NCBI RefSeq assembly: GCF_030580865.1
Contig: NZ_JAUQSY010000001.1
Location: 1 to 64,000 of the forward strand
Length of the DNA: 64,000 nucleotides
Origin: Hymenobacter aranciens
Lineage (GTDB): Bacteria; Bacteroidota; Bacteroidia; Cytophagales; Hymenobacteraceae
Direction of reading: 5' to 3'
The position numbers and the translations under genes were made by a program. Shown here in pieces: positions 1-64,000 of the stretch. The notes beneath the pieces are model-generated. The model was not told the DNA's origin, did not search any database, and saw only the letters and a program-made list of their open reading frames with translations. Within the stretch, counting starts at the first letter, position 1. The number at the start of each line of letters is the position of its first letter.

Positions 1-238
1 GCGCGGCGCTGGCCAGCCGTAGCGCGGGGCCGGCGGCCGGGCCGGGCGCGGGCAGTTGCCGCAGCAGCGGAGCCAGGACCTCGGCGGTGGCGGGGCTGAG
101 GCCGCGCCGCCCGGTTTCGAGGTGGCCGGCGCTGGCTTCGCTCAGGCCCAGCCAGGCGGCCAGCTCCTGCTGGCTCAGGCCGAAGTGCTGGCGCACGGCG
201 GCAGCGGCGGTGTCGGAAGGGAGGGCCGGGCGGGGCAT
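1..238 (-). CDS. XRE-family helix-turn-helix regulator (partial)
   Basis: Seventy-nine codons are visible and the 3' end lies beyond the window edge. The first 60 residues fit a Cro/C1-type helix-turn-helix: GLSQQELAAWLGLSEA forms the first two helices and GHLETGRRGLSP the recognition helix and following turn. The ATG is followed at once by this domain, which supports the start. It lies downstream of, and on the same strand as, the ABC-3C operon. A TGTAGGGTATT motif begins three bases upstream of its ATG, inside a near-perfect inverted repeat, and the same motif recurs upstream of the ABC-3C operon. I infer an autoregulating repressor that may also control the operon. Family assignment is firm; target genes are inference. 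Confidence 0.8.
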   Translation of the reverse strand, partial: MPRPALPSDTAAAAVRQHFGLSQQELAAWLGLSEASAGHLETGRRGLSPATAEVLAPLLRQLPAPGPAAGPALRLASAA

Positions 239-241
239 GGG

Positions 242-322
242 TGTAGGGTATTTGGCGCAAGATACAGCAATAGCCTACAGATGGTGTAGTTTATCACTCC
301 CTTTTGCACCAAATACCCTACA
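242..322. promoter_or_regulatory. Operator-like inverted repeat upstream of the XRE gene
   Basis: Two 19-bp arms (242-260 and 304-322) are inverted copies with 18 of 19 positions matching; each contains TGTAGGGTATTTGG. Between them lies a third, inverted copy, TGTAGGCTATT (269-279, minus strand), and a degenerate one near 285. The cluster occupies the whole region upstream of the XRE start codon, so binding there would block its transcription. The same word recurs at 3404-3459. Confidence 0.6.
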
Positions 323-348
323 ACGTTTTCTGCAGAAAGTTGAGTTTA

Positions 349-2103
349 TCAATAGAAGTCAAACCCAAACAGACCGCCGCCGTCATCGTCCGTTAGTTTT
401 GGCTCAACAATGTATTGCTCCAATGGTAGTTCAGTTGAGCGGTTTTGAGGAACTGGTATTTGGTCGGAATTCAGGGTAATAATGTATTGAAAACCGATTT
501 TTTTAGCAAGCCCAGCCCCATAGGCCCATGCTTTCTCATTCTGTCGCTCATCAACCGGGTCAAATAGGTGACTGTCGTGTACCAAAAAGCCTGGAGTCAT
601 TCCACGCTTCCCGGCCACGCGCATCAGCATCATATCGAAGCAGAACACCTGCATGCTATTTACGCCGCGGCTGTTTTGTCCCTGAATGGTAATGTCGAAC
701 TTCGGCCCAGATTCTGTCGCATAAATGGATAGATTACCGAAATCATTGTATAGGGCCTCCGACGCCTCTTCAAAAGCTAGTACGGCTTCTGCGATTACTG
801 ATTGATTTTCCCTTAAATCCCTTTGCAGACGTAAAAACAACTGTCCCTGCTTGATTTTGAGTTCAGCTACCTGCTGGGCCGCATTTTCAAGCAGTTTCTG
901 GTTTTGTTTCAGGCTTTCTACGACGGCGACAGCCTTCCCTAACTGAATTTGGAGTTGAGTGTGATGCTCCAAAGCACCGTGAGTATGCAGCAGTTGCATA
1001 ATCTGGCTCCGCTGACCATCAAGCGTGCTAATTTCCTGTTTGTTCTTTTCAACCTTAGTTTCCGCCTCCGATAGCTCATCCTCCAGGTAGAGCCGGCGGT
1101 TACGCACAATGGATTCATGAAAGCGCCGTACTTCGTCGTAACGCGTTCTGACGATGGTGGGCAATACTAACCCTACTTCTGCATACAGGCGTTCAAGGTC
1201 CGAAACTTCCGGTGGGGTCTCGGACTGTAGCGACTGCCGCAACTCATCGGCATAGTAACGGCTTTGGGCGGCCTCGTCGGCGAGTTCATTGATACGGCGA
1301 GTTAGGTTGTTGGCTTCCCGCTCCCGCTCTGCGTAATCCTGCAGAACGCGAAACTCCGCAATGGCCTTACTTAGCCGGTCTACTTCTTTTTGGGCAAGCG
1401 TGAGTTGGGTAAAAATCTGCTTGGGGTCGCCGACCACGTTTTTCAAGCCTCCATCCCGGGCTACCTTTTGTAGTTTCTGAGCTGCCGCTATTTCCTGCCG
1501 CAGTTGCTCGCGCTCCTGACTTATTTTCCAGTCCAGTCCCAACAAGTAGGAAAGTCCTACCCGCACGTCGGCTGGCTGCTGTTGGTAAGCCTGCTTGGTA
1601 GGCTCGGCTAATCCTCCGTTCTCAGCCCGCCGCACAAAATAGCTAAACAGTTGGCCGAATGTTGGTCCATAAACTCCCAGATTTTCCTCAAGCCCAAACA
1701 TTGCCAGACCAAGTATGCCGCGCCATTTATCATGGGCCAGCTTAGCAGTGCCTTTGCCTTGTAGCGGGTCGATTGGCCAAGCAGCCGTTGAGCCAGTTAG
1801 CAACTCAATATCCAGCCACCGGAAGGATGCACCACTTCTGCTTACGCGCAATAAGGCTCCTTTAAGGTCGAACTCTATCGAAAAGGTATAAGCTTCTAGT
1901 GCTGGTTTGCGAAAAAGAGAGTTTGTTTCACCTTCTTTGCCAAAGAGAAAATGAATGAGCTGAAGCAGGCTGGACTTGCCGGACTTGTTGCGAGTTTGCC
2001 CATCATTGGATTGGGCCAGCTTATCAGAGACAATAATATTCAGCCCCGGCCGTAGTTCGACTGGTTTAAAGGTGGGCAGGTCGCTGGTAATGCGGTGAAT
2101 CAC
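349..2103 (-). CDS. ABC-3C ATPase component, DUF2326 family
   Basis: This 584-residue SMC/RecN-like ATPase has a Walker A motif near residues 38-45 (NKSGKSSLL), a long coiled coil over roughly residues 190-450, and a C-terminal DUF2326-type segment with LVHDSHLFDPVDERQ and an ATPase tail. I place the start at a GTG at 2103 because it forms a 4-base GTGA overlap with the stop of the preceding gene and is followed by the family's N-terminal strand; the open frame runs 91 codons further upstream but only through that gene. In ABC-3C systems this ATPase is proposed to sense an invading nucleoprotein state and license an effector. It is the last gene of a tight three-gene operon. Substrate and trigger are unknown. 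Confidence 0.85.
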   Translation of the reverse strand: MIHRITSDLPTFKPVELRPGLNIIVSDKLAQSNDGQTRNKSGKSSLLQLIHFLFGKEGETNSLFRKPALEAYTFSIEFDLKGALLRVSRSGASFRWLDIELLTGSTAAWPIDPLQGKGTAKLAHDKWRGILGLAMFGLEENLGVYGPTFGQLFSYFVRRAENGGLAEPTKQAYQQQPADVRVGLSYLLGLDWKISQEREQLRQEIAAAQKLQKVARDGGLKNVVGDPKQIFTQLTLAQKEVDRLSKAIAEFRVLQDYAEREREANNLTRRINELADEAAQSRYYADELRQSLQSETPPEVSDLERLYAEVGLVLPTIVRTRYDEVRRFHESIVRNRRLYLEDELSEAETKVEKNKQEISTLDGQRSQIMQLLHTHGALEHHTQLQIQLGKAVAVVESLKQNQKLLENAAQQVAELKIKQGQLFLRLQRDLRENQSVIAEAVLAFEEASEALYNDFGNLSIYATESGPKFDITIQGQNSRGVNSMQVFCFDMMLMRVAGKRGMTPGFLVHDSHLFDPVDERQNEKAWAYGAGLAKKIGFQYIITLNSDQIPVPQNRSTELPLEQYIVEPKLTDDDGGGLFGFDFY

Positions 2104-2336
2104 GAGGCTTTTCTGACAATCCGATTGCCATCTAAGGTTATGGTTCCGATACTGGCCAGCAGGTCGAGGGACAGTACAAACCAATCGAATGAAACGGGAG
2201 AGGTGTTGGTAGGGCGGGCCCTGAACTCTTCCCACAACACGGAAATCGTTTTGGGCCGCGCCAGCAAGCCGAGCAGTTGGCCACCGATGGTAAGCAACGC
2301 CCGGTCTTCTGGTAGATGTTTGGAGGGAAGAATCAT
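2100..2336 (-). CDS. ABC-3C middle component (MC6-like)
   Basis: A 78-residue protein beginning MILPSKHLPEDRALLTIG and containing ISFDWF-like SFDWFVLSLDLLASIGTI. This fits the small 'middle component 6' family found between the REase-like and ATPase genes of ABC-3C systems, a winged-helix-like adaptor. It starts two bases after the upstream stop and overlaps the ATPase gene by four bases, so the three genes are probably translationally coupled. The family call is from memory of the motif pattern. The gene is small, but its position and the overlaps make it very likely real. Confidence 0.8.
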   Translation of the reverse strand: MILPSKHLPEDRALLTIGGQLLGLLARPKTISVLWEEFRARPTNTSPVSFDWFVLSLDLLASIGTITLDGNRIVRKAS

Positions 2337-2338
2337 GG

Positions 2339-3241
2339 CTACTCGTTGAACGTGTGGGCTGCCTCGAAGATGTCACAAGTTTGAAAGAAGTGCGCTAGTA
2401 CGGCGATAGACACGTCGGGCGAATGCTTGCGGTGGGCTGATACGAACTCCAATAATGCAGCAAAAATTTCGTCCGGGTCCATCCGCGAAGCTTTCAGCCA
2501 GAGGTATTCCGCCCGTAAAGTTGCGGCTACTTTCTGGCCAAGCTCCGGGTCAAAAGCATAGTTTGCCAAGAACCTTGCAATTCGTTCGGTCGCGCTATAG
2601 CCCCATAGAATAAGCCGGCGGTTGCCCTTGCTTAGGCCATTTGCGTCGAGCTTTCCATAGTCTACTTCGCTAATCGGCTCAGTTACCTCTGGTAAGATGC
2701 GTGCTACCTGCTCTAATGTAACTCGAATTTCGTCAATATTAATCTGAGAAGGCGCGGGTGCCACAAAGGCTGGCCCTAGCACTAGCGCAATGTCCTCGTC
2801 ACGCAACGAGAAGACAATTTCTCGCAAATCGTACGGCGTGAACTGGACAAGTTGCTTTCCAGCATGACTTTGTTCCAACTCTAGGAATACATCTAACACA
2901 TGAGGTGGAACCCCTTTCCAAGCGTTATGCACAAACGTCCATTTGGTAAAGTGCTCGTTCCAATGGTGAACAGCCCCCGCAAAATCTTCTCTGATTTTAC
3001 GGACAGTTTCTGCAGCCTGCATCTCTGCAGGAGCATATACTTGGAATAATTCTTTAGTCGAGATGATGTAACCGTCATTCTTTCGGTCACCTGTTCTTCC
3101 CCACGGCCGCACCCGCACGAAATCACCACCGTGCGCCAACTGCATAATATCCGAGAAAAAGTCCTGGAATTCATCACCTCGTTTTTCGTGAATCAGATTC
3201 CTAAACATTAGCTCATAATAGGCACGGGTAGAAGAGTGCAT
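2339..3241 (-). CDS. ABC-3C effector, REase-like N-terminus plus ABC-3C C-terminal domain
   Basis: A 300-residue protein, first in the operon. Residues 1-75 resemble a PD-(D/E)XK/Mrr-like nuclease fold: after an early helix with E24 comes GRTGDRKNDGYI (D52, D56), then ELFQVYAP (E64, Q67), the layout seen in effector domains of ABC-3C proteins. The usual catalytic lysine after the second strand is not obvious, so activity is uncertain. The remainder is helical and matches the region shared by ABC-3C C-terminal-domain proteins. A consensus -7 element TACTTTTG lies 63-70 bases upstream. Role inferred: nuclease or nucleic-acid-binding effector in an anti-phage or anti-plasmid system. Confidence 0.75.
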   Translation of the reverse strand: MHSSTRAYYELMFRNLIHEKRGDEFQDFFSDIMQLAHGGDFVRVRPWGRTGDRKNDGYIISTKELFQVYAPAEMQAAETVRKIREDFAGAVHHWNEHFTKWTFVHNAWKGVPPHVLDVFLELEQSHAGKQLVQFTPYDLREIVFSLRDEDIALVLGPAFVAPAPSQINIDEIRVTLEQVARILPEVTEPISEVDYGKLDANGLSKGNRRLILWGYSATERIARFLANYAFDPELGQKVAATLRAEYLWLKASRMDPDEIFAALLEFVSAHRKHSPDVSIAVLAHFFQTCDIFEAAHTFNE

Positions 3242-3303
3242 AACAGATAGAGAGTAGTGATGAGGGCTTTCAGGCTTGAGTAGCTAGGTTGGGCTAATTA
3301 GCT

Positions 3304-3311
3304 CAAAAGTA
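3304..3311 (-). promoter_or_regulatory. Putative -7 promoter element of the ABC-3C operon
   Basis: TACTTTTG on the minus strand matches the Bacteroidota -7 consensus TAnnTTTG exactly and lies 63 bases upstream of the first operon gene. No clear TTG -33 element is seen at the usual spacing. Confidence 0.45.
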
Positions 3312-3403
3312 CAGACATTTGGCAGATGCTACTGGCACTTTCGTACCAATGATGAGTTTTGAATCTATGCGGCAGGCTGAATCCTTATTAAAGGCGACGC
3401 CTG

Positions 3404-3459
3404 TGTAGGCTATTCTGAGAGTTTATAAAAAATACCCTACATCCTGTGTAGGGTATTTT
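3404..3459. promoter_or_regulatory. Operator-like cluster upstream of the ABC-3C operon and yfhO
   Basis: TGTAGGCTATT at 3404-3414 is followed by a perfect 13-bp palindrome (arms 3429-3441 and 3447-3459, five-base loop), each arm carrying TGTAGGGTATTTT. It lies between divergent genes, where a terminator would serve no gene, so an operator is more likely. It carries the same word as the cluster at 242-322. The rest of the 3242-3585 intergenic stretch holds the -7 element at 3304 and a C-rich tract before yfhO. Confidence 0.6.
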
Positions 3460-3585
3460 CATTTTATCTTGTTCAAACCCTACCCCCCACCCCGTCCCGC
3501 CCACTCCCCCGCGCGCGTCATTCCCGCCCTCCCCGCTCCCTGCCGTAACTTCGGGGCCGTTTTGACTTTCTCCTAACTCCGCCCG

Positions 3586-6108
3586 ATGGCTGCTGTTACC
3601 TCTGCTTCTCTCTCCAAGCCTGCGCCGCTGTGGCAGCGGGCCCTGCCGCACGTGCTGGCGGTGCTGTTTTTCGTGGTGCTGGCCTGCGCCTACTTCGCGC
3701 CCATCGTGTGGGAAGGCAAGAGCCTGGCTCAGCACGACATCAGCCAGTTTCAGGGCGGCGCCCACGAGGCCCAGGAATACGCCAAGGCCACCGGCAAGGA
3801 GGCGCTGTGGAACAACTCCATGTTCAGCGGCATGCCGGCCTACCTCATCAGCCTGCACTTCTCGGGCGACCTCACGCCCTACCTCCAGAAAATCATGACG
3901 GTGGGTTTGCCACCAGTAGTGGCCAATCTGTTTTTGGCCTTACTGTGCGGCTACGTGCTGCTGGTGGCGCTGGGCGTGCGCCCGCTGGTGGCCACGGTGG
4001 GCGCGGTGGCGCTGGGCTTTTCCAGCTACAACCTCGCCATTCTGCTGGCCGGGCACAACACCAAGAGCTACGCCCTGGCCTACGCCCCGCTGGTGCTGGG
4101 CGGCCTGCTGGTCACGTTCCGCCGCAATAAGTGGCTGGGCGCCGCGCTGTTCACCTTCGGCCTAGCCATGAACCTGCGGGCCAACCACATCCAAATTACC
4201 TACTACCTCCTGCTGCTGGTGGCCATTTTTGGCGTAGTAGAACTGGTAGCCGCCGTGCGCGCCGGTCAGCTGCCGGCCTTTGCCCAGCGCGTAGCGCTGC
4301 TGGCCGTGGGCGGCGCCCTGGCCCTGGGCGTGAGCTTCGGCCGCCTCTACACCACCTACGAATACAGCAAGTACAGCAACCGCTCGCCCTCGGAACTGAA
4401 GGCCCTGCCCGCCGCCCCCGGCCAGGCCGCCGCGCCCAGCCAGGCCCAGCAGGACCGCGACTACGCCTTTGCCTACAGCTACGGCATCGGCGAAAGCATG
4501 ACCTTGCTGGTGCCCAACTTCTACGGCGGTAGCAGCTCGATGCCGCTGGGCACCGATTCGAACCTCGCCAAGGCCGGCCTGCCCACCGAATACCTCGCCC
4601 AGATGCCCACCTACTGGGGCGACCAAAGCTACGTGGCCGGCCCGGTGTACCTGGGGGTGGTCATGGGCTTTCTGTTCATCCTGGGCTTGTTCGTGGTGGA
4701 TAAGCGCACGCGCTACTGGCTGCTGGCCGGCACCATTTTGTCGCTGCTGCTGGCCTGGGGCAAGAACTTCGAAACCTTCAACAACTTGATTTTCGATTAC
4801 CTGCCCGGCTACCGCAGCTTCCGCGCCGTGAGCATGGGCCTGGTGATTGCGCAGCTGGCCGTGCCGCTGCTGGGCGCCCTGGCTTTGAGCAAGGTGCTGC
4901 AAGGCGGAGTTAAAAGTGAAAAGTTAAAAGTACCTGGTTTGCCGGGCAGCACTACAGAAGAAACTTTTAACTCTCAACTTTTAACTAACAAAGTGCTCTA
5001 CGCCGGGGCGGTAACGACCGGTATTCTCATTCTGGCCTGGGTGCTGAGCTTCGGCTTCGACTTCGCCTCGCCCGTCGATGCCTCGCTGACCAAGAGCGGC
5101 TTCACGCCGCAGCTGCTGGGGGCTCTGCGCGCCGACCGCGCCGACTTGCTGCGCAACGACATCTGGCGCGGGCTGTTCTTCGTGGGCGCCGCGCTGGGCG
5201 TGCTCTATTTCCACCGCAAGGGCAAGCTGGGCGCCGCCCCGGCCGCTGCCGTCATGGTGGCGCTGGTGCTCATCGACCTCTGGGGCGCCGACAAGCGCTA
5301 CCTCAACGCCGACAGCTTCCAGCGCGGCACTATCGCCGAGAGCTTCGAGCCCACGCCCGCCGACCAGCAGATTTTGCAGGACAAGGACCTGAGCTACCGC
5401 GTGCTCAATACCGGCAACCCCTTCAACGAAGCCCAGACCTCGTACTTCCACAAGAGCATCGGCGGCTACCACGGCGCCAAGCTGCGCCGTTACCAGGACC
5501 TTATTGAGCGCCAGATTGCGCAGAACAACCAGCAGGTGCTCAACATGCTCAACACCCGCTACATCGTGTTTGCCAGCCAGCAGCAGGGCCAGCCCGCCCA
5601 GGTGCAGCGCAACCCCGAGGCCCTGGGCAACGCCTGGTTTGTGAGCGAAGTGAAAACCGTGCAGAACCCCGACGAGGAAATGGCGGCGCTCGATAAGTTC
5701 ACCCCCGCCATCACGGCCGTGGTGGATGCCAGCAAGTTCCCCGAGGTGAAGCCCGCCACCTACGACCCGCAGGGCTCCACCATCGCCCTCACCAACTACT
5801 CGCCCGACGCCCTCACCTACCGCTGCAACGCGCTGCGCCCCGGCTTCGTGGTGTTCTCCGAAGTGTATTACGCCGCCGGCTGGCAGGCCTTCCTCGACGG
5901 TAAGCCGGTGCCCCACGTGCGGGCCAACTTCGTGCTGCGGGCCATGCCCATGCCGGCCGGCGCCCACACGGTGGAGTTTAAGTTTGAGCCCAAGGCATAC
6001 ACCATTGGCAATGGCGTGTCGCTGGCTTCCAGCATCGGGCTGCTGCTGGTAGTGGCGGGCGCAGTGGTATATGGGGTGAGGCGGAAGGAGGCGCTAGCCA
6101 CCGCTTAA
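3586..6108 (+). CDS. YfhO-family integral membrane protein
   Basis: An 840-residue polytopic membrane protein of the YfhO family, GT-C-like glycosyltransferases that in Firmicutes glycosylate lipoteichoic acid; the Bacteroidota substrate is unknown. A first membrane segment lies at residues 20-40, many more follow to about residue 440 and around 465-545, a soluble domain covers roughly 560-800, and the last membrane helix is near 808-830. Residues 441-467 (GGVKSEKLKV... LLTNKV) are encoded by an in-frame palindromic repeat element and are probably not part of the ancestral protein. A TAACTTCG element 43 bases upstream resembles a -7 box. A second copy of the same repeat family follows the stop codon. 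Confidence 0.8.
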   Translation: MAAVTSASLSKPAPLWQRALPHVLAVLFFVVLACAYFAPIVWEGKSLAQHDISQFQGGAHEAQEYAKATGKEALWNNSMFSGMPAYLISLHFSGDLTPYLQKIMTVGLPPVVANLFLALLCGYVLLVALGVRPLVATVGAVALGFSSYNLAILLAGHNTKSYALAYAPLVLGGLLVTFRRNKWLGAALFTFGLAMNLRANHIQITYYLLLLVAIFGVVELVAAVRAGQLPAFAQRVALLAVGGALALGVSFGRLYTTYEYSKYSNRSPSELKALPAAPGQAAAPSQAQQDRDYAFAYSYGIGESMTLLVPNFYGGSSSMPLGTDSNLAKAGLPTEYLAQMPTYWGDQSYVAGPVYLGVVMGFLFILGLFVVDKRTRYWLLAGTILSLLLAWGKNFETFNNLIFDYLPGYRSFRAVSMGLVIAQLAVPLLGALALSKVLQGGVKSEKLKVPGLPGSTTEETFNSQLLTNKVLYAGAVTTGILILAWVLSFGFDFASPVDASLTKSGFTPQLLGALRADRADLLRNDIWRGLFFVGAALGVLYFHRKGKLGAAPAAAVMVALVLIDLWGADKRYLNADSFQRGTIAESFEPTPADQQILQDKDLSYRVLNTGNPFNEAQTSYFHKSIGGYHGAKLRRYQDLIERQIAQNNQQVLNMLNTRYIVFASQQQGQPAQVQRNPEALGNAWFVSEVKTVQNPDEEMAALDKFTPAITAVVDASKFPEVKPATYDPQGSTIALTNYSPDALTYRCNALRPGFVVFSEVYYAAGWQAFLDGKPVPHVRANFVLRAMPMPAGAHTVEFKFEPKAYTIGNGVSLASSIGLLLVVAGAVVYGVRRKEALATA
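4908..4986. repeat. In-frame palindromic element of the AGTTAAAAG family
   Basis: Arms 4908-4930 and 4964-4986 are inverted copies (about 20 of 23 positions) built from the word AGTTAAAAGT. The AT-rich element interrupts a very GC-rich gene without stop codon or frame loss, adding about 26 residues. Related copies are at 6119-6189 and 26031-26174, and inside 17392-17743. Confidence 0.8.
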
Positions 6109-6118
6109 AACCCCGGTC

Positions 6119-6189
6119 AGTTAAAAGTTAAAAGTGAAGAGTTAGAAGGCAGGACGACCTTTTAAACTCTTCACTTTTAACTTTTAACT
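6119..6189. repeat. Palindromic element of the AGTTAAAAG family
   Basis: Arms of about 31 bases built from AGTTAAAAGTTAAAAGTG flank a short GC-rich loop. It begins ten bases after the yfhO stop and ends 16 bases before the next start, so it may act as a terminator hairpin between the two genes. Confidence 0.8.
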
Positions 6190-6205
6190 TATTTCAGTCG
6201 CTGCC

Positions 6206-7069
6206 GTGTCCCAGTTCCAGGAAATCCTAACCCCTTACCCCAGCCGCCTGCTGCTCTGGCACGACGACAACAAGGCGCGCAAGCTGAAATACAATCTTCA
6301 GGCGGCCAGACAGCAGCGCCACGATACGCTACTCACCTTCGGCGGCGCCTACTCCAACCACATTGCCGCCGTGGCCGCCGCCGGCCGCCAGCACGGCCTG
6401 CGCACCATCGGCCTCATTCGGGGCGAGGCAACCCAGCCCCTCAACCCCACCCTGGCCCAGGCCGTGGCCGACGGCATGCAGCTGCATTACCTTGACCGCG
6501 CCAGCTACCGCCGCCGCGCCGAACCGGATTTTCAAGCCGAATTACTTCAGCAACACGGCCCCGCCTACCTGCTGCCCGAAGGCGGCACCAACGCCCTGGC
6601 CCTCCCCGGCTGCGCCGAGCTGGTAGCCGACATCCGCCAGCAAATTCCTGATTTCGATGTGCTGGCGGTGCCCGCAGGCACCGGCGGCACCCTGGCCGGC
6701 CTGCTCTGTGGCCTGGGCGAGCAGCAGCAGGCCCTGGGCGTAGCCGCGCTGAAAAATGGCGGCTTCCTGCGCGGTGAAGTGGATGCGCTGACGCAGCAGG
6801 CCGTGGGGCAGAAGTTGGAGAATTACACCATCGAAACCGGCTACCACTTCGGCGGCTACGCCCGCCACTCGGCCGATTTGCTGGCGTTTATCCGCGAGTT
6901 TCAGGCGCAGCACAGCGTGCTGCTTGACCCGGTTTATACCAGCAAAATGCTGTTTGGGGTGCTGGATTTAATTCGGCAAGGGCGCTGGGCGGCGGGTAGC
7001 ACGGTGGTGGCCATTCACACCGGCGGCCTGCAGGGCTGGGCAGGCTGGCGCGAGCGGTTTGACCAGTAA
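6206..7069 (+). CDS. D-cysteine desulfhydrase / ACC deaminase-like PLP enzyme
   Basis: A 287-residue fold-type II PLP enzyme of the 1-aminocyclopropane-1-carboxylate deaminase/D-cysteine desulfhydrase family. The PLP lysine is K23 in DNKARKLKYN, followed by FGGAYSNH (substrate/PLP contacts), PEGGTNALA and the phosphate-binding loop PAGTGGTLAG. The GTG start leaves only 22 residues before the lysine, roughly 15-20 fewer than family members I recall, and the usual SGNK is DNK. The upstream bases are a palindromic repeat, so the 5' end may have been remodelled. The stop codon TAA lies inside the 39-bp arm of the next inverted repeat. Substrate could be D-cysteine or another D-amino acid. Confidence 0.75.
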   Translation: MSQFQEILTPYPSRLLLWHDDNKARKLKYNLQAARQQRHDTLLTFGGAYSNHIAAVAAAGRQHGLRTIGLIRGEATQPLNPTLAQAVADGMQLHYLDRASYRRRAEPDFQAELLQQHGPAYLLPEGGTNALALPGCAELVADIRQQIPDFDVLAVPAGTGGTLAGLLCGLGEQQQALGVAALKNGGFLRGEVDALTQQAVGQKLENYTIETGYHFGGYARHSADLLAFIREFQAQHSVLLDPVYTSKMLFGVLDLIRQGRWAAGSTVVAIHTGGLQGWAGWRERFDQ

Positions 7070-7166
7070 CGCGAAACTCCGTTTCCGCGACGAGCGCAGC
7101 GAGTTCAATCGTCTTCTGACGTCTGATACTCGCTGCGCTCGTCGCGGAAACGGAGTTTCGCGTTAC
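7066..7166. repeat. 39-bp perfect inverted repeat overlapping a stop codon
   Basis: Arms 7066-7104 and 7128-7166 are perfect 39-bp inverted copies with a 23-base loop. The outer bases GTAAC supply the TAA stop of the preceding gene. The element sits between convergent genes and could terminate both. It has the look of a REP/MITE-like repeat. Confidence 0.9.
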
Positions 7167-7186
7167 TCACAGCACTGGTGCAGCAC

Positions 7187-8971
7187 CTACAGCACGGTGA
7201 GGCGCTTGGTGAGCACCTGCGCCCCGGCCTGCACCTGCACGGTATAGATGCCGGCTGACAGCTGCGCCAGCGACAGCGTAGTCTGGCGCGCCTGCGGGGC
7301 CACCGCGCCCCGGCGCACTTCCTGGCCCAGCCCGTTCAGCAGCACGACTTCGGCCCCGTGGGCGGCCAGCGCGGCGGGGAGCGTGAGCGTCGCCGTTTGC
7401 TGGGCCGGGTTGGGGTATAGCTCCAGGGCGGCGCTGGCGGTGGTGGAGCGCACGGCCGTGGGCAAGCTGCGGCCGTTGGTGCCTAATATCCCGGCAAAGC
7501 CAAAGGTACGGGTAGCGGTACTAGCAATGGGGCTGGTAAGGACGAAAGGACCAAAGCGAGCCGAGTTGCCTTGAAAGCCCGCAAACAAACCGCCGACATA
7601 CAATGTGGAGTCATGTCGGGCCATGGTATATACGCCATCACCACCACTGCCACCTCCTTGTTGAGTCCAGACAAATGCTGCACCGCTACCCGTGTCGGTC
7701 AGGCGAGAAATGAATACATCGCTCCGGCCCGCGCTGGTATAAGTTTGGCTGCCAAAAGACACCGTGTTATTAAAGTCCCCAGACAGGTAAAGTGTCGACC
7801 CATCTACTAAGAGTTCACCCGAAGAGTCCTGGCCGCTACCGCCAATGGGCAGGACCCAGGTAACGGCGGCACTACCACCCGTGTCCGTTAATTTTGTCAG
7901 GAAAATATCCTGCTGCTGGCTGGGTACTGCTCCCGGCGTGTTGGTCAGCGTCAACCCACCCACCCCGATGGTGCTGTTTGTAAAGGCGCCCGCCGTATAC
8001 ACGGCATTGCCGGCGGTGCACACGCTCCGTAGGTAGGTATTCCCGTTGCTGCCGCCCGCACCCTGCCCCCAGACCCATTGGCTGCTTGTACCTTGGTCTA
8101 CTAGCTTGGCCACGAAGCCATAAGAGTCATCCGGCCCACCTGGCTTAGTAAGTGTCTGAGTTCCGAAGACGAGCGATGTACTCGTTGTGCTACCGGCCAC
8201 GTAGAGGATTCCACCCGGTGCCGCCGCCATCGAGTAGATAGACGCCGACCGGTTGCCACTCACTTGCTGCAGCCATACCACCCGGGCACTGGAGCCCTCG
8301 TCCACCAGTTTGATGATGGCAGTGCCATAAAAGGAATTGTTAAAGAAAATGTTGAGGGGATTGAAATAAACATGGCCGTTAGATGAGAAGCCGGCCACGT
8401 ACACGGCATCGGCCGTAGCAATAATACTGTAACCGTAGTCGCCGCTGCCGGAGCCGGCACGGTAGGCCCAAGCGAAACTGCTGCTGGTGCCCGCATCCAC
8501 CAGTTTAATGACAATGATGTCAGACTGCGAGCAGTTCACCACGGGCAGGGTGCCTACTTGCACTCCAAACCCATTGGCGGTACCCGTCAGATACACGTTG
8601 GGGCCGCGAACGGCGATGGCCGATACCTCATCCTGATTGGCACCTCCCCAGCGTTGGGCCCACACAAACGTATTGGTTGAAGGAGACCATTTCACGATGA
8701 AGCCGTCGCTATTGCCTGAAGTATTCAGCGTTAGAGAGCCAAATCGGGCGGTACCCGAAAAATACCCTGCCAAATACATGTTGCCTACACTATCCGTTGC
8801 TACAGCTGTGACATACGAGTTCGGAGAGCTACCAATAGCAAAGGCCGCCTGCCAGGGCGGCGGGGCCTGCTGCTGGGCCATGGCGCGCCCCGCCAGCAGC
8901 GGCAGCAGGAGCAGCAGGAAAAAACCCAGCCAGTTCGACTGCCGGGAGGGGGTAGAGCGTTGCTTCGACAC
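7187..8971 (-). CDS. Secreted beta-propeller (SBBP-like) protein with T9SS type A sorting domain
   Basis: A 594-residue exported protein. The GTG at 8971 is preferred because it opens a signal peptide (basic start, LGFFLLLLLPLLAG core, cleavage near RAMAQ); longer frames upstream overlap no homologous region. The body repeats the pattern 'V(Y)xAGxFxxT' at least six times (for example NMYLAGYFSG, AVYTAGAFTNS, TLYVGGLFAGF), as in SBBP-type beta-propellers. The last 80 residues (LELYPNPAQQTATLTLP through GIYTVQVQAG and a KRLTV end) are a type A T9SS sorting domain, so it should be secreted or anchored on the cell surface. Ligand unknown. Confidence 0.85.
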   Translation of the reverse strand: MSKQRSTPSRQSNWLGFFLLLLLPLLAGRAMAQQQAPPPWQAAFAIGSSPNSYVTAVATDSVGNMYLAGYFSGTARFGSLTLNTSGNSDGFIVKWSPSTNTFVWAQRWGGANQDEVSAIAVRGPNVYLTGTANGFGVQVGTLPVVNCSQSDIIVIKLVDAGTSSSFAWAYRAGSGSGDYGYSIIATADAVYVAGFSSNGHVYFNPLNIFFNNSFYGTAIIKLVDEGSSARVVWLQQVSGNRSASIYSMAAAPGGILYVAGSTTSTSLVFGTQTLTKPGGPDDSYGFVAKLVDQGTSSQWVWGQGAGGSNGNTYLRSVCTAGNAVYTAGAFTNSTIGVGGLTLTNTPGAVPSQQQDIFLTKLTDTGGSAAVTWVLPIGGSGQDSSGELLVDGSTLYLSGDFNNTVSFGSQTYTSAGRSDVFISRLTDTGSGAAFVWTQQGGGSGGDGVYTMARHDSTLYVGGLFAGFQGNSARFGPFVLTSPIASTATRTFGFAGILGTNGRSLPTAVRSTTASAALELYPNPAQQTATLTLPAALAAHGAEVVLLNGLGQEVRRGAVAPQARQTTLSLAQLSAGIYTVQVQAGAQVLTKRLTVL

Positions 8972-9048
8972 GGTAAGGAGGTTAGTTAGAACTAATAACC
9001 CCGAAGATACGAAAAACCCCGCGAACGAGCTGTTTCGTTGCCTATTAG

Positions 9049-11001
9049 CTACCGCAGCCGGTACAGCAGGCCCACCGTGAGCAGCGGCCGCCCCAGCCGC
9101 CAGGGCACGCCGGCCGCTTCGCCGTTCACGCGCACGGTGGCACCGGCGGCAGCCAGCGGTACGTCGGCATCGTCGCGGGAAAGGAAGAAGCCGCTTTTCT
9201 CGTCCAGGTGCAGCTCCTCGCGGGTGCTTTGGGCGAATAGCCAGCCCAGGTCGGCCACGGCCTCGATGCGGTGCGACAGCTCGACGCCCAGGCCCAGGCG
9301 GGGCATCCAAGCGTCGGTGCGCTGCTGCAAGCCCAGGCGCAGGTTGTCGGCGTCCAGTTTCGTGCCATCCAAGCGCAGGCCGCGGTCGGGGTTGTCGAAG
9401 TTGCCGAGCTCGTAGCGCAGGCGCTGGCGGGTGTAGTCGAGGCCCGCGCGCAGCAGGATGGGACGGTGCCGGGGGCGCAGGTTCACCTCGTAGGTAGCGC
9501 CGGCGCTCCAGCCGTTGCCCCGGAAGTTCCAGGAGGCGATGCGGTTGTCGTAGTGCACAGTGAGGCCCTTTACCACATCCAGCTGATAGGAGATGCCACG
9601 CCAGAAGACCACCCGCTGCTGCGGCGCCCGCACCTGCCCCAGCGCCCGAAACGCCGAGCCGGCTGGCGCCACCTCCACCCGCAGGTCGGCGCCCGGCGAG
9701 TCGACCCACAGCAGGCCGCCGATATAGCCGAGGCGCAGGCGGTCGAGCACGTTAAACAATGCTTTTTTCGAGCTGGAAGCCTGCTCCGCAGGTTTGGGCG
9801 TAAACAGCTGTTCGGCGGCCAATTGCCGCTCCCGGTCGCGCAGGGTCAGGCGCAGCTGCTCGGGTGGCAGCAGCGTGGGGTGGTTTTGCCAGAAGGCCGA
9901 GTCGTAGCGCACTTGGTTGTCCAGAAACACATCCATGAACTGCGCCCGGGCGGTGTAGCCCGGCTGGGTGGCCTGCGCGGTATCGATGGCCGTGGTCAGG
10001 TACTCGGCCAGGTGGCGCATGGGCTTGCCGGTCACTGATTTGGCGAGGGTATTGTACCACACGCTTTTCACATGCCAACGCCCGGCGTAGGACTGGTATT
10101 CGACGCGGTAAGCGCGCTCCTCGGCATCCAGGCCACCCAGTTCGTTGCGGATGCCAGCCGGGGTGCGTTTCCACTCGGCCGCCAGAAACACGTAGCTCTG
10201 CTGGTCGATATACATTTTCCCCTCGAAGTTGGCCCGTTTGTTCCCCGCCTTCGGCCCGAAGTGGATGACATACACTGGCCGGTCAAGGTAAGTCGTCAAG
10301 TCCGTCAGCCTGTAGTCGTAGTCCTTGAAGTCGCGCTCATTAATGAAATCCAGCCGGTTGTGTACGAAGTCCATCCGGTGCGGAATGAACGGCCCGGCAT
10401 ACCACTTGTAGCGGATAAAGTTGGTCGGTTCCTCCAAATCGACCTTGCGCGACTGCCGGATAACGATGTCGCCGTTGTCCTTCGGCTCGGTATAGGGCGC
10501 CTTGAGCACCGTCAGCACCGCCTCGGCCAGGTAGCGATACTTGTTGTCCTGCTGGTCGTTGTCCGACTCCCGAAAAAAGCCCTCCAGCCGCGTGGGCCGC
10601 ACCGGGTAGTTCTGCGGAATGCGCACCACGGCCTCGCGCACAATGCCCAGCACCGAGCCGCTCACCTGCACCTCCCCCAGCTTGGATGGTTTCAATTTCA
10701 GCAAAATGCGCAGCTCCGGGCCGGGCAGCGCCGGCAGCAGCTGGCGGTAAGGCTCGTAGCCCAGCAGGGCCACTTCCAAAGTCTCCTGCCGGTAAGCAGC
10801 CGGGATGGGCAGCGCAAAGCGGCCGTCGAGGTTGGTACTGGTGCCGATGCGGTTGCGGGCCACGCCCACCTGGGCGTTGGGAATGGGCTGCCGGGTTTCG
10901 GCATCGAGCACGAGGCCGCGCAGGGTGGGGGTCTGGGCCTGGGAGGCTGGAGTTAGCAGGCTTAGAAGCAACAGGCTGGCAAGCAGGCGGAGCAGTAGCA
11001 T
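9049..11001 (-). CDS. Carboxypeptidase-like regulatory domain outer-membrane protein
   Basis: A 650-residue exported protein. Residues 1-22 are a signal peptide ending SQAQ. Residues 25-110 form a carboxypeptidase D regulatory-like beta-sandwich (LRGLVLDAETRQPIPNAQVG, GTSTNLDGRFALPIP, ELRILLKLKP), the N-terminal module common in TonB-dependent and DUF5686-type Bacteroidota proteins. No TonB plug is recognisable. The C-terminal third alternates short amphipathic strands and ends with LLYRLR, consistent with an outer-membrane barrel, as in the DUF5686 group, but I cannot assign that family firmly. It lies just upstream of the T9SS beta-propeller gene, 77 bases away on the same strand, so co-transcription is possible. 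Confidence 0.7.
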   Translation of the reverse strand: MLLLRLLASLLLLSLLTPASQAQTPTLRGLVLDAETRQPIPNAQVGVARNRIGTSTNLDGRFALPIPAAYRQETLEVALLGYEPYRQLLPALPGPELRILLKLKPSKLGEVQVSGSVLGIVREAVVRIPQNYPVRPTRLEGFFRESDNDQQDNKYRYLAEAVLTVLKAPYTEPKDNGDIVIRQSRKVDLEEPTNFIRYKWYAGPFIPHRMDFVHNRLDFINERDFKDYDYRLTDLTTYLDRPVYVIHFGPKAGNKRANFEGKMYIDQQSYVFLAAEWKRTPAGIRNELGGLDAEERAYRVEYQSYAGRWHVKSVWYNTLAKSVTGKPMRHLAEYLTTAIDTAQATQPGYTARAQFMDVFLDNQVRYDSAFWQNHPTLLPPEQLRLTLRDRERQLAAEQLFTPKPAEQASSSKKALFNVLDRLRLGYIGGLLWVDSPGADLRVEVAPAGSAFRALGQVRAPQQRVVFWRGISYQLDVVKGLTVHYDNRIASWNFRGNGWSAGATYEVNLRPRHRPILLRAGLDYTRQRLRYELGNFDNPDRGLRLDGTKLDADNLRLGLQQRTDAWMPRLGLGVELSHRIEAVADLGWLFAQSTREELHLDEKSGFFLSRDDADVPLAAAGATVRVNGEAAGVPWRLGRPLLTVGLLYRLR

Positions 11002-11061
11002 TGGGGGTAGCGAAGGCGTTTCGCAAATAACGAAACTGGCCGCCGTTTAGCGCCCTTTTAC

Positions 11062-12054
11062 CTACACCAAGCCCATTGCCACCAGATACTCGGCAATCTG
11101 CACGGCATTGGTGGCCGCGCCTTTGCGCAGGTTGTCTGCCACTACCCACATATTGAGGGTGCGGGGCTGGGTGGCATCGCGGCGCACCCGGCCCACCAGC
11201 ACGGCGTCGCGGCCGCGGCTGTCTTTGGGCATGGGGTAGCGGTTCTGGGCTACGTCGTCCACCAGCTCCACGCCGGGGGTGCGGCGCAGGATTTCCAGCA
11301 CCTCGGCCTCGTCAAATTCTTCGGCAAACTCCACGTTGATAGCCTCCGAGTGGCCACCCATCACGGGGATGCGCACGCAGGTGGCGGTGACGCGGATGCT
11401 GTCGTCGCCCATGATTTTGCGGGTTTCGTTCACCATCTTCATTTCCTCCTTGGTGTAGCCGTTGGGCTCGAACACGTCGATGTGCGGCAGCACGTTGAGG
11501 TCGATAGGGTGCGGGTAGGCGGGGGCGCTGGCCGGCTGGCCGGCGCGCTCCTGCATGAGCTGGTCGACGGCTTTTTTGCCGGTGCCGGTCACGCTCTGGT
11601 AGGTGCTCACCACGATGCGGCGCACTTTGTAGCGCTGGTGGAGCTCGTTGAGGGCCACCACCATCTGAATGGTCGAGCAGTTGGGGTTGGCAATGATTTT
11701 ATCCTGGGCCGTTAGTTCCTGGGCGTTGAGCTCGGGCACCACCAGCTTCTTGCTGGGGTCCATGCGCCAAGCCGAGGAATTATCAATAACCGTGGTGCCT
11801 ATGGCGGCAAACTGCGGGGCAAACTCCTTACTCACCGAGCCCCCAGCGGAGAAAATGGCAATGTCGGGCGCGGCGGCCAAAGCATCTTCCATGCTCACCA
11901 CCGGAAACTGGCGCCCCTGGTACTCCACCAGCTGGCCCACCGACCGGGCCGAGGCCACGGGCAGCAGCTCATCCAGCTGGAAGTGACGCTCAGCCAGCAC
12001 TTTCAACATCTCAGTGCCTACCAGCCCGGTGGCGCCCACTACAGCAAGTTTCAT
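11062..12054 (-). CDS. asd: Aspartate-semialdehyde dehydrogenase
   Basis: A 330-residue enzyme that reduces L-aspartyl phosphate to aspartate semialdehyde, the branch point to lysine, diaminopimelate, methionine and threonine. The start at 12054 gives the canonical MKLAVVGATGLVGTEML NADP-binding loop; 19 codons upstream are open but not family-like. The active-site cysteine is in ANPNCSTIQM, and RIPVMGGHSEA holds the substrate-binding arginine and histidine. Length is normal. TATCCTTG lies 11 bases upstream and could be its -7 element. A hairpin repeat follows upstream at 12181. Confidence 0.95.
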   Translation of the reverse strand: MKLAVVGATGLVGTEMLKVLAERHFQLDELLPVASARSVGQLVEYQGRQFPVVSMEDALAAAPDIAIFSAGGSVSKEFAPQFAAIGTTVIDNSSAWRMDPSKKLVVPELNAQELTAQDKIIANPNCSTIQMVVALNELHQRYKVRRIVVSTYQSVTGTGKKAVDQLMQERAGQPASAPAYPHPIDLNVLPHIDVFEPNGYTKEEMKMVNETRKIMGDDSIRVTATCVRIPVMGGHSEAINVEFAEEFDEAEVLEILRRTPGVELVDDVAQNRYPMPKDSRGRDAVLVGRVRRDATQPRTLNMWVVADNLRKGAATNAVQIAEYLVAMGLV

Positions 12055-12180
12055 ATCAAACGAAGCAAGGATAGAAAAGAAATGCAGCCTCTGCGGCGCA
12101 CGTAGCTGCAAATGTCGCTAGAAATGGGTTACTTGGAGGCTGGAAAAGCTCCTTGTGGTTTAGCAAACAACCAAAAGAAC

Positions 12181-12279
12181 GTCATGCTAAACGCAGTGAA
12201 GCATCCACTCACGCCTCAACGACGCAGTAACTCAATCGTTCCGGTGCGAAAGGATACTTCACTGCGTTCAGCATGATAG
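12181..12279. repeat. Inverted-repeat element of the GTCATGCT..GAAGCATCC family
   Basis: Arms 12181-12206 and about 12252-12279 pair with two mismatches over 24 bases (core ACGCAGTGAAGCATCC). It lies between divergent genes. A sister type, GAACGTCATCCTGAG, occurs at 15749-15902. Such elements are, from memory, frequent in Hymenobacter intergenic regions. Confidence 0.75.
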
Positions 12280-12297
12280 ACTTTTACCACCAGCCCC

Positions 12298-12305
12298 TAT
12301 CTTGC
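12298..12305 (+). promoter_or_regulatory. Possible -7 element at the start codon
   Basis: TATCTTGC ends three bases before the ATG at 12309. If it is the -7 element, the mRNA would be leaderless or nearly so. The same word precedes genes at 19124 and 31657. Confidence 0.35.
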
Positions 12306-12308
12306 TGT

Positions 12309-15300
12309 ATGAAACACCTTTTACTGCTTCTTTTACTTCTACCCTTCTTCAGCCAGGCCCAGCTGCGCGACGACTTCACCGACGGCAACTTCACCGCCAA
12401 CCCTACCTGGACCGGCGACGCTGCCAGCTTCCAGGTAACTAGCCAGCAGCTGCAAAGCAACGGCCCGGCCACTACCGGCACCTACCTGCAGCTGGTAGCG
12501 CCCTGCCAGGCCAGTATCGGCACCACCTGGGAGTTCTGGGCCAACCTGCGCCTGGCCACCAGCTCCGGCAACCTGGCCGACGTGTGGCTCATGGCTTCGC
12601 AAACCGACCTGCGCAACACCACTACCAAGGGCTACTTCGTGCGCCTCGGCGGCACCGCCGACGAGGTCAGCCTGTTCCGCAAAGACTCGGCCCGCTCGGC
12701 CACTATCATCATTGACGGCCAGGACGGCACCCTGGCCAGCGCCACCAATAACCTGGTGCGGGTGCGCGTAACCCGCTCACCGCAAAACGTGTGGACCCTG
12801 GAGCGCGACCTCACCGGCGGCCGCAGCTTCGTGGCCGAGGCCAGCACGCCCACCGATGCCACCCACCAGCGTAGCGTGGCCGCCGGCGTGCTGCTGCTCT
12901 ACTCCTCGGCCAACAACCGCAGCTTCTACTTCGATGATTTTGTGGTGACGGATGCCGAAGAGCCCACGCTGGTCAGCACGGCGGCCCTCTCGGCCCGGCA
13001 GGTCGATGTGGTGTTCAACGAAGCCGTGGCCCCGGCCAGCGCCGCCCTGCCGACGAACTACCGCCTGCAAAGCGGGGCCGTGCCCACTGCCGCCCAGGTG
13101 CTGCCCCAGAATCCGGCCGTGGTGCGCCTTACCTTCGGGGCCGATTTTGCGGCCACCAACACCCTGGAAGTGCTCACCGTGGCCGACCTTTTTGGCAACG
13201 TGGCAGTGGGGCCGCAGCTGAGCAGCTTTGGCGGGCCGGCCAGCACGCCGCAGGCGGGAGAGCTGGTTATCAGCGAGATTTTTGCCGATGAGACGCCGCA
13301 AGTAGGGCTGCCGCTGTCAGAATATATCGAGCTATTCAACCGCTCGACCAAGGCACTGAGCTTGCGCGGGGTGCGGCTGGGCAAAACCGGCAGCACCACC
13401 AGCGCCGTGTTTGCCGATACCGCCAAATTGCTGCCGGGCCAGTATGCCATCGTGTGCGGTAGCACGCGGGTGGCGCAGTTCGCGGCGTTCAATGCCAAGA
13501 CCTATGGCGTCAGCAACTTCCCCACGCTCAACAACGCCGGCGACCAGCTGGTGCTGCGCGGGCGCGACGGCCACGTGCTTTTCGAGGTGCATTACTTCGA
13601 CACCTGGTACCGCGACGCGGTGAAGAAGAACGGCGGCTGGAGCCTGGAAATGATTGACGCTGATAATATTTGCGCCGGGGCCGACAACTGGACCGCCAGC
13701 ACCGATGCCAGCGGTGGCACCCCCGGCCGCCAGAACTCCGTGCGCGCCAACAACCCCGACCAGGCCCCACCCACCCTGCTCCGCGCCGAGCTGCCCGACC
13801 CGTTCACGCTGCGCCTCACGTTCTCGGAGAAGCTGGACAGCACGGCGGCCGCTAACCCCAGCCGCTACACCCTGGCGGCCCCGGCCCCGGGCATCGTGCG
13901 CGTGGCCCCGGTGGGGCCTGCTTTCCGGCAGCTTGATTTAATATTGGACGCCCCGCTGAGCAGCAGCCAGCGCACCGTGGTGCAGGTGCAAACCGCCACC
14001 GACTGCGCCGGCAACGCCAGCGGGCCCTTGCAAACGGTGAGCTTCGTGGAGCCAGCCTCGGCGCCGCTGGCGGGCGAGCTGGTTATCACTGAGATTTTCC
14101 CGGATGAGTCACCGGTAGTGGGCTTGCCGGAGTCGGAATACCTGGAAATCTACAACCGCTCGACTACCAAGGTGCTCGACCTGGGGGGCGTGCGGCTGGG
14201 CAAAACTTCCACCACCAGTCAGGCCGTATTTCCGGACACGGCGCGGCTGCGGCCGGGGCAGTACGCGGTGGTGTGCGGCAGCACCCGCGGCGGGCTGTTT
14301 GCGGGGCTTAATGTGAAGATATTTGCCCTCACCAGCTTCCCCTCGCTCACCAACGGCGGCGACCAGCTGGTGCTGCGCAACCGCGACGGCCGCACGCTCT
14401 TCGAAGTGACGTACTCCGACGGCTGGTACGCCGACCCGCGCAAGCAGGACGGCGGCTGGAGCCTGGAAATGAAGGACTCCGACAACCTCTGCGCCGGGGC
14501 CGACAACTGGGCCGCCAGCACCGATGCCAGCGGCGGCACCCCCGGCCGCCAGAACTCCGTGCGCGCCAACAACCCCGACCAGGCCCCGCCCACCCTGCTC
14601 CGTGCCGTGGCGGTGGATGGCAGCCTGCTACGCCTCTACTTCTCCGAAAAGCTGGACAGCGCCCGGGCCGCCAACCCCACCCGCTACGCGCTGAGCGTCG
14701 GCGGCCCCACGGTGATAAGCGCCCAGCCGCTGGCCCCCGATTTCCGGCAGGTGGAGCTGACTTTGTCGGCCGCGCTGCCCGCCAGCCAGTCGTTTACCCT
14801 GAGCGTGCAAACGGCCACCGACTGCGCCGGCAACGCCAGCGGGGCCCTGCAGTCGGCTAGCTTCGCGCTGCCGGAGGCGGCCCAGGCCGGCGACGTGGTG
14901 GTGAACGAAATCCTCTTCAACCCCCGCACCAACGCGGTGGATTTTGCCGAAATCATCAACCGCTCTACGAAGTACATCAGCCTGCAGAACTGGCAGCTGG
15001 GCAACGAGCGCGCCGACGGCTCGGTGGATGCCGTGCCCCTGAGCCCCGGCCCGATGGTGCTGGCCCCGGGCGAAATCCTGGCCTTCACCACCGACGTAGC
15101 CATCATTCAAACCGAGTACCCGACCAGCCACGACGTGGCGCAGCTGCTGGAATTGAGCGACTTTCCCACTTTCGCCGACGATGCGGGCACGGTGCTGCTC
15201 TTCACCGGGCAGGGCCTGGAAATCGACCGCTTCGCCTATAATAAGGACATGCACCTGAGCTTGCTTTCGACCCAGGACGGGGTGTCGCTGGAGCGCATCC

Positions 15301-15728
15301 GCACCAATGGGCCGAGCCTGGGCAGCAACTTCCACTCGGCCGCCGGCGCGGTGGGCTACGCCACCCCCGGCCGCCCCAACTCCCAAGCCCAGGATGCCAT
15401 CGGCGGCAACCAGGAGCTGAGCATCACCCCCGAAGTCTTCACCCCCGACGACGACGGTCAGCAGGATTTCACCACCCTCAACTACCACCTCGACCAGCCC
15501 GGCTACGCCGCCTCCGTGACGGTGTACGACGCCCTGGGCCGCCTCACCCGCCACCTCGTGCGCAACCAGACCCTGCCCGTGGATGGCTTCGTGCAGTGGG
15601 ATGGGCTGGATGAGCGCGGCCGCAAGGCGGCCGTGGGGTACTATGTGCTGCACATCGAGCTGTTTCGGCCGAGTGGTGGGGAGAAACGGGAGTATAAGAA
15701 GACGGTGGTGCTGGGAGCGCGGTTTTAG
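12309..15728 (+). CDS. Secreted multi-domain protein with three lamin-tail domains
   Basis: A 1139-residue exported protein; the ATG at 12309 opens the signal peptide (MKHLLLLLLLLPFFSQAQ). After a beta-sandwich domain (residues 20-220) come Ig-like segments and lamin-tail (LTD) domains at about 313-478, 585-750 and 860-1030, each with GELVISEI(F) at its start and TPGR(Q/P)NS at its end. The first two LTD-Ig units repeat with a period of 273 residues and include a 114-base block that is almost identical in DNA, a recent duplication or conversion. The C-terminus (ITPEVFTPDDDGQQD, GYYVLHIEL) is a FlgD-like/T9SS-associated Ig domain. Bacteroidota LTD proteins are often extracellular nucleases or adhesins; no nuclease motif is seen here. 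Confidence 0.85.
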   Translation: MKHLLLLLLLLPFFSQAQLRDDFTDGNFTANPTWTGDAASFQVTSQQLQSNGPATTGTYLQLVAPCQASIGTTWEFWANLRLATSSGNLADVWLMASQTDLRNTTTKGYFVRLGGTADEVSLFRKDSARSATIIIDGQDGTLASATNNLVRVRVTRSPQNVWTLERDLTGGRSFVAEASTPTDATHQRSVAAGVLLLYSSANNRSFYFDDFVVTDAEEPTLVSTAALSARQVDVVFNEAVAPASAALPTNYRLQSGAVPTAAQVLPQNPAVVRLTFGADFAATNTLEVLTVADLFGNVAVGPQLSSFGGPASTPQAGELVISEIFADETPQVGLPLSEYIELFNRSTKALSLRGVRLGKTGSTTSAVFADTAKLLPGQYAIVCGSTRVAQFAAFNAKTYGVSNFPTLNNAGDQLVLRGRDGHVLFEVHYFDTWYRDAVKKNGGWSLEMIDADNICAGADNWTASTDASGGTPGRQNSVRANNPDQAPPTLLRAELPDPFTLRLTFSEKLDSTAAANPSRYTLAAPAPGIVRVAPVGPAFRQLDLILDAPLSSSQRTVVQVQTATDCAGNASGPLQTVSFVEPASAPLAGELVITEIFPDESPVVGLPESEYLEIYNRSTTKVLDLGGVRLGKTSTTSQAVFPDTARLRPGQYAVVCGSTRGGLFAGLNVKIFALTSFPSLTNGGDQLVLRNRDGRTLFEVTYSDGWYADPRKQDGGWSLEMKDSDNLCAGADNWAASTDASGGTPGRQNSVRANNPDQAPPTLLRAVAVDGSLLRLYFSEKLDSARAANPTRYALSVGGPTVISAQPLAPDFRQVELTLSAALPASQSFTLSVQTATDCAGNASGALQSASFALPEAAQAGDVVVNEILFNPRTNAVDFAEIINRSTKYISLQNWQLGNERADGSVDAVPLSPGPMVLAPGEILAFTTDVAIIQTEYPTSHDVAQLLELSDFPTFADDAGTVLLFTGQGLEIDRFAYNKDMHLSLLSTQDGVSLERIRTNGPSLGSNFHSAAGAVGYATPGRPNSQAQDAIGGNQELSITPEVFTPDDDGQQDFTTLNYHLDQPGYAASVTVYDALGRLTRHLVRNQTLPVDGFVQWDGLDERGRKAAVGYYVLHIELFRPSGGEKREYKKTVVLGARF

Positions 15729-15748
15729 GGTCGGGCGAGGGGATAAAA

Positions 15749-15902
15749 GAACGTCATCCTGAGGGGAGCGCAGCGAGGCGAAAGGACCTCGCCCGCTTCT
15801 TTGTGGTAGTAATTCCGACTATTCAAGCAGGGGAAATTACTGCTGCAGCCGGCGCGGGCGAGGTCCTTTCGCCTCCCTCCGGTCGGCTCAGGATGACGTT
15901 CT
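15749..15902. repeat. Long inverted-repeat element with AGAACGTCATCCTGAG ends
   Basis: The ends AGAACGTCATCCTGAG (15749-15764) and its exact reverse complement (15887-15902) bound a 154-bp imperfect palindrome with a second inner arm GCGAAAGGACCTCGCCCGC. It fills the gap between the lamin-tail gene and the DUF1800 gene. Confidence 0.8.
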
Positions 15903-15940
15903 GATTAAACCATCGCCCCATTCCTGCCGTCCAACCCGCC

Positions 15941-17365
15941 ATGAAAACCAACTTGCCGCTCCAGCACCTCTACTGGCGCGCCGGTTTCGGCCCGCGCCCG
16001 CAGGATGTGGCGGCCGGCCGCAGCCCCCGCCAGGCGCTGCGCCAGCTGCTGAAAGACGCGGCGAAGTACGAGCCGCTTACCATCCTGGCCCCGCTCGCCG
16101 AGGAAGGCACCCCGATGGTGACCGCCGACGGCCCCACCGCCGCCCGCCGCGCCGAGCTGACGCCCGAGCAGCGCAAGGCCCGCAACCTCGCCGAACGCAC
16201 TGCCTACCAGCAGATGACTTCGCGCTGGCTGGCCCGCATGGCCAGCTCCCCGGCCCAGCTGCGCGAGAAGATGACTTTGTTCTGGCACGGGCACTTTGCC
16301 TGCCGCGTGCGCCGCCCCGAGGCCGCCCTGCGCCTGCACAACACCACCCGCCGCCTGGCCCTGGGCAAGTTCCCCGACCTGCTGCTGGCCGTGAGCCGCG
16401 AGCCGGCCATGCTGCAGTTTCTCAACAACCAGCAGAACAAGAAGCAGCACCCCAACGAGAACTTCGCCCGCGAGGTGATGGAGCTTTTCACCCTGGGCCG
16501 GGGCAACTACTCGGAGCAGGACGTGAAGGAAGCCGCCCGCGCCTTCACCGGCTGGGGCGCCGATGCGGCGGGCAACTTTCAGTTTCGCCCCAAACAGCAC
16601 GACGATGGCCCGAAAACCTTTCTCGGCCGCACCGGCAACTTCACCGGCGAGGACGTGCTGCGCATCATCTTGGAGCAGCCGGCGGCGGCTACCTTTCTCA
16701 CCACTAAGCTGTATTGTTTTTTCGTGAACGAGGTGCCCAATCCGGCCCACATTGCACCGCTGGCCACCAGCTTCCGCCGAAGCGGCTACGACATCACCGC
16801 CCTGCTCGAAGCCCTGTTCGGCGCCGACTGGTTTTATGACCCCGCCAACGTGGGCGCGCACCTCAAGAGCCCGGTGGAGCTGGTGGCCGGCCTACGCCGT
16901 ACCCTCAACCTGCAGCTCGACGACGACCGCGCCCTGCTGGGCATCCAGAAGGCGCTGGGTCAAACCCTGTTCATGCCGCCCAACGTGGCCGGCTGGCCCG
17001 GCGGCCGCAGCTGGATTGACTCTTCTTCCCTACTGCTGCGCCTGCAGTTACCCTCCGTGCTCTTCAAAGACGCCGAGTTTGCCGTGACGCTGAAGCAGGA
17101 TGAGGACGACCTGGTGCCCAACCTCACCCGTGCCGAGCGCAAGCTCTCCCTCAACCCCCGGGCCCACCTGCCGCTGGCCCCGCTGCAAAAGCTGCTGGGC
17201 GCCACGCCCGCCGCCGGGCAGCTGGCCGGCTTCCTGCTGCAGGTGCCGGTGCGGGCCGAGAGCCTGGCGCTGGTGCAGCAGGCCGCCGCGCAAGCCGCCC
17301 CGGCCGAGCGGCTGAAGGTGACGCTGGTGGGTCTGCTGAGTCTGCCGGAGTATCAGTTGGCGTGA
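15941..17365 (+). CDS. DUF1800 family protein
   Basis: A 474-residue protein of the DUF1800 family. Typical features are the opening LYWRAGFGPRPQD, TLFWHGHFAC, FPDLLLAVSREPAMLQFLNNQQN, FAREVMELFTLG and the late NVAGWPGGRSWID. DUF1800 genes are nearly always followed by a DUF1501 gene, as here, and the pair is thought to act in the cell envelope or in export; the biochemical role is not established. No signal peptide is evident at the chosen ATG, the first residues already fitting the family. The DUF1501 partner is 392 bases downstream, separated by a large nested palindrome that might decouple the two. Confidence 0.9.
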   Translation: MKTNLPLQHLYWRAGFGPRPQDVAAGRSPRQALRQLLKDAAKYEPLTILAPLAEEGTPMVTADGPTAARRAELTPEQRKARNLAERTAYQQMTSRWLARMASSPAQLREKMTLFWHGHFACRVRRPEAALRLHNTTRRLALGKFPDLLLAVSREPAMLQFLNNQQNKKQHPNENFAREVMELFTLGRGNYSEQDVKEAARAFTGWGADAAGNFQFRPKQHDDGPKTFLGRTGNFTGEDVLRIILEQPAAATFLTTKLYCFFVNEVPNPAHIAPLATSFRRSGYDITALLEALFGADWFYDPANVGAHLKSPVELVAGLRRTLNLQLDDDRALLGIQKALGQTLFMPPNVAGWPGGRSWIDSSSLLLRLQLPSVLFKDAEFAVTLKQDEDDLVPNLTRAERKLSLNPRAHLPLAPLQKLLGATPAAGQLAGFLLQVPVRAESLALVQQAAAQAAPAERLKVTLVGLLSLPEYQLA

Positions 17366-17391
17366 GAACGGGGATGGTTGAACCGGTGGGA

Positions 17392-17743
17392 TAGAACGAC
17401 AAGCTCCCCTCCCTGGAAAGGAGGGGATGTGAGCGGCGCTGAGCAGCGAACGGGGGTGGTTGAGCCGGTCGCGCCGGTAGGGCGGAACCTCACCCCCGGC
17501 CCCCTTTCCAAAAGAGAGGGGAGCCTGACGATTAAGTTAAAAGTTAAGAATTAAACACCACTACCCTCATCTTTCAATTCTTCGTTTTCTTAACCCGCGC
17601 AAGACCGGTGCCCCCTCTTTTTTGGAGAGGGGGTCAGGGGGTGAGGTTCCGCCCCTGACGGCGCGACCGTTTCAACCACCCCCGTTCGCTGCTTAGCGCA
17701 GCTCACATCCCCTCCTTTCCAGGGAGGGGAGTTTATCGTTCTA
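17392..17743. repeat. 352-bp nested palindrome between DUF1800 and DUF1501
   Basis: Outer arms (17392-17434 and 17701-17743) pair over about 43 bases with few mismatches (TAGAACGA...GGGGATGTGAGC). Further inward arms continue the palindrome (CAACCACCCCCGTTCGCTGC type, then GGTTCCGCC with CCCCCTCTC). The centre holds a different AT-rich hairpin, AGTTAAAAGTTAAGAATTAAA with a partial inverted partner. It fills nearly all of the 392-base intergenic gap; no gene is seen in it. Confidence 0.85.
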
Positions 17744-17757
17744 CTTTTCCACTTCTT

Positions 17758-18972
17758 ATGCAACGCCGCACCTTTCTCCGTTCCTCCGCCCTGGCCAGCA
17801 GCTTGCTGCTCGTTCCCACGCTCCTCCACGCCCTCGATGCCGGGCCCGGCCTGGCCCGGCTGCGCGATGCCCGGGGGCGCCGCCTCATCGTGGTGCAGCT
17901 GGGCGGGGGCAATGATGGGCTGAACACTATCATTCCGTATAAGAACGAGCTGTATTACCAGGCCCGGCCTACGCTGGGCATCAAGGAAAGCGCCGGGATT
18001 CTGGCCTTGGATAAGGATTTGGGCTTTAACCCGGCCATGCGGGGGCTGAAAGGGCTGTACGACCAGGGCCAGGTGGCGGTGCTGAACAGCGTGGGCTACC
18101 CCAACCCCGACCGCTCGCACTTCCGTTCGATGGACATCTGGCAGACGGGCTCGGCGGCCGAGCAGACCTGGAGCACGGGCTGGCTGGGCCGCTACCTCGA
18201 CTCGGCCTGCGCCGACTGCCCGCACCCCTACAATGCCTTGGAACTGGACGATACCCTCAGCCTGGCCCTCAAAGGGCAAACCCGCAAGGGCCTGGCCCTG
18301 AAAGACCCCGCCAAGCTGCACCGCCTGACCCAAAGCCGAGCCGGAGCCGCCGCCCACCTCGCCGACCACGCCCACGAGCACCACGCCGCCCAGGTTGATT
18401 ACCTCTACCAAACGCTGGCCGAGACCACGTCCTCGGCCCAGTACCTGTATGATAAAACGCGCATCTACCAGTCGGCCACGGCGTACCCGGCCGGCGAGTT
18501 TGGCAAGAGTTTGAAGACCACCGCCGAGCTGATAAACTCCGGCGTCGAGTCGCGGGTGTACTACCTGGCCCTGGCGGGCTTCGACACCCACGTGCGGCAG
18601 CAGGAGCAGCAGGGCCGCCTGCTGGGCCAGCTTTCCGACGGCCTCGCCGCCCTGGCCGCCGACTTGGCGCAGAGCGGCGAATGGGCCAACACCCTCGTGC
18701 TGGTATTCTCGGAGTTTGGCCGCCGGGTGGGGCAGAATGCCAGCCACGGCACCGACCATGGCACCGCCAACAACGTGCTGCTGCTCGGCGGCAGCCTGCG
18801 GCGGCAAGGCATCCTCAACGCCGCCCCCGACCTGGCCAACCTCGACCAGGGCGACCTGCGCCATCAGGTCGATTTCCGGGGCATCTACGCCACCATCCTG
18901 CAGGACTGGCTGGGGGCTGATGATGCTGGTATTCTGGGCACGGGCTTCGAGCGGGTGCGGGGGCTGGTGTAG
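17758..18972 (+). CDS. DUF1501 family protein
   Basis: A 404-residue protein starting with a Tat-like signal (MQRRTFLRSSALASSLLLVPTLLHA), then the family signature VVQLGGGNDGLNTIIPY, followed by HFRSMDIWQTG and FSEFGRRVGQNASHGTDHG. DUF1501 belongs to the alkaline-phosphatase/sulfatase-like superfamily; the conserved Asp, His and Glu residues probably bind metal, and it is predicted to act in the periplasm together with DUF1800. The start is fixed by the signal peptide. The stop codon is followed immediately by a palindromic element at 18973. Confidence 0.9.
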   Translation: MQRRTFLRSSALASSLLLVPTLLHALDAGPGLARLRDARGRRLIVVQLGGGNDGLNTIIPYKNELYYQARPTLGIKESAGILALDKDLGFNPAMRGLKGLYDQGQVAVLNSVGYPNPDRSHFRSMDIWQTGSAAEQTWSTGWLGRYLDSACADCPHPYNALELDDTLSLALKGQTRKGLALKDPAKLHRLTQSRAGAAAHLADHAHEHHAAQVDYLYQTLAETTSSAQYLYDKTRIYQSATAYPAGEFGKSLKTTAELINSGVESRVYYLALAGFDTHVRQQEQQGRLLGQLSDGLAALAADLAQSGEWANTLVLVFSEFGRRVGQNASHGTDHGTANNVLLLGGSLRRQGILNAAPDLANLDQGDLRHQVDFRGIYATILQDWLGADDAGILGTGFERVRGLV

Positions 18973-19095
18973 CACCCCACCCCCGGCCCCCTCCCCTTCG
19001 GGAGAGGGAGAGCCGGTCTTGCGCGATGGTGTTTTTGTCAGAAATCCGTCAGGCTCCCCCCTCTCCCGAAGGGGAGGGGGCCGGGGGGTGGGGTG
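18973..19095. repeat. Inverted-repeat element directly after a stop codon
   Basis: The first arm starts on the base after the TAG stop (CACCCCACCCCCGGCCCCC...) and pairs with 19059-19095 over about 36 bases, with a 49-base loop between. It lies between the DUF1501 stop and the next promoter. Confidence 0.85.
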
Positions 19096-19109
19096 AGGGC
19101 GCGAGGCAC

Positions 19110-19117
19110 TATCTTGC
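19110..19117 (+). promoter_or_regulatory. Possible -7 element at the start codon
   Basis: TATCTTGC ends six bases before the ATG at 19124, giving an essentially leaderless transcript if used. Confidence 0.35.
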
Positions 19118-19123
19118 GGCCCT

Positions 19124-20160
19124 ATGCCCCTGCCCTTTCGCCTCGCCCTCACCAGCTTTCTGACGCTGCTGCTACCCCTCGCCACCCGCGCCCAATCGGA
19201 AATCACCTACGACTACGTGGAGCAGATGCCCGACTTCCGCGGCGCCGGGCTCGACTCGCTGCCCTACTACCTGCAGCGCAGCCTGCGCTACCCGGCCGAG
19301 GCCCTGCACCAGCGCCTGAGCGGGCGGGTGTTCGTGCGCTTCGTGCTCACGCCGCAGGGGCGGGTGACGGAGGCCCAGGTGCTCAAGCGCCTGCATCCCA
19401 GCCTCGACGCCGAGGCCCTGCGGGTGGTGACGGCCCTGCCCGCCTGGGAGCAGCCGGGGCGCCAGCAGGGGCGCCCGGTGCGGGTGGCCCTCACGGTGCC
19501 GGTGGTGTTTCCGTTGCAGGGCACGGTGCCGGGCGGGCAGCCCTACGAGGGCCCGTTCTTCCCCTTCGGCCCCGACTCGCTGCGGCGCTACCTGGCCTGG
19601 GGCACCCGCCACACCGACTACCCCCAACTGCACGGCCGCTTTCTGGTGCGCCTCGGCCTGCACCCCGCCACCGGCCAGCCCCTCTGGGAAACTGCCCCCC
19701 CCTACTCTCGCCCCCGGACCTCAAGGCCAACCCCGACGCCGTCAACGCCCTGCACCAAGTGCTGCGCGCCATGCCCCGCTGGCGCCCGGCCCTGGCCCCC
19801 GGCGGCCCCCGCAGCGTGGTGCTGCCAGTGTATTTCGGCAGTGTGGCCACCTCCCCGGCCCTGGCCTATGCCGACTTTATGCCGGTGTTTGGGGCCGGGC
19901 CGGGCACGGCGGCGGCGCTCAGCCAGCGCCTTACCGATAAGCTGCGCCTGCAGCAGCCCGCCCTGCGGGGCAGCGCCGCAGCCTACGTGGAGCTGGACGA
20001 AACCGGCCGCCCCGCCCAGGCCCAGCTGCTGCTGGCCTCGCGCCCGGCCCTGGGCGCGGCCCTGCTGCAAGCGGTGCAGCAGCTGCCCCAGGCCCTGGCT
20101 CCGGCGCAGTTTGAGGGGCGGGCGGCGCGGGTGTTTTATGTGGTGGAGGTAGAGCTGTAG
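19124..20160 (+). pseudogene. Frameshifted protein with repeated TonB C-terminal domains
   Basis: The first frame (19124 to about 19703) encodes a signal peptide (LTLLLPLATRAQ) and a TonB C-terminal-like domain (LRYPAEALHQRLSGRVFVRF, LHPSLDAEALRVV, PAWEQPGRQQGRPV). A second such domain begins near residue 145, but the frame is lost at a run of eight C residues (19695-19702). The rest continues one frame over (LKANPDAVNALHQVL, MPRWRPAL) to the stop at 20160 and includes a third, weaker copy. Adding one C would restore a protein of about 345 residues. Either the gene is broken, or the C8 tract is phase-variable, or the base is a sequencing error. Confidence 0.7.
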
Positions 20161-20732
20161 AACATCATTCGGGAAGCCCAAGCACGCATATAGTTGTTTT
20201 GTTTTTATGCACAATTAATTAAATTTATATTTTTTGGTTATATTATTAATAAAACATGTAAGTTTACTACACGCCTAAACCGGATGTCATAAAATCAACG
20301 GTTTTTGGAAAAGCATGAACGACGCCCAAAAATCCTCTTGCAGCCAGTTTATGAGGAGCTTTTGCCAAATACGATGTTAGATAAGCAGGGCGTTTTTTAT
20401 AATTTATTATAGAATCATCATCCTTTTAACCCGACCATATTAGAAAAGGCAACTGTCTCATTTAGCACAATAGTTTCCTTTTTTGAGTGCATGTATGGCA
20501 AGCATCTTTGTGCTATTCAACCCAAGTACTGTGTTGAGTAGGCAAGGTGCCAGATACTGCTTTCACTCCTGAACAACTACTGTATGACCTAAAAAAAACA
20601 GGCTTCTCATCTTTCATAAACCTAACCCTATTACCGCAGGTCTAAAATCGTAGGACCATACTTGCTATTCTACTCAGCTTAGGATTGCTAACTGCGATAT
20701 CCATTACCACTTGCATCATTTATTCTCATCAA
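20161..20732. other. AT-rich 572-bp intergenic region
   Basis: Base composition drops sharply to AT-rich compared with both sides, with runs such as TTTATATTTTTTGG. No convincing gene is present. A weak promoter candidate, TTG at 20483 and CATCTTTG at 20503-20510, is in the right orientation for the next gene but with only 17 bases between. The region looks like part of the same foreign-like patch as the downstream gene. Confidence 0.5.
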
Positions 20733-23700
20733 ATGACCCGATTTTCCTCATCATTACTAGCAGTGCTTCTGCTGCTCACCCTGATGGCAAGAGGCCAAGC
20801 GCCTGATGCCGTACGCACACAACTCAACACCGTATTTGCCAACGTTGATAAAACACAGGTGCCTACTAGCTACCTAGAGGAATATGGTGAGCAACTGCTA
20901 GGGCTGCGTCATTACAACGGAGTGCTAACCGATAGCAACCGCACCGACTTAGATGTGTTTAGATACCTTAGAGCCACCATTTTTTCGGCCCGTGTGACGG
21001 GTACTGACACCCTACCCCTACTGCCCGAGCTTAACCGCCGTCTCAATGCGCTGCGCCAAGGTCCGGCTGGCGCGCCCAATCCCATTACGGTGCAGTACAT
21101 GACATATAACCGTGTCAGAGTCGATGCCTTGGAAAAAAATCTACTCCGAATGCAGAATAACCAGCTGTTTGACGTAGCTGGGCGTACTCAAAGCCCCTAT
21201 CAAAGCGCTACGCTGTTTGCTGCTGCCCCACTCTATTCGGTGTCGCGTACGGGAACTGCTTCGTTTATATTCCGACGCAACCTTTACCTTACTAATAGTG
21301 GCACAGCTGTATCAGCTCTCTACCTAGACTTTGACGATGGCAGGGGCTATGTACCGGCCGCTTGGAACCAGCCAGTGGGTACTTCTTACACCAGCACTGG
21401 CCACAAGCATATTCGCGTGAAGGTGGTATATGGTAATGGAGGGTCAGGATTGCGTCAAGCAGTTCCTAATGGAGCGGCCGCCCCAACGGCAGCACCGCCC
21501 GCCGTTGGCTTTAGCCTCGAAAGCCATTTTGACCTGGAAGTACTACAGGTGAACGTAGCAGCCCGCTATGGTCCCCTCGACGATATTACCCTACCTATTA
21601 ATTCTGCCACTGGGGCGCATGATGGGGTGGTCGTATCGGTCCGTTACGGCCGAGGACACACGGCTATGACTAAACCGTTTATTATTGTTGAGCAGTACAA
21701 CGTGTTTACCATTCTCAACGAGGATGCCCCTTCCCTGGTAGCTTGCGACAACGGTAATAATACCATCGACAGTTTTCTAGGCCGGGTGAGTAACCAGCCG
21801 GTGCCTTACGATTTTAATGATGCGCTGCACAACCTCGGCCAGTACGACCTAGTCTACATTGATTTTAAGCACAACACCGACGACATTCGTCGCAATGCGG
21901 TGGCCTTTCAGGAAGTAGTGCGCTGGGTGAATGCTCGTAAGGCCTTAGCCGGCAGCACAGAACAAAATGTGGTGATGGGGCAATCGATGGGCGGGCTGGT
22001 TTCGCGCTACGGACTGGCACAGATGGTGCGCAACAACGAAAACCCGCAGGTGCGACTGCTGGTGTTGCACGACAGCCCGCAACGCGGTGCTTATAGCCCG
22101 GTAGGTACGCAGTCACTGTCGCGGGCACTTGATGTGCCGGGCATCTTCGGACAGGCCCTCACCGATTTCAGTGGCACTGCCAAGGCCGCTGTGCGAATTT
22201 TGAATGAGCCGGCATCACAGCAGCTTTCTATCCTGAACGCCTATAATCCCCGGGGCGACATTCGGCCCGACCCCTTCCTGAATGGCCAATACCGGCAGAT
22301 AATTGACTTTGCCTCTACTGACCCCCTCCGGCCAGCTTATGAAATCGTGGCTACCAGCGACGGGTCGCAGTGTGGCCAGCCACAGAACACGCCGGTCGGC
22401 GTGACCCTGACAACAACCCGGGCCGAGTTTTTCATGCGCCCCCTGTCGGTATTGCCACCTCCGCTTAATATCCTGGCCAATTTTAACGTGTTTGCGAATG
22501 GGGCAGCTTACGGCCTGCCCGCCTACGGCTCACGGGCAATAGTTAGCCGGCTACAGGTGTATCTGCGTTACGACCTGTGCTTTGGGCGCGGCATTTTCAA
22601 GGTGTGTATCCCTCTTTATGCAGACCTTATTAATGAGTCGGCCTTGTCGCCAGCTAACACCTTGCCTTACGAGACCCTGCCCGGCGGTACCACCAATCCG
22701 GCAGAACTGGCACCCTGTACCCAAAACATTAATTTAGGGCTGTCAAGTATTTACAAAGTCTTCTTCAACACGAACCTGTATAATGGCGATGTGTGCTTTG
22801 TGCCCAGCTATAGTGCCCTTGACGTGGCCGTCGTTAGCCCCGCAACGGCCTACGCCAACTACATCAATAGCGCGACTAATAATCCGAGCCCCCCGCGTGT
22901 GGCCCGCTATATCGCGCAGGAGAGAGTGAGCAGCACCAGCAACCGCTACAACCTGCTTCATCTACAATTCTCGGCCCGCAACAGCCAATGGATTTTCAAC
23001 GAAATGCAGCGGCCTTTTAATGGCAATACCAATCCACAGGCTTGTGGTCAGACGGAGTGTACGCCCTATACCGGGTATACTGTTATTGGCCCACGCGCTA
23101 TTTGCGTGAACGGTGGCATCGGCACCTTCACCCTCACGGGCGCTCCGCCCACGGCGGTTGTCGACTGGACGGTTACAGCCGCGTCGGGCGTCATCACTAC
23201 GGCCTCCATTGTTGGGGGTACGCGCACCTTTTCGCTAACGGCAGGCTCGGTCGCAGGAAGTTATGTACTGACGGCCTCGCTGCATACTCCCTGTGGCCTG
23301 GTTCCATTCTCAATCGGGAACCGGCCAGGCTCGCAACTGGAGGTCAGCGCTCGCTCGACCGTTGCAATCACCAGTGTGACAGGCGCTGTTGCTAGCCTGC
23401 AAACCACTGTGCTGGCGTCGCAAACCGGCCCAGTCAGCGACTACACCTGGCTGCTCAATGGCGTAGTGCAGCTGGAAACTACCAACCGCTTCAAGTTTAA
23501 TAACCCGGCGGCGCCAGGCTGCAACGATGTAGTGATGAACGTAGAAGTGCGAGTCAATAACTCCTGCGAAGGTGATGGTATGTATGCCTCGGCCACCCGG
23601 CAGGTAATTATTCCACATCAAGGCACCGGCTGCCGCACAGCGGGCGGAGCTTACCCTAATCCCAGCACTGGCACACTCACCGTGGAACGCCCCACCGTTG

Positions 23701-23885
23701 CCAACCGCAGCAGCGCTCTCACAGTGCGTCTCTTCGATGCCACTAGCCGCGAGCGGACCGGTGGCAAGCTCACGACCCAGGCGCTACAGCTCGACACGAG
23801 CACGTTGCCAATCGGCATCTATTACCTCCATATCATGGATGGCACGAAAGTGCTGAGCCGCGAGCAAATCGAGGTGAAGCGCTAA
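20733..23885 (+). CDS. Secreted lipase-like alpha/beta hydrolase with T9SS type A domain
   Basis: A 1050-residue exported protein. The ATG at 20733 opens a signal peptide (FSSSLLAVLLLLTLMARGQA); 16 open codons upstream are not signal-like. Around residues 340-480 lies an alpha/beta-hydrolase core with the nucleophile elbow VMGQSMGGLVSRYGLA (Ser418) after YDLVYIDFKHNTDD, resembling lipase/PGAP1-type hydrolases. The region after residue 780 has Ig/PKD-like strands, and residues 970-1050 (AYPNPSTGTLTVERP, GIYYLHIMDG) form a T9SS type A sorting domain. Codon use is less GC-rich than in the neighbours, and the upstream region is AT-rich, suggesting transfer. Substrate unknown; acid and histidine of the triad not assigned. 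Confidence 0.75.
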   Translation: MTRFSSSLLAVLLLLTLMARGQAPDAVRTQLNTVFANVDKTQVPTSYLEEYGEQLLGLRHYNGVLTDSNRTDLDVFRYLRATIFSARVTGTDTLPLLPELNRRLNALRQGPAGAPNPITVQYMTYNRVRVDALEKNLLRMQNNQLFDVAGRTQSPYQSATLFAAAPLYSVSRTGTASFIFRRNLYLTNSGTAVSALYLDFDDGRGYVPAAWNQPVGTSYTSTGHKHIRVKVVYGNGGSGLRQAVPNGAAAPTAAPPAVGFSLESHFDLEVLQVNVAARYGPLDDITLPINSATGAHDGVVVSVRYGRGHTAMTKPFIIVEQYNVFTILNEDAPSLVACDNGNNTIDSFLGRVSNQPVPYDFNDALHNLGQYDLVYIDFKHNTDDIRRNAVAFQEVVRWVNARKALAGSTEQNVVMGQSMGGLVSRYGLAQMVRNNENPQVRLLVLHDSPQRGAYSPVGTQSLSRALDVPGIFGQALTDFSGTAKAAVRILNEPASQQLSILNAYNPRGDIRPDPFLNGQYRQIIDFASTDPLRPAYEIVATSDGSQCGQPQNTPVGVTLTTTRAEFFMRPLSVLPPPLNILANFNVFANGAAYGLPAYGSRAIVSRLQVYLRYDLCFGRGIFKVCIPLYADLINESALSPANTLPYETLPGGTTNPAELAPCTQNINLGLSSIYKVFFNTNLYNGDVCFVPSYSALDVAVVSPATAYANYINSATNNPSPPRVARYIAQERVSSTSNRYNLLHLQFSARNSQWIFNEMQRPFNGNTNPQACGQTECTPYTGYTVIGPRAICVNGGIGTFTLTGAPPTAVVDWTVTAASGVITTASIVGGTRTFSLTAGSVAGSYVLTASLHTPCGLVPFSIGNRPGSQLEVSARSTVAITSVTGAVASLQTTVLASQTGPVSDYTWLLNGVVQLETTNRFKFNNPAAPGCNDVVMNVEVRVNNSCEGDGMYASATRQVIIPHQGTGCRTAGGAYPNPSTGTLTVERPTVANRSSALTVRLFDATSRERTGGKLTTQALQLDTSTLPIGIYYLHIMDGTKVLSREQIEVKR

Positions 23886-23997
23886 GCTGCACGAGAAAAT
23901 TGGGGGCGCGGGGCCCGCAGATCAAACCAACAGTCGGCGTAGCCAAAGCCCCCGATTTTTTTCTTTTTTCCCACTCCCAATTCCCACCTCATTACCA

Positions 23998-24477
23998 ATG
24001 AAAAACGGTAACCGTATTTCCGAAGAATTCTCCGACGAGGACCTGCAGGCTGTGCTGGCGGCCATCACCCTTATCGAAAGCAAGATGCCCTGGCTGCTCA
24101 CCCTCACGCCCGAGGAAAGCCGGGGCCTGCGCAACCTGGGCTTCGATGGGCTGCCCTTTGCCTAAGCCGCCCTGGATGCCGTGCGGGCCGATATCAACTT
24201 CACCCGCCGGGGCTTCGACCTGGCGGAGTTTGAAAAGGACGTCGTTTTGTATGGCCAGCTGAGCCAGGTGCGGGCCCGCCTGGCCCCGCTGGCGCAGAAG
24301 GTGACCCAGACGGCCCAGATAGCCGGCTCCGACATGATGGTGACGGCCGATGACGTGTACGAGGACATCAACCGCGACAACGGCGAAACGGCCGCCGTGC
24401 AGGCTGCCCGCCAGCAAATGAAAAAGCGCTACCCCCAACGCAAAACCGCCGAGAAGAAAGCCAAACCCAGCGCCTAA
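23998..24477 (+). pseudogene. Conserved small hypothetical protein broken by an in-frame stop
   Basis: Starting at 23998, MKNGNRISEEFSDEDLQAVL leads into a frame that is interrupted once, by TAA at 24163-24165 (codon 56), and then continues in the same frame for 103 codons (ALDAVRADINFTRRGFDL through PQRKTAEKKAKPSA). I recall an intact family of about 150-residue Bacteroidota proteins of unknown function beginning with nearly the same words and continuing through this joint, so this is one gene with a nonsense codon. No other damage is visible, which implies a recent change, an assembly error or readthrough. A GTG at 24181 could in principle start a shorter product. Confidence 0.75.
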
Positions 24478-24481
24478 CGGC

Positions 24482-24700
24482 TGCGGATAGGTCCCCGACC
24501 GGTCGGGACCGATGCCGGACCTATTTGGACCGGTTCGGGACCGGTCGGGACCGGTCGGGACCGGTCCCGGACCTATTTGGACCGGTCTGGGACCGGTCCC
24601 GACCGATGCCGGACCTATCCGGACCGGTCCCCGACCGGTCCCGACCGATATAAAACCGGTTCGGACCGATGGCAGACCGGTCCGGTGTGATTTCGCATCG
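24482..24700. repeat. Degenerate array of GGACCGGTC decamers
   Basis: About eighteen units of 10-12 bases, variants of GGACCGGTCG, GGACCTATTT and GGACCGATGCC, run head to tail just before murF-alr. Many units are themselves palindromic (GACCGGTC). The period is close to one helical turn. Open frames through it on both strands are repetitive and not credible as proteins. Confidence 0.8.
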
Positions 24701-24778
24701 GTTCGACCCGCTGGCCTGCTGCTCCTCTTTCGCGCCCGCCCGGCCCTGCGCCGGGCGGGCGCTTGCGCATCCGCCCCC

Positions 24779-24786
24779 GACCTTTG
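24779..24786 (+). promoter_or_regulatory. Possible -7 element of murF-alr
   Basis: GACCTTTG, one mismatch from TAnnTTTG, ends five bases before the ATG. The spacing equals that of glycyl-tRNA synthetase at 46510. Confidence 0.35.
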
Positions 24787-24791
24787 CCCCC

Positions 24792-27467
24792 ATGTTCCGC
24801 TTTCCCGACCTCCCCGCCCTGCTGGGCGGCACCCTGCTGCAAGCCCCTGCCGACCCTGCTGCCGAAGTGCGCCACCTGCTGCTCGACAGCCGCCGGGTGG
24901 GCGCCCCGGCCGGCGCGGCCTTTGTGGCCCTGCGCGGCCCCCGGCACGACGGCCACCGCTACCTGCCGGCCGCCTACGCCCAGGGCTTGCGGCTGTTTAT
25001 TATAGAAGCCGGCGTGGAGCTGCCCGGCGGGCTGGCCGCCTACCCGGGGGCCGGGGTGCTGGCAGTGGCCAGCCCATTGGCGGCGCTGCAGGGGCTGGCG
25101 GCGGCCCGGCGGGCGCAGTTTGGGGGGCCGGTGCTGGCCATCACGGGCTCCAATGGCAAGACCATTGTGAAGGAGTGGCTGGCCCAGCTGCTGGCCCCCG
25201 ACGAGGCCATCTGCCGCTCGCCGCGCTCCTACAACTCGCAGGTGGGCGTGCCCCTGAGCGTATGGGAGCTCACGCCAGGCCGGCACACGCTGGGCATCTT
25301 CGAGGCCGGCATTTCGGAAGTGGGCGAGATGGCGCGGCTGGCGGCCGTCATTCAGCCCACCGAGGGGCTGTTCACGAACATCGGCCCGGCCCACGACGCC
25401 GGCTTTGCCTCCGAAGACGAGAAGCTGCACGAGAAGCTGCGGCTGTTTCAGGGCCCGGGCTTCGAGCGGCTGTTCTACTGCCACGACCAGCTGGCCGTGC
25501 GCCACGCCGTGGCCAGGCTGGCCCTGCCCGGCTTTAGCTGGACGCGCCTGCAGCACCCCGAGGCCGACGTGCAGTTTGAGCTGCTCGATACCGCGCCCGG
25601 CGTGGCCAACAGCATCGGGGCCAGCTACGACGGGCGCCGCTACACCTTCAGCGTGCTGCTGCCCGACGCCCCCACCCGCCAGAACGTGCTGCACTGCCTG
25701 GCCGTGCTGCTGCAGCGCCGGGTAGAGCCCGCCGAAATCCAGCGCCGCCTGAGCCGCCTGCACCCGGTGGCCATGCGCCTCGAAATGAAGCAGGGCCGCC
25801 ACAGCAGCTACCTGCTCGACGATGCCTACAACAACGACCTCGCCGGGTTGGCCCTGGCGCTGGCCGCCCTGGCCCGGCAGGCAAGGCCGGGTGGCCACAC
25901 CGTGATTCTGAGCGACGTGCTGGAATCGGGCCTGCCCCCGGCGGTGCTGTATGGGCAGGTGCTGGCCCTGTTGCAGCAGCACGGCGTGACGCGGCTGGTG
26001 GGCATCGGGCCGGAGCTGGTTAAGTTGAATAAGTTAAAAGTTAAAAGTGAAGAATTAAAAGAAGCGGTGGAAGCCAGCCAGCAAGCTTTGGCAGCTGACA
26101 CGGAGCCTATCGCTCCGTCTTCCATTGAACCATCGGAAGCAGCCCTTTTAACTTTTAACTTAAAACTTTTAACTGAAACCTACCCCGGTACCGAGGCCTT
26201 TCTGGCGCAGCTCGACCCGCTTGATTTCGCCAATCAAACCATTCTCATCAAGGGCGCCCGCGCCTTCGGCTTCGAGCGCATCGTGGCGGCCCTGCAGGCC
26301 CAGCAGCACGGCACGGTGCTGGAAGTGAACCTCGATGCCCTGGCCCACAACTTCCACTACTACCGCCAGGGCCTGCGCCCGGGCACCAAAATCATGGTGA
26401 TGGTGAAAGCCTTCGCCTACGGCAGCGGCTCCTACGAGGTAGCCAGCCTGCTGGAGTTTCAGCGCGCCGACTACCTCGCCGTGGCCTATCCCGACGAAGG
26501 CGTGGCCCTGCGCGAGGCCGGCATCAGCCTGCCCATCATGGTGATGAACCCGGCGCCCGACTCCTTCGAGCTGCTCCACCGCTACCGCCTGGAGCCCGAA
26601 ATCTACTCCTTCGAGCGCCTGCAGGACTACCTGGCCACCTTCACCCCCACACCCAATACCCAATACCCAATACCCAACCCCGAAAACCCCACCCTCCCAC
26701 CCTCCCACCCTCCCACCCTCCCACCCTTACACTTAAAGCTCGACACTGGCATGCGCCGCCTGGGCTTCGAGGAAGCCGATATTCCCGCCCTGGCCGCGTT
26801 GGTGCAAGAGCACCAGCTCCCCGTGGCCAGCCTGATGACCCACCTGGCCGCCGCCGACGACCCCGCCCACGATGACTTCACCCGCCAGCAGCTGGCCGCC
26901 TTCGCGCGCATGGCTGCCCCGTTACAGGCTGCCCTCGGCCGCCCCGTGCTACGCCACGCCCTCAACTCGGCCGGCATTCTGCGCTTCCCCGAGGCCCAGC
27001 TCGACATGGTGCGCCTCGGCATCGGCCTCTACGGCGTAGATGCCAGCGACACCGCCGCCCCCGACGCCCTGCGCCCCGTGAGCGAGCTGCGCACCACCAT
27101 CTCCCAAATCAAAACCCTGCCTGCCGGCCACACCGTGGGCTACGGCCGCCGCGGCCTCGCCACCGCCCACGACCGCCGCATCGCCACCCTGGCCATCGGC
27201 TACGCCGATGGCTACGACCGCCGCTTCAGCAGCGGGGCGGGCACGGTGCTGGTGCGCGGCCAGCGGGCGCCCATCGTGGGCTCCGTGGCGATGGACATGT
27301 GCATGGTGGACGTGACGGCCATCCCCGAAGCCCGCGCCGGGGATATAGCCGTGCTCTTCGGCGCCGGATTGGACTTAAAGGAGCTGGCTGGCCGCATCGG
27401 CACCATTCCCTACGAGTTGCTCACGAACGTGAGCGAGCGGGTGAAGCGGATTTTTGTGACCGAATAG
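24792..27467 (+). CDS. murF-alr: Bifunctional MurF ligase / alanine racemase
   Basis: An 891-residue fusion. The N-terminal half is UDP-N-acetylmuramoyl-tripeptide:D-alanyl-D-alanine ligase with ATP loop ITGSNGKTIVKEW near residues 116-128 and EAGISEVGEM. The C-terminal half is a PLP alanine racemase with catalytic K539 in VMVKAFAYGSG and YGRRG later. This order, making D-alanine and adding D-Ala-D-Ala to the peptidoglycan precursor, is common in Bacteroidota. Two low-complexity inserts keep frame: residues about 414-461 (palindromic AGTTAAAAG element) at the domain linker, and about 618-646 (CCAATAC and CCCACCCT repeats) just before LKLDTGMRRLGF of the racemase barrel. The start follows GACCTTTG by five bases; upstream codons cross a repeat array. 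Confidence 0.93.
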   Translation: MFRFPDLPALLGGTLLQAPADPAAEVRHLLLDSRRVGAPAGAAFVALRGPRHDGHRYLPAAYAQGLRLFIIEAGVELPGGLAAYPGAGVLAVASPLAALQGLAAARRAQFGGPVLAITGSNGKTIVKEWLAQLLAPDEAICRSPRSYNSQVGVPLSVWELTPGRHTLGIFEAGISEVGEMARLAAVIQPTEGLFTNIGPAHDAGFASEDEKLHEKLRLFQGPGFERLFYCHDQLAVRHAVARLALPGFSWTRLQHPEADVQFELLDTAPGVANSIGASYDGRRYTFSVLLPDAPTRQNVLHCLAVLLQRRVEPAEIQRRLSRLHPVAMRLEMKQGRHSSYLLDDAYNNDLAGLALALAALARQARPGGHTVILSDVLESGLPPAVLYGQVLALLQQHGVTRLVGIGPELVKLNKLKVKSEELKEAVEASQQALAADTEPIAPSSIEPSEAALLTFNLKLLTETYPGTEAFLAQLDPLDFANQTILIKGARAFGFERIVAALQAQQHGTVLEVNLDALAHNFHYYRQGLRPGTKIMVMVKAFAYGSGSYEVASLLEFQRADYLAVAYPDEGVALREAGISLPIMVMNPAPDSFELLHRYRLEPEIYSFERLQDYLATFTPTPNTQYPIPNPENPTLPPSHPPTLPPLHLKLDTGMRRLGFEEADIPALAALVQEHQLPVASLMTHLAAADDPAHDDFTRQQLAAFARMAAPLQAALGRPVLRHALNSAGILRFPEAQLDMVRLGIGLYGVDASDTAAPDALRPVSELRTTISQIKTLPAGHTVGYGRRGLATAHDRRIATLAIGYADGYDRRFSSGAGTVLVRGQRAPIVGSVAMDMCMVDVTAIPEARAGDIAVLFGAGLDLKELAGRIGTIPYELLTNVSERVKRIFVTE
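26031..26174. repeat. In-frame palindromic element inside murF-alr
   Basis: Arms 26031-26064 and about 26143-26174 are inverted copies of the AGTTAAAAGTTAAAAGTGAAGA family. The element spans 144 bases, exactly 48 codons, without a stop, and lies in the linker between the two enzymes. Confidence 0.8.
26651..26727. repeat. In-frame microsatellites (CCAATAC and CCCACCCT)
   Basis: About four copies of the 7-mer CCAATAC are followed by five copies of the 8-mer CCCACCCT within the alanine racemase coding region. They encode a proline-rich loop (PTLPPSHPPTLPP). Copy-number change by one unit would shift the frame. Confidence 0.85.
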
Positions 27468-27566
27468 CGCTGGCTGCGGGGATTTTTTACTTTTTGGGGC
27501 GCCAGTCGCAATGTTGGCAAGGTATTTATTTTGCTACTTTACGAATTACGCCGCTGGCTGCTCCCC

Positions 27567-27574
27567 TAGCTTTG
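27567..27574 (+). promoter_or_regulatory. Putative -7 promoter element
   Basis: TAGCTTTG matches TAnnTTTG and lies 28 bases upstream of the ATG at 27603. No clear -33 TTG is seen. Confidence 0.4.
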
Positions 27575-27602
27575 CAGTATCTTTCGGCGTATTACGTTCG
27601 CT

Positions 27603-29027
27603 ATGACTACTACTGCTTTCCGCAACTTCGGCCTCTTGGGCTGCTTATTGTTTTGCTTAACCCTGGCGGCCCCGGCCAACGCGGCCACGCCCCCCCCCAC
27701 TAAAACCCAGGCCCCGGCTGAGTTGCCGCCCCTCGATGGCCTCTGGAAAGGCCAGCTGAAAGTGCCCGGCGGCCAGCTCGAAGTGATTTTCCGCTTCGTG
27801 AAGCTCACCGGCGGCGAATACTTTGCCACCCTCGACGTGCCGCTCCAGAAAGTGAGCCGCATGGCCGTGAAGGTGAACATCAAAGCCGACACCGTCAACC
27901 TCATTGCCGAGGAAGCCAACAGCCGCTTCACCGGCAAAGTAGCCGCCGATGGCAAGCAGATGGTGGGCGTGTGGCAGCAGCCCGGCTACAAAGTGCCGCT
28001 CACGCTGGTCTTTGCCCCCCTGCCGGCCATGACGGCCAAAAACGTGCGCCTCACCCCGCCCTACCGCGAGGAAGAAGTGACCTTCAGCAACATGGTGGCT
28101 AATGTGCGCCTCGGCGGGCAGCTCACCATCCCGGCCGGCGCCGGCCCCTTCCCGGCCGTGGTACTAATCAGTGACGCCGGCTCACAGGACCGCGACGGCA
28201 CCGTGGGCGACTTCGCCCCGATGGGCCAGCTGGCCGACTACCTCACCCGCCGCGGCATCGCTGTGCTGCGCTTCGACGACCGCGGCGTGGGCAAATCGAC
28301 CGGCACCGCCGCCAACACTAACCTGGAGCTGGTGAGCGACGCCCAGGCCGGCCTCAACTTCCTGCGCACCCGCCCCGAAATCGACCTCGCTCACCTCGGC
28401 CTCATCGGCCACGGCGAGGGCGGCAACGTGGCCCTGCTCACCGCCACCCAGCCCCTGCCCCCCGCCTTTGTGGTGACGCTGGCCGCCTACGGCCTCACCG
28501 GGCAGGACCTGGCTATTCAGCAGCAGGCCACCGCTCTCAAGGCCGTGGGCACCGCCGCCGCCCAGGTGGAGGCCGCTACCAAGCGCCAGCAGGCCATGTT
28601 TGAAATCATCCGCCAGACGCCGGATAATTCCCAGGCCCAGGCCATCGTGGCCAACATGCTGAAGCAGAACAACGCCTCCATGGACAATGCCTCGGCCCAG
28701 ACCAGCGCCGCCGAAATGACCTCGGCCCGCTACCGCTACTACCTGGCCTTCAACCCTGCCGAGAAGCTCACTGCCGTGCGCTGCCCCGTGCTGCTGCTCA
28801 ACGGCACCGCCGACCTCAGCGTGGCCGCCGAGCCCAACCTCGACGCCCTGGAGCGCGGCCTCAAGCTCAACAAAGCCGTGACGGTAAAGAAAATGCCCGG
28901 CGTCAACCATCTCTTCCAGCCCGACCCTACCAAGTGGCCCATCGTCAACGGCCAGCCCCAGGCCAACTTCTCGCCGGAGACGGAAGAAGCCATCCGCGAG
29001 TGGGTGATGGCGCAGTCGAAGAAGTAG
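27603..29027 (+). CDS. Exported alpha/beta hydrolase-fold protein lacking the nucleophile serine
   Basis: A 474-residue protein with signal peptide (LGCLLFCLTLAAPANA), an N-terminal beta domain (residues 40-140) and an alpha/beta-hydrolase domain from about 165. Family features are present: RGIAVLRFDDRGVGKSTG, LLLNGTADLSV for the acid region and PGVNHLFQ for the histidine. The nucleophile elbow, however, reads GLIGHGEGGNVA, where relatives have GHSEGG; the codon is GGC instead of AGC near residue 277. Unless another residue serves, catalysis should be lost. It could be a binding protein, a decayed gene or a sequencing error. Transcribed alone from a TAGCTTTG promoter. Confidence 0.85.
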   Translation: MTTTAFRNFGLLGCLLFCLTLAAPANAATPPPTKTQAPAELPPLDGLWKGQLKVPGGQLEVIFRFVKLTGGEYFATLDVPLQKVSRMAVKVNIKADTVNLIAEEANSRFTGKVAADGKQMVGVWQQPGYKVPLTLVFAPLPAMTAKNVRLTPPYREEEVTFSNMVANVRLGGQLTIPAGAGPFPAVVLISDAGSQDRDGTVGDFAPMGQLADYLTRRGIAVLRFDDRGVGKSTGTAANTNLELVSDAQAGLNFLRTRPEIDLAHLGLIGHGEGGNVALLTATQPLPPAFVVTLAAYGLTGQDLAIQQQATALKAVGTAAAQVEAATKRQQAMFEIIRQTPDNSQAQAIVANMLKQNNASMDNASAQTSAAEMTSARYRYYLAFNPAEKLTAVRCPVLLLNGTADLSVAAEPNLDALERGLKLNKAVTVKKMPGVNHLFQPDPTKWPIVNGQPQANFSPETEEAIREWVMAQSKK

Positions 29028-29192
29028 CAAGTGCTAAAGTATAAGGGGGAGAGGTGCAGGATTCAGCGCCTCTCCCCCGTGCTTTTTAACGAGCATTCCA
29101 AAGCACTCTAAGGCTCCGCCAATGCCCGGCAGGCGGTGATAGAAGAGTTTATCTACCAGCTGGCCTAGCCGTTCGCCATCCGCTGTTCCTGG

Positions 29193-29894
29193 CTACCTAT
29201 CGGCGCAGGCAATGGTGGCAAAGCTGATTTCGGCCGCGCCGCCGGCCAGCAGCACCGCGCCGCAGGCTTCGAGGGTGGCGCCGGTGGTGAGCACGTCATC
29301 GACCACCAGAATGCGGCGGCCGGCTATTTCCTGCGGCTGGTGCACTTCGAAAACTTCGGCCACGTTCAGCCAGCGCTGCAGGCGGTTTTTCTTGGTCTGG
29401 GTGGCGGTGTTGGCCACGCGGCGCAGGGCGGTGACATTCCAGGGAACCTGCAGGCCCAGCGACAGGCCTTCGGCAAACACGGCAGCCTGATTATAGCCGC
29501 GCTTGGCCAGCTTATAGCGGTGCAACGGCACGGGGATGATAAGGTCGAAATCGGCCGCCAGTCCGGCGGCGTACAGCTCGGCGCCGTAGAGCTGGCCCAG
29601 GGCGGTGCCCACCTCGCGCTGGCCCTGGTACTTAAGCTGGTGCAGCAGGTGCTGCACCCGGCCGTGGCGCAGAAAGCGCAGGTAGCTCAGGGCGTGCTTG
29701 ATGGGCAGCTTGCCCCAGAAGCGGCGGCCCAACGGGCTTTCGGCGGACGGCAGCAGGTGGTAGTCGGTGTAGGGCAGCTCGACCCGGCAGCTGGTGCAAA
29801 GGTGCTGCTCGCCCCGCGCCAGCGGCTCACGGCAGGCCAAGCACATGCTGGGAAATAGCAAACCCCAGAAATCGGTAAGTAGAGAGCGAAGCAT
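29193..29894 (-). CDS. comF: ComF-family phosphoribosyltransferase-like protein
   Basis: A 233-residue ComF/GntX family protein. A zinc-ribbon with C18, C21, C33 and C36 (MCLACREPLARGEQHLCTSC) is followed by a phosphoribosyltransferase domain with the PRPP loop ILVVDDVLTTGAT near residues 195-207 and PVPLHRYKLAKRGYNQA. In competent bacteria ComF helps DNA uptake or its processing; its role in Bacteroidota is not settled. I chose the ATG at 29894 because the zinc ribbon starts right after; 21 open codons upstream do not fit the family. The 165 bases between the previous gene and this one show no other feature. Confidence 0.9.
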   Translation of the reverse strand: MLRSLLTDFWGLLFPSMCLACREPLARGEQHLCTSCRVELPYTDYHLLPSAESPLGRRFWGKLPIKHALSYLRFLRHGRVQHLLHQLKYQGQREVGTALGQLYGAELYAAGLAADFDLIIPVPLHRYKLAKRGYNQAAVFAEGLSLGLQVPWNVTALRRVANTATQTKKNRLQRWLNVAEVFEVHQPQEIAGRRILVVDDVLTTGATLEACGAVLLAGGAAEISFATIACADR

Positions 29895-30049
29895 GGGCAG
29901 ACGGAGGCAGCAGTGAAACGGTAGGAGAGGAGCAGGCCGAAACTTTTGCCCCGGCAAACCTGCTTTCTTTGCAAGAGCCAGCCACTGGCAGTGGCTAAGG
30001 CGTCAGTTTAGTCAACTTTTATTCGGCAAGCTAAGGCTTGTCGCTGATA

Positions 30050-30400
30050 ATGTCGCAAGTAACAGAATTTAATGATTACCGGCAACGCATGAATGAGAAA
30101 ATCATGGCGGCCGACAATAAGGTTATCAAGCGGTTTTTCAACCTCGATACCAACGCCTACCAGGAGGGCGCGGTGGACGTGAAAACCAAGGAAATGCTGG
30201 GCCTCGCCTGCTCGCTGGTACTGCGCTGCGACGACTGCGTGAAGTATCACCTGGGCAAGTGTTTCGAGGAAAAGCTCACGGATGAGGAAGTGTACGAGGT
30301 ATTTGCCATTGCCAATCTCATCGGTGGCAGCATCGTCATTCCGCACTTTCGTCGGGCGGTGGAATACTGGGAAATCCTTAAAACGGAGGCCGCCGCATGA
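30050..30400 (+). CDS. Carboxymuconolactone decarboxylase / AhpD-like protein
   Basis: A 116-residue single-domain protein of the CMD/AhpD fold. C60, C63 and H67 in CDDCVKYHLGKC form the redox-active CxxCxxxH of AhpD-type peroxidase partners, so a thiol redox role is more likely than lactone decarboxylation. The ATG at 30050 is preferred over an in-frame TTG four codons earlier. It overlaps the next gene by four bases (ATGA), and that gene overlaps xth in the same way, so all three form an operon that may couple redox defence and DNA repair (inference). Confidence 0.85.
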   Translation: MSQVTEFNDYRQRMNEKIMAADNKVIKRFFNLDTNAYQEGAVDVKTKEMLGLACSLVLRCDDCVKYHLGKCFEEKLTDEEVYEVFAIANLIGGSIVIPHFRRAVEYWEILKTEAAA

Positions 30401-30777
30401 GCGAAAATCACTTCCCGGACAGTGCTGAAGAGCACACCGAAGTAGAATTTGAGGCCCGCTGGTGGCAGTTCATGAACGAGATGAAGGCCCGCTTCGGCAA
30501 AAAGCCCGACATGAACGCGCTGCTGCTGCTCATCGGCGTGCAGGAATTGGGGCAGGGCGTGGCTGACTTTACCAAAGAGCAGAAGCAGGATTTGATGCAT
30601 ATTGCTACCTGCAAGCTATTTAGCCTTAGCGGCTACTACGAGCTGGAGCATACCGACGAAGACGGCTGGCCGCACTACAAACTGCTGAAGCCGGTGCCCT
30701 TCGCGGGCATCAAGGAGCAGGAACGAATGCTGAAGTGGCAGATTCTGGAATATTTCGCGCAGGACGAATGGCAATGA
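30397..30777 (+). CDS. Conserved hypothetical protein, 126 residues
   Basis: An acidic, soluble 126-residue protein with no motif I can name. Notable features are a helical N-terminal half (EFEARWWQFMNEMKARFG, NALLLLIGVQELGQG) and a C-terminal segment PHYKLLKPVPFAGIKEQE. It overlaps the genes on both sides by four bases (ATGA at each junction), good evidence that it is real and translated with the AhpD-like and exonuclease III genes. Function unknown. Confidence 0.85.
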   Translation: MSENHFPDSAEEHTEVEFEARWWQFMNEMKARFGKKPDMNALLLLIGVQELGQGVADFTKEQKQDLMHIATCKLFSLSGYYELEHTDEDGWPHYKLLKPVPFAGIKEQERMLKWQILEYFAQDEWQ

Positions 30778-31538
30778 AAATCATCTCTTACAACCTCAAC
30801 GGCCTGCGCTCGGCCGTGAGTAAAGGCCTGCTCGACTGGCTGGCCGTGGAGCAGCCGGACGTGCTGTGCGTGCAGGAAATCAAGGCCGGCAACACGCCGC
30901 TCGACGTGTCGGGCTTCGAGGCGCTGGGCTACCGCGCCTACCTCTACCCGGCCCAAAAGCCGGGTTACAGCGGCGTAGCTACATTTACCAAGATTGAGCC
31001 CACCAACGTGGCCTACGGCTGCGGCGAAAGCTGCTACGACGACGAAGGCCGCGTGCTACGGCTGGATTTTAACGACGTATCGGTGCTGAATACCTACATG
31101 CCTTCCGGCACCAGCAGCCCCGAGCGGCAGGCTTTCAAGCTAAAGTGGCTGCAATTTTTCCGCAAGTACGTGGCGGAGTTGCGGCAGCAGGGCCACCAGT
31201 TGCTCATCGGTGGCGATTTCAACTGCTGCCCGACGGCCATCGACCTGCACAATCCCAAGGCTAACCAGAACACGCCCGGCTTCACGCCCGAGGAGCGACA
31301 ATGGTTTGCCGATATCATGACCGATGGCTTTCTGGACACCTTCCGCCACCAGCACGGCGACGCGCCGGGACATTACTCGTGGTGGAGCTACCGCGCTGGT
31401 TCGCGTGGCCGCAACGTGGGCTGGCGCCTCGACCACTGGCTGGCGGATAAGGCATTGCAACCTCTTTTGACGGGGGCGGGTCTTTTGCCCGATGCAGTGC
31501 ATTCGGACCACTGCCCGGCCTGGGTGGAAATGCAGTAG
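30774..31538 (+). CDS. xth: Exodeoxyribonuclease III
   Basis: A 254-residue AP endonuclease/3' exonuclease of the exonuclease III family, acting in base excision repair. Motifs in order: ISYNLNGLRSA (metal-binding Asn), VLCVQEIKA (catalytic Glu), GGDFNCCPTAID (catalytic Asp and Asn), GRNVGWRLDHWLAD and HSDHCPAWVEM (catalytic His). The ATG at 30774 overlaps the previous stop by four bases and opens the family N-terminus directly. Length is normal. The TAG stop lies inside the arm of the 30-bp inverted repeat that follows, so the repeat supplies the stop codon. Confidence 0.95.
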   Translation: MKIISYNLNGLRSAVSKGLLDWLAVEQPDVLCVQEIKAGNTPLDVSGFEALGYRAYLYPAQKPGYSGVATFTKIEPTNVAYGCGESCYDDEGRVLRLDFNDVSVLNTYMPSGTSSPERQAFKLKWLQFFRKYVAELRQQGHQLLIGGDFNCCPTAIDLHNPKANQNTPGFTPEERQWFADIMTDGFLDTFRHQHGDAPGHYSWWSYRAGSRGRNVGWRLDHWLADKALQPLLTGAGLLPDAVHSDHCPAWVEMQ

Positions 31539-31605
31539 CGCGGACTTTGTAGTCCGCGAGTCTGAACGACCTCCTGACTCGCGGACTACAAAGTCCGCGC
31601 TACTG
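31533..31605. repeat. 30-bp perfect inverted repeat overlapping the xth stop codon
   Basis: Arms 31533-31562 and 31576-31605 are perfect 30-bp inverted copies with a 13-base loop. The first arm begins CAGTAGCGCGG, and its TAG is the stop of xth. Inside each arm is a smaller palindrome, CGGACTTTGTAGTCCG. Confidence 0.92.
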
Positions 31606-31656
31606 CCGAACCAAGCCCGCCGGGCTGATGTATCTTGCTTGATTAAGACTCAACTT

Positions 31657-34600
31657 ATGGCTGTTGTGATGGAGCGGATGGCTCCGGCAAGCGAGTATCC
31701 GGCCCTGAGCCGGGTGCGGACGGAGCTGGAAGCCTTCAAGCGTAAATTTTACCTGAACCTGCTCGTGCGGGGTGGGCTGGTGGCGGGTGGGTTGCTGCTC
31801 AGCCTGTTCCTGGTTTTTAACCTGCTCGAATATTTCCTGTACCTGCCCACGGCGGTGCGGGCCGTACTGCTGTTCGGCTTCCTGGGCGTGCTGGCGTACA
31901 GCTTCGTGCGCTGGATTTGGCAGCCGCTGGCGGCGCTGACGAATCTACGCCGGCTGCTGGACGACGAGCAGGCCGCCCGCCGGGTAGGGGAGCTGTTTCC
32001 GGAAGTGCAGGACCGGCTGCTGAATGCCCTGCAGCTGCAAGGGCAGGCGCGGGATAATGCGCTCATCGCGGCTAGTCTGGAGCAGCGGGCAGCGCAGCTG
32101 GGCAAGTTTTCGTTTGCCGAGGGCATTGATATTCAACAGCAGAGCAAGCCGCTGTGGAAATATGCCGCCGTGCCGCTGGTGCTGCTGCTGGGACTGCTGG
32201 CCATTTTCCCGAGTTTTTTGCGGCAGGGCACCGAGCGCATCTGGCACTACCAGCGCACCTACTCGCCACCCGCGCCGTTCCAGTTTTTGATTAAAAATCC
32301 GAAGCTGACGGCGTTTCGCGGCGAGGATTTTACCTTGGATGTGGGCGTGGCGGGTAATGCGCTGCCAGCCGAGATGAGCATTGCCTTCGATGGCGGCACG
32401 CGGCGGCTGAGCAAGGTAGCCGGGCGCGGCGATGAGTTTCGCTACGTGTTCGAGCAGCCGCAGGGGGATGTGAAATTTCAGCTGCAAGGCGCGGGCTTTA
32501 GCTCGCCCGAATACCGCCTTACGGTGCTGGAACGGCCTAATCTGCGCGACTTTAAGGTGCAGATTACCTATCCGAATTACACCGGTAAGCCTACCGAAAC
32601 CATCGAAAACGGCGGCAACCTGACCGTGCCGGAAGGCAGCACGGTGCGCTGGGAATTTGCCACCGCCGCCACCGACGAGCTGGCGCTGGTATTCCAAAAC
32701 CCCGACGAAACGCTGGCTGCTACTGGCGATGATGATGCTTTCGTGGCCGAGCGCCGGGTGCTGCGCTCGCAGCCTTATCTGCTGCGTCTGAAAAACCCGG
32801 CTAGCCTTAACCGCGACCCGATTACTTACCAGTTGACTGCCGTGCCCGATTTGGCCCCGGCGCTGACGCTGGAAACCTTCTCCGACACGGCTAGCCTGCG
32901 GTATCTGGGCCTCGGCGGCACCGTGCGTGATGATTATGGACTAACGCGACTGGCGCTACGCTACACCGTGAAGCGCGGCCGCAACCAGCAGGTTGGAGCC
33001 AGTGGCCAGCGGGCACTGGCACTGCCCACCGGCTCGGATGGCACTTATTCTTACACTTGGAACCTCGCTGCGCTGAACTTGCGGCCCGGCGACCGCGTGG
33101 AATACTACGTGGAGGCCTGGGACAACGACGGCATTCACGGGCCGAAGAGCAGCCGCACGCGCCCGGCCGAGTTCCGCTTGCCTAGTCGCAATGAGCTACG
33201 GCAGGAAATGAATGCGCAGGCGCAGTCGGTAGCCAGCCAGATGAGCCAGGCCGCTAAGCAAAGCGAGAAGCTGGAGCGTGAGCTGGCCAAGGCGCAGGAG
33301 AAGATGAAGACCAAGCGGGAAATGAGCTTTCAGGACCGCAAGCAGCTGGAAAACATGCTGGAACAAAAGGCGCAGCTTGACCAGCAGGTGCAGCAGATGC
33401 AAAAGATGTTTGAGCAGCTGCAGGACAAGCAGAACCAGCTCGACCCCAAAAGCGAGGAGTTGGCGAAGAAGGCCGAGGAGCTGAAAAAGCTCATGAACGA
33501 CATTCTGGACCCCGAAACCAAGAAGCTCTACGAGAAGCTGAAAAAGCTGATGGAAGAGCAGAAGCAGCCCGACGCCGAGATGCAGAAGCTGCTGCAACAG
33601 CTCGAAAACAAGGAGAATACCTTGCAAAAGGAGTTGGACCGGGCCCTCGAAATGTTCAAGCAGATGCAGCTGGAGCAAAAGGCCGAAGCCACCGCCAACA
33701 AGCTCGATGAGCTAGCCCAGAAGGAAGAAAAGCTGGCCGAGCAAACCGAGAAGAACGATAAGGACAATCCCGACAACAAAGCCTCGAACCAGGACCAGAA
33801 GGCCAAGAATGAGGAGCTCAAAAAAGAGCAGGCCGAGCTGCAAAAGGAATTCGAGGACCTGAAAAAGGAGCTGGCCGACCTCAAGCAGATGGATAAGGAA
33901 CTCGACAACCAGAACGGCATGGACGAGCAGAAGCCCGAGCAGGAGCAGACCGACCAGGACATGCAGGAAAGCCAGCAGAGCTTAAGCAAAAACCAGAACA
34001 AAAAGGCCGGCAGCAAGCAGCAAAGCGCCGCCTCGCGCATGAAAAAGATGGCGCAGAAAATGCGCGACCAGATGAGCGACCAGGAAAGCGACCAGGCTCA
34101 GCAGAACATCGACGACCTGCGCGACATCCTGGACAACCTCCTGACGCTAAGCTTCGACCAGGAGAAGCTGATGAAGGACTTCCGCCAGGTAGACCAGGCC
34201 GACCCGCGCTTCGTGCAATTGGGCCAAACGCAGCGCAAGCTGCGCGACGACGCCCAGATTATCCAGGACTCCTTATACGCGCTGGCTAAGCGGGAGCCGA
34301 AAATTCAGAGCTTCGTGACCCGCGAGGTAGGCGAGATGAACGGCCGCATGGAGCAATCCATGACCGACATCAAGCAGCGCGACGTGCCCCGCGCCACCGC
34401 CTCGCAGCAGCAGGCCATGACCAGTATCAACAACCTGGCGCTGATGCTGCAAAGCTCCTTGCAGCAGATGCAGCAGGACGCTCAGGAAGGCAAGGGCCAG
34501 CCAAAGGACGGCAACGGCAAGCCCGGCAAGAAAAAGGGCAAAGGCAAGGGCAAAGGCCCCGGCAACAGCCCCGGCCCCGGCAACATGAGCCAGCTGCAAA

Positions 34601-35181
34601 AGCAGCTCAACGACCAGATTCAGCAGCTCTCCAAGAGCGGCAAAACGGGCCGGGCGATGTCGCAGGAGCTAGCTAAGATGGCCGCCCAGCAGCAGATGCT
34701 GCGCCAGGCCATGCAGCAGATGGACAAGATGCAGCCGGGCGGCAGCAAGCCCGGCGGCGGTAAGCCCGGTGGCGAGGGCCAGAGCAGCGGCGGCCGCAAC
34801 GGCAACGAGGGCAAGGAAGGCCAGCCGGGCAACAAAGACGGTAAGGGCGAGCAGGGTGGTGGCGGCACCGGCGAGCTTAAAAAATTGATGGAACAAACCG
34901 AAACCGACCTCGTAAACAAGCGGCTGACGGAGGAAACCATCCTGCGCCAGCAGCAGATTCTGACGCGCATGCTGGAAGTTGAGAAATCGGCCCGCGAGCG
35001 CGACCAGGATACCAAGCGCGAGGCGCAGGCGGCCCAGAATAAGCCGCCGGTTTTTCCGCCCGCATTCGATAAATACAAGGCCTCGAAAGAACGCCAGACC
35101 GAACTGTTGCGTACCACTCCTCCGACGCTCACGCCCTACTACCAGCGCGAGGTCGGCGAATACTTTCAGAAGATGAAATAG
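31657..35181 (+). CDS. DUF4175 family membrane-anchored coiled-coil protein
   Basis: A 1174-residue protein of the Bacteroidota DUF4175 family. Membrane segments lie at about residues 34-58, 62-86 and 165-187, then Ig-like beta domains (about 200-510), and from about 515 a very long Glu/Gln/Lys-rich coiled coil (EELAKKAEELKKLMND style) to about 900. A Gly/Lys/Pro-rich linker (GKGKGKGPGNSPGPGN) and further helical Gln/Met-rich segments follow. It probably spans the envelope as a scaffold; the molecular role is unknown. ATG 31657 is chosen for the family N-terminus; the frame is open further upstream only across the inverted repeat. TATCTTGC 18 bases upstream may be the -7 element. Confidence 0.88.
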   Translation: MAVVMERMAPASEYPALSRVRTELEAFKRKFYLNLLVRGGLVAGGLLLSLFLVFNLLEYFLYLPTAVRAVLLFGFLGVLAYSFVRWIWQPLAALTNLRRLLDDEQAARRVGELFPEVQDRLLNALQLQGQARDNALIAASLEQRAAQLGKFSFAEGIDIQQQSKPLWKYAAVPLVLLLGLLAIFPSFLRQGTERIWHYQRTYSPPAPFQFLIKNPKLTAFRGEDFTLDVGVAGNALPAEMSIAFDGGTRRLSKVAGRGDEFRYVFEQPQGDVKFQLQGAGFSSPEYRLTVLERPNLRDFKVQITYPNYTGKPTETIENGGNLTVPEGSTVRWEFATAATDELALVFQNPDETLAATGDDDAFVAERRVLRSQPYLLRLKNPASLNRDPITYQLTAVPDLAPALTLETFSDTASLRYLGLGGTVRDDYGLTRLALRYTVKRGRNQQVGASGQRALALPTGSDGTYSYTWNLAALNLRPGDRVEYYVEAWDNDGIHGPKSSRTRPAEFRLPSRNELRQEMNAQAQSVASQMSQAAKQSEKLERELAKAQEKMKTKREMSFQDRKQLENMLEQKAQLDQQVQQMQKMFEQLQDKQNQLDPKSEELAKKAEELKKLMNDILDPETKKLYEKLKKLMEEQKQPDAEMQKLLQQLENKENTLQKELDRALEMFKQMQLEQKAEATANKLDELAQKEEKLAEQTEKNDKDNPDNKASNQDQKAKNEELKKEQAELQKEFEDLKKELADLKQMDKELDNQNGMDEQKPEQEQTDQDMQESQQSLSKNQNKKAGSKQQSAASRMKKMAQKMRDQMSDQESDQAQQNIDDLRDILDNLLTLSFDQEKLMKDFRQVDQADPRFVQLGQTQRKLRDDAQIIQDSLYALAKREPKIQSFVTREVGEMNGRMEQSMTDIKQRDVPRATASQQQAMTSINNLALMLQSSLQQMQQDAQEGKGQPKDGNGKPGKKKGKGKGKGPGNSPGPGNMSQLQKQLNDQIQQLSKSGKTGRAMSQELAKMAAQQQMLRQAMQQMDKMQPGGSKPGGGKPGGEGQSSGGRNGNEGKEGQPGNKDGKGEQGGGGTGELKKLMEQTETDLVNKRLTEETILRQQQILTRMLEVEKSARERDQDTKREAQAAQNKPPVFPPAFDKYKASKERQTELLRTTPPTLTPYYQREVGEYFQKMK

Positions 35182-35267
35182 CGTTGTAGTGGCGAGCGAA
35201 GTATGAAATCCGGGGCCGTTTCTCTCAGCCGATTTTCATGTTTCGCCCACATTGCCCCGCAAATTCC

Positions 35268-35275
35268 TACTTTTG
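35268..35275 (+). promoter_or_regulatory. Putative -7 promoter element
   Basis: TACTTTTG matches TAnnTTTG exactly, 40 bases upstream of the anti-sigma-factor-like gene; it would drive that gene and ybeY. Confidence 0.45.
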
Positions 35276-35315
35276 CCGCCCGAACTGTAGCTGCCCTTCC
35301 TCACCCAAACACCTT

Positions 35316-35762
35316 ATGAAGCAGGTAAAAATTCAGATTCCGTCGCTCGTTGAGAATATCCGCGTCGTCGAAAGCTTTATCGACAACTCCAAGGATACCT
35401 TTCAGATTGAGGACGATATCTACGGCAACATCATGGTGGCCGTGACCGAAGCGGTGAACAACGCCATTCGCCACGGCAACAAGTTCGACAAGGACAAGAA
35501 CGTGTATCTGTCGCTCTACGTGGAGCCCCAAGTGCTCAAATTTGAGATTGAAGACGAGGGCGCAGGCTTCAACTTTGATAACCTGGACGACCCCACGGCT
35601 CCCGAAAACCTCGAAAATCCCGGTGGCCGCGGCATTTTTCTCATTCGCCATCTGGCCGATGAGGTAGAATTCAGCAAGGAAGGCCGCAAGGTGGAGCTGA
35701 CGTTCCAGCTCGCGCCCGCCCCGGCCGACGAAGAAACCACCACCGACCAGCTTGCCGCTTAA
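35316..35762 (+). CDS. RsbW-like ATP-binding protein (anti-sigma factor type)
   Basis: A 148-residue GHKL-fold histidine-kinase-like ATPase of the RsbW/SpoIIAB type. The N box is VAVTEAVNNAIRHGN, the G1 box EDEGAGFNF, and GGRGIFLIRHLADEVEF covers the G2 region. Such proteins bind and inhibit a sigma factor or phosphorylate an anti-anti-sigma protein, but neither partner is encoded nearby, so its target is unknown. The ATG at 35316 gives the family start MKQVKIQIPS. The gene ends five bases before ybeY, so the two are co-transcribed. Confidence 0.88.
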   Translation: MKQVKIQIPSLVENIRVVESFIDNSKDTFQIEDDIYGNIMVAVTEAVNNAIRHGNKFDKDKNVYLSLYVEPQVLKFEIEDEGAGFNFDNLDDPTAPENLENPGGRGIFLIRHLADEVEFSKEGRKVELTFQLAPAPADEETTTDQLAA

Positions 35763-35766
35763 GTCA

Positions 35767-36249
35767 ATGAGCAACCCTCCCCACCACGACGCTTTTCCGC
35801 CCGAGGGCCTGCACCACGAGGCCCCCGGCATCGAGTTCATGGTGGAGGACGTGCCCGAGTTTGCCCTCGGCGACGCCGAAGACCTCATTGCCTGGATTGA
35901 GCGCATCGCGGCCGTCCACGAGCATAAGATTGTGCAGCTCACGTACATCTTCTGCTCCGATGAATACCTGCACAAGCTCAACGTGGAGTACCTCGACCAC
36001 GACACGCTCACCGACGTCATCACCTTCGACAACGCCGACGACTCGGACATTCTCGAAGGCGACATCTTCATCAGCGTGGAGCGCGTCGCCGAGAATGCCA
36101 AGGAGTTAGGCCATTCGTTCCGCGATGAGCTGCACCGCGTGATGATTCACGGCGTGCTGCACCTGTTGGGCTACCACGACAAAGATTTGCTGGCCCAGAC
36201 GGCCATGCGCAAGAAGGAGGATTACTGCCTCTCGCTTAGAACTTTCTAA
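35767..36249 (+). CDS. ybeY: rRNA maturation endoribonuclease YbeY
   Basis: A 160-residue zinc-dependent endoribonuclease that matures the 3' end of 16S rRNA and takes part in ribosome quality control. The signature is VMIHGVLHLLGYHDKD, where three His residues bind zinc, preceded by LDHDTLTDVITFDN, the conserved central strand. The last His is shifted (GYHDKD versus the common GYDH), as in other Bacteroidota. ATG 35767 is preferred over an in-frame TTG that overlaps the previous gene. A strong terminator follows at 36265. Confidence 0.95.
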   Translation: MSNPPHHDAFPPEGLHHEAPGIEFMVEDVPEFALGDAEDLIAWIERIAAVHEHKIVQLTYIFCSDEYLHKLNVEYLDHDTLTDVITFDNADDSDILEGDIFISVERVAENAKELGHSFRDELHRVMIHGVLHLLGYHDKDLLAQTAMRKKEDYCLSLRTF

Positions 36250-36264
36250 GCTATTTCTCTACTG

Positions 36265-36306
36265 AAAGCCGCCGCCGGACGCATGTTCGGCGGCGGCTTT
36301 TATTTT
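36265..36306 (+). terminator. Rho-independent terminator after ybeY
   Basis: A 13-bp GC-rich stem (AAAGCCGCCGCCG and its complement) with a ten-base loop is followed by TTTTATTTTT. Confidence 0.9.
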
Positions 36307-36366
36307 TGCACCGGGCGGTGCTGAAGGAATTGAAGCGACGGCCGATTTTGTAAAACGTTCTGCCTT

Positions 36367-36825
36367 ATGCTCCAACTCCTTCGTACTTCCTCCGAAAACG
36401 TTGATTTTCGCGCCTTGGTCGTCTTGCTCGACCAGTACCTACGGGTGCTCGATGGCGATGACCACGCCTTTTACGCTCAGTTCAATCAGATTACCAACAT
36501 CAAACACGCCGTAGTGGCCTACGCAGACGGTCAGCCCGTGGGCTGCGGCGCCTTCAAGGAATACGAGCCGGGCACGGTGGAAATCAAGCGCATGTTCGTG
36601 CGGCCGGAGCGGCGCGGGCAGGGCATCGCTCAAGCCGTATTGCGGGAACTGGAGCAGTGGGCGCAGCAGGAGGGCTACAACAGCTGCGTGCTCGAAACGG
36701 GTAAGCGTCAGCCGGAAGCCATTCGGCTGTATGAGAAAAGCGGCTACGCTCACATCTCTAACTTCGGGCAATACGCGGGCGACGACAACAGTGTATGCCT
36801 GCAGAAATCCATTGCCGTGAGCTGA
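36367..36825 (+). CDS. GNAT family N-acetyltransferase
   Basis: A 152-residue single GNAT domain. The acetyl-CoA pyrophosphate loop is RPERRGQGIAQAVL after the strand VEIKRMFV, and the C-terminal strand has LYEKSGYAHISNFGQY, typical of small-molecule or protein acetyltransferases. The acceptor is unknown. It lies nine bases upstream of the aminoacyl-transferase-type gene on the same strand, so the pair is probably an operon; both enzymes belong to the GNAT superfamily, which hints at shared descent or a shared protein-modification role (inference). Confidence 0.88.
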   Translation: MLQLLRTSSENVDFRALVVLLDQYLRVLDGDDHAFYAQFNQITNIKHAVVAYADGQPVGCGAFKEYEPGTVEIKRMFVRPERRGQGIAQAVLRELEQWAQQEGYNSCVLETGKRQPEAIRLYEKSGYAHISNFGQYAGDDNSVCLQKSIAVS

Positions 36826-36834
36826 TTTTGTAGC

Positions 36835-37554
36835 ATGGCCGCTGTTCCGAATCCCGCTTTCATCGGCGGCGAAATGCTGGATTTTTACCTGGGGCGGGGT
36901 TACTACCGCATGCAGCAGGATTTATTTACCTGCCAGTTTCTGCCCATCGAAGGGCGGCTGCACACGGTGCATTGGCTGCGCCTGCGTCTGGCCGAGGTGC
37001 AGTACGGTCCCGAGCAGCGCCGGCTGTTGCGCTCGGTGCAGCGGTTTCAACTGATTTACCGCACGTTTCAACTCACGGAGGAATACGAGGCGCTTTACGC
37101 CGACTACCGCCGTAGCATGGATTTCGACGCGCCGCCTACTGTGGCGGCGTTCCTGCTGGAAGTTGATAGCACGCATAATGTATTTGACACCAAAGTTATT
37201 GAAGTACGCGATGCGGGCAAGCTAATTGCCGTGGGCATTTTTGACTGCGGGGCGCGCACGCTGGCCGGCATCATGAATTTTTACGACCCGGCTTACCGCA
37301 AGTACAGTCTGGGCAAGTGTTTGATGCTGCTGAAAATCGACTATGCACGGCAGCAGGAGCTGGCGTTTTATTATCCCGGTTATCTGGTGCAGGGCGTGCC
37401 GAAGTTTGACTATAAGCTGTTTGCCTGCCCGGTGGCCACGGAGATGTTTGACTGCGTGCGCCAGTATTGGCTGCCGTTTTCGTGGAAGGCGGTGGCGGAG
37501 CAGTCGGCGGAGCTGCTGCGGGATTATGCGCCGCCGGGGTTTCGGGTGGAGTAG
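36835..37554 (+). CDS. Arginyl-tRNA--protein transferase-like (ATE/Bpt) protein
   Basis: A 239-residue protein whose C-terminal part matches the arginyl-tRNA-protein transferase fold: GKLIAVGIFDCG, then MNFYDPAYRKYSLGKC and YYPGYLVQGVPKFDYK, the order found in ATE1 and bacterial Bpt. These enzymes attach an amino acid to acidic or basic N-termini and mark proteins for ClpAP/S in the N-degron pathway. The N-terminal cysteine cluster of eukaryotic ATE1 is absent, and the N-terminal half is shorter and divergent, so the transferred residue cannot be predicted. Its TAG stop lies inside the next palindromic element. Confidence 0.75.
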   Translation: MAAVPNPAFIGGEMLDFYLGRGYYRMQQDLFTCQFLPIEGRLHTVHWLRLRLAEVQYGPEQRRLLRSVQRFQLIYRTFQLTEEYEALYADYRRSMDFDAPPTVAAFLLEVDSTHNVFDTKVIEVRDAGKLIAVGIFDCGARTLAGIMNFYDPAYRKYSLGKCLMLLKIDYARQQELAFYYPGYLVQGVPKFDYKLFACPVATEMFDCVRQYWLPFSWKAVAEQSAELLRDYAPPGFRVE

Positions 37555-37650
37555 GGGCGGGGCTCGCCCCCGCCCGGCTATCAGAACGCTTGGTAATAAG
37601 CAGATAATCGACACAGCCCCGGCGGGCGGAGGCAAGCCCCACTCCTACAC
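37551..37650. repeat. Inverted-repeat element overlapping a stop codon (GTAGGGGCGGGGCT type)
   Basis: The first arm GTAGGGGCGGGGCTCGCC (from 37551) and its partner ending at 37650 match at about 22 of 26 positions; its TAG is the stop codon of the preceding gene. It ends at the -33 box of the mnmG promoter. Confidence 0.85.
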
Positions 37651-37651
37651 G

Positions 37652-37680
37652 TTGTATCGGCTCGGGCTTTCGTATTTTTG
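37652..37680 (+). promoter_or_regulatory. Promoter of mnmG
   Basis: TTG at 37652-37654, 18 bases, then TATTTTTG at 37673-37680: both halves of the Bacteroidota consensus at near-normal spacing. The start codon is 65 bases downstream. Confidence 0.6.
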
Positions 37681-37745
37681 TGAATTATACTCAGTTGCTT
37701 GACGGGCCAGCGAACTTTTTACGGCCTGCCACAGCTTACCACACT

Positions 37746-39614
37746 ATGTTTCAACAGGAAGAATACGACGTTATTGTAGTAGGAGCGGGGCACGCGGGCT
37801 GCGAAGCCGCCGCCGCCGCCGCCAACCTGGGCTCGAAGGTGCTGCTGGTGACGATGAACATGAACACCATCGCCCAGATGTCGTGCAACCCCGCCATGGG
37901 CGGCGTGGCTAAAGGCCAGATTGTGCGCGAGATTGACGCGTTGGGCGGGCAGTCGGGCCTCATCACCGACCGCACCATGATTCAATTTCGGATGCTGAAC
38001 CGCTCGAAGGGCCCCGCCATGTGGAGCCCGCGCGCCCAAAGCGACCGCATGCGCTTCGCCGAAGACTGGCGGCTGACCCTAGAAGGCATTGCCAACGTAG
38101 ACTTCTGGCAGGAAGCCGTGACCGGTCTGCTGGTGGAAAACGGTGTTTGTGTGGGCGTGAAAACGCAGCTCGGCATCGAGTTTCGGGGCAAATCGGTGGT
38201 GCTGACGAATGGTACTTTCCTCAATGGTTTGATTCACATCGGCGAGAAGAACTTTGGCGGTGGCCGGGCGGCCGAGAAGGGCAGCACCGGCCTCACGGAG
38301 CAGCTGAAAGAGTTGGGCTTCGAAGCCGGGCGCATGAAAACCGGCACCCCGCCCCGCGTGGACGGCCGCAGCCTCGATTATTCCAAAATGGAGGAGCAGA
38401 GCGGCGACGCCGAGCCGAGCAAATTCTCGTACCTCGACACGCCGCGGCTGGTGCAACAGCGGCCGTGCTACATCACCTACACCAACGAGCGGGTGCACGA
38501 TATCCTGCGCGAGGGCTTCGAGAAGTCGCCCATGTTCCAGGGCCGCATCAAGGGGCTGGGGCCGCGCTACTGCCCGAGCGTGGAGGACAAAATCAACCGC
38601 TTCGCTGATAAGGACCGGCACCAGATTTTCGTGGAGCCGGAGGGCTGGAGCACGGTGGAAGTGTACGTGAACGGCTTTTCGAGCTCGCTGCCCGAGGACG
38701 TGCAGTACCGCGCCCTGCGCGAAATCGCGGGCTTCGAGCGGGCCAAGATGTTCCGGCCCGGCTATGCCATCGAGTACGACTTTTTCCCGCCCACGCAGCT
38801 GGCCCTGACGCTGGAAACCAAGCCGGTGCAGAACCTCTACTTTGCCGGGCAGATAAATGGCACGACCGGCTACGAAGAGGCCGCCTGCCAGGGCCTCATG
38901 GCCGGCATCAACGCCCACAACAAGGTGCACGGCAAGGAGCCCTTCGTGCTGAAACGCAGCGAGGCCTACATCGGCGTGCTCATTGATGACCTAGTAAACA
39001 AAGGGACCGACGAGCCCTACCGCATGTTCACGAGCCGGGCCGAGCACCGCCTGCTGCTGCGCCAGGACAACGCCGACCTGCGCCTGACGCCCTTGGCCCA
39101 TGCCCTGGGCCTGGCCTCCGACGAGCGGCTGGCCCGCGTGCAAGAGAAGGAACAGCAAGCCGCCGCCGCCACCGAGCTGCTGAAGAATTTCCCCGTCGAA
39201 ATCGCCGACATCAACCCGCTGCTGACGGAGCTGGGCTCGGCCGAAATCCACGAGAAAACCCGCGCCGTGAACCTGCTGCGCCGCCCCAACGTGGAGCTGG
39301 CCGACCTGCGCCGCGCCCTACCCGCACTGGCCGAGGCCCTGGCCGACTTCCACCCCGAGGCGCTGGAGCAGGCCGTCATCAACATCAAATACGAAACCTA
39401 CCTGGTGAAGGAGCAGCAGCAGGCCGCCCGCATGCAGGAACTGGAAGGATTCACCATCCGCGGCCGGCTCGACTATGGCGCAATGCCGGCGCTCAGCCAC
39501 GAGGCGCGGGAGAAATTGCTCAAAATTCAGCCCGAAACGCTGGGGCAGGCCAGCCGCATCAGCGGCATCTCGCCGGCCGACGTGTCGGTGCTGATGGTAT
39601 ACCTGGGAAGGTGA
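37746..39614 (+). CDS. mnmG: tRNA uridine 5-carboxymethylaminomethyl modification enzyme MnmG
   Basis: A 622-residue FAD enzyme that, with MnmE, modifies wobble U34 of tRNAs reading NNA/NNG codons. The dinucleotide loop is VIVVGAGHAGCEAA near residues 9-22, followed by MSCNPAMGGVAKGQIVREID; the central signature is MKTGTPPRVDGRS and the second is GQINGTTGYEEAACQGL. Length is typical. ATG 37746 is chosen because 22 upstream open codons lack homology and cross the promoter. In many bacteria mnmG (gidA) lies beside oriC; a DnaA-box cluster begins 3.3 kb downstream here. Confidence 0.97.
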   Translation: MFQQEEYDVIVVGAGHAGCEAAAAAANLGSKVLLVTMNMNTIAQMSCNPAMGGVAKGQIVREIDALGGQSGLITDRTMIQFRMLNRSKGPAMWSPRAQSDRMRFAEDWRLTLEGIANVDFWQEAVTGLLVENGVCVGVKTQLGIEFRGKSVVLTNGTFLNGLIHIGEKNFGGGRAAEKGSTGLTEQLKELGFEAGRMKTGTPPRVDGRSLDYSKMEEQSGDAEPSKFSYLDTPRLVQQRPCYITYTNERVHDILREGFEKSPMFQGRIKGLGPRYCPSVEDKINRFADKDRHQIFVEPEGWSTVEVYVNGFSSSLPEDVQYRALREIAGFERAKMFRPGYAIEYDFFPPTQLALTLETKPVQNLYFAGQINGTTGYEEAACQGLMAGINAHNKVHGKEPFVLKRSEAYIGVLIDDLVNKGTDEPYRMFTSRAEHRLLLRQDNADLRLTPLAHALGLASDERLARVQEKEQQAAAATELLKNFPVEIADINPLLTELGSAEIHEKTRAVNLLRRPNVELADLRRALPALAEALADFHPEALEQAVINIKYETYLVKEQQQAARMQELEGFTIRGRLDYGAMPALSHEAREKLLKIQPETLGQASRISGISPADVSVLMVYLGR

Positions 39615-39621
39615 GTTAGGG

Positions 39622-39708
39622 GTTTTGAATTATGCGTTGAGAGTTGGCGAACTTGCCGCCTCGTAGCCTGATTCGAAACTCATAATTCAAAACTCATAAT
39701 TCAAAACG
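39622..39708. repeat. Palindromic element TTTTGAATTATG / CATAATTCAAAA
   Basis: An AT-rich hairpin with arms built from the words TTTTGAATTATG and GAAACTCATAATTCAAAAC fills the gap between the mnmG stop and the methyltransferase GTG start, ending two bases before it. Confidence 0.75.
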
Positions 39709-39709
39709 A

Positions 39710-40624
39710 GTGTCTTACGAACGATTGGACCACTGCCCGGTTTGCGGCAAAACGGAGTTTAAAAACAAGCTGGTAGTGCAGGATTACACGGTGAGCCAAG
39801 AGAGCTTTGCCATCGTGCAGTGCGCGGCGTGCAGCTTCCAGTTTACCAACCCGCGGCCGGCGGCGGCCGACATTGGGCGCTACTACGAGTCGGACGCCTA
39901 CGTGTCGCACAACAGTGCGGCGCAGGGCTTTATCAATCAGGCCTACAAGGTGGCGCGGTTTTTCACGATGCGCCGTAAGGTGGCGCTGCTGAATAAATTG
40001 GCGCCGCGTCGGGGTAAAATGCTTGATTACGGCTGCGGCACGGGGCACTTTCTGGTGGCGGCAAAGAACAACGGCTGGCAGGTGGCAGGGCTGGAGCCCA
40101 ATGCCCGCGCCCGCGAAGAAGCTTCGCAGCGCCTGGGGCAGCCGGTAGGGCAGGAGAGCCTGGCCTCGTTTGAGGCCGGCTCGTTCGATGCCATTACGCT
40201 GTGGCACGTGCTGGAGCATGTGCACACGCTCAATGAAACGCTGACGCAGTTGGTGACTCTACTGAAGCCGGACGGCGTGCTCCTCATCGCGGTGCCCAAT
40301 GCGGAGAGCCTTGATGCGCAGCACTACCGCGAGCACTGGGCAGCCTACGACGTGCCCCGGCATCTCTACCATTTCGTGCCGAAAACCATGACCCAGTTGC
40401 TCAAAAAGCACAAGATGGTAGTCGAAAAAACCCTGCCGATGGCGCTGGACGCTTACTATGTGAGCATGCTCAGCGAGAAGCAGCGGGGCGAGCGGGCGGG
40501 CGGGCCGCTGGCAGTTTTCAAAGCTGGCTACAAGTCGAACCAGTACGCGGCGCAGCACGAGGGGCAGTATTCGAGCTTGATTTACGTGGCCCGGCGGCGG
40601 CCGGCCGCTACCCCGGCGGCCTGA
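39710..40624 (+). CDS. Zinc-ribbon class I SAM-dependent methyltransferase
   Basis: A 304-residue methyltransferase. Residues 8-45 hold two CxxC pairs (HCPVCGK and QCAACSFQF), a zinc ribbon. SAM-binding motif I is MLDYGCGTGHFLVAA near residue 104, with the acidic end of strand 2 in VAGLEPNARA and motif IV/V in DAITLWHVLEHVHTL. Related proteins are often in polysaccharide or quinone pathways; no such cluster surrounds it, so the substrate is unknown. The start is a GTG at 39710 directly after a hairpin repeat. It overlaps the next gene by one base (TGATG). Confidence 0.85.
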   Translation: MSYERLDHCPVCGKTEFKNKLVVQDYTVSQESFAIVQCAACSFQFTNPRPAAADIGRYYESDAYVSHNSAAQGFINQAYKVARFFTMRRKVALLNKLAPRRGKMLDYGCGTGHFLVAAKNNGWQVAGLEPNARAREEASQRLGQPVGQESLASFEAGSFDAITLWHVLEHVHTLNETLTQLVTLLKPDGVLLIAVPNAESLDAQHYREHWAAYDVPRHLYHFVPKTMTQLLKKHKMVVEKTLPMALDAYYVSMLSEKQRGERAGGPLAVFKAGYKSNQYAAQHEGQYSSLIYVARRRPAATPAA

Positions 40625-40926
40625 TGCGGCGGGCGCGGATGCGGTGCGGGCTGGTGCTGGGCCTGGGGCTGCTGATGCTCCCCGCCCGGGCCCAGCTCAC
40701 GCCCGTGTCGCCGCCCATGCCGATTGAAGTGCCCGTACCGGCGACGGTGGCGGATACCTTGAAGAAGACCGTGACCGGGCTGGTGCCGGATACGGCGCGG
40801 GTAATACTAGCCTCGCCAACGGAACCGACGGAGAAACTCACCCGGCCGCTGACGATTCGCATTGCCGCGGTTATCGTAGTGCTTACGCTTACAACTTTTT
40901 TGCTTTATAATGTCCGTTCGCGCTGA
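40624..40926 (+). CDS. Small membrane protein, function unknown
   Basis: A 100-residue protein with a signal-like N-terminus (LVLGLGLLMLPARAQ), a Pro/Val/Thr-rich middle and a C-terminal membrane helix (IRIAAVIVVLTLTTFLLYNV). It may be a periplasmic peptide anchored at both ends or, after cleavage, by its tail only. Start codon overlaps the methyltransferase stop, and its end overlaps the next gene by 17 bases, so it is translated within an operon. No family recognised. Confidence 0.65.
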   Translation: MRRARMRCGLVLGLGLLMLPARAQLTPVSPPMPIEVPVPATVADTLKKTVTGLVPDTARVILASPTEPTEKLTRPLTIRIAAVIVVLTLTTFLLYNVRSR

Positions 40927-42547
40927 CCTGCTGGTGTTTCTTGCTTCCGTTGCTCTGCTGGAGGGCTGCGCCGCCGTGGCCCCGCCCACCGGCGGCCCGC
41001 GTGACACCACGCCGCCGCGCCGCATCAGCAGCTCGCCCGATAGTGCGGCCCGCAACGTGAGCCAGCGCTTCGTGCGCATGGTGTTTTCGGAGTACATCCA
41101 AACCAAGGACCTGCAGAAAAACCTGCTCATCACCCCGCAGCTGCCGGCCGATAATCCTTACAAGCTGCGCGAAGACCGCAACTCCGTGACGCTGCTTTTC
41201 GACAAGCCGCTGGACGCGAACACCACTTATTCCTTCAATTTCCGGGAAGGCATCGTGGACGTGACTGAGAGCCTGCCCGCCAAAAATGCTTCTGTGAGCT
41301 TCAGCACCGGTGCCGTGCTCGACTCGGGCGCGGTGAAGGGCACCGTGACCAACCCACTGCTGGGCCAGCCCGCGGAGGATGCGACCATCGGCCTCTACCG
41401 CGAGACCGACACGGCCGGCGTGCGCAAGGCCAAGCCCTACTACCTAACGCGCACCGACAAAAAGGGCCAGTACCAGCTCAACTTCCTGCGCACCGGCCGC
41501 TACAAGCTCTACGCCTGGACCGACAAAAACCAGAATGGCCGCTACGACGACGGCGAGCAAATTGCCTACCTGCCCGAACCCGTCAGCATCCGTGGCGACT
41601 CGGTGGTACCTACCGTGCCGCTGCTGCTCACCCGCCCCGACCGCCGGCCGCCCCAGGCCACCGGCCAGCAGCCCGGCCCCAACGTGCTGCGCATTAGCGT
41701 GAACGAAGGCGTGCAGCGCGCCAGCCTGAACCGCCTGCCGCCGGCGGCCGACAGCGCCGCCGTGAACGAAGCCGTGGCCATCACCGACAAAGGCAAGACG
41801 GTTCTGATTTTCAAAACGCCGACCGTGACCGATGGGCGCTACCTCTTCACGGCTGCCGACAGCACCGGCAACGTAGTGCGCGACACCCTCAACCTGCGCT
41901 TCCCGGTGCCGGCGGCCACGGCCAAGAAAGTGGCCGCCGGGGCGCTCTACGCGGTAGAGGGCAGCCCCAAAACCGTGTACCGCCAGGGCCAGGTCAAATT
42001 CAAGTTCGCGGTGCCGGTGCGGCTGGCGGCGGGCCAGCCTTTCGGCACGCTGGTGGAAGACTCGGTGAAGCGCCGCCTGCTTCGCTTGCCCGCCGACGGC
42101 ACTTTCAGCGCCGACCGCACCTTGCTGACGGTGCAGCTCAACACGCTGGCCAAGGACCGGATTGACCTCATGCTCGACAGTACGGCCGTCGTGGCCATTA
42201 CCGGGCAGTCGCTGGGGCTGAAGCCGCTGCGGCTGACGCTGTCGGAGGAAGCGCCCACGGGCACCTTGTCGGGCCCCATCGTCACGCAGGAAAAAAACTT
42301 CGAGCTCCAACTGCTTGACGATAAGCTTAACCCAGTGCAAAGCCTGCGCTCGCCCAAGGGCCGCTACAAGTTCGAAAACGTGACGCCCGGCGCCTACCGC
42401 CTGCGCGTGCTCATCGACCGCAACGGCGACGGCCGCTGGAACGGCGGCGACCCCAACCTGCTCGTGCCCGCCGAGCCGGTGTACCTCGCCCCCAAGCCCC
42501 TGCAGCTGCGCGCCAACTGGGAAGTGGAGGAGAAGCTGAGCTTTTAA
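40910..42547 (+). CDS. Ig-like (Big_5) lipoprotein
   Basis: A 545-residue probable lipoprotein: the N-terminus ends in the lipobox-like LLEG before Cys20, then APPTGGPRDTTPP, a start shared by a widespread Bacteroidota family. Residues 30-130 form an SbsA/Big_5 Ig-like domain (RFVRMVFSEYI, SVTLLFDKPLDANTTYSFNF). Residues 140-240 resemble a carboxypeptidase-regulatory sandwich with GQYQLNFLRTGRYKLYAWTDKNQNG, and a similar short unit closes the protein (GRYKFENVTPGAYRLRVLID). Envelope location is predicted; function is not established. A strong terminator follows at 42564. Confidence 0.85.
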   Translation: MSVRADLLVFLASVALLEGCAAVAPPTGGPRDTTPPRRISSSPDSAARNVSQRFVRMVFSEYIQTKDLQKNLLITPQLPADNPYKLREDRNSVTLLFDKPLDANTTYSFNFREGIVDVTESLPAKNASVSFSTGAVLDSGAVKGTVTNPLLGQPAEDATIGLYRETDTAGVRKAKPYYLTRTDKKGQYQLNFLRTGRYKLYAWTDKNQNGRYDDGEQIAYLPEPVSIRGDSVVPTVPLLLTRPDRRPPQATGQQPGPNVLRISVNEGVQRASLNRLPPAADSAAVNEAVAITDKGKTVLIFKTPTVTDGRYLFTAADSTGNVVRDTLNLRFPVPAATAKKVAAGALYAVEGSPKTVYRQGQVKFKFAVPVRLAAGQPFGTLVEDSVKRRLLRLPADGTFSADRTLLTVQLNTLAKDRIDLMLDSTAVVAITGQSLGLKPLRLTLSEEAPTGTLSGPIVTQEKNFELQLLDDKLNPVQSLRSPKGRYKFENVTPGAYRLRVLIDRNGDGRWNGGDPNLLVPAEPVYLAPKPLQLRANWEVEEKLSF

Positions 42548-42563
42548 TTTCCCTGAATTAGCT

Positions 42564-42599
42564 AAAAAGCCCCGCTGGCAGCCGCTAGCGGGGCTTTTT
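42564..42599 (+). terminator. Rho-independent terminator
   Basis: Stem AAAAAGCCCCGCT with exact complement, ten-base loop, then TTTTT; lies 16 bases after the lipoprotein stop. Confidence 0.9.
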
Positions 42600-42622
42600 C
42601 GTTGGCGACGGCCAACGGAGTT

Positions 42623-42832
42623 CCTGACGCGAGTCGGGGTGGACGCGACGGGTATCGGGAAGCCCGGCGCGCGGGTCGGGACGGCCGCGACGGGAGTCGG
42701 GATGTCGGCGACGTGACTCGGGAAGCCCGCGACGGGTATCGGGACGCCTGCGACGGGCATCGGGACGCCCGCGACGGGCATCGGGACGTCGGCGACGCGT
42801 ATCGGGACGGTAGCGACGAGCGTCGGGGCCCA
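42623..42832. repeat. Ten tandem 21-bp repeats
   Basis: Ten units of exactly 21 bases with consensus CGCGACGGGTATCGGGACGC(C), most variable at positions 8-10 and at the ends. Period is two helical turns. Open frames on both strands encode only a seven-residue repeat and are not credible genes. It lies between a terminator and a DnaA-box-rich region. Confidence 0.95.
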
Positions 42833-42904
42833 TCCGGCGCGACCGCTGCTGCGGGCGACGCGATGCCTGGGCTGTCGGCGGGCAGGCAGACGCCTTGGGG
42901 CCAG

Positions 42905-43412
42905 GCGAGTGGATAACTTTTCGGCGTTTCCAGTTACTGAGGGCCTTTTTTGCCCGTAATCCACCGGTAATTCACGCGTTTTCCACCGGCTTTTCCACAG
43001 GGATTTCGGCTTGGGGAGAAATGCGGGGATAACCTGGGGGAAACATGTGGGCAGCGCGGGGATAAGTCGGGGGAAAGTTTTTTTGGCCCGGCGGCAGCCA
43101 GCACAGGGTAATTGGCCGGGGGATAAGCGTGGATAAGTTTCTCCTCGCAGAACGGGTGTTCACAATGGGGGAAACGTGTGAATTGTGGATTTGTGGAAAG
43201 CGTGGGGACATGTTGAAAAACGATTTTAAACTCTGTTTTTCAGCACACTATTTTCCACAATGCCTGTGGATAGGGGGTGCATAACCCCGATGTTTCCCCC
43301 AGGTTATCCCCGCTGTGGATAAGCTGCAAGGGTTGTCCACTTATCAACCGACCTAATGGGTGGAAAACAAAAAGAGATTTTAAAAAAAGATTTCAACAAA
43401 AAATTAAGTTGG
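42905..43412. other. Candidate replication origin (oriC): DnaA-box cluster plus AT-rich tract
   Basis: Within 500 bases there are many 9-mers close to the DnaA box TTATCCACA: a perfect copy at 43314-43322 (minus), one-mismatch copies at 42908, 42991, 43128, 43251 and 43265, and several TTATCCCCG or TTGTCCACT variants (43024, 43057, 43304, 43333). An AT-rich stretch at 43361-43411 could be the unwinding element. Further perfect boxes are at 43966, 44724 and 44750. Ten 21-bp repeats lie just to the left, and mnmG is 3.3 kb away. The rest of 42548-43582 carries no gene. Confidence 0.6.
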
Positions 43413-43582
43413 GGGAAAACCCGATTCAAGGGTTTTTCTCGGGGGAAATTCAAAAAAGGATTTCCCGGCCGAAAAGCTTTCTGAATCTGCCAAACCAGAA
43501 TTGATGGGCCGGCCGAAATTTTCAAGCCGCCTTCCGGGGCGCCGCGTATAAAATCCGCTGCGCCGAAAAAAAGCCCCTCGCC

Positions 43583-44077
43583 ATGCCGTTCGATTACACC
43601 CTCGATTTCCACACCGTCAATTTCCGGGAGCACCCCGAGCTGTACCGCGTGGGCATCGGCGAGCAGGGCGTGCTGCTGGTGCAGCCCTACAAGGGCGAAA
43701 TTTTGCCGCACTGGCGCTTCAAGGACGCCGCGGCGGCCCGGGAGTCCTCGGCGACGATTTACGGCCTGTTTGAGGCGTATTTGAAGGACCACGATTTCGT
43801 GGGGGCCGACATGGCCCGCAAATTCCTGCAAATGGGCTTCACCCGGGCCCGGCGCTACGCCAACCACAAGGGCGGCAAAAAATACGCCGGCCCCGTGCCC
43901 GCCGACAAAAAAGGCCAGAGCGGCGCCCACGGCCGCGCCGAGCTCCCCCGCACCACCCACCCCGATGTGGATAAGGTGGAAGCCGCCGCCATTTTCAAAA
44001 AAAAGTGGGACGAAGCCAAGGTGCACCCGGAATATGTGAAGCAGAAAGCCGCCTTCCAGGAGAAATACGGAAAGTAA
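43583..44077 (+). CDS. DUF4385 family protein
   Basis: A 164-residue soluble protein of the DUF4385 family: FDYTLDFHTVNFREHPELYR, then GEQGVLLVQPYKGEILPHW, FVGADMARKFLQMGFTRARR and YANHKGGKKY. The second half is basic and rich in Lys/Arg, which could suit nucleic-acid binding. Function is not established. It contains a perfect DnaA-box 9-mer (43966-43974) and lies between two DnaA-box-rich intergenic regions. The TAA stop begins the palindromic element that follows. Confidence 0.85.
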   Translation: MPFDYTLDFHTVNFREHPELYRVGIGEQGVLLVQPYKGEILPHWRFKDAAAARESSATIYGLFEAYLKDHDFVGADMARKFLQMGFTRARRYANHKGGKKYAGPVPADKKGQSGAHGRAELPRTTHPDVDKVEAAAIFKKKWDEAKVHPEYVKQKAAFQEKYGK

Positions 44078-44189
44078 TGGTTAATGATTAATGGTGAATG
44101 GTTAATGAGTGGGGAGGCCGCTGGTTTTCCCCACGCCGGCTCGACTTATCCCCACTTATCAACCATTCACCATTAATCATTAACCATTA
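44075..44189. repeat. Palindromic element overlapping a stop codon (GGTTAATGATTAATGG type)
   Basis: Arms of about 38 bases (TAATGGTTAATGATTAATGG... and its inverted partner ending CCATTA at 44189) differ at two or three positions. The first bases TAA are the stop codon of the DUF4385 gene. The loop includes TTATCCCC words. Confidence 0.88.
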
Positions 44190-44195
44190 AGCAAC

Positions 44196-44203
44196 TACTT
44201 TTG
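44196..44203 (+). promoter_or_regulatory. Putative -7 promoter element
   Basis: TACTTTTG matches TAnnTTTG and lies 27 bases before the next ATG, just outside the hairpin repeat. Confidence 0.45.
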
Positions 44204-44230
44204 CCCATTACCCTTCAATAGCTCAATAAA

Positions 44231-44716
44231 ATGAACCCAACCCAACCCTCCAGCATCGAGGAAAACGACATCATCCTGGGCATCGGCATGGGGCCGCTGC
44301 GGTTCGGCGCCACTATGGACGAGGTGCGAACCCTCGTGGGCGAGCCCGAGGAAATCGAGGAATCGGAAGACGACGACGAGTTCGAGCACCAGGCCTGGAA
44401 CTACCACGAAGACGAATACCTGCTCTCGCTCTACTTCGACCGCGAGGACGATTTCCGCCTCTCGTGCATCGAAACCGACAACCCCGGCATGCGCCTCTTC
44501 GGCGAGCCCATCTACGGTGTGGGCCTCGAAGAAATCAAGTCTCTCATGGCCCGCCACGGCCAGAAGGAAGCCGAAATCGAGACGATGGAAGAGGGCGCCG
44601 TGCGCCTCTCCTACGAGAAGGGCATGATTGATTTGTACTTCGAAGAAGGCGAGCTGCAGTTCGTCAATTTCGGCGTTTTCATCGACGATAACCTCGAAGT
44701 GCAGTGGCCTAAGTAA
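44231..44716 (+). CDS. Conserved acidic hypothetical protein
   Basis: A 161-residue, strongly acidic soluble protein (EPEEIEESEDDDEFEHQ). The opening ILGIGMGPLRFGATMDEVRTLVG resembles a short domain seen in many bacterial hypothetical proteins (PLxFGMTxEEV) that is also found near immunity-type proteins; I cannot assign a function. The ATG follows a TACTTTTG promoter by 27 bases. It lies between DnaA-box-bearing intergenic regions. Confidence 0.75.
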   Translation: MNPTQPSSIEENDIILGIGMGPLRFGATMDEVRTLVGEPEEIEESEDDDEFEHQAWNYHEDEYLLSLYFDREDDFRLSCIETDNPGMRLFGEPIYGVGLEEIKSLMARHGQKEAEIETMEEGAVRLSYEKGMIDLYFEEGELQFVNFGVFIDDNLEVQWPK

Positions 44717-44723
44717 GCCGGAG

Positions 44724-44766
44724 TTATCCACAAAATCCGCCGTTTTCCGTGTGGATAAGTGGATAA
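44724..44766. other. Second DnaA-box group
   Basis: Two perfect TTATCCACA boxes in opposite orientations (44724-44732 plus, 44750-44758 minus) and a one-mismatch box (44758-44766). They lie eight bases after a stop codon and 1.4 kb from the main cluster. Confidence 0.65.
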
Positions 44767-44839
44767 GCCGGGCTAAAAGGCCGTTTAAACCGCTTTTTAG
44801 CCGTTTAAGCCCCATTGCTAACCATTGCTTAGCAAAACG

Positions 44840-44870
44840 AAAAAGGCCGCCCATCGGGGCGGCCTTTTTT
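44840..44870. terminator. Bidirectional terminator between convergent genes
   Basis: Stem AAAAAGGCCGCCC with complement, A-run on one side and T-run on the other, between the hypothetical gene and the phosphate transporter gene. Confidence 0.9.
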
Positions 44871-44890
44871 AGTTTTCAGCGGGGCTGCGC

Positions 44891-46294
44891 TTAGTCGAGA
44901 ATAGTGCGGAAAAGCAGAAATAAGCCGCCCGACAGCACCATCGTCACGGGCAGCGTGAGCACCCAGGCCAGGGCGATGTTGCGCACCATTTGGGGGTTCA
45001 GGTTTTTCACGCCGCGGTTGGCCACCATCGAGCCGGCGATGGCCGACGACAGCACGTGCGTAGTAGAGGACGGCAGGCCGAAGCCAGTGCTCACGCCAAT
45101 CATGGCCGCCGCCACCAGCTCGGAGGAGGCGCCCTGTGCGTAGGTCAGGTGTTCCTTGCCGATGCGCTCGCCGATGGTTTTCACGATGCGCTGCCAGCCA
45201 ATCATGGTGCCGCAGGCCAGCGACAGGCTCACGATGAGCAGCACCCACCAGGGCGCGTAGTCGGTGAATTTCTTCATGTCCTTCATCGACGCCTCGTAGG
45301 TGGCGCGGTCGGCGGTGCTGAGGCTGAGCTTTTCGCTCGCCATGAGCTTCTTGGCGCGGTTGCCGAGCAGCAGGATGTCGCGGCGAATATCGAAGCGCGC
45401 CTGCTGCGGCAGCTGGTTCACCGAGGTTTTGCCGGCGAAGATGCGGTCGAGGTCGTTGGTCTGGGTTTTGATGTCCGTCAGCATCTGCTGGTCGTTCGGG
45501 CTCAGCTCGTTGACGTTCACGCGGCTCATCACGTACTCCACCTTGCCCAGCGACTCGCGCAGGTCGAGCGGGTTGAGCTTGTTGTCGAGCGCAAAATGCA
45601 CCGGCACGATGCCGATGAGGATGAGCATGATGAGGCCCACGCCCTTCTGCCCGTCATTCGAGCCGTGGAAGAAGCTCACCAGCGTGCAGGTGGCAATGAG
45701 GATGAGGCGAATCCAGAGGGGTGGCGGCTTGCGCTTGTGCGGCTCCTTGAAGATGGATTTGTTCTTCACGAAGCGCTTGAGCATGAACATCATCAGGATG
45801 GTGAACGAGAAGCCCAGCAGCGGTCCCACCAGCAGCGCAATGCCGGTTTCGCCGGCCTTGCTCCAGTTCACAGCCGCCGCGTTGGTGCCCGGCAGCAGCG
45901 AGAAGGCAATGCCCACGCCCAGAATCGAGCCGATAAGCGCGTGCGAGCTGGACGACGGCAGGCCATAGTACCAGGTGCCTACATTCCAGATGATGGCGCC
46001 CACGATGAGCGCGCCCACCATAGCAATGCCGTGGTACACGTTCTGGTCCACCAGGCTTTCCACCGGCAGCAGGTACACGATGCCCATGGCCACCGCGATG
46101 CCACCAGCGAAGACGCCGATGAAGTTCCAGAAAGCCGACCAGACCACGGCGGCCCAGGGCCGCAGCGTGTTGGTGTAAATAACGGTCGCCACGGCGTTGG
46201 CCGTGTCGTGAAAGCCGTTGACGAATTCAAACGCACAGGCTGCAAGCAGGCAGATGCCCAGTAGCAGTAAAACGTGCGGCTCCAAGCCAAACAT
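44891..46294 (-). CDS. Inorganic phosphate transporter, PiT family
   Basis: A 467-residue PiT/PNP-type cation-phosphate symporter of the inner membrane. The family's repeated signature appears as FVNGFHDTANAVAT near residue 24 and FHGSNDGQKGVG near residue 218, with hydrophobic segments on both sides and a hydrophilic, helical central domain (about residues 240-345) between the halves. It ends with GVKNLNPQMVRNIALAWVLTLP, the typical last signature. TACCTTTG on the minus strand (46336-46343) is a good promoter. No PhoU-like partner (DUF47) gene is adjacent, although one commonly accompanies PiT genes. Confidence 0.93.
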   Translation of the reverse strand: MFGLEPHVLLLLGICLLAACAFEFVNGFHDTANAVATVIYTNTLRPWAAVVWSAFWNFIGVFAGGIAVAMGIVYLLPVESLVDQNVYHGIAMVGALIVGAIIWNVGTWYYGLPSSSSHALIGSILGVGIAFSLLPGTNAAAVNWSKAGETGIALLVGPLLGFSFTILMMFMLKRFVKNKSIFKEPHKRKPPPLWIRLILIATCTLVSFFHGSNDGQKGVGLIMLILIGIVPVHFALDNKLNPLDLRESLGKVEYVMSRVNVNELSPNDQQMLTDIKTQTNDLDRIFAGKTSVNQLPQQARFDIRRDILLLGNRAKKLMASEKLSLSTADRATYEASMKDMKKFTDYAPWWVLLIVSLSLACGTMIGWQRIVKTIGERIGKEHLTYAQGASSELVAAAMIGVSTGFGLPSSTTHVLSSAIAGSMVANRGVKNLNPQMVRNIALAWVLTLPVTMVLSGGLFLLFRTILD

Positions 46295-46335
46295 ATAGAG
46301 CGGGTTTTGGGGGAAATTTAGATGTAATGCAGCCT

Positions 46336-46343
46336 CAAAGGTA
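46336..46343 (-). promoter_or_regulatory. Putative -7 element of the phosphate transporter
   Basis: TACCTTTG on the minus strand matches TAnnTTTG, 41 bases upstream of the ATG. Confidence 0.5.
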
Positions 46344-46509
46344 GGACTATTGCCGGGCTAGGCCGTGTTAAGGAATTGTGACCACGGGGGGTAGGGGTTT
46401 TATTTTCAGTAAACTAACGACTGGCAATCGATAATCCGAAATTGTGCCTGCGTACGGTAAAGCGGCTGAACTGGTGGAAAAGATGTGGAAAACCCGTTCG
46501 GCGCGGGTC

Positions 46510-46517
46510 TATCTTTG
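46510..46517 (+). promoter_or_regulatory. -7 element adjacent to the glycyl-tRNA synthetase start
   Basis: TATCTTTG matches TAnnTTTG exactly and ends five bases before the ATG, so transcription would start at or next to the start codon. Confidence 0.55.
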
Positions 46518-46522
46518 TGCCT

Positions 46523-48025
46523 ATGAACCCCGGAATCGAAACAACCCAGCTTAAAGACATCGTCGCCCACGCCAAGGAATACGGCTTCGTGTTCCAGTCC
46601 TCGGAGATTTACGACGGCCTGGCCGCCGTGTACGACTACGGCCCCAACGGCGTGGAGCTCAAGAACAACCTCAAGCGCCTGTGGTGGGAAGCCATGACCC
46701 AGCTGCACGGCAACGTGGTGGGCCTCGACGCCGCCATCTTCATGGAGCCGCGCACCTGGGTGGCCTCGGGCCACGTCGCGGGTTTCAACGACCCCATGAT
46801 TGACAATCTCGACAGCAAGAAGCGCTACCGCGCCGACGTGCTGCTCGAAGAAAAGGCCGCCGAGTACGAAAACGCCGGCGACCCCGCCCGCGGCGCTGCC
46901 CTGACGGCCGAAATGGGCCGCCTGCTGACCGAGAATGACCTCGCCGGCGTGAAAGAGCTCATCATCCGCGAAAACATCAAGTGCGCCGTGTCGGGCACCT
47001 GCAAGTGGACCGACGTGCGGCAGTTCAACCTCATGTTCAGCACCCAGGGCTCGGCCGTGGACTCCGACGCGCCGCCCGTGTACCTGCGCCCCGAAACCGC
47101 CCAGGGCATTTTCGTGAACTTCCTGAACGTGCAGAAGTCGGCGCGGATGAAAATCCCGTTCGGCATCGCCCAGATTGGCAAAGCTTTCCGCAATGAAATC
47201 GTGGCCCGGCAGTTCATCTTCCGGATGCGCGAGTTCGAGCAGATGGAGATGCAGTTCTTCGTGCGCCCTGGCACCGAAGGCGAGTGGTACGACACCTGGA
47301 AAGCCGCCCGCCGCCGCTTCCACGAGGCCATTGGCCTGCCCGCCAGCAAGCTGCGCTTCCACGACCACGACAAGCTGGCCCACTACGCCAAAGCCGCCGT
47401 CGATATCGAGTTTGAGTTCCCCTTCGGCTTCAAGGAAATCGAGGGCATTCACTCGCGCTCCGACTTCGACCTGACCCAGCATCAGGAGCTTAGCCGTAAG
47501 AAGCAGCAGTACTTCGACAACGACGTGGACCCCGCCACCGGCAAGCCCTACGGCAACTACGTGCCCTACGTGGTCGAAACCTCAGTGGGCGCCGACCGCC
47601 TGTTCCTGGCCACGCTCTGCGAGGCTTTCCAGGAAGAAACCATCACGGAAGGGGAGGGCGAAGCTCAGCAAACCAAAACCCGCACTTTCCTGAAGCTGCA
47701 CCCGGCCGTGGCGCCCATTAAGGCCGCCATTTTCCCGCTGGTGCGCAAGGACGGCATGCCCGAGAAGGCCCAGGAAATCTTCGACGCGCTACGCTTCGAC
47801 TTCCGGGTGGTGACGGAGGAGCGCGACGCCATCGGCAAGCGCTACACCCGGCAGGACCTCATCGGTACCCCGTTTTGCATCGTGGTAGATGGTCAGACGC
47901 TGGAAGATGACACCGTGACCGTCCGTCACCGCGACTCGCGCGAGCAGACGCGGATGCCCATCAGCGAGTTGCGGACTTACATCGGTGAGGCGGTGAGCTT
48001 CCGTCGCGTGTTTGAAAAACTATAG
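46523..48025 (+). CDS. glyS: Glycine--tRNA ligase (homodimeric type)
   Basis: A 500-residue class II aminoacyl-tRNA synthetase charging tRNA-Gly; the single-chain alpha2 type of Bacteroidota. Motifs include GFVFQSSEIYDGLAAVYDYG at the N-terminus, motif 2 FRNEIVARQFIFRMREFEQM, and SVGADRLFLATL as motif 3. The C-terminal anticodon-binding domain (PVAPIKAAIFPLVRKDGM onward) is complete. ATG 46523 gives the family start (MNPGIETTQLKDIVAHAKEY); 27 open codons upstream contain the promoter. The gene is probably transcribed as a leaderless mRNA. Confidence 0.96.
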   Translation: MNPGIETTQLKDIVAHAKEYGFVFQSSEIYDGLAAVYDYGPNGVELKNNLKRLWWEAMTQLHGNVVGLDAAIFMEPRTWVASGHVAGFNDPMIDNLDSKKRYRADVLLEEKAAEYENAGDPARGAALTAEMGRLLTENDLAGVKELIIRENIKCAVSGTCKWTDVRQFNLMFSTQGSAVDSDAPPVYLRPETAQGIFVNFLNVQKSARMKIPFGIAQIGKAFRNEIVARQFIFRMREFEQMEMQFFVRPGTEGEWYDTWKAARRRFHEAIGLPASKLRFHDHDKLAHYAKAAVDIEFEFPFGFKEIEGIHSRSDFDLTQHQELSRKKQQYFDNDVDPATGKPYGNYVPYVVETSVGADRLFLATLCEAFQEETITEGEGEAQQTKTRTFLKLHPAVAPIKAAIFPLVRKDGMPEKAQEIFDALRFDFRVVTEERDAIGKRYTRQDLIGTPFCIVVDGQTLEDDTVTVRHRDSREQTRMPISELRTYIGEAVSFRRVFEKL

Positions 48026-48075
48026 GTCTTTCGGCCTGATTTTGCCGGAATAGTAAGAAAAGGAACCTTTTCGAC

Positions 48076-48133
48076 GAAAACCAGCTGTGGTGGTGAGCTT
48101 TTTGCTTATCCTTGCAGCTGGTTTTCTTTTTTT
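48076..48133 (+). terminator. Terminator after glyS
   Basis: Twelve-base arms GAAAACCAGCTG (48076-48087) and complement (48115-48126), then TTTTTTT. The right arm overlaps the promoter-like element of the next gene. Confidence 0.6.
48096..48114 (+). promoter_or_regulatory. Shared promoter-like element of the first T9SS type B paralogue
   Basis: AGCTTTTTGCTTATCCTTG; 14 consecutive bases recur upstream of the second paralogue at 52468. TATCCTTG would be the -7 element. Confidence 0.5.
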
Positions 48134-48173
48134 AAGTTAAAATTTTAAAAATTAACATCATTTCCTAACGCTT

Positions 48174-51100
48174 ATGCGAATGAATACCCTTTTGCAGCTA
48201 GGTTTCGGCCTGGTAGCAATTCCGGCCTTGGCAAACACGCCCACGGTGGTGGGGCCGGCCCCAAGCCCGACCGTCGAATTTGTGGCTAACCAACGGCAGT
48301 GGGAAAAGCCCGTGCTATTTGCGGCCGATGTGCCGGGCGGGCGGCTGTACCTGGAGCGTGGCCGCCTGCTGCAGTCGCTCTACGATGCCAGACAAATCGA
48401 CGAGCTGCACCACCATAAGGGGGAGGTTTCGACCCGGCAGTCCATCAAGGCCCACGCCTACGCTACTACGTTTGTGGGTGCCAATCCGCAGGCGCGGGTG
48501 GGAGGGGAAAGCCAGCTGCCCGGCTACAGCAACTACTTTCTGGGGAATGATAAAAACCGTTGGGCCAGCAACGTGCCCGGCTACGGCGAAGTGCGCTATG
48601 CCGCACTGTACCCGGGCATTGACCTGCATTTTTACAGCAAGGAGCTGGCTTTGGAGTACGACTTCGAAGTGAAGGCCGGCGCCGATGCCGGCCGCATCGC
48701 CCTGCGCTACGATGGCCAAACCAGCCTGCGCCTGGTAGATGGCGCGCTGCACATCGGCACGAGCGTAGGTACGGTGGTAGAGCAGCGGCCTTACGCTTAC
48801 CAGCTGGTTGATGGAAAGCGGATTAAAATTGCGTGTGAGTATGCTATCGGCAGTGGGAACACGGTGCGCTTCAGCCTGCCCAAGGGGTATAATAAAGCCC
48901 TGCCGCTAGTCATTGACCCCGTATTGTCGTATGCTACCTACACGGGCTCAAGCGCTAACAACTACGGCTATACCGCTACCTACGATGCCGCCGGCAACCT
49001 GTACTCGGGCGGCACGGTGTTCAGCGCTGGTTACCCCACTACGGTAGGAGCTTACAGCACTACGTTTGCCGGGGTGCAGGATATTGGCATCATGAAGTTT
49101 AACCCCAACGCGGCTACCGGGCCCGCCAGCCGGGTGTACGCGACATACCTGGGCGGGGGCTCCGATGACCACCCGCACAGCCTAGTGGTAGATGGCAACA
49201 ACAACCTCATCATTCTGGGTACCACCAGCTCGGCGAATTTCCCGACCACCACCGGCGCCATTGCCACTACCCGCTCAGGGGCGTCAGATATCACCATAAC
49301 CAAGCTGAACCCTGCCGGCGCGGCGCTGGTGGGTTCCACCTATTTCGGCGGTACTGCGGCTGATGGCCAGGTATCCGGGACGCTAAACCAGAACTATGGT
49401 GATGCCTACCGGGGCGATATTACCATCGACCGGAACAACAACATCTACCTCGCCGCTATCACGCAGTCGACCAACTATCCTACTACCGTAGGGGCCTTCC
49501 AGCGCACCTCGGGCGGGGGCGGTGCCGACGGCGTGGTGTCGAAATTCAATGCCACGCTGACCAGCGTGGTCTGGAGCTCATACCTCGGCGGTTCGGGCCT
49601 CGATGCCGTTTACTCGGTGCAGCTCGACAGCATCAACAACGTGTTTGTGAGCGGCGGCACCACCAGTACCAACCTGCCCGGCACTACGGGTGCCTACCAT
49701 GCTACCAGCCAGGGCGGAACTGATGGCTTCGTGGCGCGTATTGCTCCCGATGGCTCGGCCCTGGTACGCACTACCTACCTGGGTACTTCGGCTTACGACC
49801 AGGCGTATCTGCTGCAGCTGAACAAGCGCGGCGAAGTGTATGCCTACGGCCAGACCCTGGGGGCCTATCCCGTTTCGGCGGGCATTTATACCAACGCCAA
49901 CAGCCGTCAGTTTATCCACAAGCTGAATCCGACGTTGACGACCAGTGTTTTCTCTACCGTGGTAGGCAACGGCGGGCGCGCTTCGGGTAGCCATTGTTTG
50001 TCGCCCACGGCCTTTTTGGTGGATAACTGCGGGCAGATTATCATCGCGGGCTGGGGTGGTACTTCGCTGGGCGAAAGCACGATTGCGGGCCTGCCCGTAA
50101 CGGCCGGGGCTATCCAGGCAACGGGCCCCTCGGGCGACAACCACTACATCATGCAGCTGTCGGCCAACGCCCAGACGCTGGTGTACGGCACGTATTTCGG
50201 CAACGGCAGCTGCCACGCCGATGGCGGAACCTCGCGCTTCGACAAGTCGGGCGTTATCTACCAAGCCATGTGCGTGGGGACGGGCAGCGGGGCTATCCAG
50301 ACTACTCCCAATGCCTGGTCGCGCACCAAAGGCACTGGCTCTTACAATAATGGGGCTTTCAAAATTGACGTACTGCAGCTGAATGCCAATTTTATACCGG
50401 CCATTACTGCCACCAGCACCACGCGCCAGGCCGACCTATGCTCTCCGGCCCAGTTCTACTTCAACCGTCCCTCAACGACGGGCACCAGCGTGCTGTGGAA
50501 CTTTGGTAATGGGCAGACCTCCACGCAAACCAATAATGCCACGACTACCTACACGAGCCCGGGACGCTACGCGGTAAGCCTGACGGTGTTTGACACCAAT
50601 GGCTGCCTGCCAAGCGTAACTACTATCGATACCGTGGTGGTGTACCCGGTGCCCGCCCCCCGGGTAGCGGTCAGCTCGCGCCAAACCATCTGTATTGGCA
50701 ATCCCGCTACGCTGTCTGCCAGCAATATAGCTGCCGGTACTCCCAACGTATCCTACACCTGGACTGCCCCCGGCCAGCCCACCCAAACGGGCGCTACCAT
50801 CACAGTGCAGCCCACCGCAACCACCAAATACACCGTGACGCTCGCCACCCCGGGTGGCGCGGGCGGCTGCTCGGCCACCGATACGGTGACGGTACGCGTA
50901 TTGAATGAGCCGCTGGATGCCAGCTTCGTGCCCGCGCTGACGGCCACTGCCAGCACGCGCCAGGCTTCGCAGTGCGCGCCGGCCCAGTTCTTCTTCAACC
51001 GGCCCGCCGTAGTGGGCACGGGCGTGCTGTGGGACTTTGGCAACGGCCAGACTTCGACGCTGGCCAATAACGCCACGGCTACCTACTCCGCGCCTGGCCG

Positions 51101-52160
51101 CTACCCCGTGCGCCTCACCGTGACCAATAGCAACGGCTGCGGCCAGAGCCGCACAACTGTCGACACGGTAGTGGTGTACGCCGTGCCGCGGCCGCAGGTA
51201 ACGCCGGCCTCGCGGGCGCTGGTGTGCTTCGGCTCGGCTACTACGCTTACGGCCAACAATCTGAATGCGGCAGCTCCAAACGTAATTTACACCTGGACGG
51301 CGCCCGGCCTGCCTACTCTGACGGGCCCTGCCATTACGATTACGCCCGCTGCTACCGTGCAATATACCGTGACGGCCAGCACCCCCGCCAACGCCGGCAG
51401 CTGCTCCGAGACCGATACCGTGACCGTGCATGTGCTTGACCGCGTGGTGGTAGCCGCCGGTCCCGCCCGCGACATCTGCCCGGGCTCGTCCGTGACGCTC
51501 AGCGTGCCCAGCGCTGGCCCCAACGCCCGCTACATCTGGACGGCCCCCGGCCAGCCCACGCTCAGCGGCCAAAGCGTGAGCGTGCAGCCGTCGGCCAGCA
51601 TCCGCTACCGCGTAGTGGTGGAAAACCAGTACGGCTGCCAGGGCCGCGACTCGGTGCAGGTGAACGTGGCCACCCGGCCCACGCTGGCGGCTACCGTCAG
51701 CGCGGCTAACATTATCAACGAGCCGGTTACTTTCACCAACACCTCGACCGGCGCTACCAGTTACCGCTGGGACTTTGGGGATAACAGTGCCCCCAGTACC
51801 GACATTAACCCTACCCATACCTACACCACGGTGTCGCCGGTGCCCTTCCAGGCCCGCTTGACGGCCATTTATGGCGCGGCTAACTGCGAAGAAACCATTG
51901 TGGTACCGGTAACGGTGCGCGGCTTCGCGCTGCCCAACATCATCACGCCCAACAACGATGGCAAGAACGATACGTTCCGCCCTTTTGTGACTACGGAATC
52001 AGTTAAAATTCAGGTTTTCAACCGCTGGGGGCGTCTGGTATATGAAAACGCCAACTACGTGGACGGCTGGGGCGCCGATGCCGCCGCCGGAACCTACTAC
52101 TACTACATTGTGAACACGAGCGGCGACAGCTGGAAAGGCTGGGTGGAAGTGGTTCGCTAG
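48174..52160 (+). CDS. Giant secreted protein with SBBP/PKD repeats and T9SS type B domain
   Basis: A 1328-residue exported protein. After a signal peptide (LGFGLVAIPALA) comes a DUF7948-like N-terminal domain (about 35-240: FVANQRQWEKPVLFAADVPG, YPGIDLHFYSKE), then SBBP-type beta-propeller repeats (about 250-730: DGNNNLIILGTTSSANFPTT, YLGGSGLDAVYSV). Two copies of a PKD-plus-Ig module follow (about 740-915 and 918-1090), then another Ig unit, a PKD domain (about 1171-1250) and a gliding-motility-type C-terminal domain (LPNIITPNNDGKNDTFRPF, VFNRWGRLVYE), the T9SS type B signal. Likely a surface adhesin. The next gene is a close paralogue with one module fewer. The second ATG, two codons on, is an equal start. 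Confidence 0.9.
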   Translation: MRMNTLLQLGFGLVAIPALANTPTVVGPAPSPTVEFVANQRQWEKPVLFAADVPGGRLYLERGRLLQSLYDARQIDELHHHKGEVSTRQSIKAHAYATTFVGANPQARVGGESQLPGYSNYFLGNDKNRWASNVPGYGEVRYAALYPGIDLHFYSKELALEYDFEVKAGADAGRIALRYDGQTSLRLVDGALHIGTSVGTVVEQRPYAYQLVDGKRIKIACEYAIGSGNTVRFSLPKGYNKALPLVIDPVLSYATYTGSSANNYGYTATYDAAGNLYSGGTVFSAGYPTTVGAYSTTFAGVQDIGIMKFNPNAATGPASRVYATYLGGGSDDHPHSLVVDGNNNLIILGTTSSANFPTTTGAIATTRSGASDITITKLNPAGAALVGSTYFGGTAADGQVSGTLNQNYGDAYRGDITIDRNNNIYLAAITQSTNYPTTVGAFQRTSGGGGADGVVSKFNATLTSVVWSSYLGGSGLDAVYSVQLDSINNVFVSGGTTSTNLPGTTGAYHATSQGGTDGFVARIAPDGSALVRTTYLGTSAYDQAYLLQLNKRGEVYAYGQTLGAYPVSAGIYTNANSRQFIHKLNPTLTTSVFSTVVGNGGRASGSHCLSPTAFLVDNCGQIIIAGWGGTSLGESTIAGLPVTAGAIQATGPSGDNHYIMQLSANAQTLVYGTYFGNGSCHADGGTSRFDKSGVIYQAMCVGTGSGAIQTTPNAWSRTKGTGSYNNGAFKIDVLQLNANFIPAITATSTTRQADLCSPAQFYFNRPSTTGTSVLWNFGNGQTSTQTNNATTTYTSPGRYAVSLTVFDTNGCLPSVTTIDTVVVYPVPAPRVAVSSRQTICIGNPATLSASNIAAGTPNVSYTWTAPGQPTQTGATITVQPTATTKYTVTLATPGGAGGCSATDTVTVRVLNEPLDASFVPALTATASTRQASQCAPAQFFFNRPAVVGTGVLWDFGNGQTSTLANNATATYSAPGRYPVRLTVTNSNGCGQSRTTVDTVVVYAVPRPQVTPASRALVCFGSATTLTANNLNAAAPNVIYTWTAPGLPTLTGPAITITPAATVQYTVTASTPANAGSCSETDTVTVHVLDRVVVAAGPARDICPGSSVTLSVPSAGPNARYIWTAPGQPTLSGQSVSVQPSASIRYRVVVENQYGCQGRDSVQVNVATRPTLAATVSAANIINEPVTFTNTSTGATSYRWDFGDNSAPSTDINPTHTYTTVSPVPFQARLTAIYGAANCEETIVVPVTVRGFALPNIITPNNDGKNDTFRPFVTTESVKIQVFNRWGRLVYENANYVDGWGADAAAGTYYYYIVNTSGDSWKGWVEVVR

Positions 52161-52185
52161 CCCTCGCTCGTTCGGCAAGCCGCAG

Positions 52186-52223
52186 AAAGTGCCCCCGACC
52201 AACTGGTCGGGGGCACTTTATGG
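52186..52223 (+). terminator. Strong terminator after the first paralogue
   Basis: A perfect 16-bp stem (AAAGTGCCCCCGACCA) with a two-base loop, then TTTATGG. Confidence 0.9.
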
Positions 52224-52524
52224 TTTTAGGGTGGAGCTATTTTTCGGAACATCGCTACGCTGAGGCAATCGAACCTAAGCGCCCTACTGAACGGGAGCCT
52301 GCTTGGCTAGATTAAGTGAAAATCGTTGATTACTACCTGAATTTAATGATTTTTCGCCTAGTGGAATTTGAGTCAACTAAATATTTTAAAAGAGTGGACG
52401 GCCGATTGACTGCGCGTGAAAACTCATTTAAATTTCATCTCAAACCAGAAAAGTGTTTGCAACGGTAAGCTTTTTGCTTATTGTTGTGCACGTTTTAAAC
52501 TTTTGCTCATCTCTTTTACAACCT
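52224..52524. other. AT-rich intergenic region between the paralogues
   Basis: About 300 bases, markedly more AT-rich than the flanking genes, with no gene. Its only recognised element is the shared promoter word at 52468. Confidence 0.5.
52468..52486 (+). promoter_or_regulatory. Shared promoter-like element of the second T9SS type B paralogue
   Basis: AGCTTTTTGCTTATTGTTG, 17 of 19 positions matching the element at 48096 and 38 bases upstream of the ATG. Confidence 0.5.
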
Positions 52525-55500
52525 ATGAAGAAAATTACCTTATTAGGAAGTCTGTGTATGACTTCCGTAGCCGCAGTGGCGGGCACGCCCCCCAAAGTGG
52601 TGCAGCCAGCCGAGGCATCCGCGCTCGAATTTGTGGCCAACCAGAAGCAGTGGGAAAAGCCGGTGCTTTTTGCCGCCGATGTGCCCAGCGGCCGCTTGTT
52701 TCTGGAACAGGGCCGGCTGGTGCACGCCCTCTACGATGGCAAACAAGTAGAAGAACTGCACCATCACGCAGCCGAAGTGCCAGCCAAGCAAATGGTTAAG
52801 GCGCACGCCTACTCCACTACTTTCGTGGGGGCCAACCAGCAGGCCAGTGTGCGCGGCGAAAACAAATTGGCCGGCTACAGCAACTTCTTTCTGGGCAACG
52901 ACCAGAGCCGTTGGGCCAGCGAAGTGCCCGGCTTCGCCGATGTGCGCTACCAGGCGCTGTACCCCGGTATCGACCTGCATTTCTACAGCAAGGAGCGCGT
53001 GCTGGAGTACGATTTTGAAGTGGCGCCCGGCGCCGATGCCAAGCTCATCAAGCTGCGCTACAATGGCCAGACCAAGCTGCAGGTAGTGAACGGCGCGCTG
53101 CACATCGGCACGAGCGTGGGCACGGTGGTGGAGCAGCGCCCCTATGCGTATCAGCTGATTGGCGGGCGGCGCCAGCGCGTGAGCTGCGAATACGCTCTGG
53201 GCGCGGGCAACACCATCACGTTCAGCCTGGCCAAGGGCTACAACAAAGCGCTGCCGCTGGTAATTGACCCGGTGCTGGTGTATTCTTCCTACACCAACTC
53301 GTCGAACAACTACGGCTACACAGCTACTTACGACTCGCTGGGCAACCTCTACGCTGGGGGTACCGTGTTTGGTACCGGTTACCCTACCACGATGGGGGCC
53401 TTCCAGATGAACCACAACAGTGGTACCGACATGGGTATCATCAAGTACGACCCCCGGCAGGTTATCGGGGCAGCCAGCCGGGTGTATGCCACTTACGTAG
53501 GCGGCAACGAGGACGACCATCCCCACAGCCTGGTGGTAGACCGGAACAACAACCTGATTATTCTGGGGTCGACCGGTTCTAATGACTATCCGGTATCGGC
53601 CACCGGCTATCGTCGCACCTTTGGCGGCGGCGACTCTGACATCGTCATCACCAAACTGAATACTGCCGGCTCGGCCCTGGTAGGCTCGACCTACCTGGGA
53701 GGCACCGGCACCGATGGCCGCGTGATTACCTCGACGCCGCTGTGGGAAAACTACGGCGATGCTTACCGCGGCGACGTCACGGTGGACCGCAGCAACAATA
53801 TCTACGTGGCCTCGGCCACCGCTTCGAACAACTTCCCCACCAGCAACTCCTTCCAGCTCACCAGCGGGGGCGGCGCTTCCGATGGGGTGATTGTGAAGCT
53901 GAACCCGGGCCTGACTGGCCTGGTGTGGAGCAGCTACCTGGGCGGCAACGGGGCCGACGTGGCATACTCCGTGCAGATTGACAGCGTGGGCACTGTGTTT
54001 GTGAGTGGCGGCACTACGAGCCGCAATTTCCCCGGCACCGGCACCAGCAGCGGTGGTTTTCACACCAGTTACCAGGGCGGCGATGCTGACGGCTTCGTAT
54101 CGCGCATCACGCCGGCTGGCAACGACTTGGTGCGTAGCACCTACATCGGCACCGGCAGCTATGACCAGGCGCATTTCGTACAGCTCAACGCCCGCGGCGA
54201 AGTGTATACCTACGGCCAGACGTATGGTGCCTACCCGGTATCCCCGGGGGCGTATTCCAACGCTGGCAGCCGCCAGTTTATTCAGAAGCTCAACTCGCAA
54301 CTGACTACCAGTCTGATGTCCACTGTCATTGGCAACGGACCGGGTACGGGGCCAAGTCCAGGGGCCAACATGTCGCCCACGGCGTTTCTGGTAGATAACT
54401 GCGGGCAGATTATGGTCTCGGGCTGGACGTCGCAGGGCAACATGCCCGTAACGCCGGATGCGCTGCAGGCTACCGGTGGCTCCGGCAACTCTTCCAACAG
54501 CATCAGCGCTTACTTCTACATCGGGCAGCTGTCGGGCGATGGCAGCCGCTTGGTGTATGGCACGTATTTCGGCAACGGCAACTGCCACGTGGACGGTGGC
54601 ACCTCGCGCTTCGACAAAAAAGGCATTATTTACCAGTCGATGTGCACGGGCTCCGGCAATGGGCCAATTACCACCACGCCCAACGCCTGGTCGCGCACCA
54701 ATGGCGGTGGCTACAACAACGCAGCCTTCAAAATGGACGTGTTGCAGCTGGATGCCAGCTTCTTCCCTTCGTCGGTACAAACCACGTTCCCGCAGCTCGC
54801 CGTCCGTGAGCAGTGTGCTCCCGCCCGCTTCTACTTCAACCGCCAGTCGCAGGCCGGCACGGGCTTCATCTGGGATTTTGGCAATGGCCAGACTTCTACC
54901 TCGGCCGGCACCTCGACGGTCACCTACACCAGCGCTGGCAAGTACACCGTGCGCCTGACAGTGTACGACTCGACCAGCTGCGTGCAGAGCGTCACGTTCA
55001 CCGATACGGTGCGCGTCTCGGGCCTGCCGCGTGCGGCCGCCGGCCCCGATAAGTCGGTGTGCCCCGGTTACAGCACCACGATTACTGTGGCCGATGCCGG
55101 CAACCGTGCCACTTACACTTGGTCGCCCGCTGCGGGCCTGAACACTACCACTGGCCGCACAGTAGTGGCTACTCCCACGGTAACCACGCGTTACGTAGTG
55201 CAGGTGAATATCCCTTCGGCTCTCAACTGCATTGGTTACGACACGGTAGTGGTGAACGTGCGTGCCCCGCTGGTGGTAACGGCCGGCCCCGACCGTGAGG
55301 TATGCCCCGGTGCCAGCACTACCCTCACAGCCCCGGATTTTGGTCCGGGTTCGACATATGTGTGGAGCCCGTCCACCGGTCTCAGCGGCACCAGCGGTGC
55401 TAGCGTTACGGCCACGCCCACGGCCACTACGCGCTACACCGTGGTGGCTACCGATGCTAACGGCTGCTCAGGCCAAGCTACTGTGGAACTGCGGGTGCCC

Positions 55501-55983
55501 AGCCGCCCCGTGATTGGCGCCACCGTCAGCGCGCCCAATCTGGTCAATCAGCCCATTAGCTTCGTGAACACCACTACCGGCGCCACCGGCTACCGGTGGG
55601 ATTTCGGCGACGGCACGCCCGTTAGCACCGATATTAACCCGACGCACGTGTACACCACCGCCCGCCCACAGCCCTACCAAGCTACCCTGACGGCCCTGTA
55701 CGGCACCGGCTGCGAAGAAACGCTGACGCTGCCCGTGCGTACCCTCGGCTTGCCCAACGTGTTAACTCCCAACGGTGACGGCCTGAACGACACGTTCCGG
55801 CCATACGTCTCGACCGACCCGGTTACCCTGCAGGTATTCAACCGCTGGGGCCGCAAAGTATATGAGCAAACCAACTATGTGGACGGCTGGGGTGGCGCCG
55901 ATGTGCCCGCCGGCACCTACTACTACCACATGACCAGCCCCAACGGTGAAAGCTGGAAAGGTTGGTTTGACGTAGTAAAATAA
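52525..55983 (+). CDS. Giant secreted protein, T9SS type B, paralogue of the preceding gene
   Basis: An 1152-residue exported protein with the same architecture as its neighbour: signal peptide (LLGSLCMTSVAAVAG), DUF7948-like domain (about 35-240), SBBP repeats (about 250-740), one PKD (about 750-835), two Ig-like units (about 835-990), a second PKD (about 995-1070) and a T9SS type B C-terminal domain (LPNVLTPNGDGLNDTFRPY, GWKGWFDVVK-like end). Sequence identity in the N-terminal half is high by eye; the difference lies in the number of PKD-Ig modules. ATG 52525 opens the signal peptide; 24 open codons upstream are not signal-like. Adhesion or surface-layer role inferred. Confidence 0.9.
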   Translation: MKKITLLGSLCMTSVAAVAGTPPKVVQPAEASALEFVANQKQWEKPVLFAADVPSGRLFLEQGRLVHALYDGKQVEELHHHAAEVPAKQMVKAHAYSTTFVGANQQASVRGENKLAGYSNFFLGNDQSRWASEVPGFADVRYQALYPGIDLHFYSKERVLEYDFEVAPGADAKLIKLRYNGQTKLQVVNGALHIGTSVGTVVEQRPYAYQLIGGRRQRVSCEYALGAGNTITFSLAKGYNKALPLVIDPVLVYSSYTNSSNNYGYTATYDSLGNLYAGGTVFGTGYPTTMGAFQMNHNSGTDMGIIKYDPRQVIGAASRVYATYVGGNEDDHPHSLVVDRNNNLIILGSTGSNDYPVSATGYRRTFGGGDSDIVITKLNTAGSALVGSTYLGGTGTDGRVITSTPLWENYGDAYRGDVTVDRSNNIYVASATASNNFPTSNSFQLTSGGGASDGVIVKLNPGLTGLVWSSYLGGNGADVAYSVQIDSVGTVFVSGGTTSRNFPGTGTSSGGFHTSYQGGDADGFVSRITPAGNDLVRSTYIGTGSYDQAHFVQLNARGEVYTYGQTYGAYPVSPGAYSNAGSRQFIQKLNSQLTTSLMSTVIGNGPGTGPSPGANMSPTAFLVDNCGQIMVSGWTSQGNMPVTPDALQATGGSGNSSNSISAYFYIGQLSGDGSRLVYGTYFGNGNCHVDGGTSRFDKKGIIYQSMCTGSGNGPITTTPNAWSRTNGGGYNNAAFKMDVLQLDASFFPSSVQTTFPQLAVREQCAPARFYFNRQSQAGTGFIWDFGNGQTSTSAGTSTVTYTSAGKYTVRLTVYDSTSCVQSVTFTDTVRVSGLPRAAAGPDKSVCPGYSTTITVADAGNRATYTWSPAAGLNTTTGRTVVATPTVTTRYVVQVNIPSALNCIGYDTVVVNVRAPLVVTAGPDREVCPGASTTLTAPDFGPGSTYVWSPSTGLSGTSGASVTATPTATTRYTVVATDANGCSGQATVELRVPSRPVIGATVSAPNLVNQPISFVNTTTGATGYRWDFGDGTPVSTDINPTHVYTTARPQPYQATLTALYGTGCEETLTLPVRTLGLPNVLTPNGDGLNDTFRPYVSTDPVTLQVFNRWGRKVYEQTNYVDGWGGADVPAGTYYYHMTSPNGESWKGWFDVVK

Positions 55984-56013
55984 TAAGCGTCGTTCGCGCG
56001 CTTAAGAATGCTC

Positions 56014-56050
56014 AACCGCCCCCGGCCAGCGCCGGGGGCGGTTTTGTTTT
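56014..56050 (+). terminator. Rho-independent terminator
   Basis: Stem AACCGCCCCCGGC and complement, five-base loop, then TTTTGTTTT. Confidence 0.9.
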
Positions 56051-56119
56051 ACCGGCCCGCAAATGGAGCCAAAAATGGCCCGTAACCGCTCATATTCCGC
56101 CCTCCGCCCGTCGCTTACG

Positions 56120-56127
56120 TAACTTTG
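56120..56127 (+). promoter_or_regulatory. Putative -7 promoter element
   Basis: TAACTTTG matches TAnnTTTG and lies 17 bases before the ATG at 56145. Confidence 0.5.
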
Positions 56128-56144
56128 CCTTTTTGCAGGGTTTT

Positions 56145-58583
56145 ATGTGGGAGAATCTCGCCTTATTCATTATCCGGTTCCGCAGCACGCTGGTGGCGCT
56201 GCTGGCCGTCATCACCGTGTTCATGGCCTGGAAAGCCAAGGACGTAGAAATGACCTACGACTTCGCCCAGGTGGTGAGTCCGAAAGACCCGGAAATGGTT
56301 TATTTCCAGCAGTTCAAAAAGCAGTTTGGCGAGGATGGCAACGTGCTGGTACTCGGCATGCAGGACAGCGCCGTGTACAAGCTCCAGAACTTCAACCAGC
56401 TCCGGCAATTGGCCGATGACCTCGGTAAAGTGCAGGGCGTAAGCGGAGTTTTGAGTATCAGCAAGCTGCCGCAGCTCATGCGCGACACGGCTACCAACAA
56501 GTTCGTCGCCAAGCCCATATTCACCACCGCACCCCGCACCCAGGCCGAGCTGGATTCGCTGATGCGCATCGTCAACAGCCAGGAATTCTACAAAGGCCAG
56601 CTGATTTCGACTACCACCGGCGCCACCCTCGTGGCCGTCACCATGGACCCGCAATTTCTCAATTCCTCGCGCCGTCAGGCGGTGATGGGCAACATCCTGG
56701 GTCATGCCCAGCAGTTTGAGAAAAAAACTGGCATCAATCTGCACTACGCGGGCCTGCCCTACGTGCGCTCCACGATGACCAGCAAGGTGGCGGGCGAAAT
56801 GAAGCTCTTCACCTTCCTGGCCATGCTCGTGACCGGCATCACGCTGCTAGTGTTTTTCCGCACTTGGTCGGCCATCGTGTTTCCGCTTTTGGTGGTGGGC
56901 GTCACCGTCATCTGGTGCGTGGGCTCGATTGTCTTGCTCGGGTTTAAAATCAACCTGCTCACGGGCTTGATACCGAGTATTATCGTGGTTATCGGCATTC
57001 CCAACTGCACGTACCTGCTCAGCCGCTACCACTACGATTTCCGCAAATCGGGCAACCAGATGCTGGCCATGACCCGCGTGATGCGCAAAATCGGCCTCGT
57101 GACGCTGATGAATAACACGACCACCGCCGTGGGCTTTATCGTCTTCGCGTTCACCGATATTGCCATTCTCTTCCAGTTTGGCCTGGTGGCTACGGTCAAC
57201 ATCTTTGCGGCTTTCGTTATCAGCTTCATTCTCATTCCGGCGGCCTTCACCTTCCTGCCGCCGCCCACGCCCAAGCAACTCGAACACCTTGATGCCGCGC
57301 CGCTTACCAAGCTACTCGAATTCTTCGACCACCTGGTGCTGCACCGTCGCGCCACGGTGTATATCCTCGGATTAGTGATGGTGGCCATTGCTGGTTTCGG
57401 CATCTCGCGCATCGAAGCCGTGTCGTACATGGTGGACGACCTGCCCAAAAAGAGCTCCGTAAATTCCGACTTGTCCTTCTTCGAGAAGCACTTCCACGGT
57501 GTCATGCCGCTGGAGTTTGAGGTCGTCACGAAGAAGCCCAAGGGCTTGCTCAACCTCAAGAACCTGCAGAAAATCGACCAGTTCGAGCGGTTCCTGCGCA
57601 CCCAGCCGGAGCTGAGCCCGCCTATCAGCCTCGTCACCTTCATCAAAGCCGCCACCCAGGCCTTCTACAACGGCGACCCGCAGTTTTACCGCCTGCCCGA
57701 TAATTCCGAAAAGAACTTCATCCTCAGTACGCTGGTCAACTCTAAAGGCGCCGGCGTGGGCACCGACAGCAAGTTCTTCCGCTCCTTCATTGACGAAAAA
57801 CAGCAGAAAGCCCGCATCAGCCTCAAAATCGCCGATATTGGCTCGAATAACCTCGATACCCTGATGAACAGCAAAATACGCCCAGCCATGGCGCGTATTT
57901 TCAACGACAGCAACATTACCATCCGGCCCACCGGCACCACCATCATTTTCACGCAGGGCAACGAATACCTCATTCACACCCTCAAGGAGTCGCTATTCTG
58001 GGCCTTCGGGCTGGTAGGGCTGGTAGTATTCATCCTGTTTCGCTCCTTCAAAACGGTCTTCTACGCCCTCGTTCCCAACTTTGTAACGCTCGTGCTCACG
58101 GCCGGCGTGATGGGTTTTTTCAACATCCCGCTCAAGCCCAGCACGGCGCTGATTTTCGTCATCGCCCTGGGCATCGACGGCGACAATTCCATCCACTTGC
58201 TGGCCAAATTCAAGCAGGAGATGGCGGCCAACGGACAGCGGGTGCGCGACGCCATCACTACGACGCTCAGCGAGGCAGGCACCAGCATGATTTACACGAG
58301 TATCGTGCTATTAGTTGGTTTCAGCATCTTTGCTTTCAGCGAATTTGGCGGTACCAAAGCTTTGGGATTGTTAATGACGGCGTCGTTGTTGATAACCAAC
58401 TTCTCGAACCTTATTCTGCTGCCCTCGCTGCTCGTGACGTTTGAAAAAAGCAAGAGCTACGCCGTCACCAACCCGGCCTGGCTCAAGCAATACAACGAGC
58501 GGTACAGCAACGACGAGGACGACGACCAGGATTTCAACAAAATGCACAAAGCCTCGGACTACGAGGGCGATTACTCTATTTAG
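56145..58583 (+). CDS. RND/MMPL family transporter
   Basis: An 812-residue inner-membrane protein of the RND superfamily, MMPL/HpnN-like single-chain type. Membrane helix 1 is at residues 10-25, a periplasmic loop follows (about 30-215), a block of five helices (about 220-385), helix 7 near 405-420, a second loop (about 425-610) and a last block of helices to about 770. It has GIDGDNSIHLLAKF in the second half and GLIPSIIVVIGIPNCTYLLSRY in the first, the charged motif region of such exporters. It probably moves lipids or hydrophobic compounds. ATG 56145 is preferred over a TTG four codons earlier. Its TAG stop lies within the next palindromic repeat. Confidence 0.9.
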   Translation: MWENLALFIIRFRSTLVALLAVITVFMAWKAKDVEMTYDFAQVVSPKDPEMVYFQQFKKQFGEDGNVLVLGMQDSAVYKLQNFNQLRQLADDLGKVQGVSGVLSISKLPQLMRDTATNKFVAKPIFTTAPRTQAELDSLMRIVNSQEFYKGQLISTTTGATLVAVTMDPQFLNSSRRQAVMGNILGHAQQFEKKTGINLHYAGLPYVRSTMTSKVAGEMKLFTFLAMLVTGITLLVFFRTWSAIVFPLLVVGVTVIWCVGSIVLLGFKINLLTGLIPSIIVVIGIPNCTYLLSRYHYDFRKSGNQMLAMTRVMRKIGLVTLMNNTTTAVGFIVFAFTDIAILFQFGLVATVNIFAAFVISFILIPAAFTFLPPPTPKQLEHLDAAPLTKLLEFFDHLVLHRRATVYILGLVMVAIAGFGISRIEAVSYMVDDLPKKSSVNSDLSFFEKHFHGVMPLEFEVVTKKPKGLLNLKNLQKIDQFERFLRTQPELSPPISLVTFIKAATQAFYNGDPQFYRLPDNSEKNFILSTLVNSKGAGVGTDSKFFRSFIDEKQQKARISLKIADIGSNNLDTLMNSKIRPAMARIFNDSNITIRPTGTTIIFTQGNEYLIHTLKESLFWAFGLVGLVVFILFRSFKTVFYALVPNFVTLVLTAGVMGFFNIPLKPSTALIFVIALGIDGDNSIHLLAKFKQEMAANGQRVRDAITTTLSEAGTSMIYTSIVLLVGFSIFAFSEFGGTKALGLLMTASLLITNFSNLILLPSLLVTFEKSKSYAVTNPAWLKQYNERYSNDEDDDQDFNKMHKASDYEGDYSI

Positions 58584-58676
58584 TATTTAGTAGGAAGTAT
58601 TGAGTATTAAGAAGAGAGACAAGCACAACGTTTTGCTCACTGTGTTTCTCACTACTAAATACTCACTACTGAATAC
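58579..58676. repeat. Palindromic element overlapping a stop codon (AGTATTTAGTA type)
   Basis: Arms built from AGTATTTAGTAGGAAGTATT and the inverted words ACTACTAAATACTCACTACT enclose a short central segment. The TAG stop of the RND gene (58581-58583) is in the first word. The element ends about ten bases before the ileS start. Confidence 0.8.
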
Positions 58677-58687
58677 TCCCCACTTTC

Positions 58688-62062
<3,375 letters not shown>

Positions 62063-62070
62063 CAATAAAC

Positions 62071-62103
62071 GTACCCGACCAGTCTCAAAAACTGGTCGGG
62101 TAC
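62071..62103. terminator. Hairpin after ileS
   Basis: A perfect 13-bp stem (GTACCCGACCAGT) with a seven-base loop, eight bases after the ileS stop. It lacks a T-run, so it is a weak terminator candidate. Confidence 0.5.
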
Positions 62104-62217
62104 AAAAGAGTACAAAGTATCTATTTCGAGGTTGTAGAACGTACAAATCCTCAGAAAATCTGTTCAAAAAAGCACAAACAGTCGAGGTTACGCCCGCTGC
62201 GAGTTGCGCCCTTGCCC

Positions 62218-62925
62218 ATGACCTTAGTTTCTCCCGCCAAAGCCCATTCTCCGCTGAAATATTTTCTGCTGGCGTTCTTGGTCATTGCCATCGACCAGCT
62301 CTCGAAATGGGCCGTGCATGCCTACATGCAGCCCGGTCTGGTCGGCGAAATCAAGCTCATTGGCGACTGGGCCAAGCTGCACTACACTCTGAACCCCGGC
62401 ATGGCCTTCGGCGTGGAACTGCCGCCACCCTACGGCAAGCTGCTGCTGACGGGCTTCCGCCTGCTGGCCGTGGGGGGATTGAGCTACTACATCGTGAAGC
62501 TGGTGCGGCAGCACGCGGCGGCCGGTTTCGTGGCCTGCATGGCCCTGATTCTGGGCGGCGCCGTGGGCAACCTGATTGACTCGATTTTCTACGGCGTACT
62601 CTATGGCAACGCGCCCTTTGGCTCGCCCACGCCGTGGTTCTTCGGGCAGGTCATCGACATGCTCTACCTCGACATCTACGAGGGCTTCCTGCCCCAGAAC
62701 TGGCCCCTGATGGGCGGGAAATACGTGTCCCTGTGGCCCATCTTCAACATTGCCGACTCGTCCATCTTCATCGGCGTAGCGCTGATTCTGCTCAATCAAA
62801 GCCGCTTTTTCCGCGAGGAAGAGGTGCAGCCCGGTGTGAAGACTGAAACTGCGCCGCTGGCGGCTGACGAACCGGCCGCAAGGGTAGGGGAGGAGCCGCT
62901 CACGCCGTCCGGCCCGCTGGCATAG
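62218..62925 (+). CDS. lspA: Lipoprotein signal peptidase (signal peptidase II)
   Basis: A 235-residue inner-membrane aspartyl protease that cleaves prolipoprotein signal peptides. Motifs: DQLSKWAV in the first helix, TLNPGMAFG, then GGAVGNLIDSIFYG and FNIADSSIFIG, each holding one catalytic Asp. It is longer than the roughly 165-residue enterobacterial enzyme; the extra bases encode an internal loop (GSPTPWFFGQVIDMLYLDIYEG) and an acidic tail, both usual in Bacteroidota. ATG 62218 is preferred to a TTG two codons upstream. Confidence 0.95.
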   Translation: MTLVSPAKAHSPLKYFLLAFLVIAIDQLSKWAVHAYMQPGLVGEIKLIGDWAKLHYTLNPGMAFGVELPPPYGKLLLTGFRLLAVGGLSYYIVKLVRQHAAAGFVACMALILGGAVGNLIDSIFYGVLYGNAPFGSPTPWFFGQVIDMLYLDIYEGFLPQNWPLMGGKYVSLWPIFNIADSSIFIGVALILLNQSRFFREEEVQPGVKTETAPLAADEPAARVGEEPLTPSGPLA

Positions 62926-62948
62926 TTCACATTCTAGCCGCTCTCCGC

Positions 62949-63323
62949 ATGGTTTCCAAACAGAAAATGATTTACCGGGCCGATTTGCAGGCTAATCCCG
63001 GCACATTGTACCTGTTTGGCGACAACGAGGAGCGCCGGGGAATGGGCGGCCAGGCCATCGAAATGCGCGGCGAGCCCAATGCCGTCGGCGTGCGCACGAA
63101 ACGCCGCCCACGGCTAAAAAACGATGATTTCTGGACCGATGAGACGCTGGAGGCTAACTGCCGGATGATTGACGAGGATTTGGCGCCTGTCCGGCAGCAT
63201 TTGGCCGCTGGTGGCGCCGTTGTTATTCCCGAAGACGGCATCGGCACTGGCTTGGCGCAACTCTTGGAGCGCGCTCCCTTGACATATGCCTACTTGCAGG
63301 ATGCACTCAATTCCCTAAAGTGA
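62949..63323 (+). CDS. Conserved hypothetical protein, phage-like domain
   Basis: A 124-residue soluble protein. The pattern NPGTLYLFGDNEERRGMGGQA, then GEPNAVGVRTKRRP and AVVIPEDGIGTGLAQL, is one I recall from phage- and bacterium-encoded proteins of unknown function (possibly the DUF7831 group, related in look to macro/NADAR-type nucleotide-binding domains). That assignment is tentative. It begins 24 bases after lspA on the same strand and may be co-transcribed. Confidence 0.7.
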   Translation: MVSKQKMIYRADLQANPGTLYLFGDNEERRGMGGQAIEMRGEPNAVGVRTKRRPRLKNDDFWTDETLEANCRMIDEDLAPVRQHLAAGGAVVIPEDGIGTGLAQLLERAPLTYAYLQDALNSLK

Positions 63324-63350
63324 GTTTCGTGTCTGCCTTACTTGCTAAGA

Positions 63351-63530
63351 TAACAGCGGCGGCCCGCCACTACTACCCCGACCTGTCTGGGGAAGCAGTG
63401 GCGGGCCGCCACTCTTATGCCGACCTCGTAGCAACGACAGTGGCGGCCCGCCACTGCCATTCCGACCACCCCGACGAGGCAGTGGCGGCCCGCCACTGCC
63501 ACCCCGACCTCTCCGGTAAGGCAGTGGCGG
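63351..63530. repeat. Four tandem 42-bp repeats with a palindromic core
   Basis: Four units of about 42 bases, each starting with the 17-base palindrome AGTGGCGGCCCGCCACT and ending in a more variable GACC...GGC part. The period is a multiple of three, so an open frame runs through it, but the encoded peptide is only the repeat. It fills the gap between the hypothetical gene and the ABC transporter gene. Confidence 0.9.
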
Positions 63531-63566
63531 ATTTTTAGCCCCATCTTCGCCCTTGTTCTTCTGCCC

Positions 63567-64000
63567 ATGCCCCAGCCGCTCCTCACCGTCTCCGACCTCA
63601 CCATCGACTTCCACAGCCATCGGGGCAACACGCGGGCCGTGGAGGGCGTCTCGTTTACCCTCAATCGGGGCGAGACGCTGGCTATTGTGGGCGAGTCGGG
63701 CTCGGGGAAGTCGGTAACCTCGCTGGCGCTGCTGGGGCTGATTCCGATGCCGCCGGGCCGGCTGGTAGGAGGGAAGGCCGTGTTTCAATCTGAAAAGCTC
63801 GGCGAAACCGACCTGCTGACGCTGTCCGATAACCAGCTGCGCCAGGTGCGCGGCAACGATATCGGGATGATTTTTCAGGAGCCAATGACCTCGCTGAACC
63901 CCGTCTACACCTGCGGGCACCAGGTGGTGGAAGCCCTGCGCCTGCACACCGACCTCAGCAAAGCCCAGGCGAAGCAGCGCACCATCGAGCTATTCGCCGA
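63567..64000 (+). CDS. Dipeptide/oligopeptide ABC transporter ATP-binding protein (partial)
   Basis: The first 144 codons of an ABC ATPase; the gene runs off the window. The N-terminus [21 protein letters not shown] is typical of OppD/DppD-type proteins, the Walker A is [16 protein letters not shown] and the Q-loop segment is [13 protein letters not shown], diagnostic for the peptide/nickel importer subfamily. In Bacteroidota this protein is often a fused OppD-OppF of about 550-600 residues, which cannot be judged here. ATG 63567 gives the normal family start. Confidence 0.9.

Follow-up and report, generated by a model that had tools for sequence, protein, structure and literature searches.

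A DnaA-box array near mnmG, unlinked to dnaA, that is very probably the chromosomal origin of Hymenobacter

The window analysed is a stretch of 64,000 nucleotides of Hymenobacter aranciens (C11:1-64000), taken from contig C11 (592 kb) of a 6.02-Mb genome that is assembled in 29 contigs. It contains two groups of DnaA boxes, at 42.9-43.45 kb and 44.72-44.77 kb, with a gene between them. A candidate chromosomal origin had been placed here by a sequence-only reading, which also named mnmG as a neighbour about 3.3 kb away; this agrees with the TIGR00136 match found 3.0-3.3 kb off. The features of the locus are as follows:

37680-39614, plus strand: mnmG (gidA), a neighbouring gene (TIGR00136, 831 bits)
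42900-43460, no strand: very probable oriC core, an intergenic DnaA-box array with an AT-rich tract for unwinding (12 TTWTCCMC cores; conservation)
42909, 42979, 42991, 43025, 43058, 43119, 43129, 43251, 43304, 43315, 43360 and 43412: the TTWTCCMC cores
42908-42916, minus strand: DnaA box with one mismatch, TTATCCACT
42991-42999, plus strand: DnaA box with one mismatch, TTTTCCACA, in a conserved block
43022-43045, no strand: longest conserved block, consensus TTCGGGGATAACCTGGGGGAAACA, in one arm of a 29-bp inverted repeat whose other arm is 43285-43313
43128-43136, minus strand: DnaA box with one mismatch, TTATCCACG, overlapping a conserved block
43251-43259, plus strand: DnaA box with one mismatch, TTTTCCACA, overlapping a conserved block
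43265-43273, minus strand: DnaA box with one mismatch, CTATCCACA
43314-43322, minus strand: perfect DnaA box, TTATCCACA
43336-43363, plus strand: tandem box-like sites (TTGTCCACT from 43333, and TTATCAACC) and a CCTAAYGA-type element, bordering the AT tract on its left
43361-43411, no strand: AT-rich tract, the presumed DNA-unwinding element, with AAAAGAGATTTTAAA/AAAAAAGATTTCAAC repeats spaced by 13 bp (repeat family D4)
43583-44077, plus strand: DUF4385 gene (PF14328), between the two box groups, with the perfect box 43966 in its 3' part
44231-44716, plus strand: gene of a conserved 161-aa protein, the marker of the origin locus
44724-44766, no strand: second DnaA-box group, an inverted pair (starts 26 bp apart) and a third box

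The 161-aa protein gave no match in Pfam or NCBIfam, and reaches 85% identity with Hymenobacter proteins. It was found in 119 of 120 genomes of the genus and in all 100 genomes of a family sample, and its gene is referred to below as the marker gene. Scans of the window with Rfam and for tRNAs gave no matches. Directly to the left of the origin, at 42626-42840, there is a GC-rich array of 21-bp repeats of the GACGGGTATCGGGACGCCCGC type, which shows no conservation when the relatives are aligned. A 41-bp inverted repeat lies between the genes of DUF4385 and the 161-aa protein (44075-44189, 95% complementary, TAATGGTTAATGATTAATGG...), and its 16-bp core has one more copy on C11, at 490190. Further away, AT skew is very strong (about +0.48) at 33001-35000, inside a reading frame of 1,229 amino acids (31492-35181).

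The four perfect TTATCCACA boxes described earlier were all recovered, at 43314 (minus strand), 43966 (minus), 44724 (plus) and 44750 (minus), and the at least six boxes with one mismatch proved to be seven between 42623 and 44766 (42908, 42991, 43128, 43251, 43265, 44146 and 44758). In the whole window, 21 boxes with at most one mismatch were counted against 5.7 expected, a number reached in none of 100 shuffles, and five perfect boxes against 0.17 expected; the fifth is situated at 49912, within a long reading frame (48174-52160). Only 26 perfect boxes are present in the 6.02 Mb of the genome, and when 26 boxes were placed randomly 200,000 times, four never fell within 1,445 bp. In 42850-43470 there are 12 occurrences of the relaxed core TTWTCCMC, compared with 0.43 in shuffles (maximum 3 in 1,000). 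Its background on the 592-kb contig is 0.09 per 600 bp, and the array is the densest 600 bp of C11. Since 42850-43470 also shows an enrichment of more than 200-fold for the variants GGGGATAA and GGGGGAAA, the array may exceed what TTATCCACA shows.

Such boxes could also serve DnaA titration (datA/DARS-like) or transcription control, as a cluster near, yet distinct from, the true origin. DnaA boxes outside oriC do exist in the genus, where a conserved perfect inverted pair is found upstream of an nrdB-like gene, and the 44.72-44.77 kb group could be a site of this kind. This explanation of the array is nevertheless very unlikely: no other place on C11 comes near its density, and more than two perfect boxes close together occur nowhere else in the genome. 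The array also adjoins an AT-rich tract that is conserved, the only parS-type site is 20-29 kb off, and in relatives dif is antipodal to it.

The AT-rich tract that had been noticed beside the boxes is real; within the surrounding 5 kb, AT content is highest in the 40 bp from about 43363, and the tract ranks likewise in nearly all relatives. Its position at the edge of the box cluster is what would be expected of a DnaA-dependent oriC. The CCTAAYGA-type element was found in 50 of 71 loci, including those of Rufibacter, against 0.04 per 1,700 bp expected from the DNA that flanks these loci. With a plain pattern, TTATCCACTT-N-CCTAAYGA was not matched in 21 of the 71, indicating that the exact form is not universal. 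Rufibacter also has TTATCCACTT-N-CCTAAYGA, at the same gene boundary and with the AT tract after it.

The box cluster is observed at the same place in 62 of 62 full-length Hymenobacter relatives. Counts were made over these 62 loci with full flanks and the H. aranciens locus, and gave 14.2 boxes (at most one mismatch) per locus between -1600 and +600 of the marker gene (minimum 4) versus 1.4 in the other 8.3 kb, with permuted motifs near zero. These boxes are concentrated in two places, upstream of the DUF4385 gene and immediately after the 161-aa gene, and in nearly all Hymenobacter loci the marker gene is followed by the inverted pair with its 26-bp spacing. On aligning 20 close relatives, it was observed that the conserved blocks are mostly box sequences. 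The DUF4385 gene is present at the locus in all 62 Hymenobacter relatives and in none of eight Rufibacter loci, where the intergenic region without this gene contains the relaxed core and the unwinding module. Rufibacter at first seemed to be without the cluster, owing to a lower GC content, which raises the background, and to more degenerate boxes.

Sequence patterns alone were used to recognise parS and dif, and dif was placed from relatives, the H. aranciens genome being in 29 contigs. One exact parS-type palindrome per genome was found in 20 genomes of the genus. In H. aranciens the only such site is at C11:72807, 28.6 kb from the marker gene, and in 13 relatives the distance is 20-27 kb. 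In 13 relatives, nine of them single-contig, the marker gene and a dif-like site (CTTATAATTTATATTATGTTAA or a version differing by one base) are separated by 0.474-0.4985 of the chromosome; these 13 antipodal genomes share ancestry and are therefore not 13 independent tests. In a nearer genus parS is about 21 kb from the marker gene (two genomes), and in three other genera of the family it is 5-10 kb away (12 genomes); of the 16 genomes in the family search, two were without an exact match and one had a second site. As parS lies near the marker gene in other genera too, the neighbourhood looks origin-proximal across the family. A lone ParB-family gene was located at C6:135797, on another contig than the lone parS-type site. 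In the complete relatives parB is far from parS, and in eight of nine it is about 145-220 kb from dnaA.

It had been stated that dnaA is not in the window, and the gene is indeed on contig C3, where the one DnaA of the genome is encoded at 139 kb (100.9 bits to PF08299). As oriC is usually flanked by dnaA (PMC4285127), an origin beside that gene could be proposed, with the 43-kb locus being something else. However, no perfect box is present on the dnaA contig, and the 94 kb around dnaA have at most three boxes (up to one mismatch) per 2 kb. In relatives the position of dnaA wanders, lying 0.97-2.4 Mb from the locus and 0.008-0.30 of the chromosome from dif, and the complete relative G067, when split at dnaA, gives almost no skew difference (0.0035 vs 0.030 for the best split). 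The probability of an origin beside dnaA is thus vanishingly small, and it was rejected for want of a nearby box cluster, for the distance of dnaA from the locus and for the lack of a skew axis there. In G078, dnaA (C3:875068) is only 44 kb from the dif-like site (C3:830536), and in G009, G082 and G083 it is within 5% of the chromosome from that site, so that the initiator gene is near the terminus.

A skew minimum located elsewhere had been named by the sequence-only reading as the result that would speak against an origin here. On the contig itself this is what was found, as cumulative GC skew falls straight through the locus and has its minimum near 400 kb; but C11 is rearranged, and the skew axis of G067 falls on the locus. 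An origin at about C11:400 kb would account for the minimum of this contig. There is no box cluster at that place, however; compared with G067, the contig is inverted at 110-230 kb and at 240-310 kb consists largely of blocks from beyond the locus, on the other arm; and the parS-type site is about 330 kb from 400 kb versus 28.6 kb from the marker gene, which makes this position very improbable. Since synteny with G067 shows that C11 is rearranged and its local skew scrambled, the skew of this contig does not refute an oriC at 43 kb and was dropped as arbiter. The blocks at C11:110000-310000 (L007-L017) are possibly the result of a recent rearrangement close to the origin, or else of a fault in the assembly.

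For G067, skew was determined in 40 evenly spaced 20-kb samples. With the chromosome split at the locus and dif, the arms show a skew of +0.016 vs -0.014 (Mann-Whitney p = 0.0003). Of all two-arm splits tested, the best one starts at 1.00-1.10 Mb with equal halves, the locus being at 1.098 Mb, and ranks first of 40 rotations (permutation p = 0.003). The skew of this genome is weak and fine mapping is noisy, with a local minimum about 40 kb off the locus and a deeper one at 1.42 Mb (800-kb stretch). G047, of which half was sampled, showed weak skew only, and gene-strand bias did not differ between the G067 arms (0.48 vs 0.52) and was therefore uninformative.

The first case for an origin was made from boxes alone, whereas conservation, parS, dif and the GC skew of a relative are independent lines. 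The boxes are kept in 62 other Hymenobacter loci, the lone parS-type site is nearby, the dif-like site is antipodal in 13 relatives and the skew axis of the complete relative coincides with the locus. Hence, the reading as oriC holds, and it was concluded that the 42.9-43.45 kb stretch and its surroundings are very probably the oriC of the Hymenobacter chromosome, of DnaA type. The locus is a fresh example of an already known kind of origin, with the two-part layout around the DUF4385 gene as an unusual detail. Searches of the literature on the origin of Hymenobacter and on DnaA-trios of Bacteroidetes returned nothing relevant.

Like the E. coli model, this oriC has dense 9-mer boxes of the TTATCCACA type and a single AT-rich tract that lies at the array's edge, directly bordered by boxes; unlike it, it belongs to a GC-rich genome, has many TTATCCCC and TTTCCCCC variants and is unlinked to dnaA. 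The nearby parS and the dif opposite are shared with many bacteria. Cytophaga hutchinsonii and Hymenobacter are members of the same order. The oriC of the former, as cited in PMC5891637, is reported to drive replicative plasmids (Xu et al. 2012); it is a chromosomal origin from the same phylum and is likened to the present one by description.

With studied origins as the model for DnaA assembly on an array and melting of an AT tract (PMC4285127), we infer that DnaA, supplied from its distant gene, would bind the array at 42.9-43.33 kb as well as the boxes that border the AT tract. This assembly would melt the tract at 43361-43411, after which the helicase would be loaded. Two forks would then leave oriC and meet near the dif-like site, half a chromosome off. 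The group at 44.72-44.77 kb may be the second half of a split origin, reached by DnaA looping, or an accessory or titration site.

Bipartite origins consist of two box groups, with the unwinding element in one of them, and extend up to about 2 kb with a spacer gene (PMC4285127). Like the origins of Bacillus subtilis and Helicobacter pylori, the Hymenobacter locus has two box groups with genes between them, one group carrying the AT tract; here the groups are separated by about 1.3 kb, and the total length of about 1.9 kb is near the value of about 2 kb given for such origins (PMC4285127). It differs from these two in that its spacers are the genes of DUF4385 and the 161-aa protein rather than dnaA, and the cooperation of its groups is putative. 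It is conceivable, though rather doubtful, that a DUF4385 gene was inserted into an intergenic region which in relatives such as Rufibacter contains the origin, so that DnaA must bridge two box groups. If this were true, the oriC would be bipartite without dnaA as the spacer, bridged across two genes that have no known link to replication. The locus offers a natural example in which to ask whether an origin becomes bipartite when a gene is inserted next to it.

A firm, testable origin is now available for a genus of more than 100 sequenced species, as a fragment ready for an oriC plasmid. In this genus dnaA is unsafe as an origin marker, being always far from the origin and in some cases almost at the terminus.

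The perfect inverted DnaA-box pair upstream of the nrdB-like ribonucleotide reductase gene is located at C11:506028-506052 (L027:6028-6052), with starts 16 bp apart; the name of the gene is based on its sequence rather than on a family search. G009, G037, G047 (two) and G057 have pairs of equal spacing. The arrangement beside this gene suggests that DnaA may control nucleotide supply.
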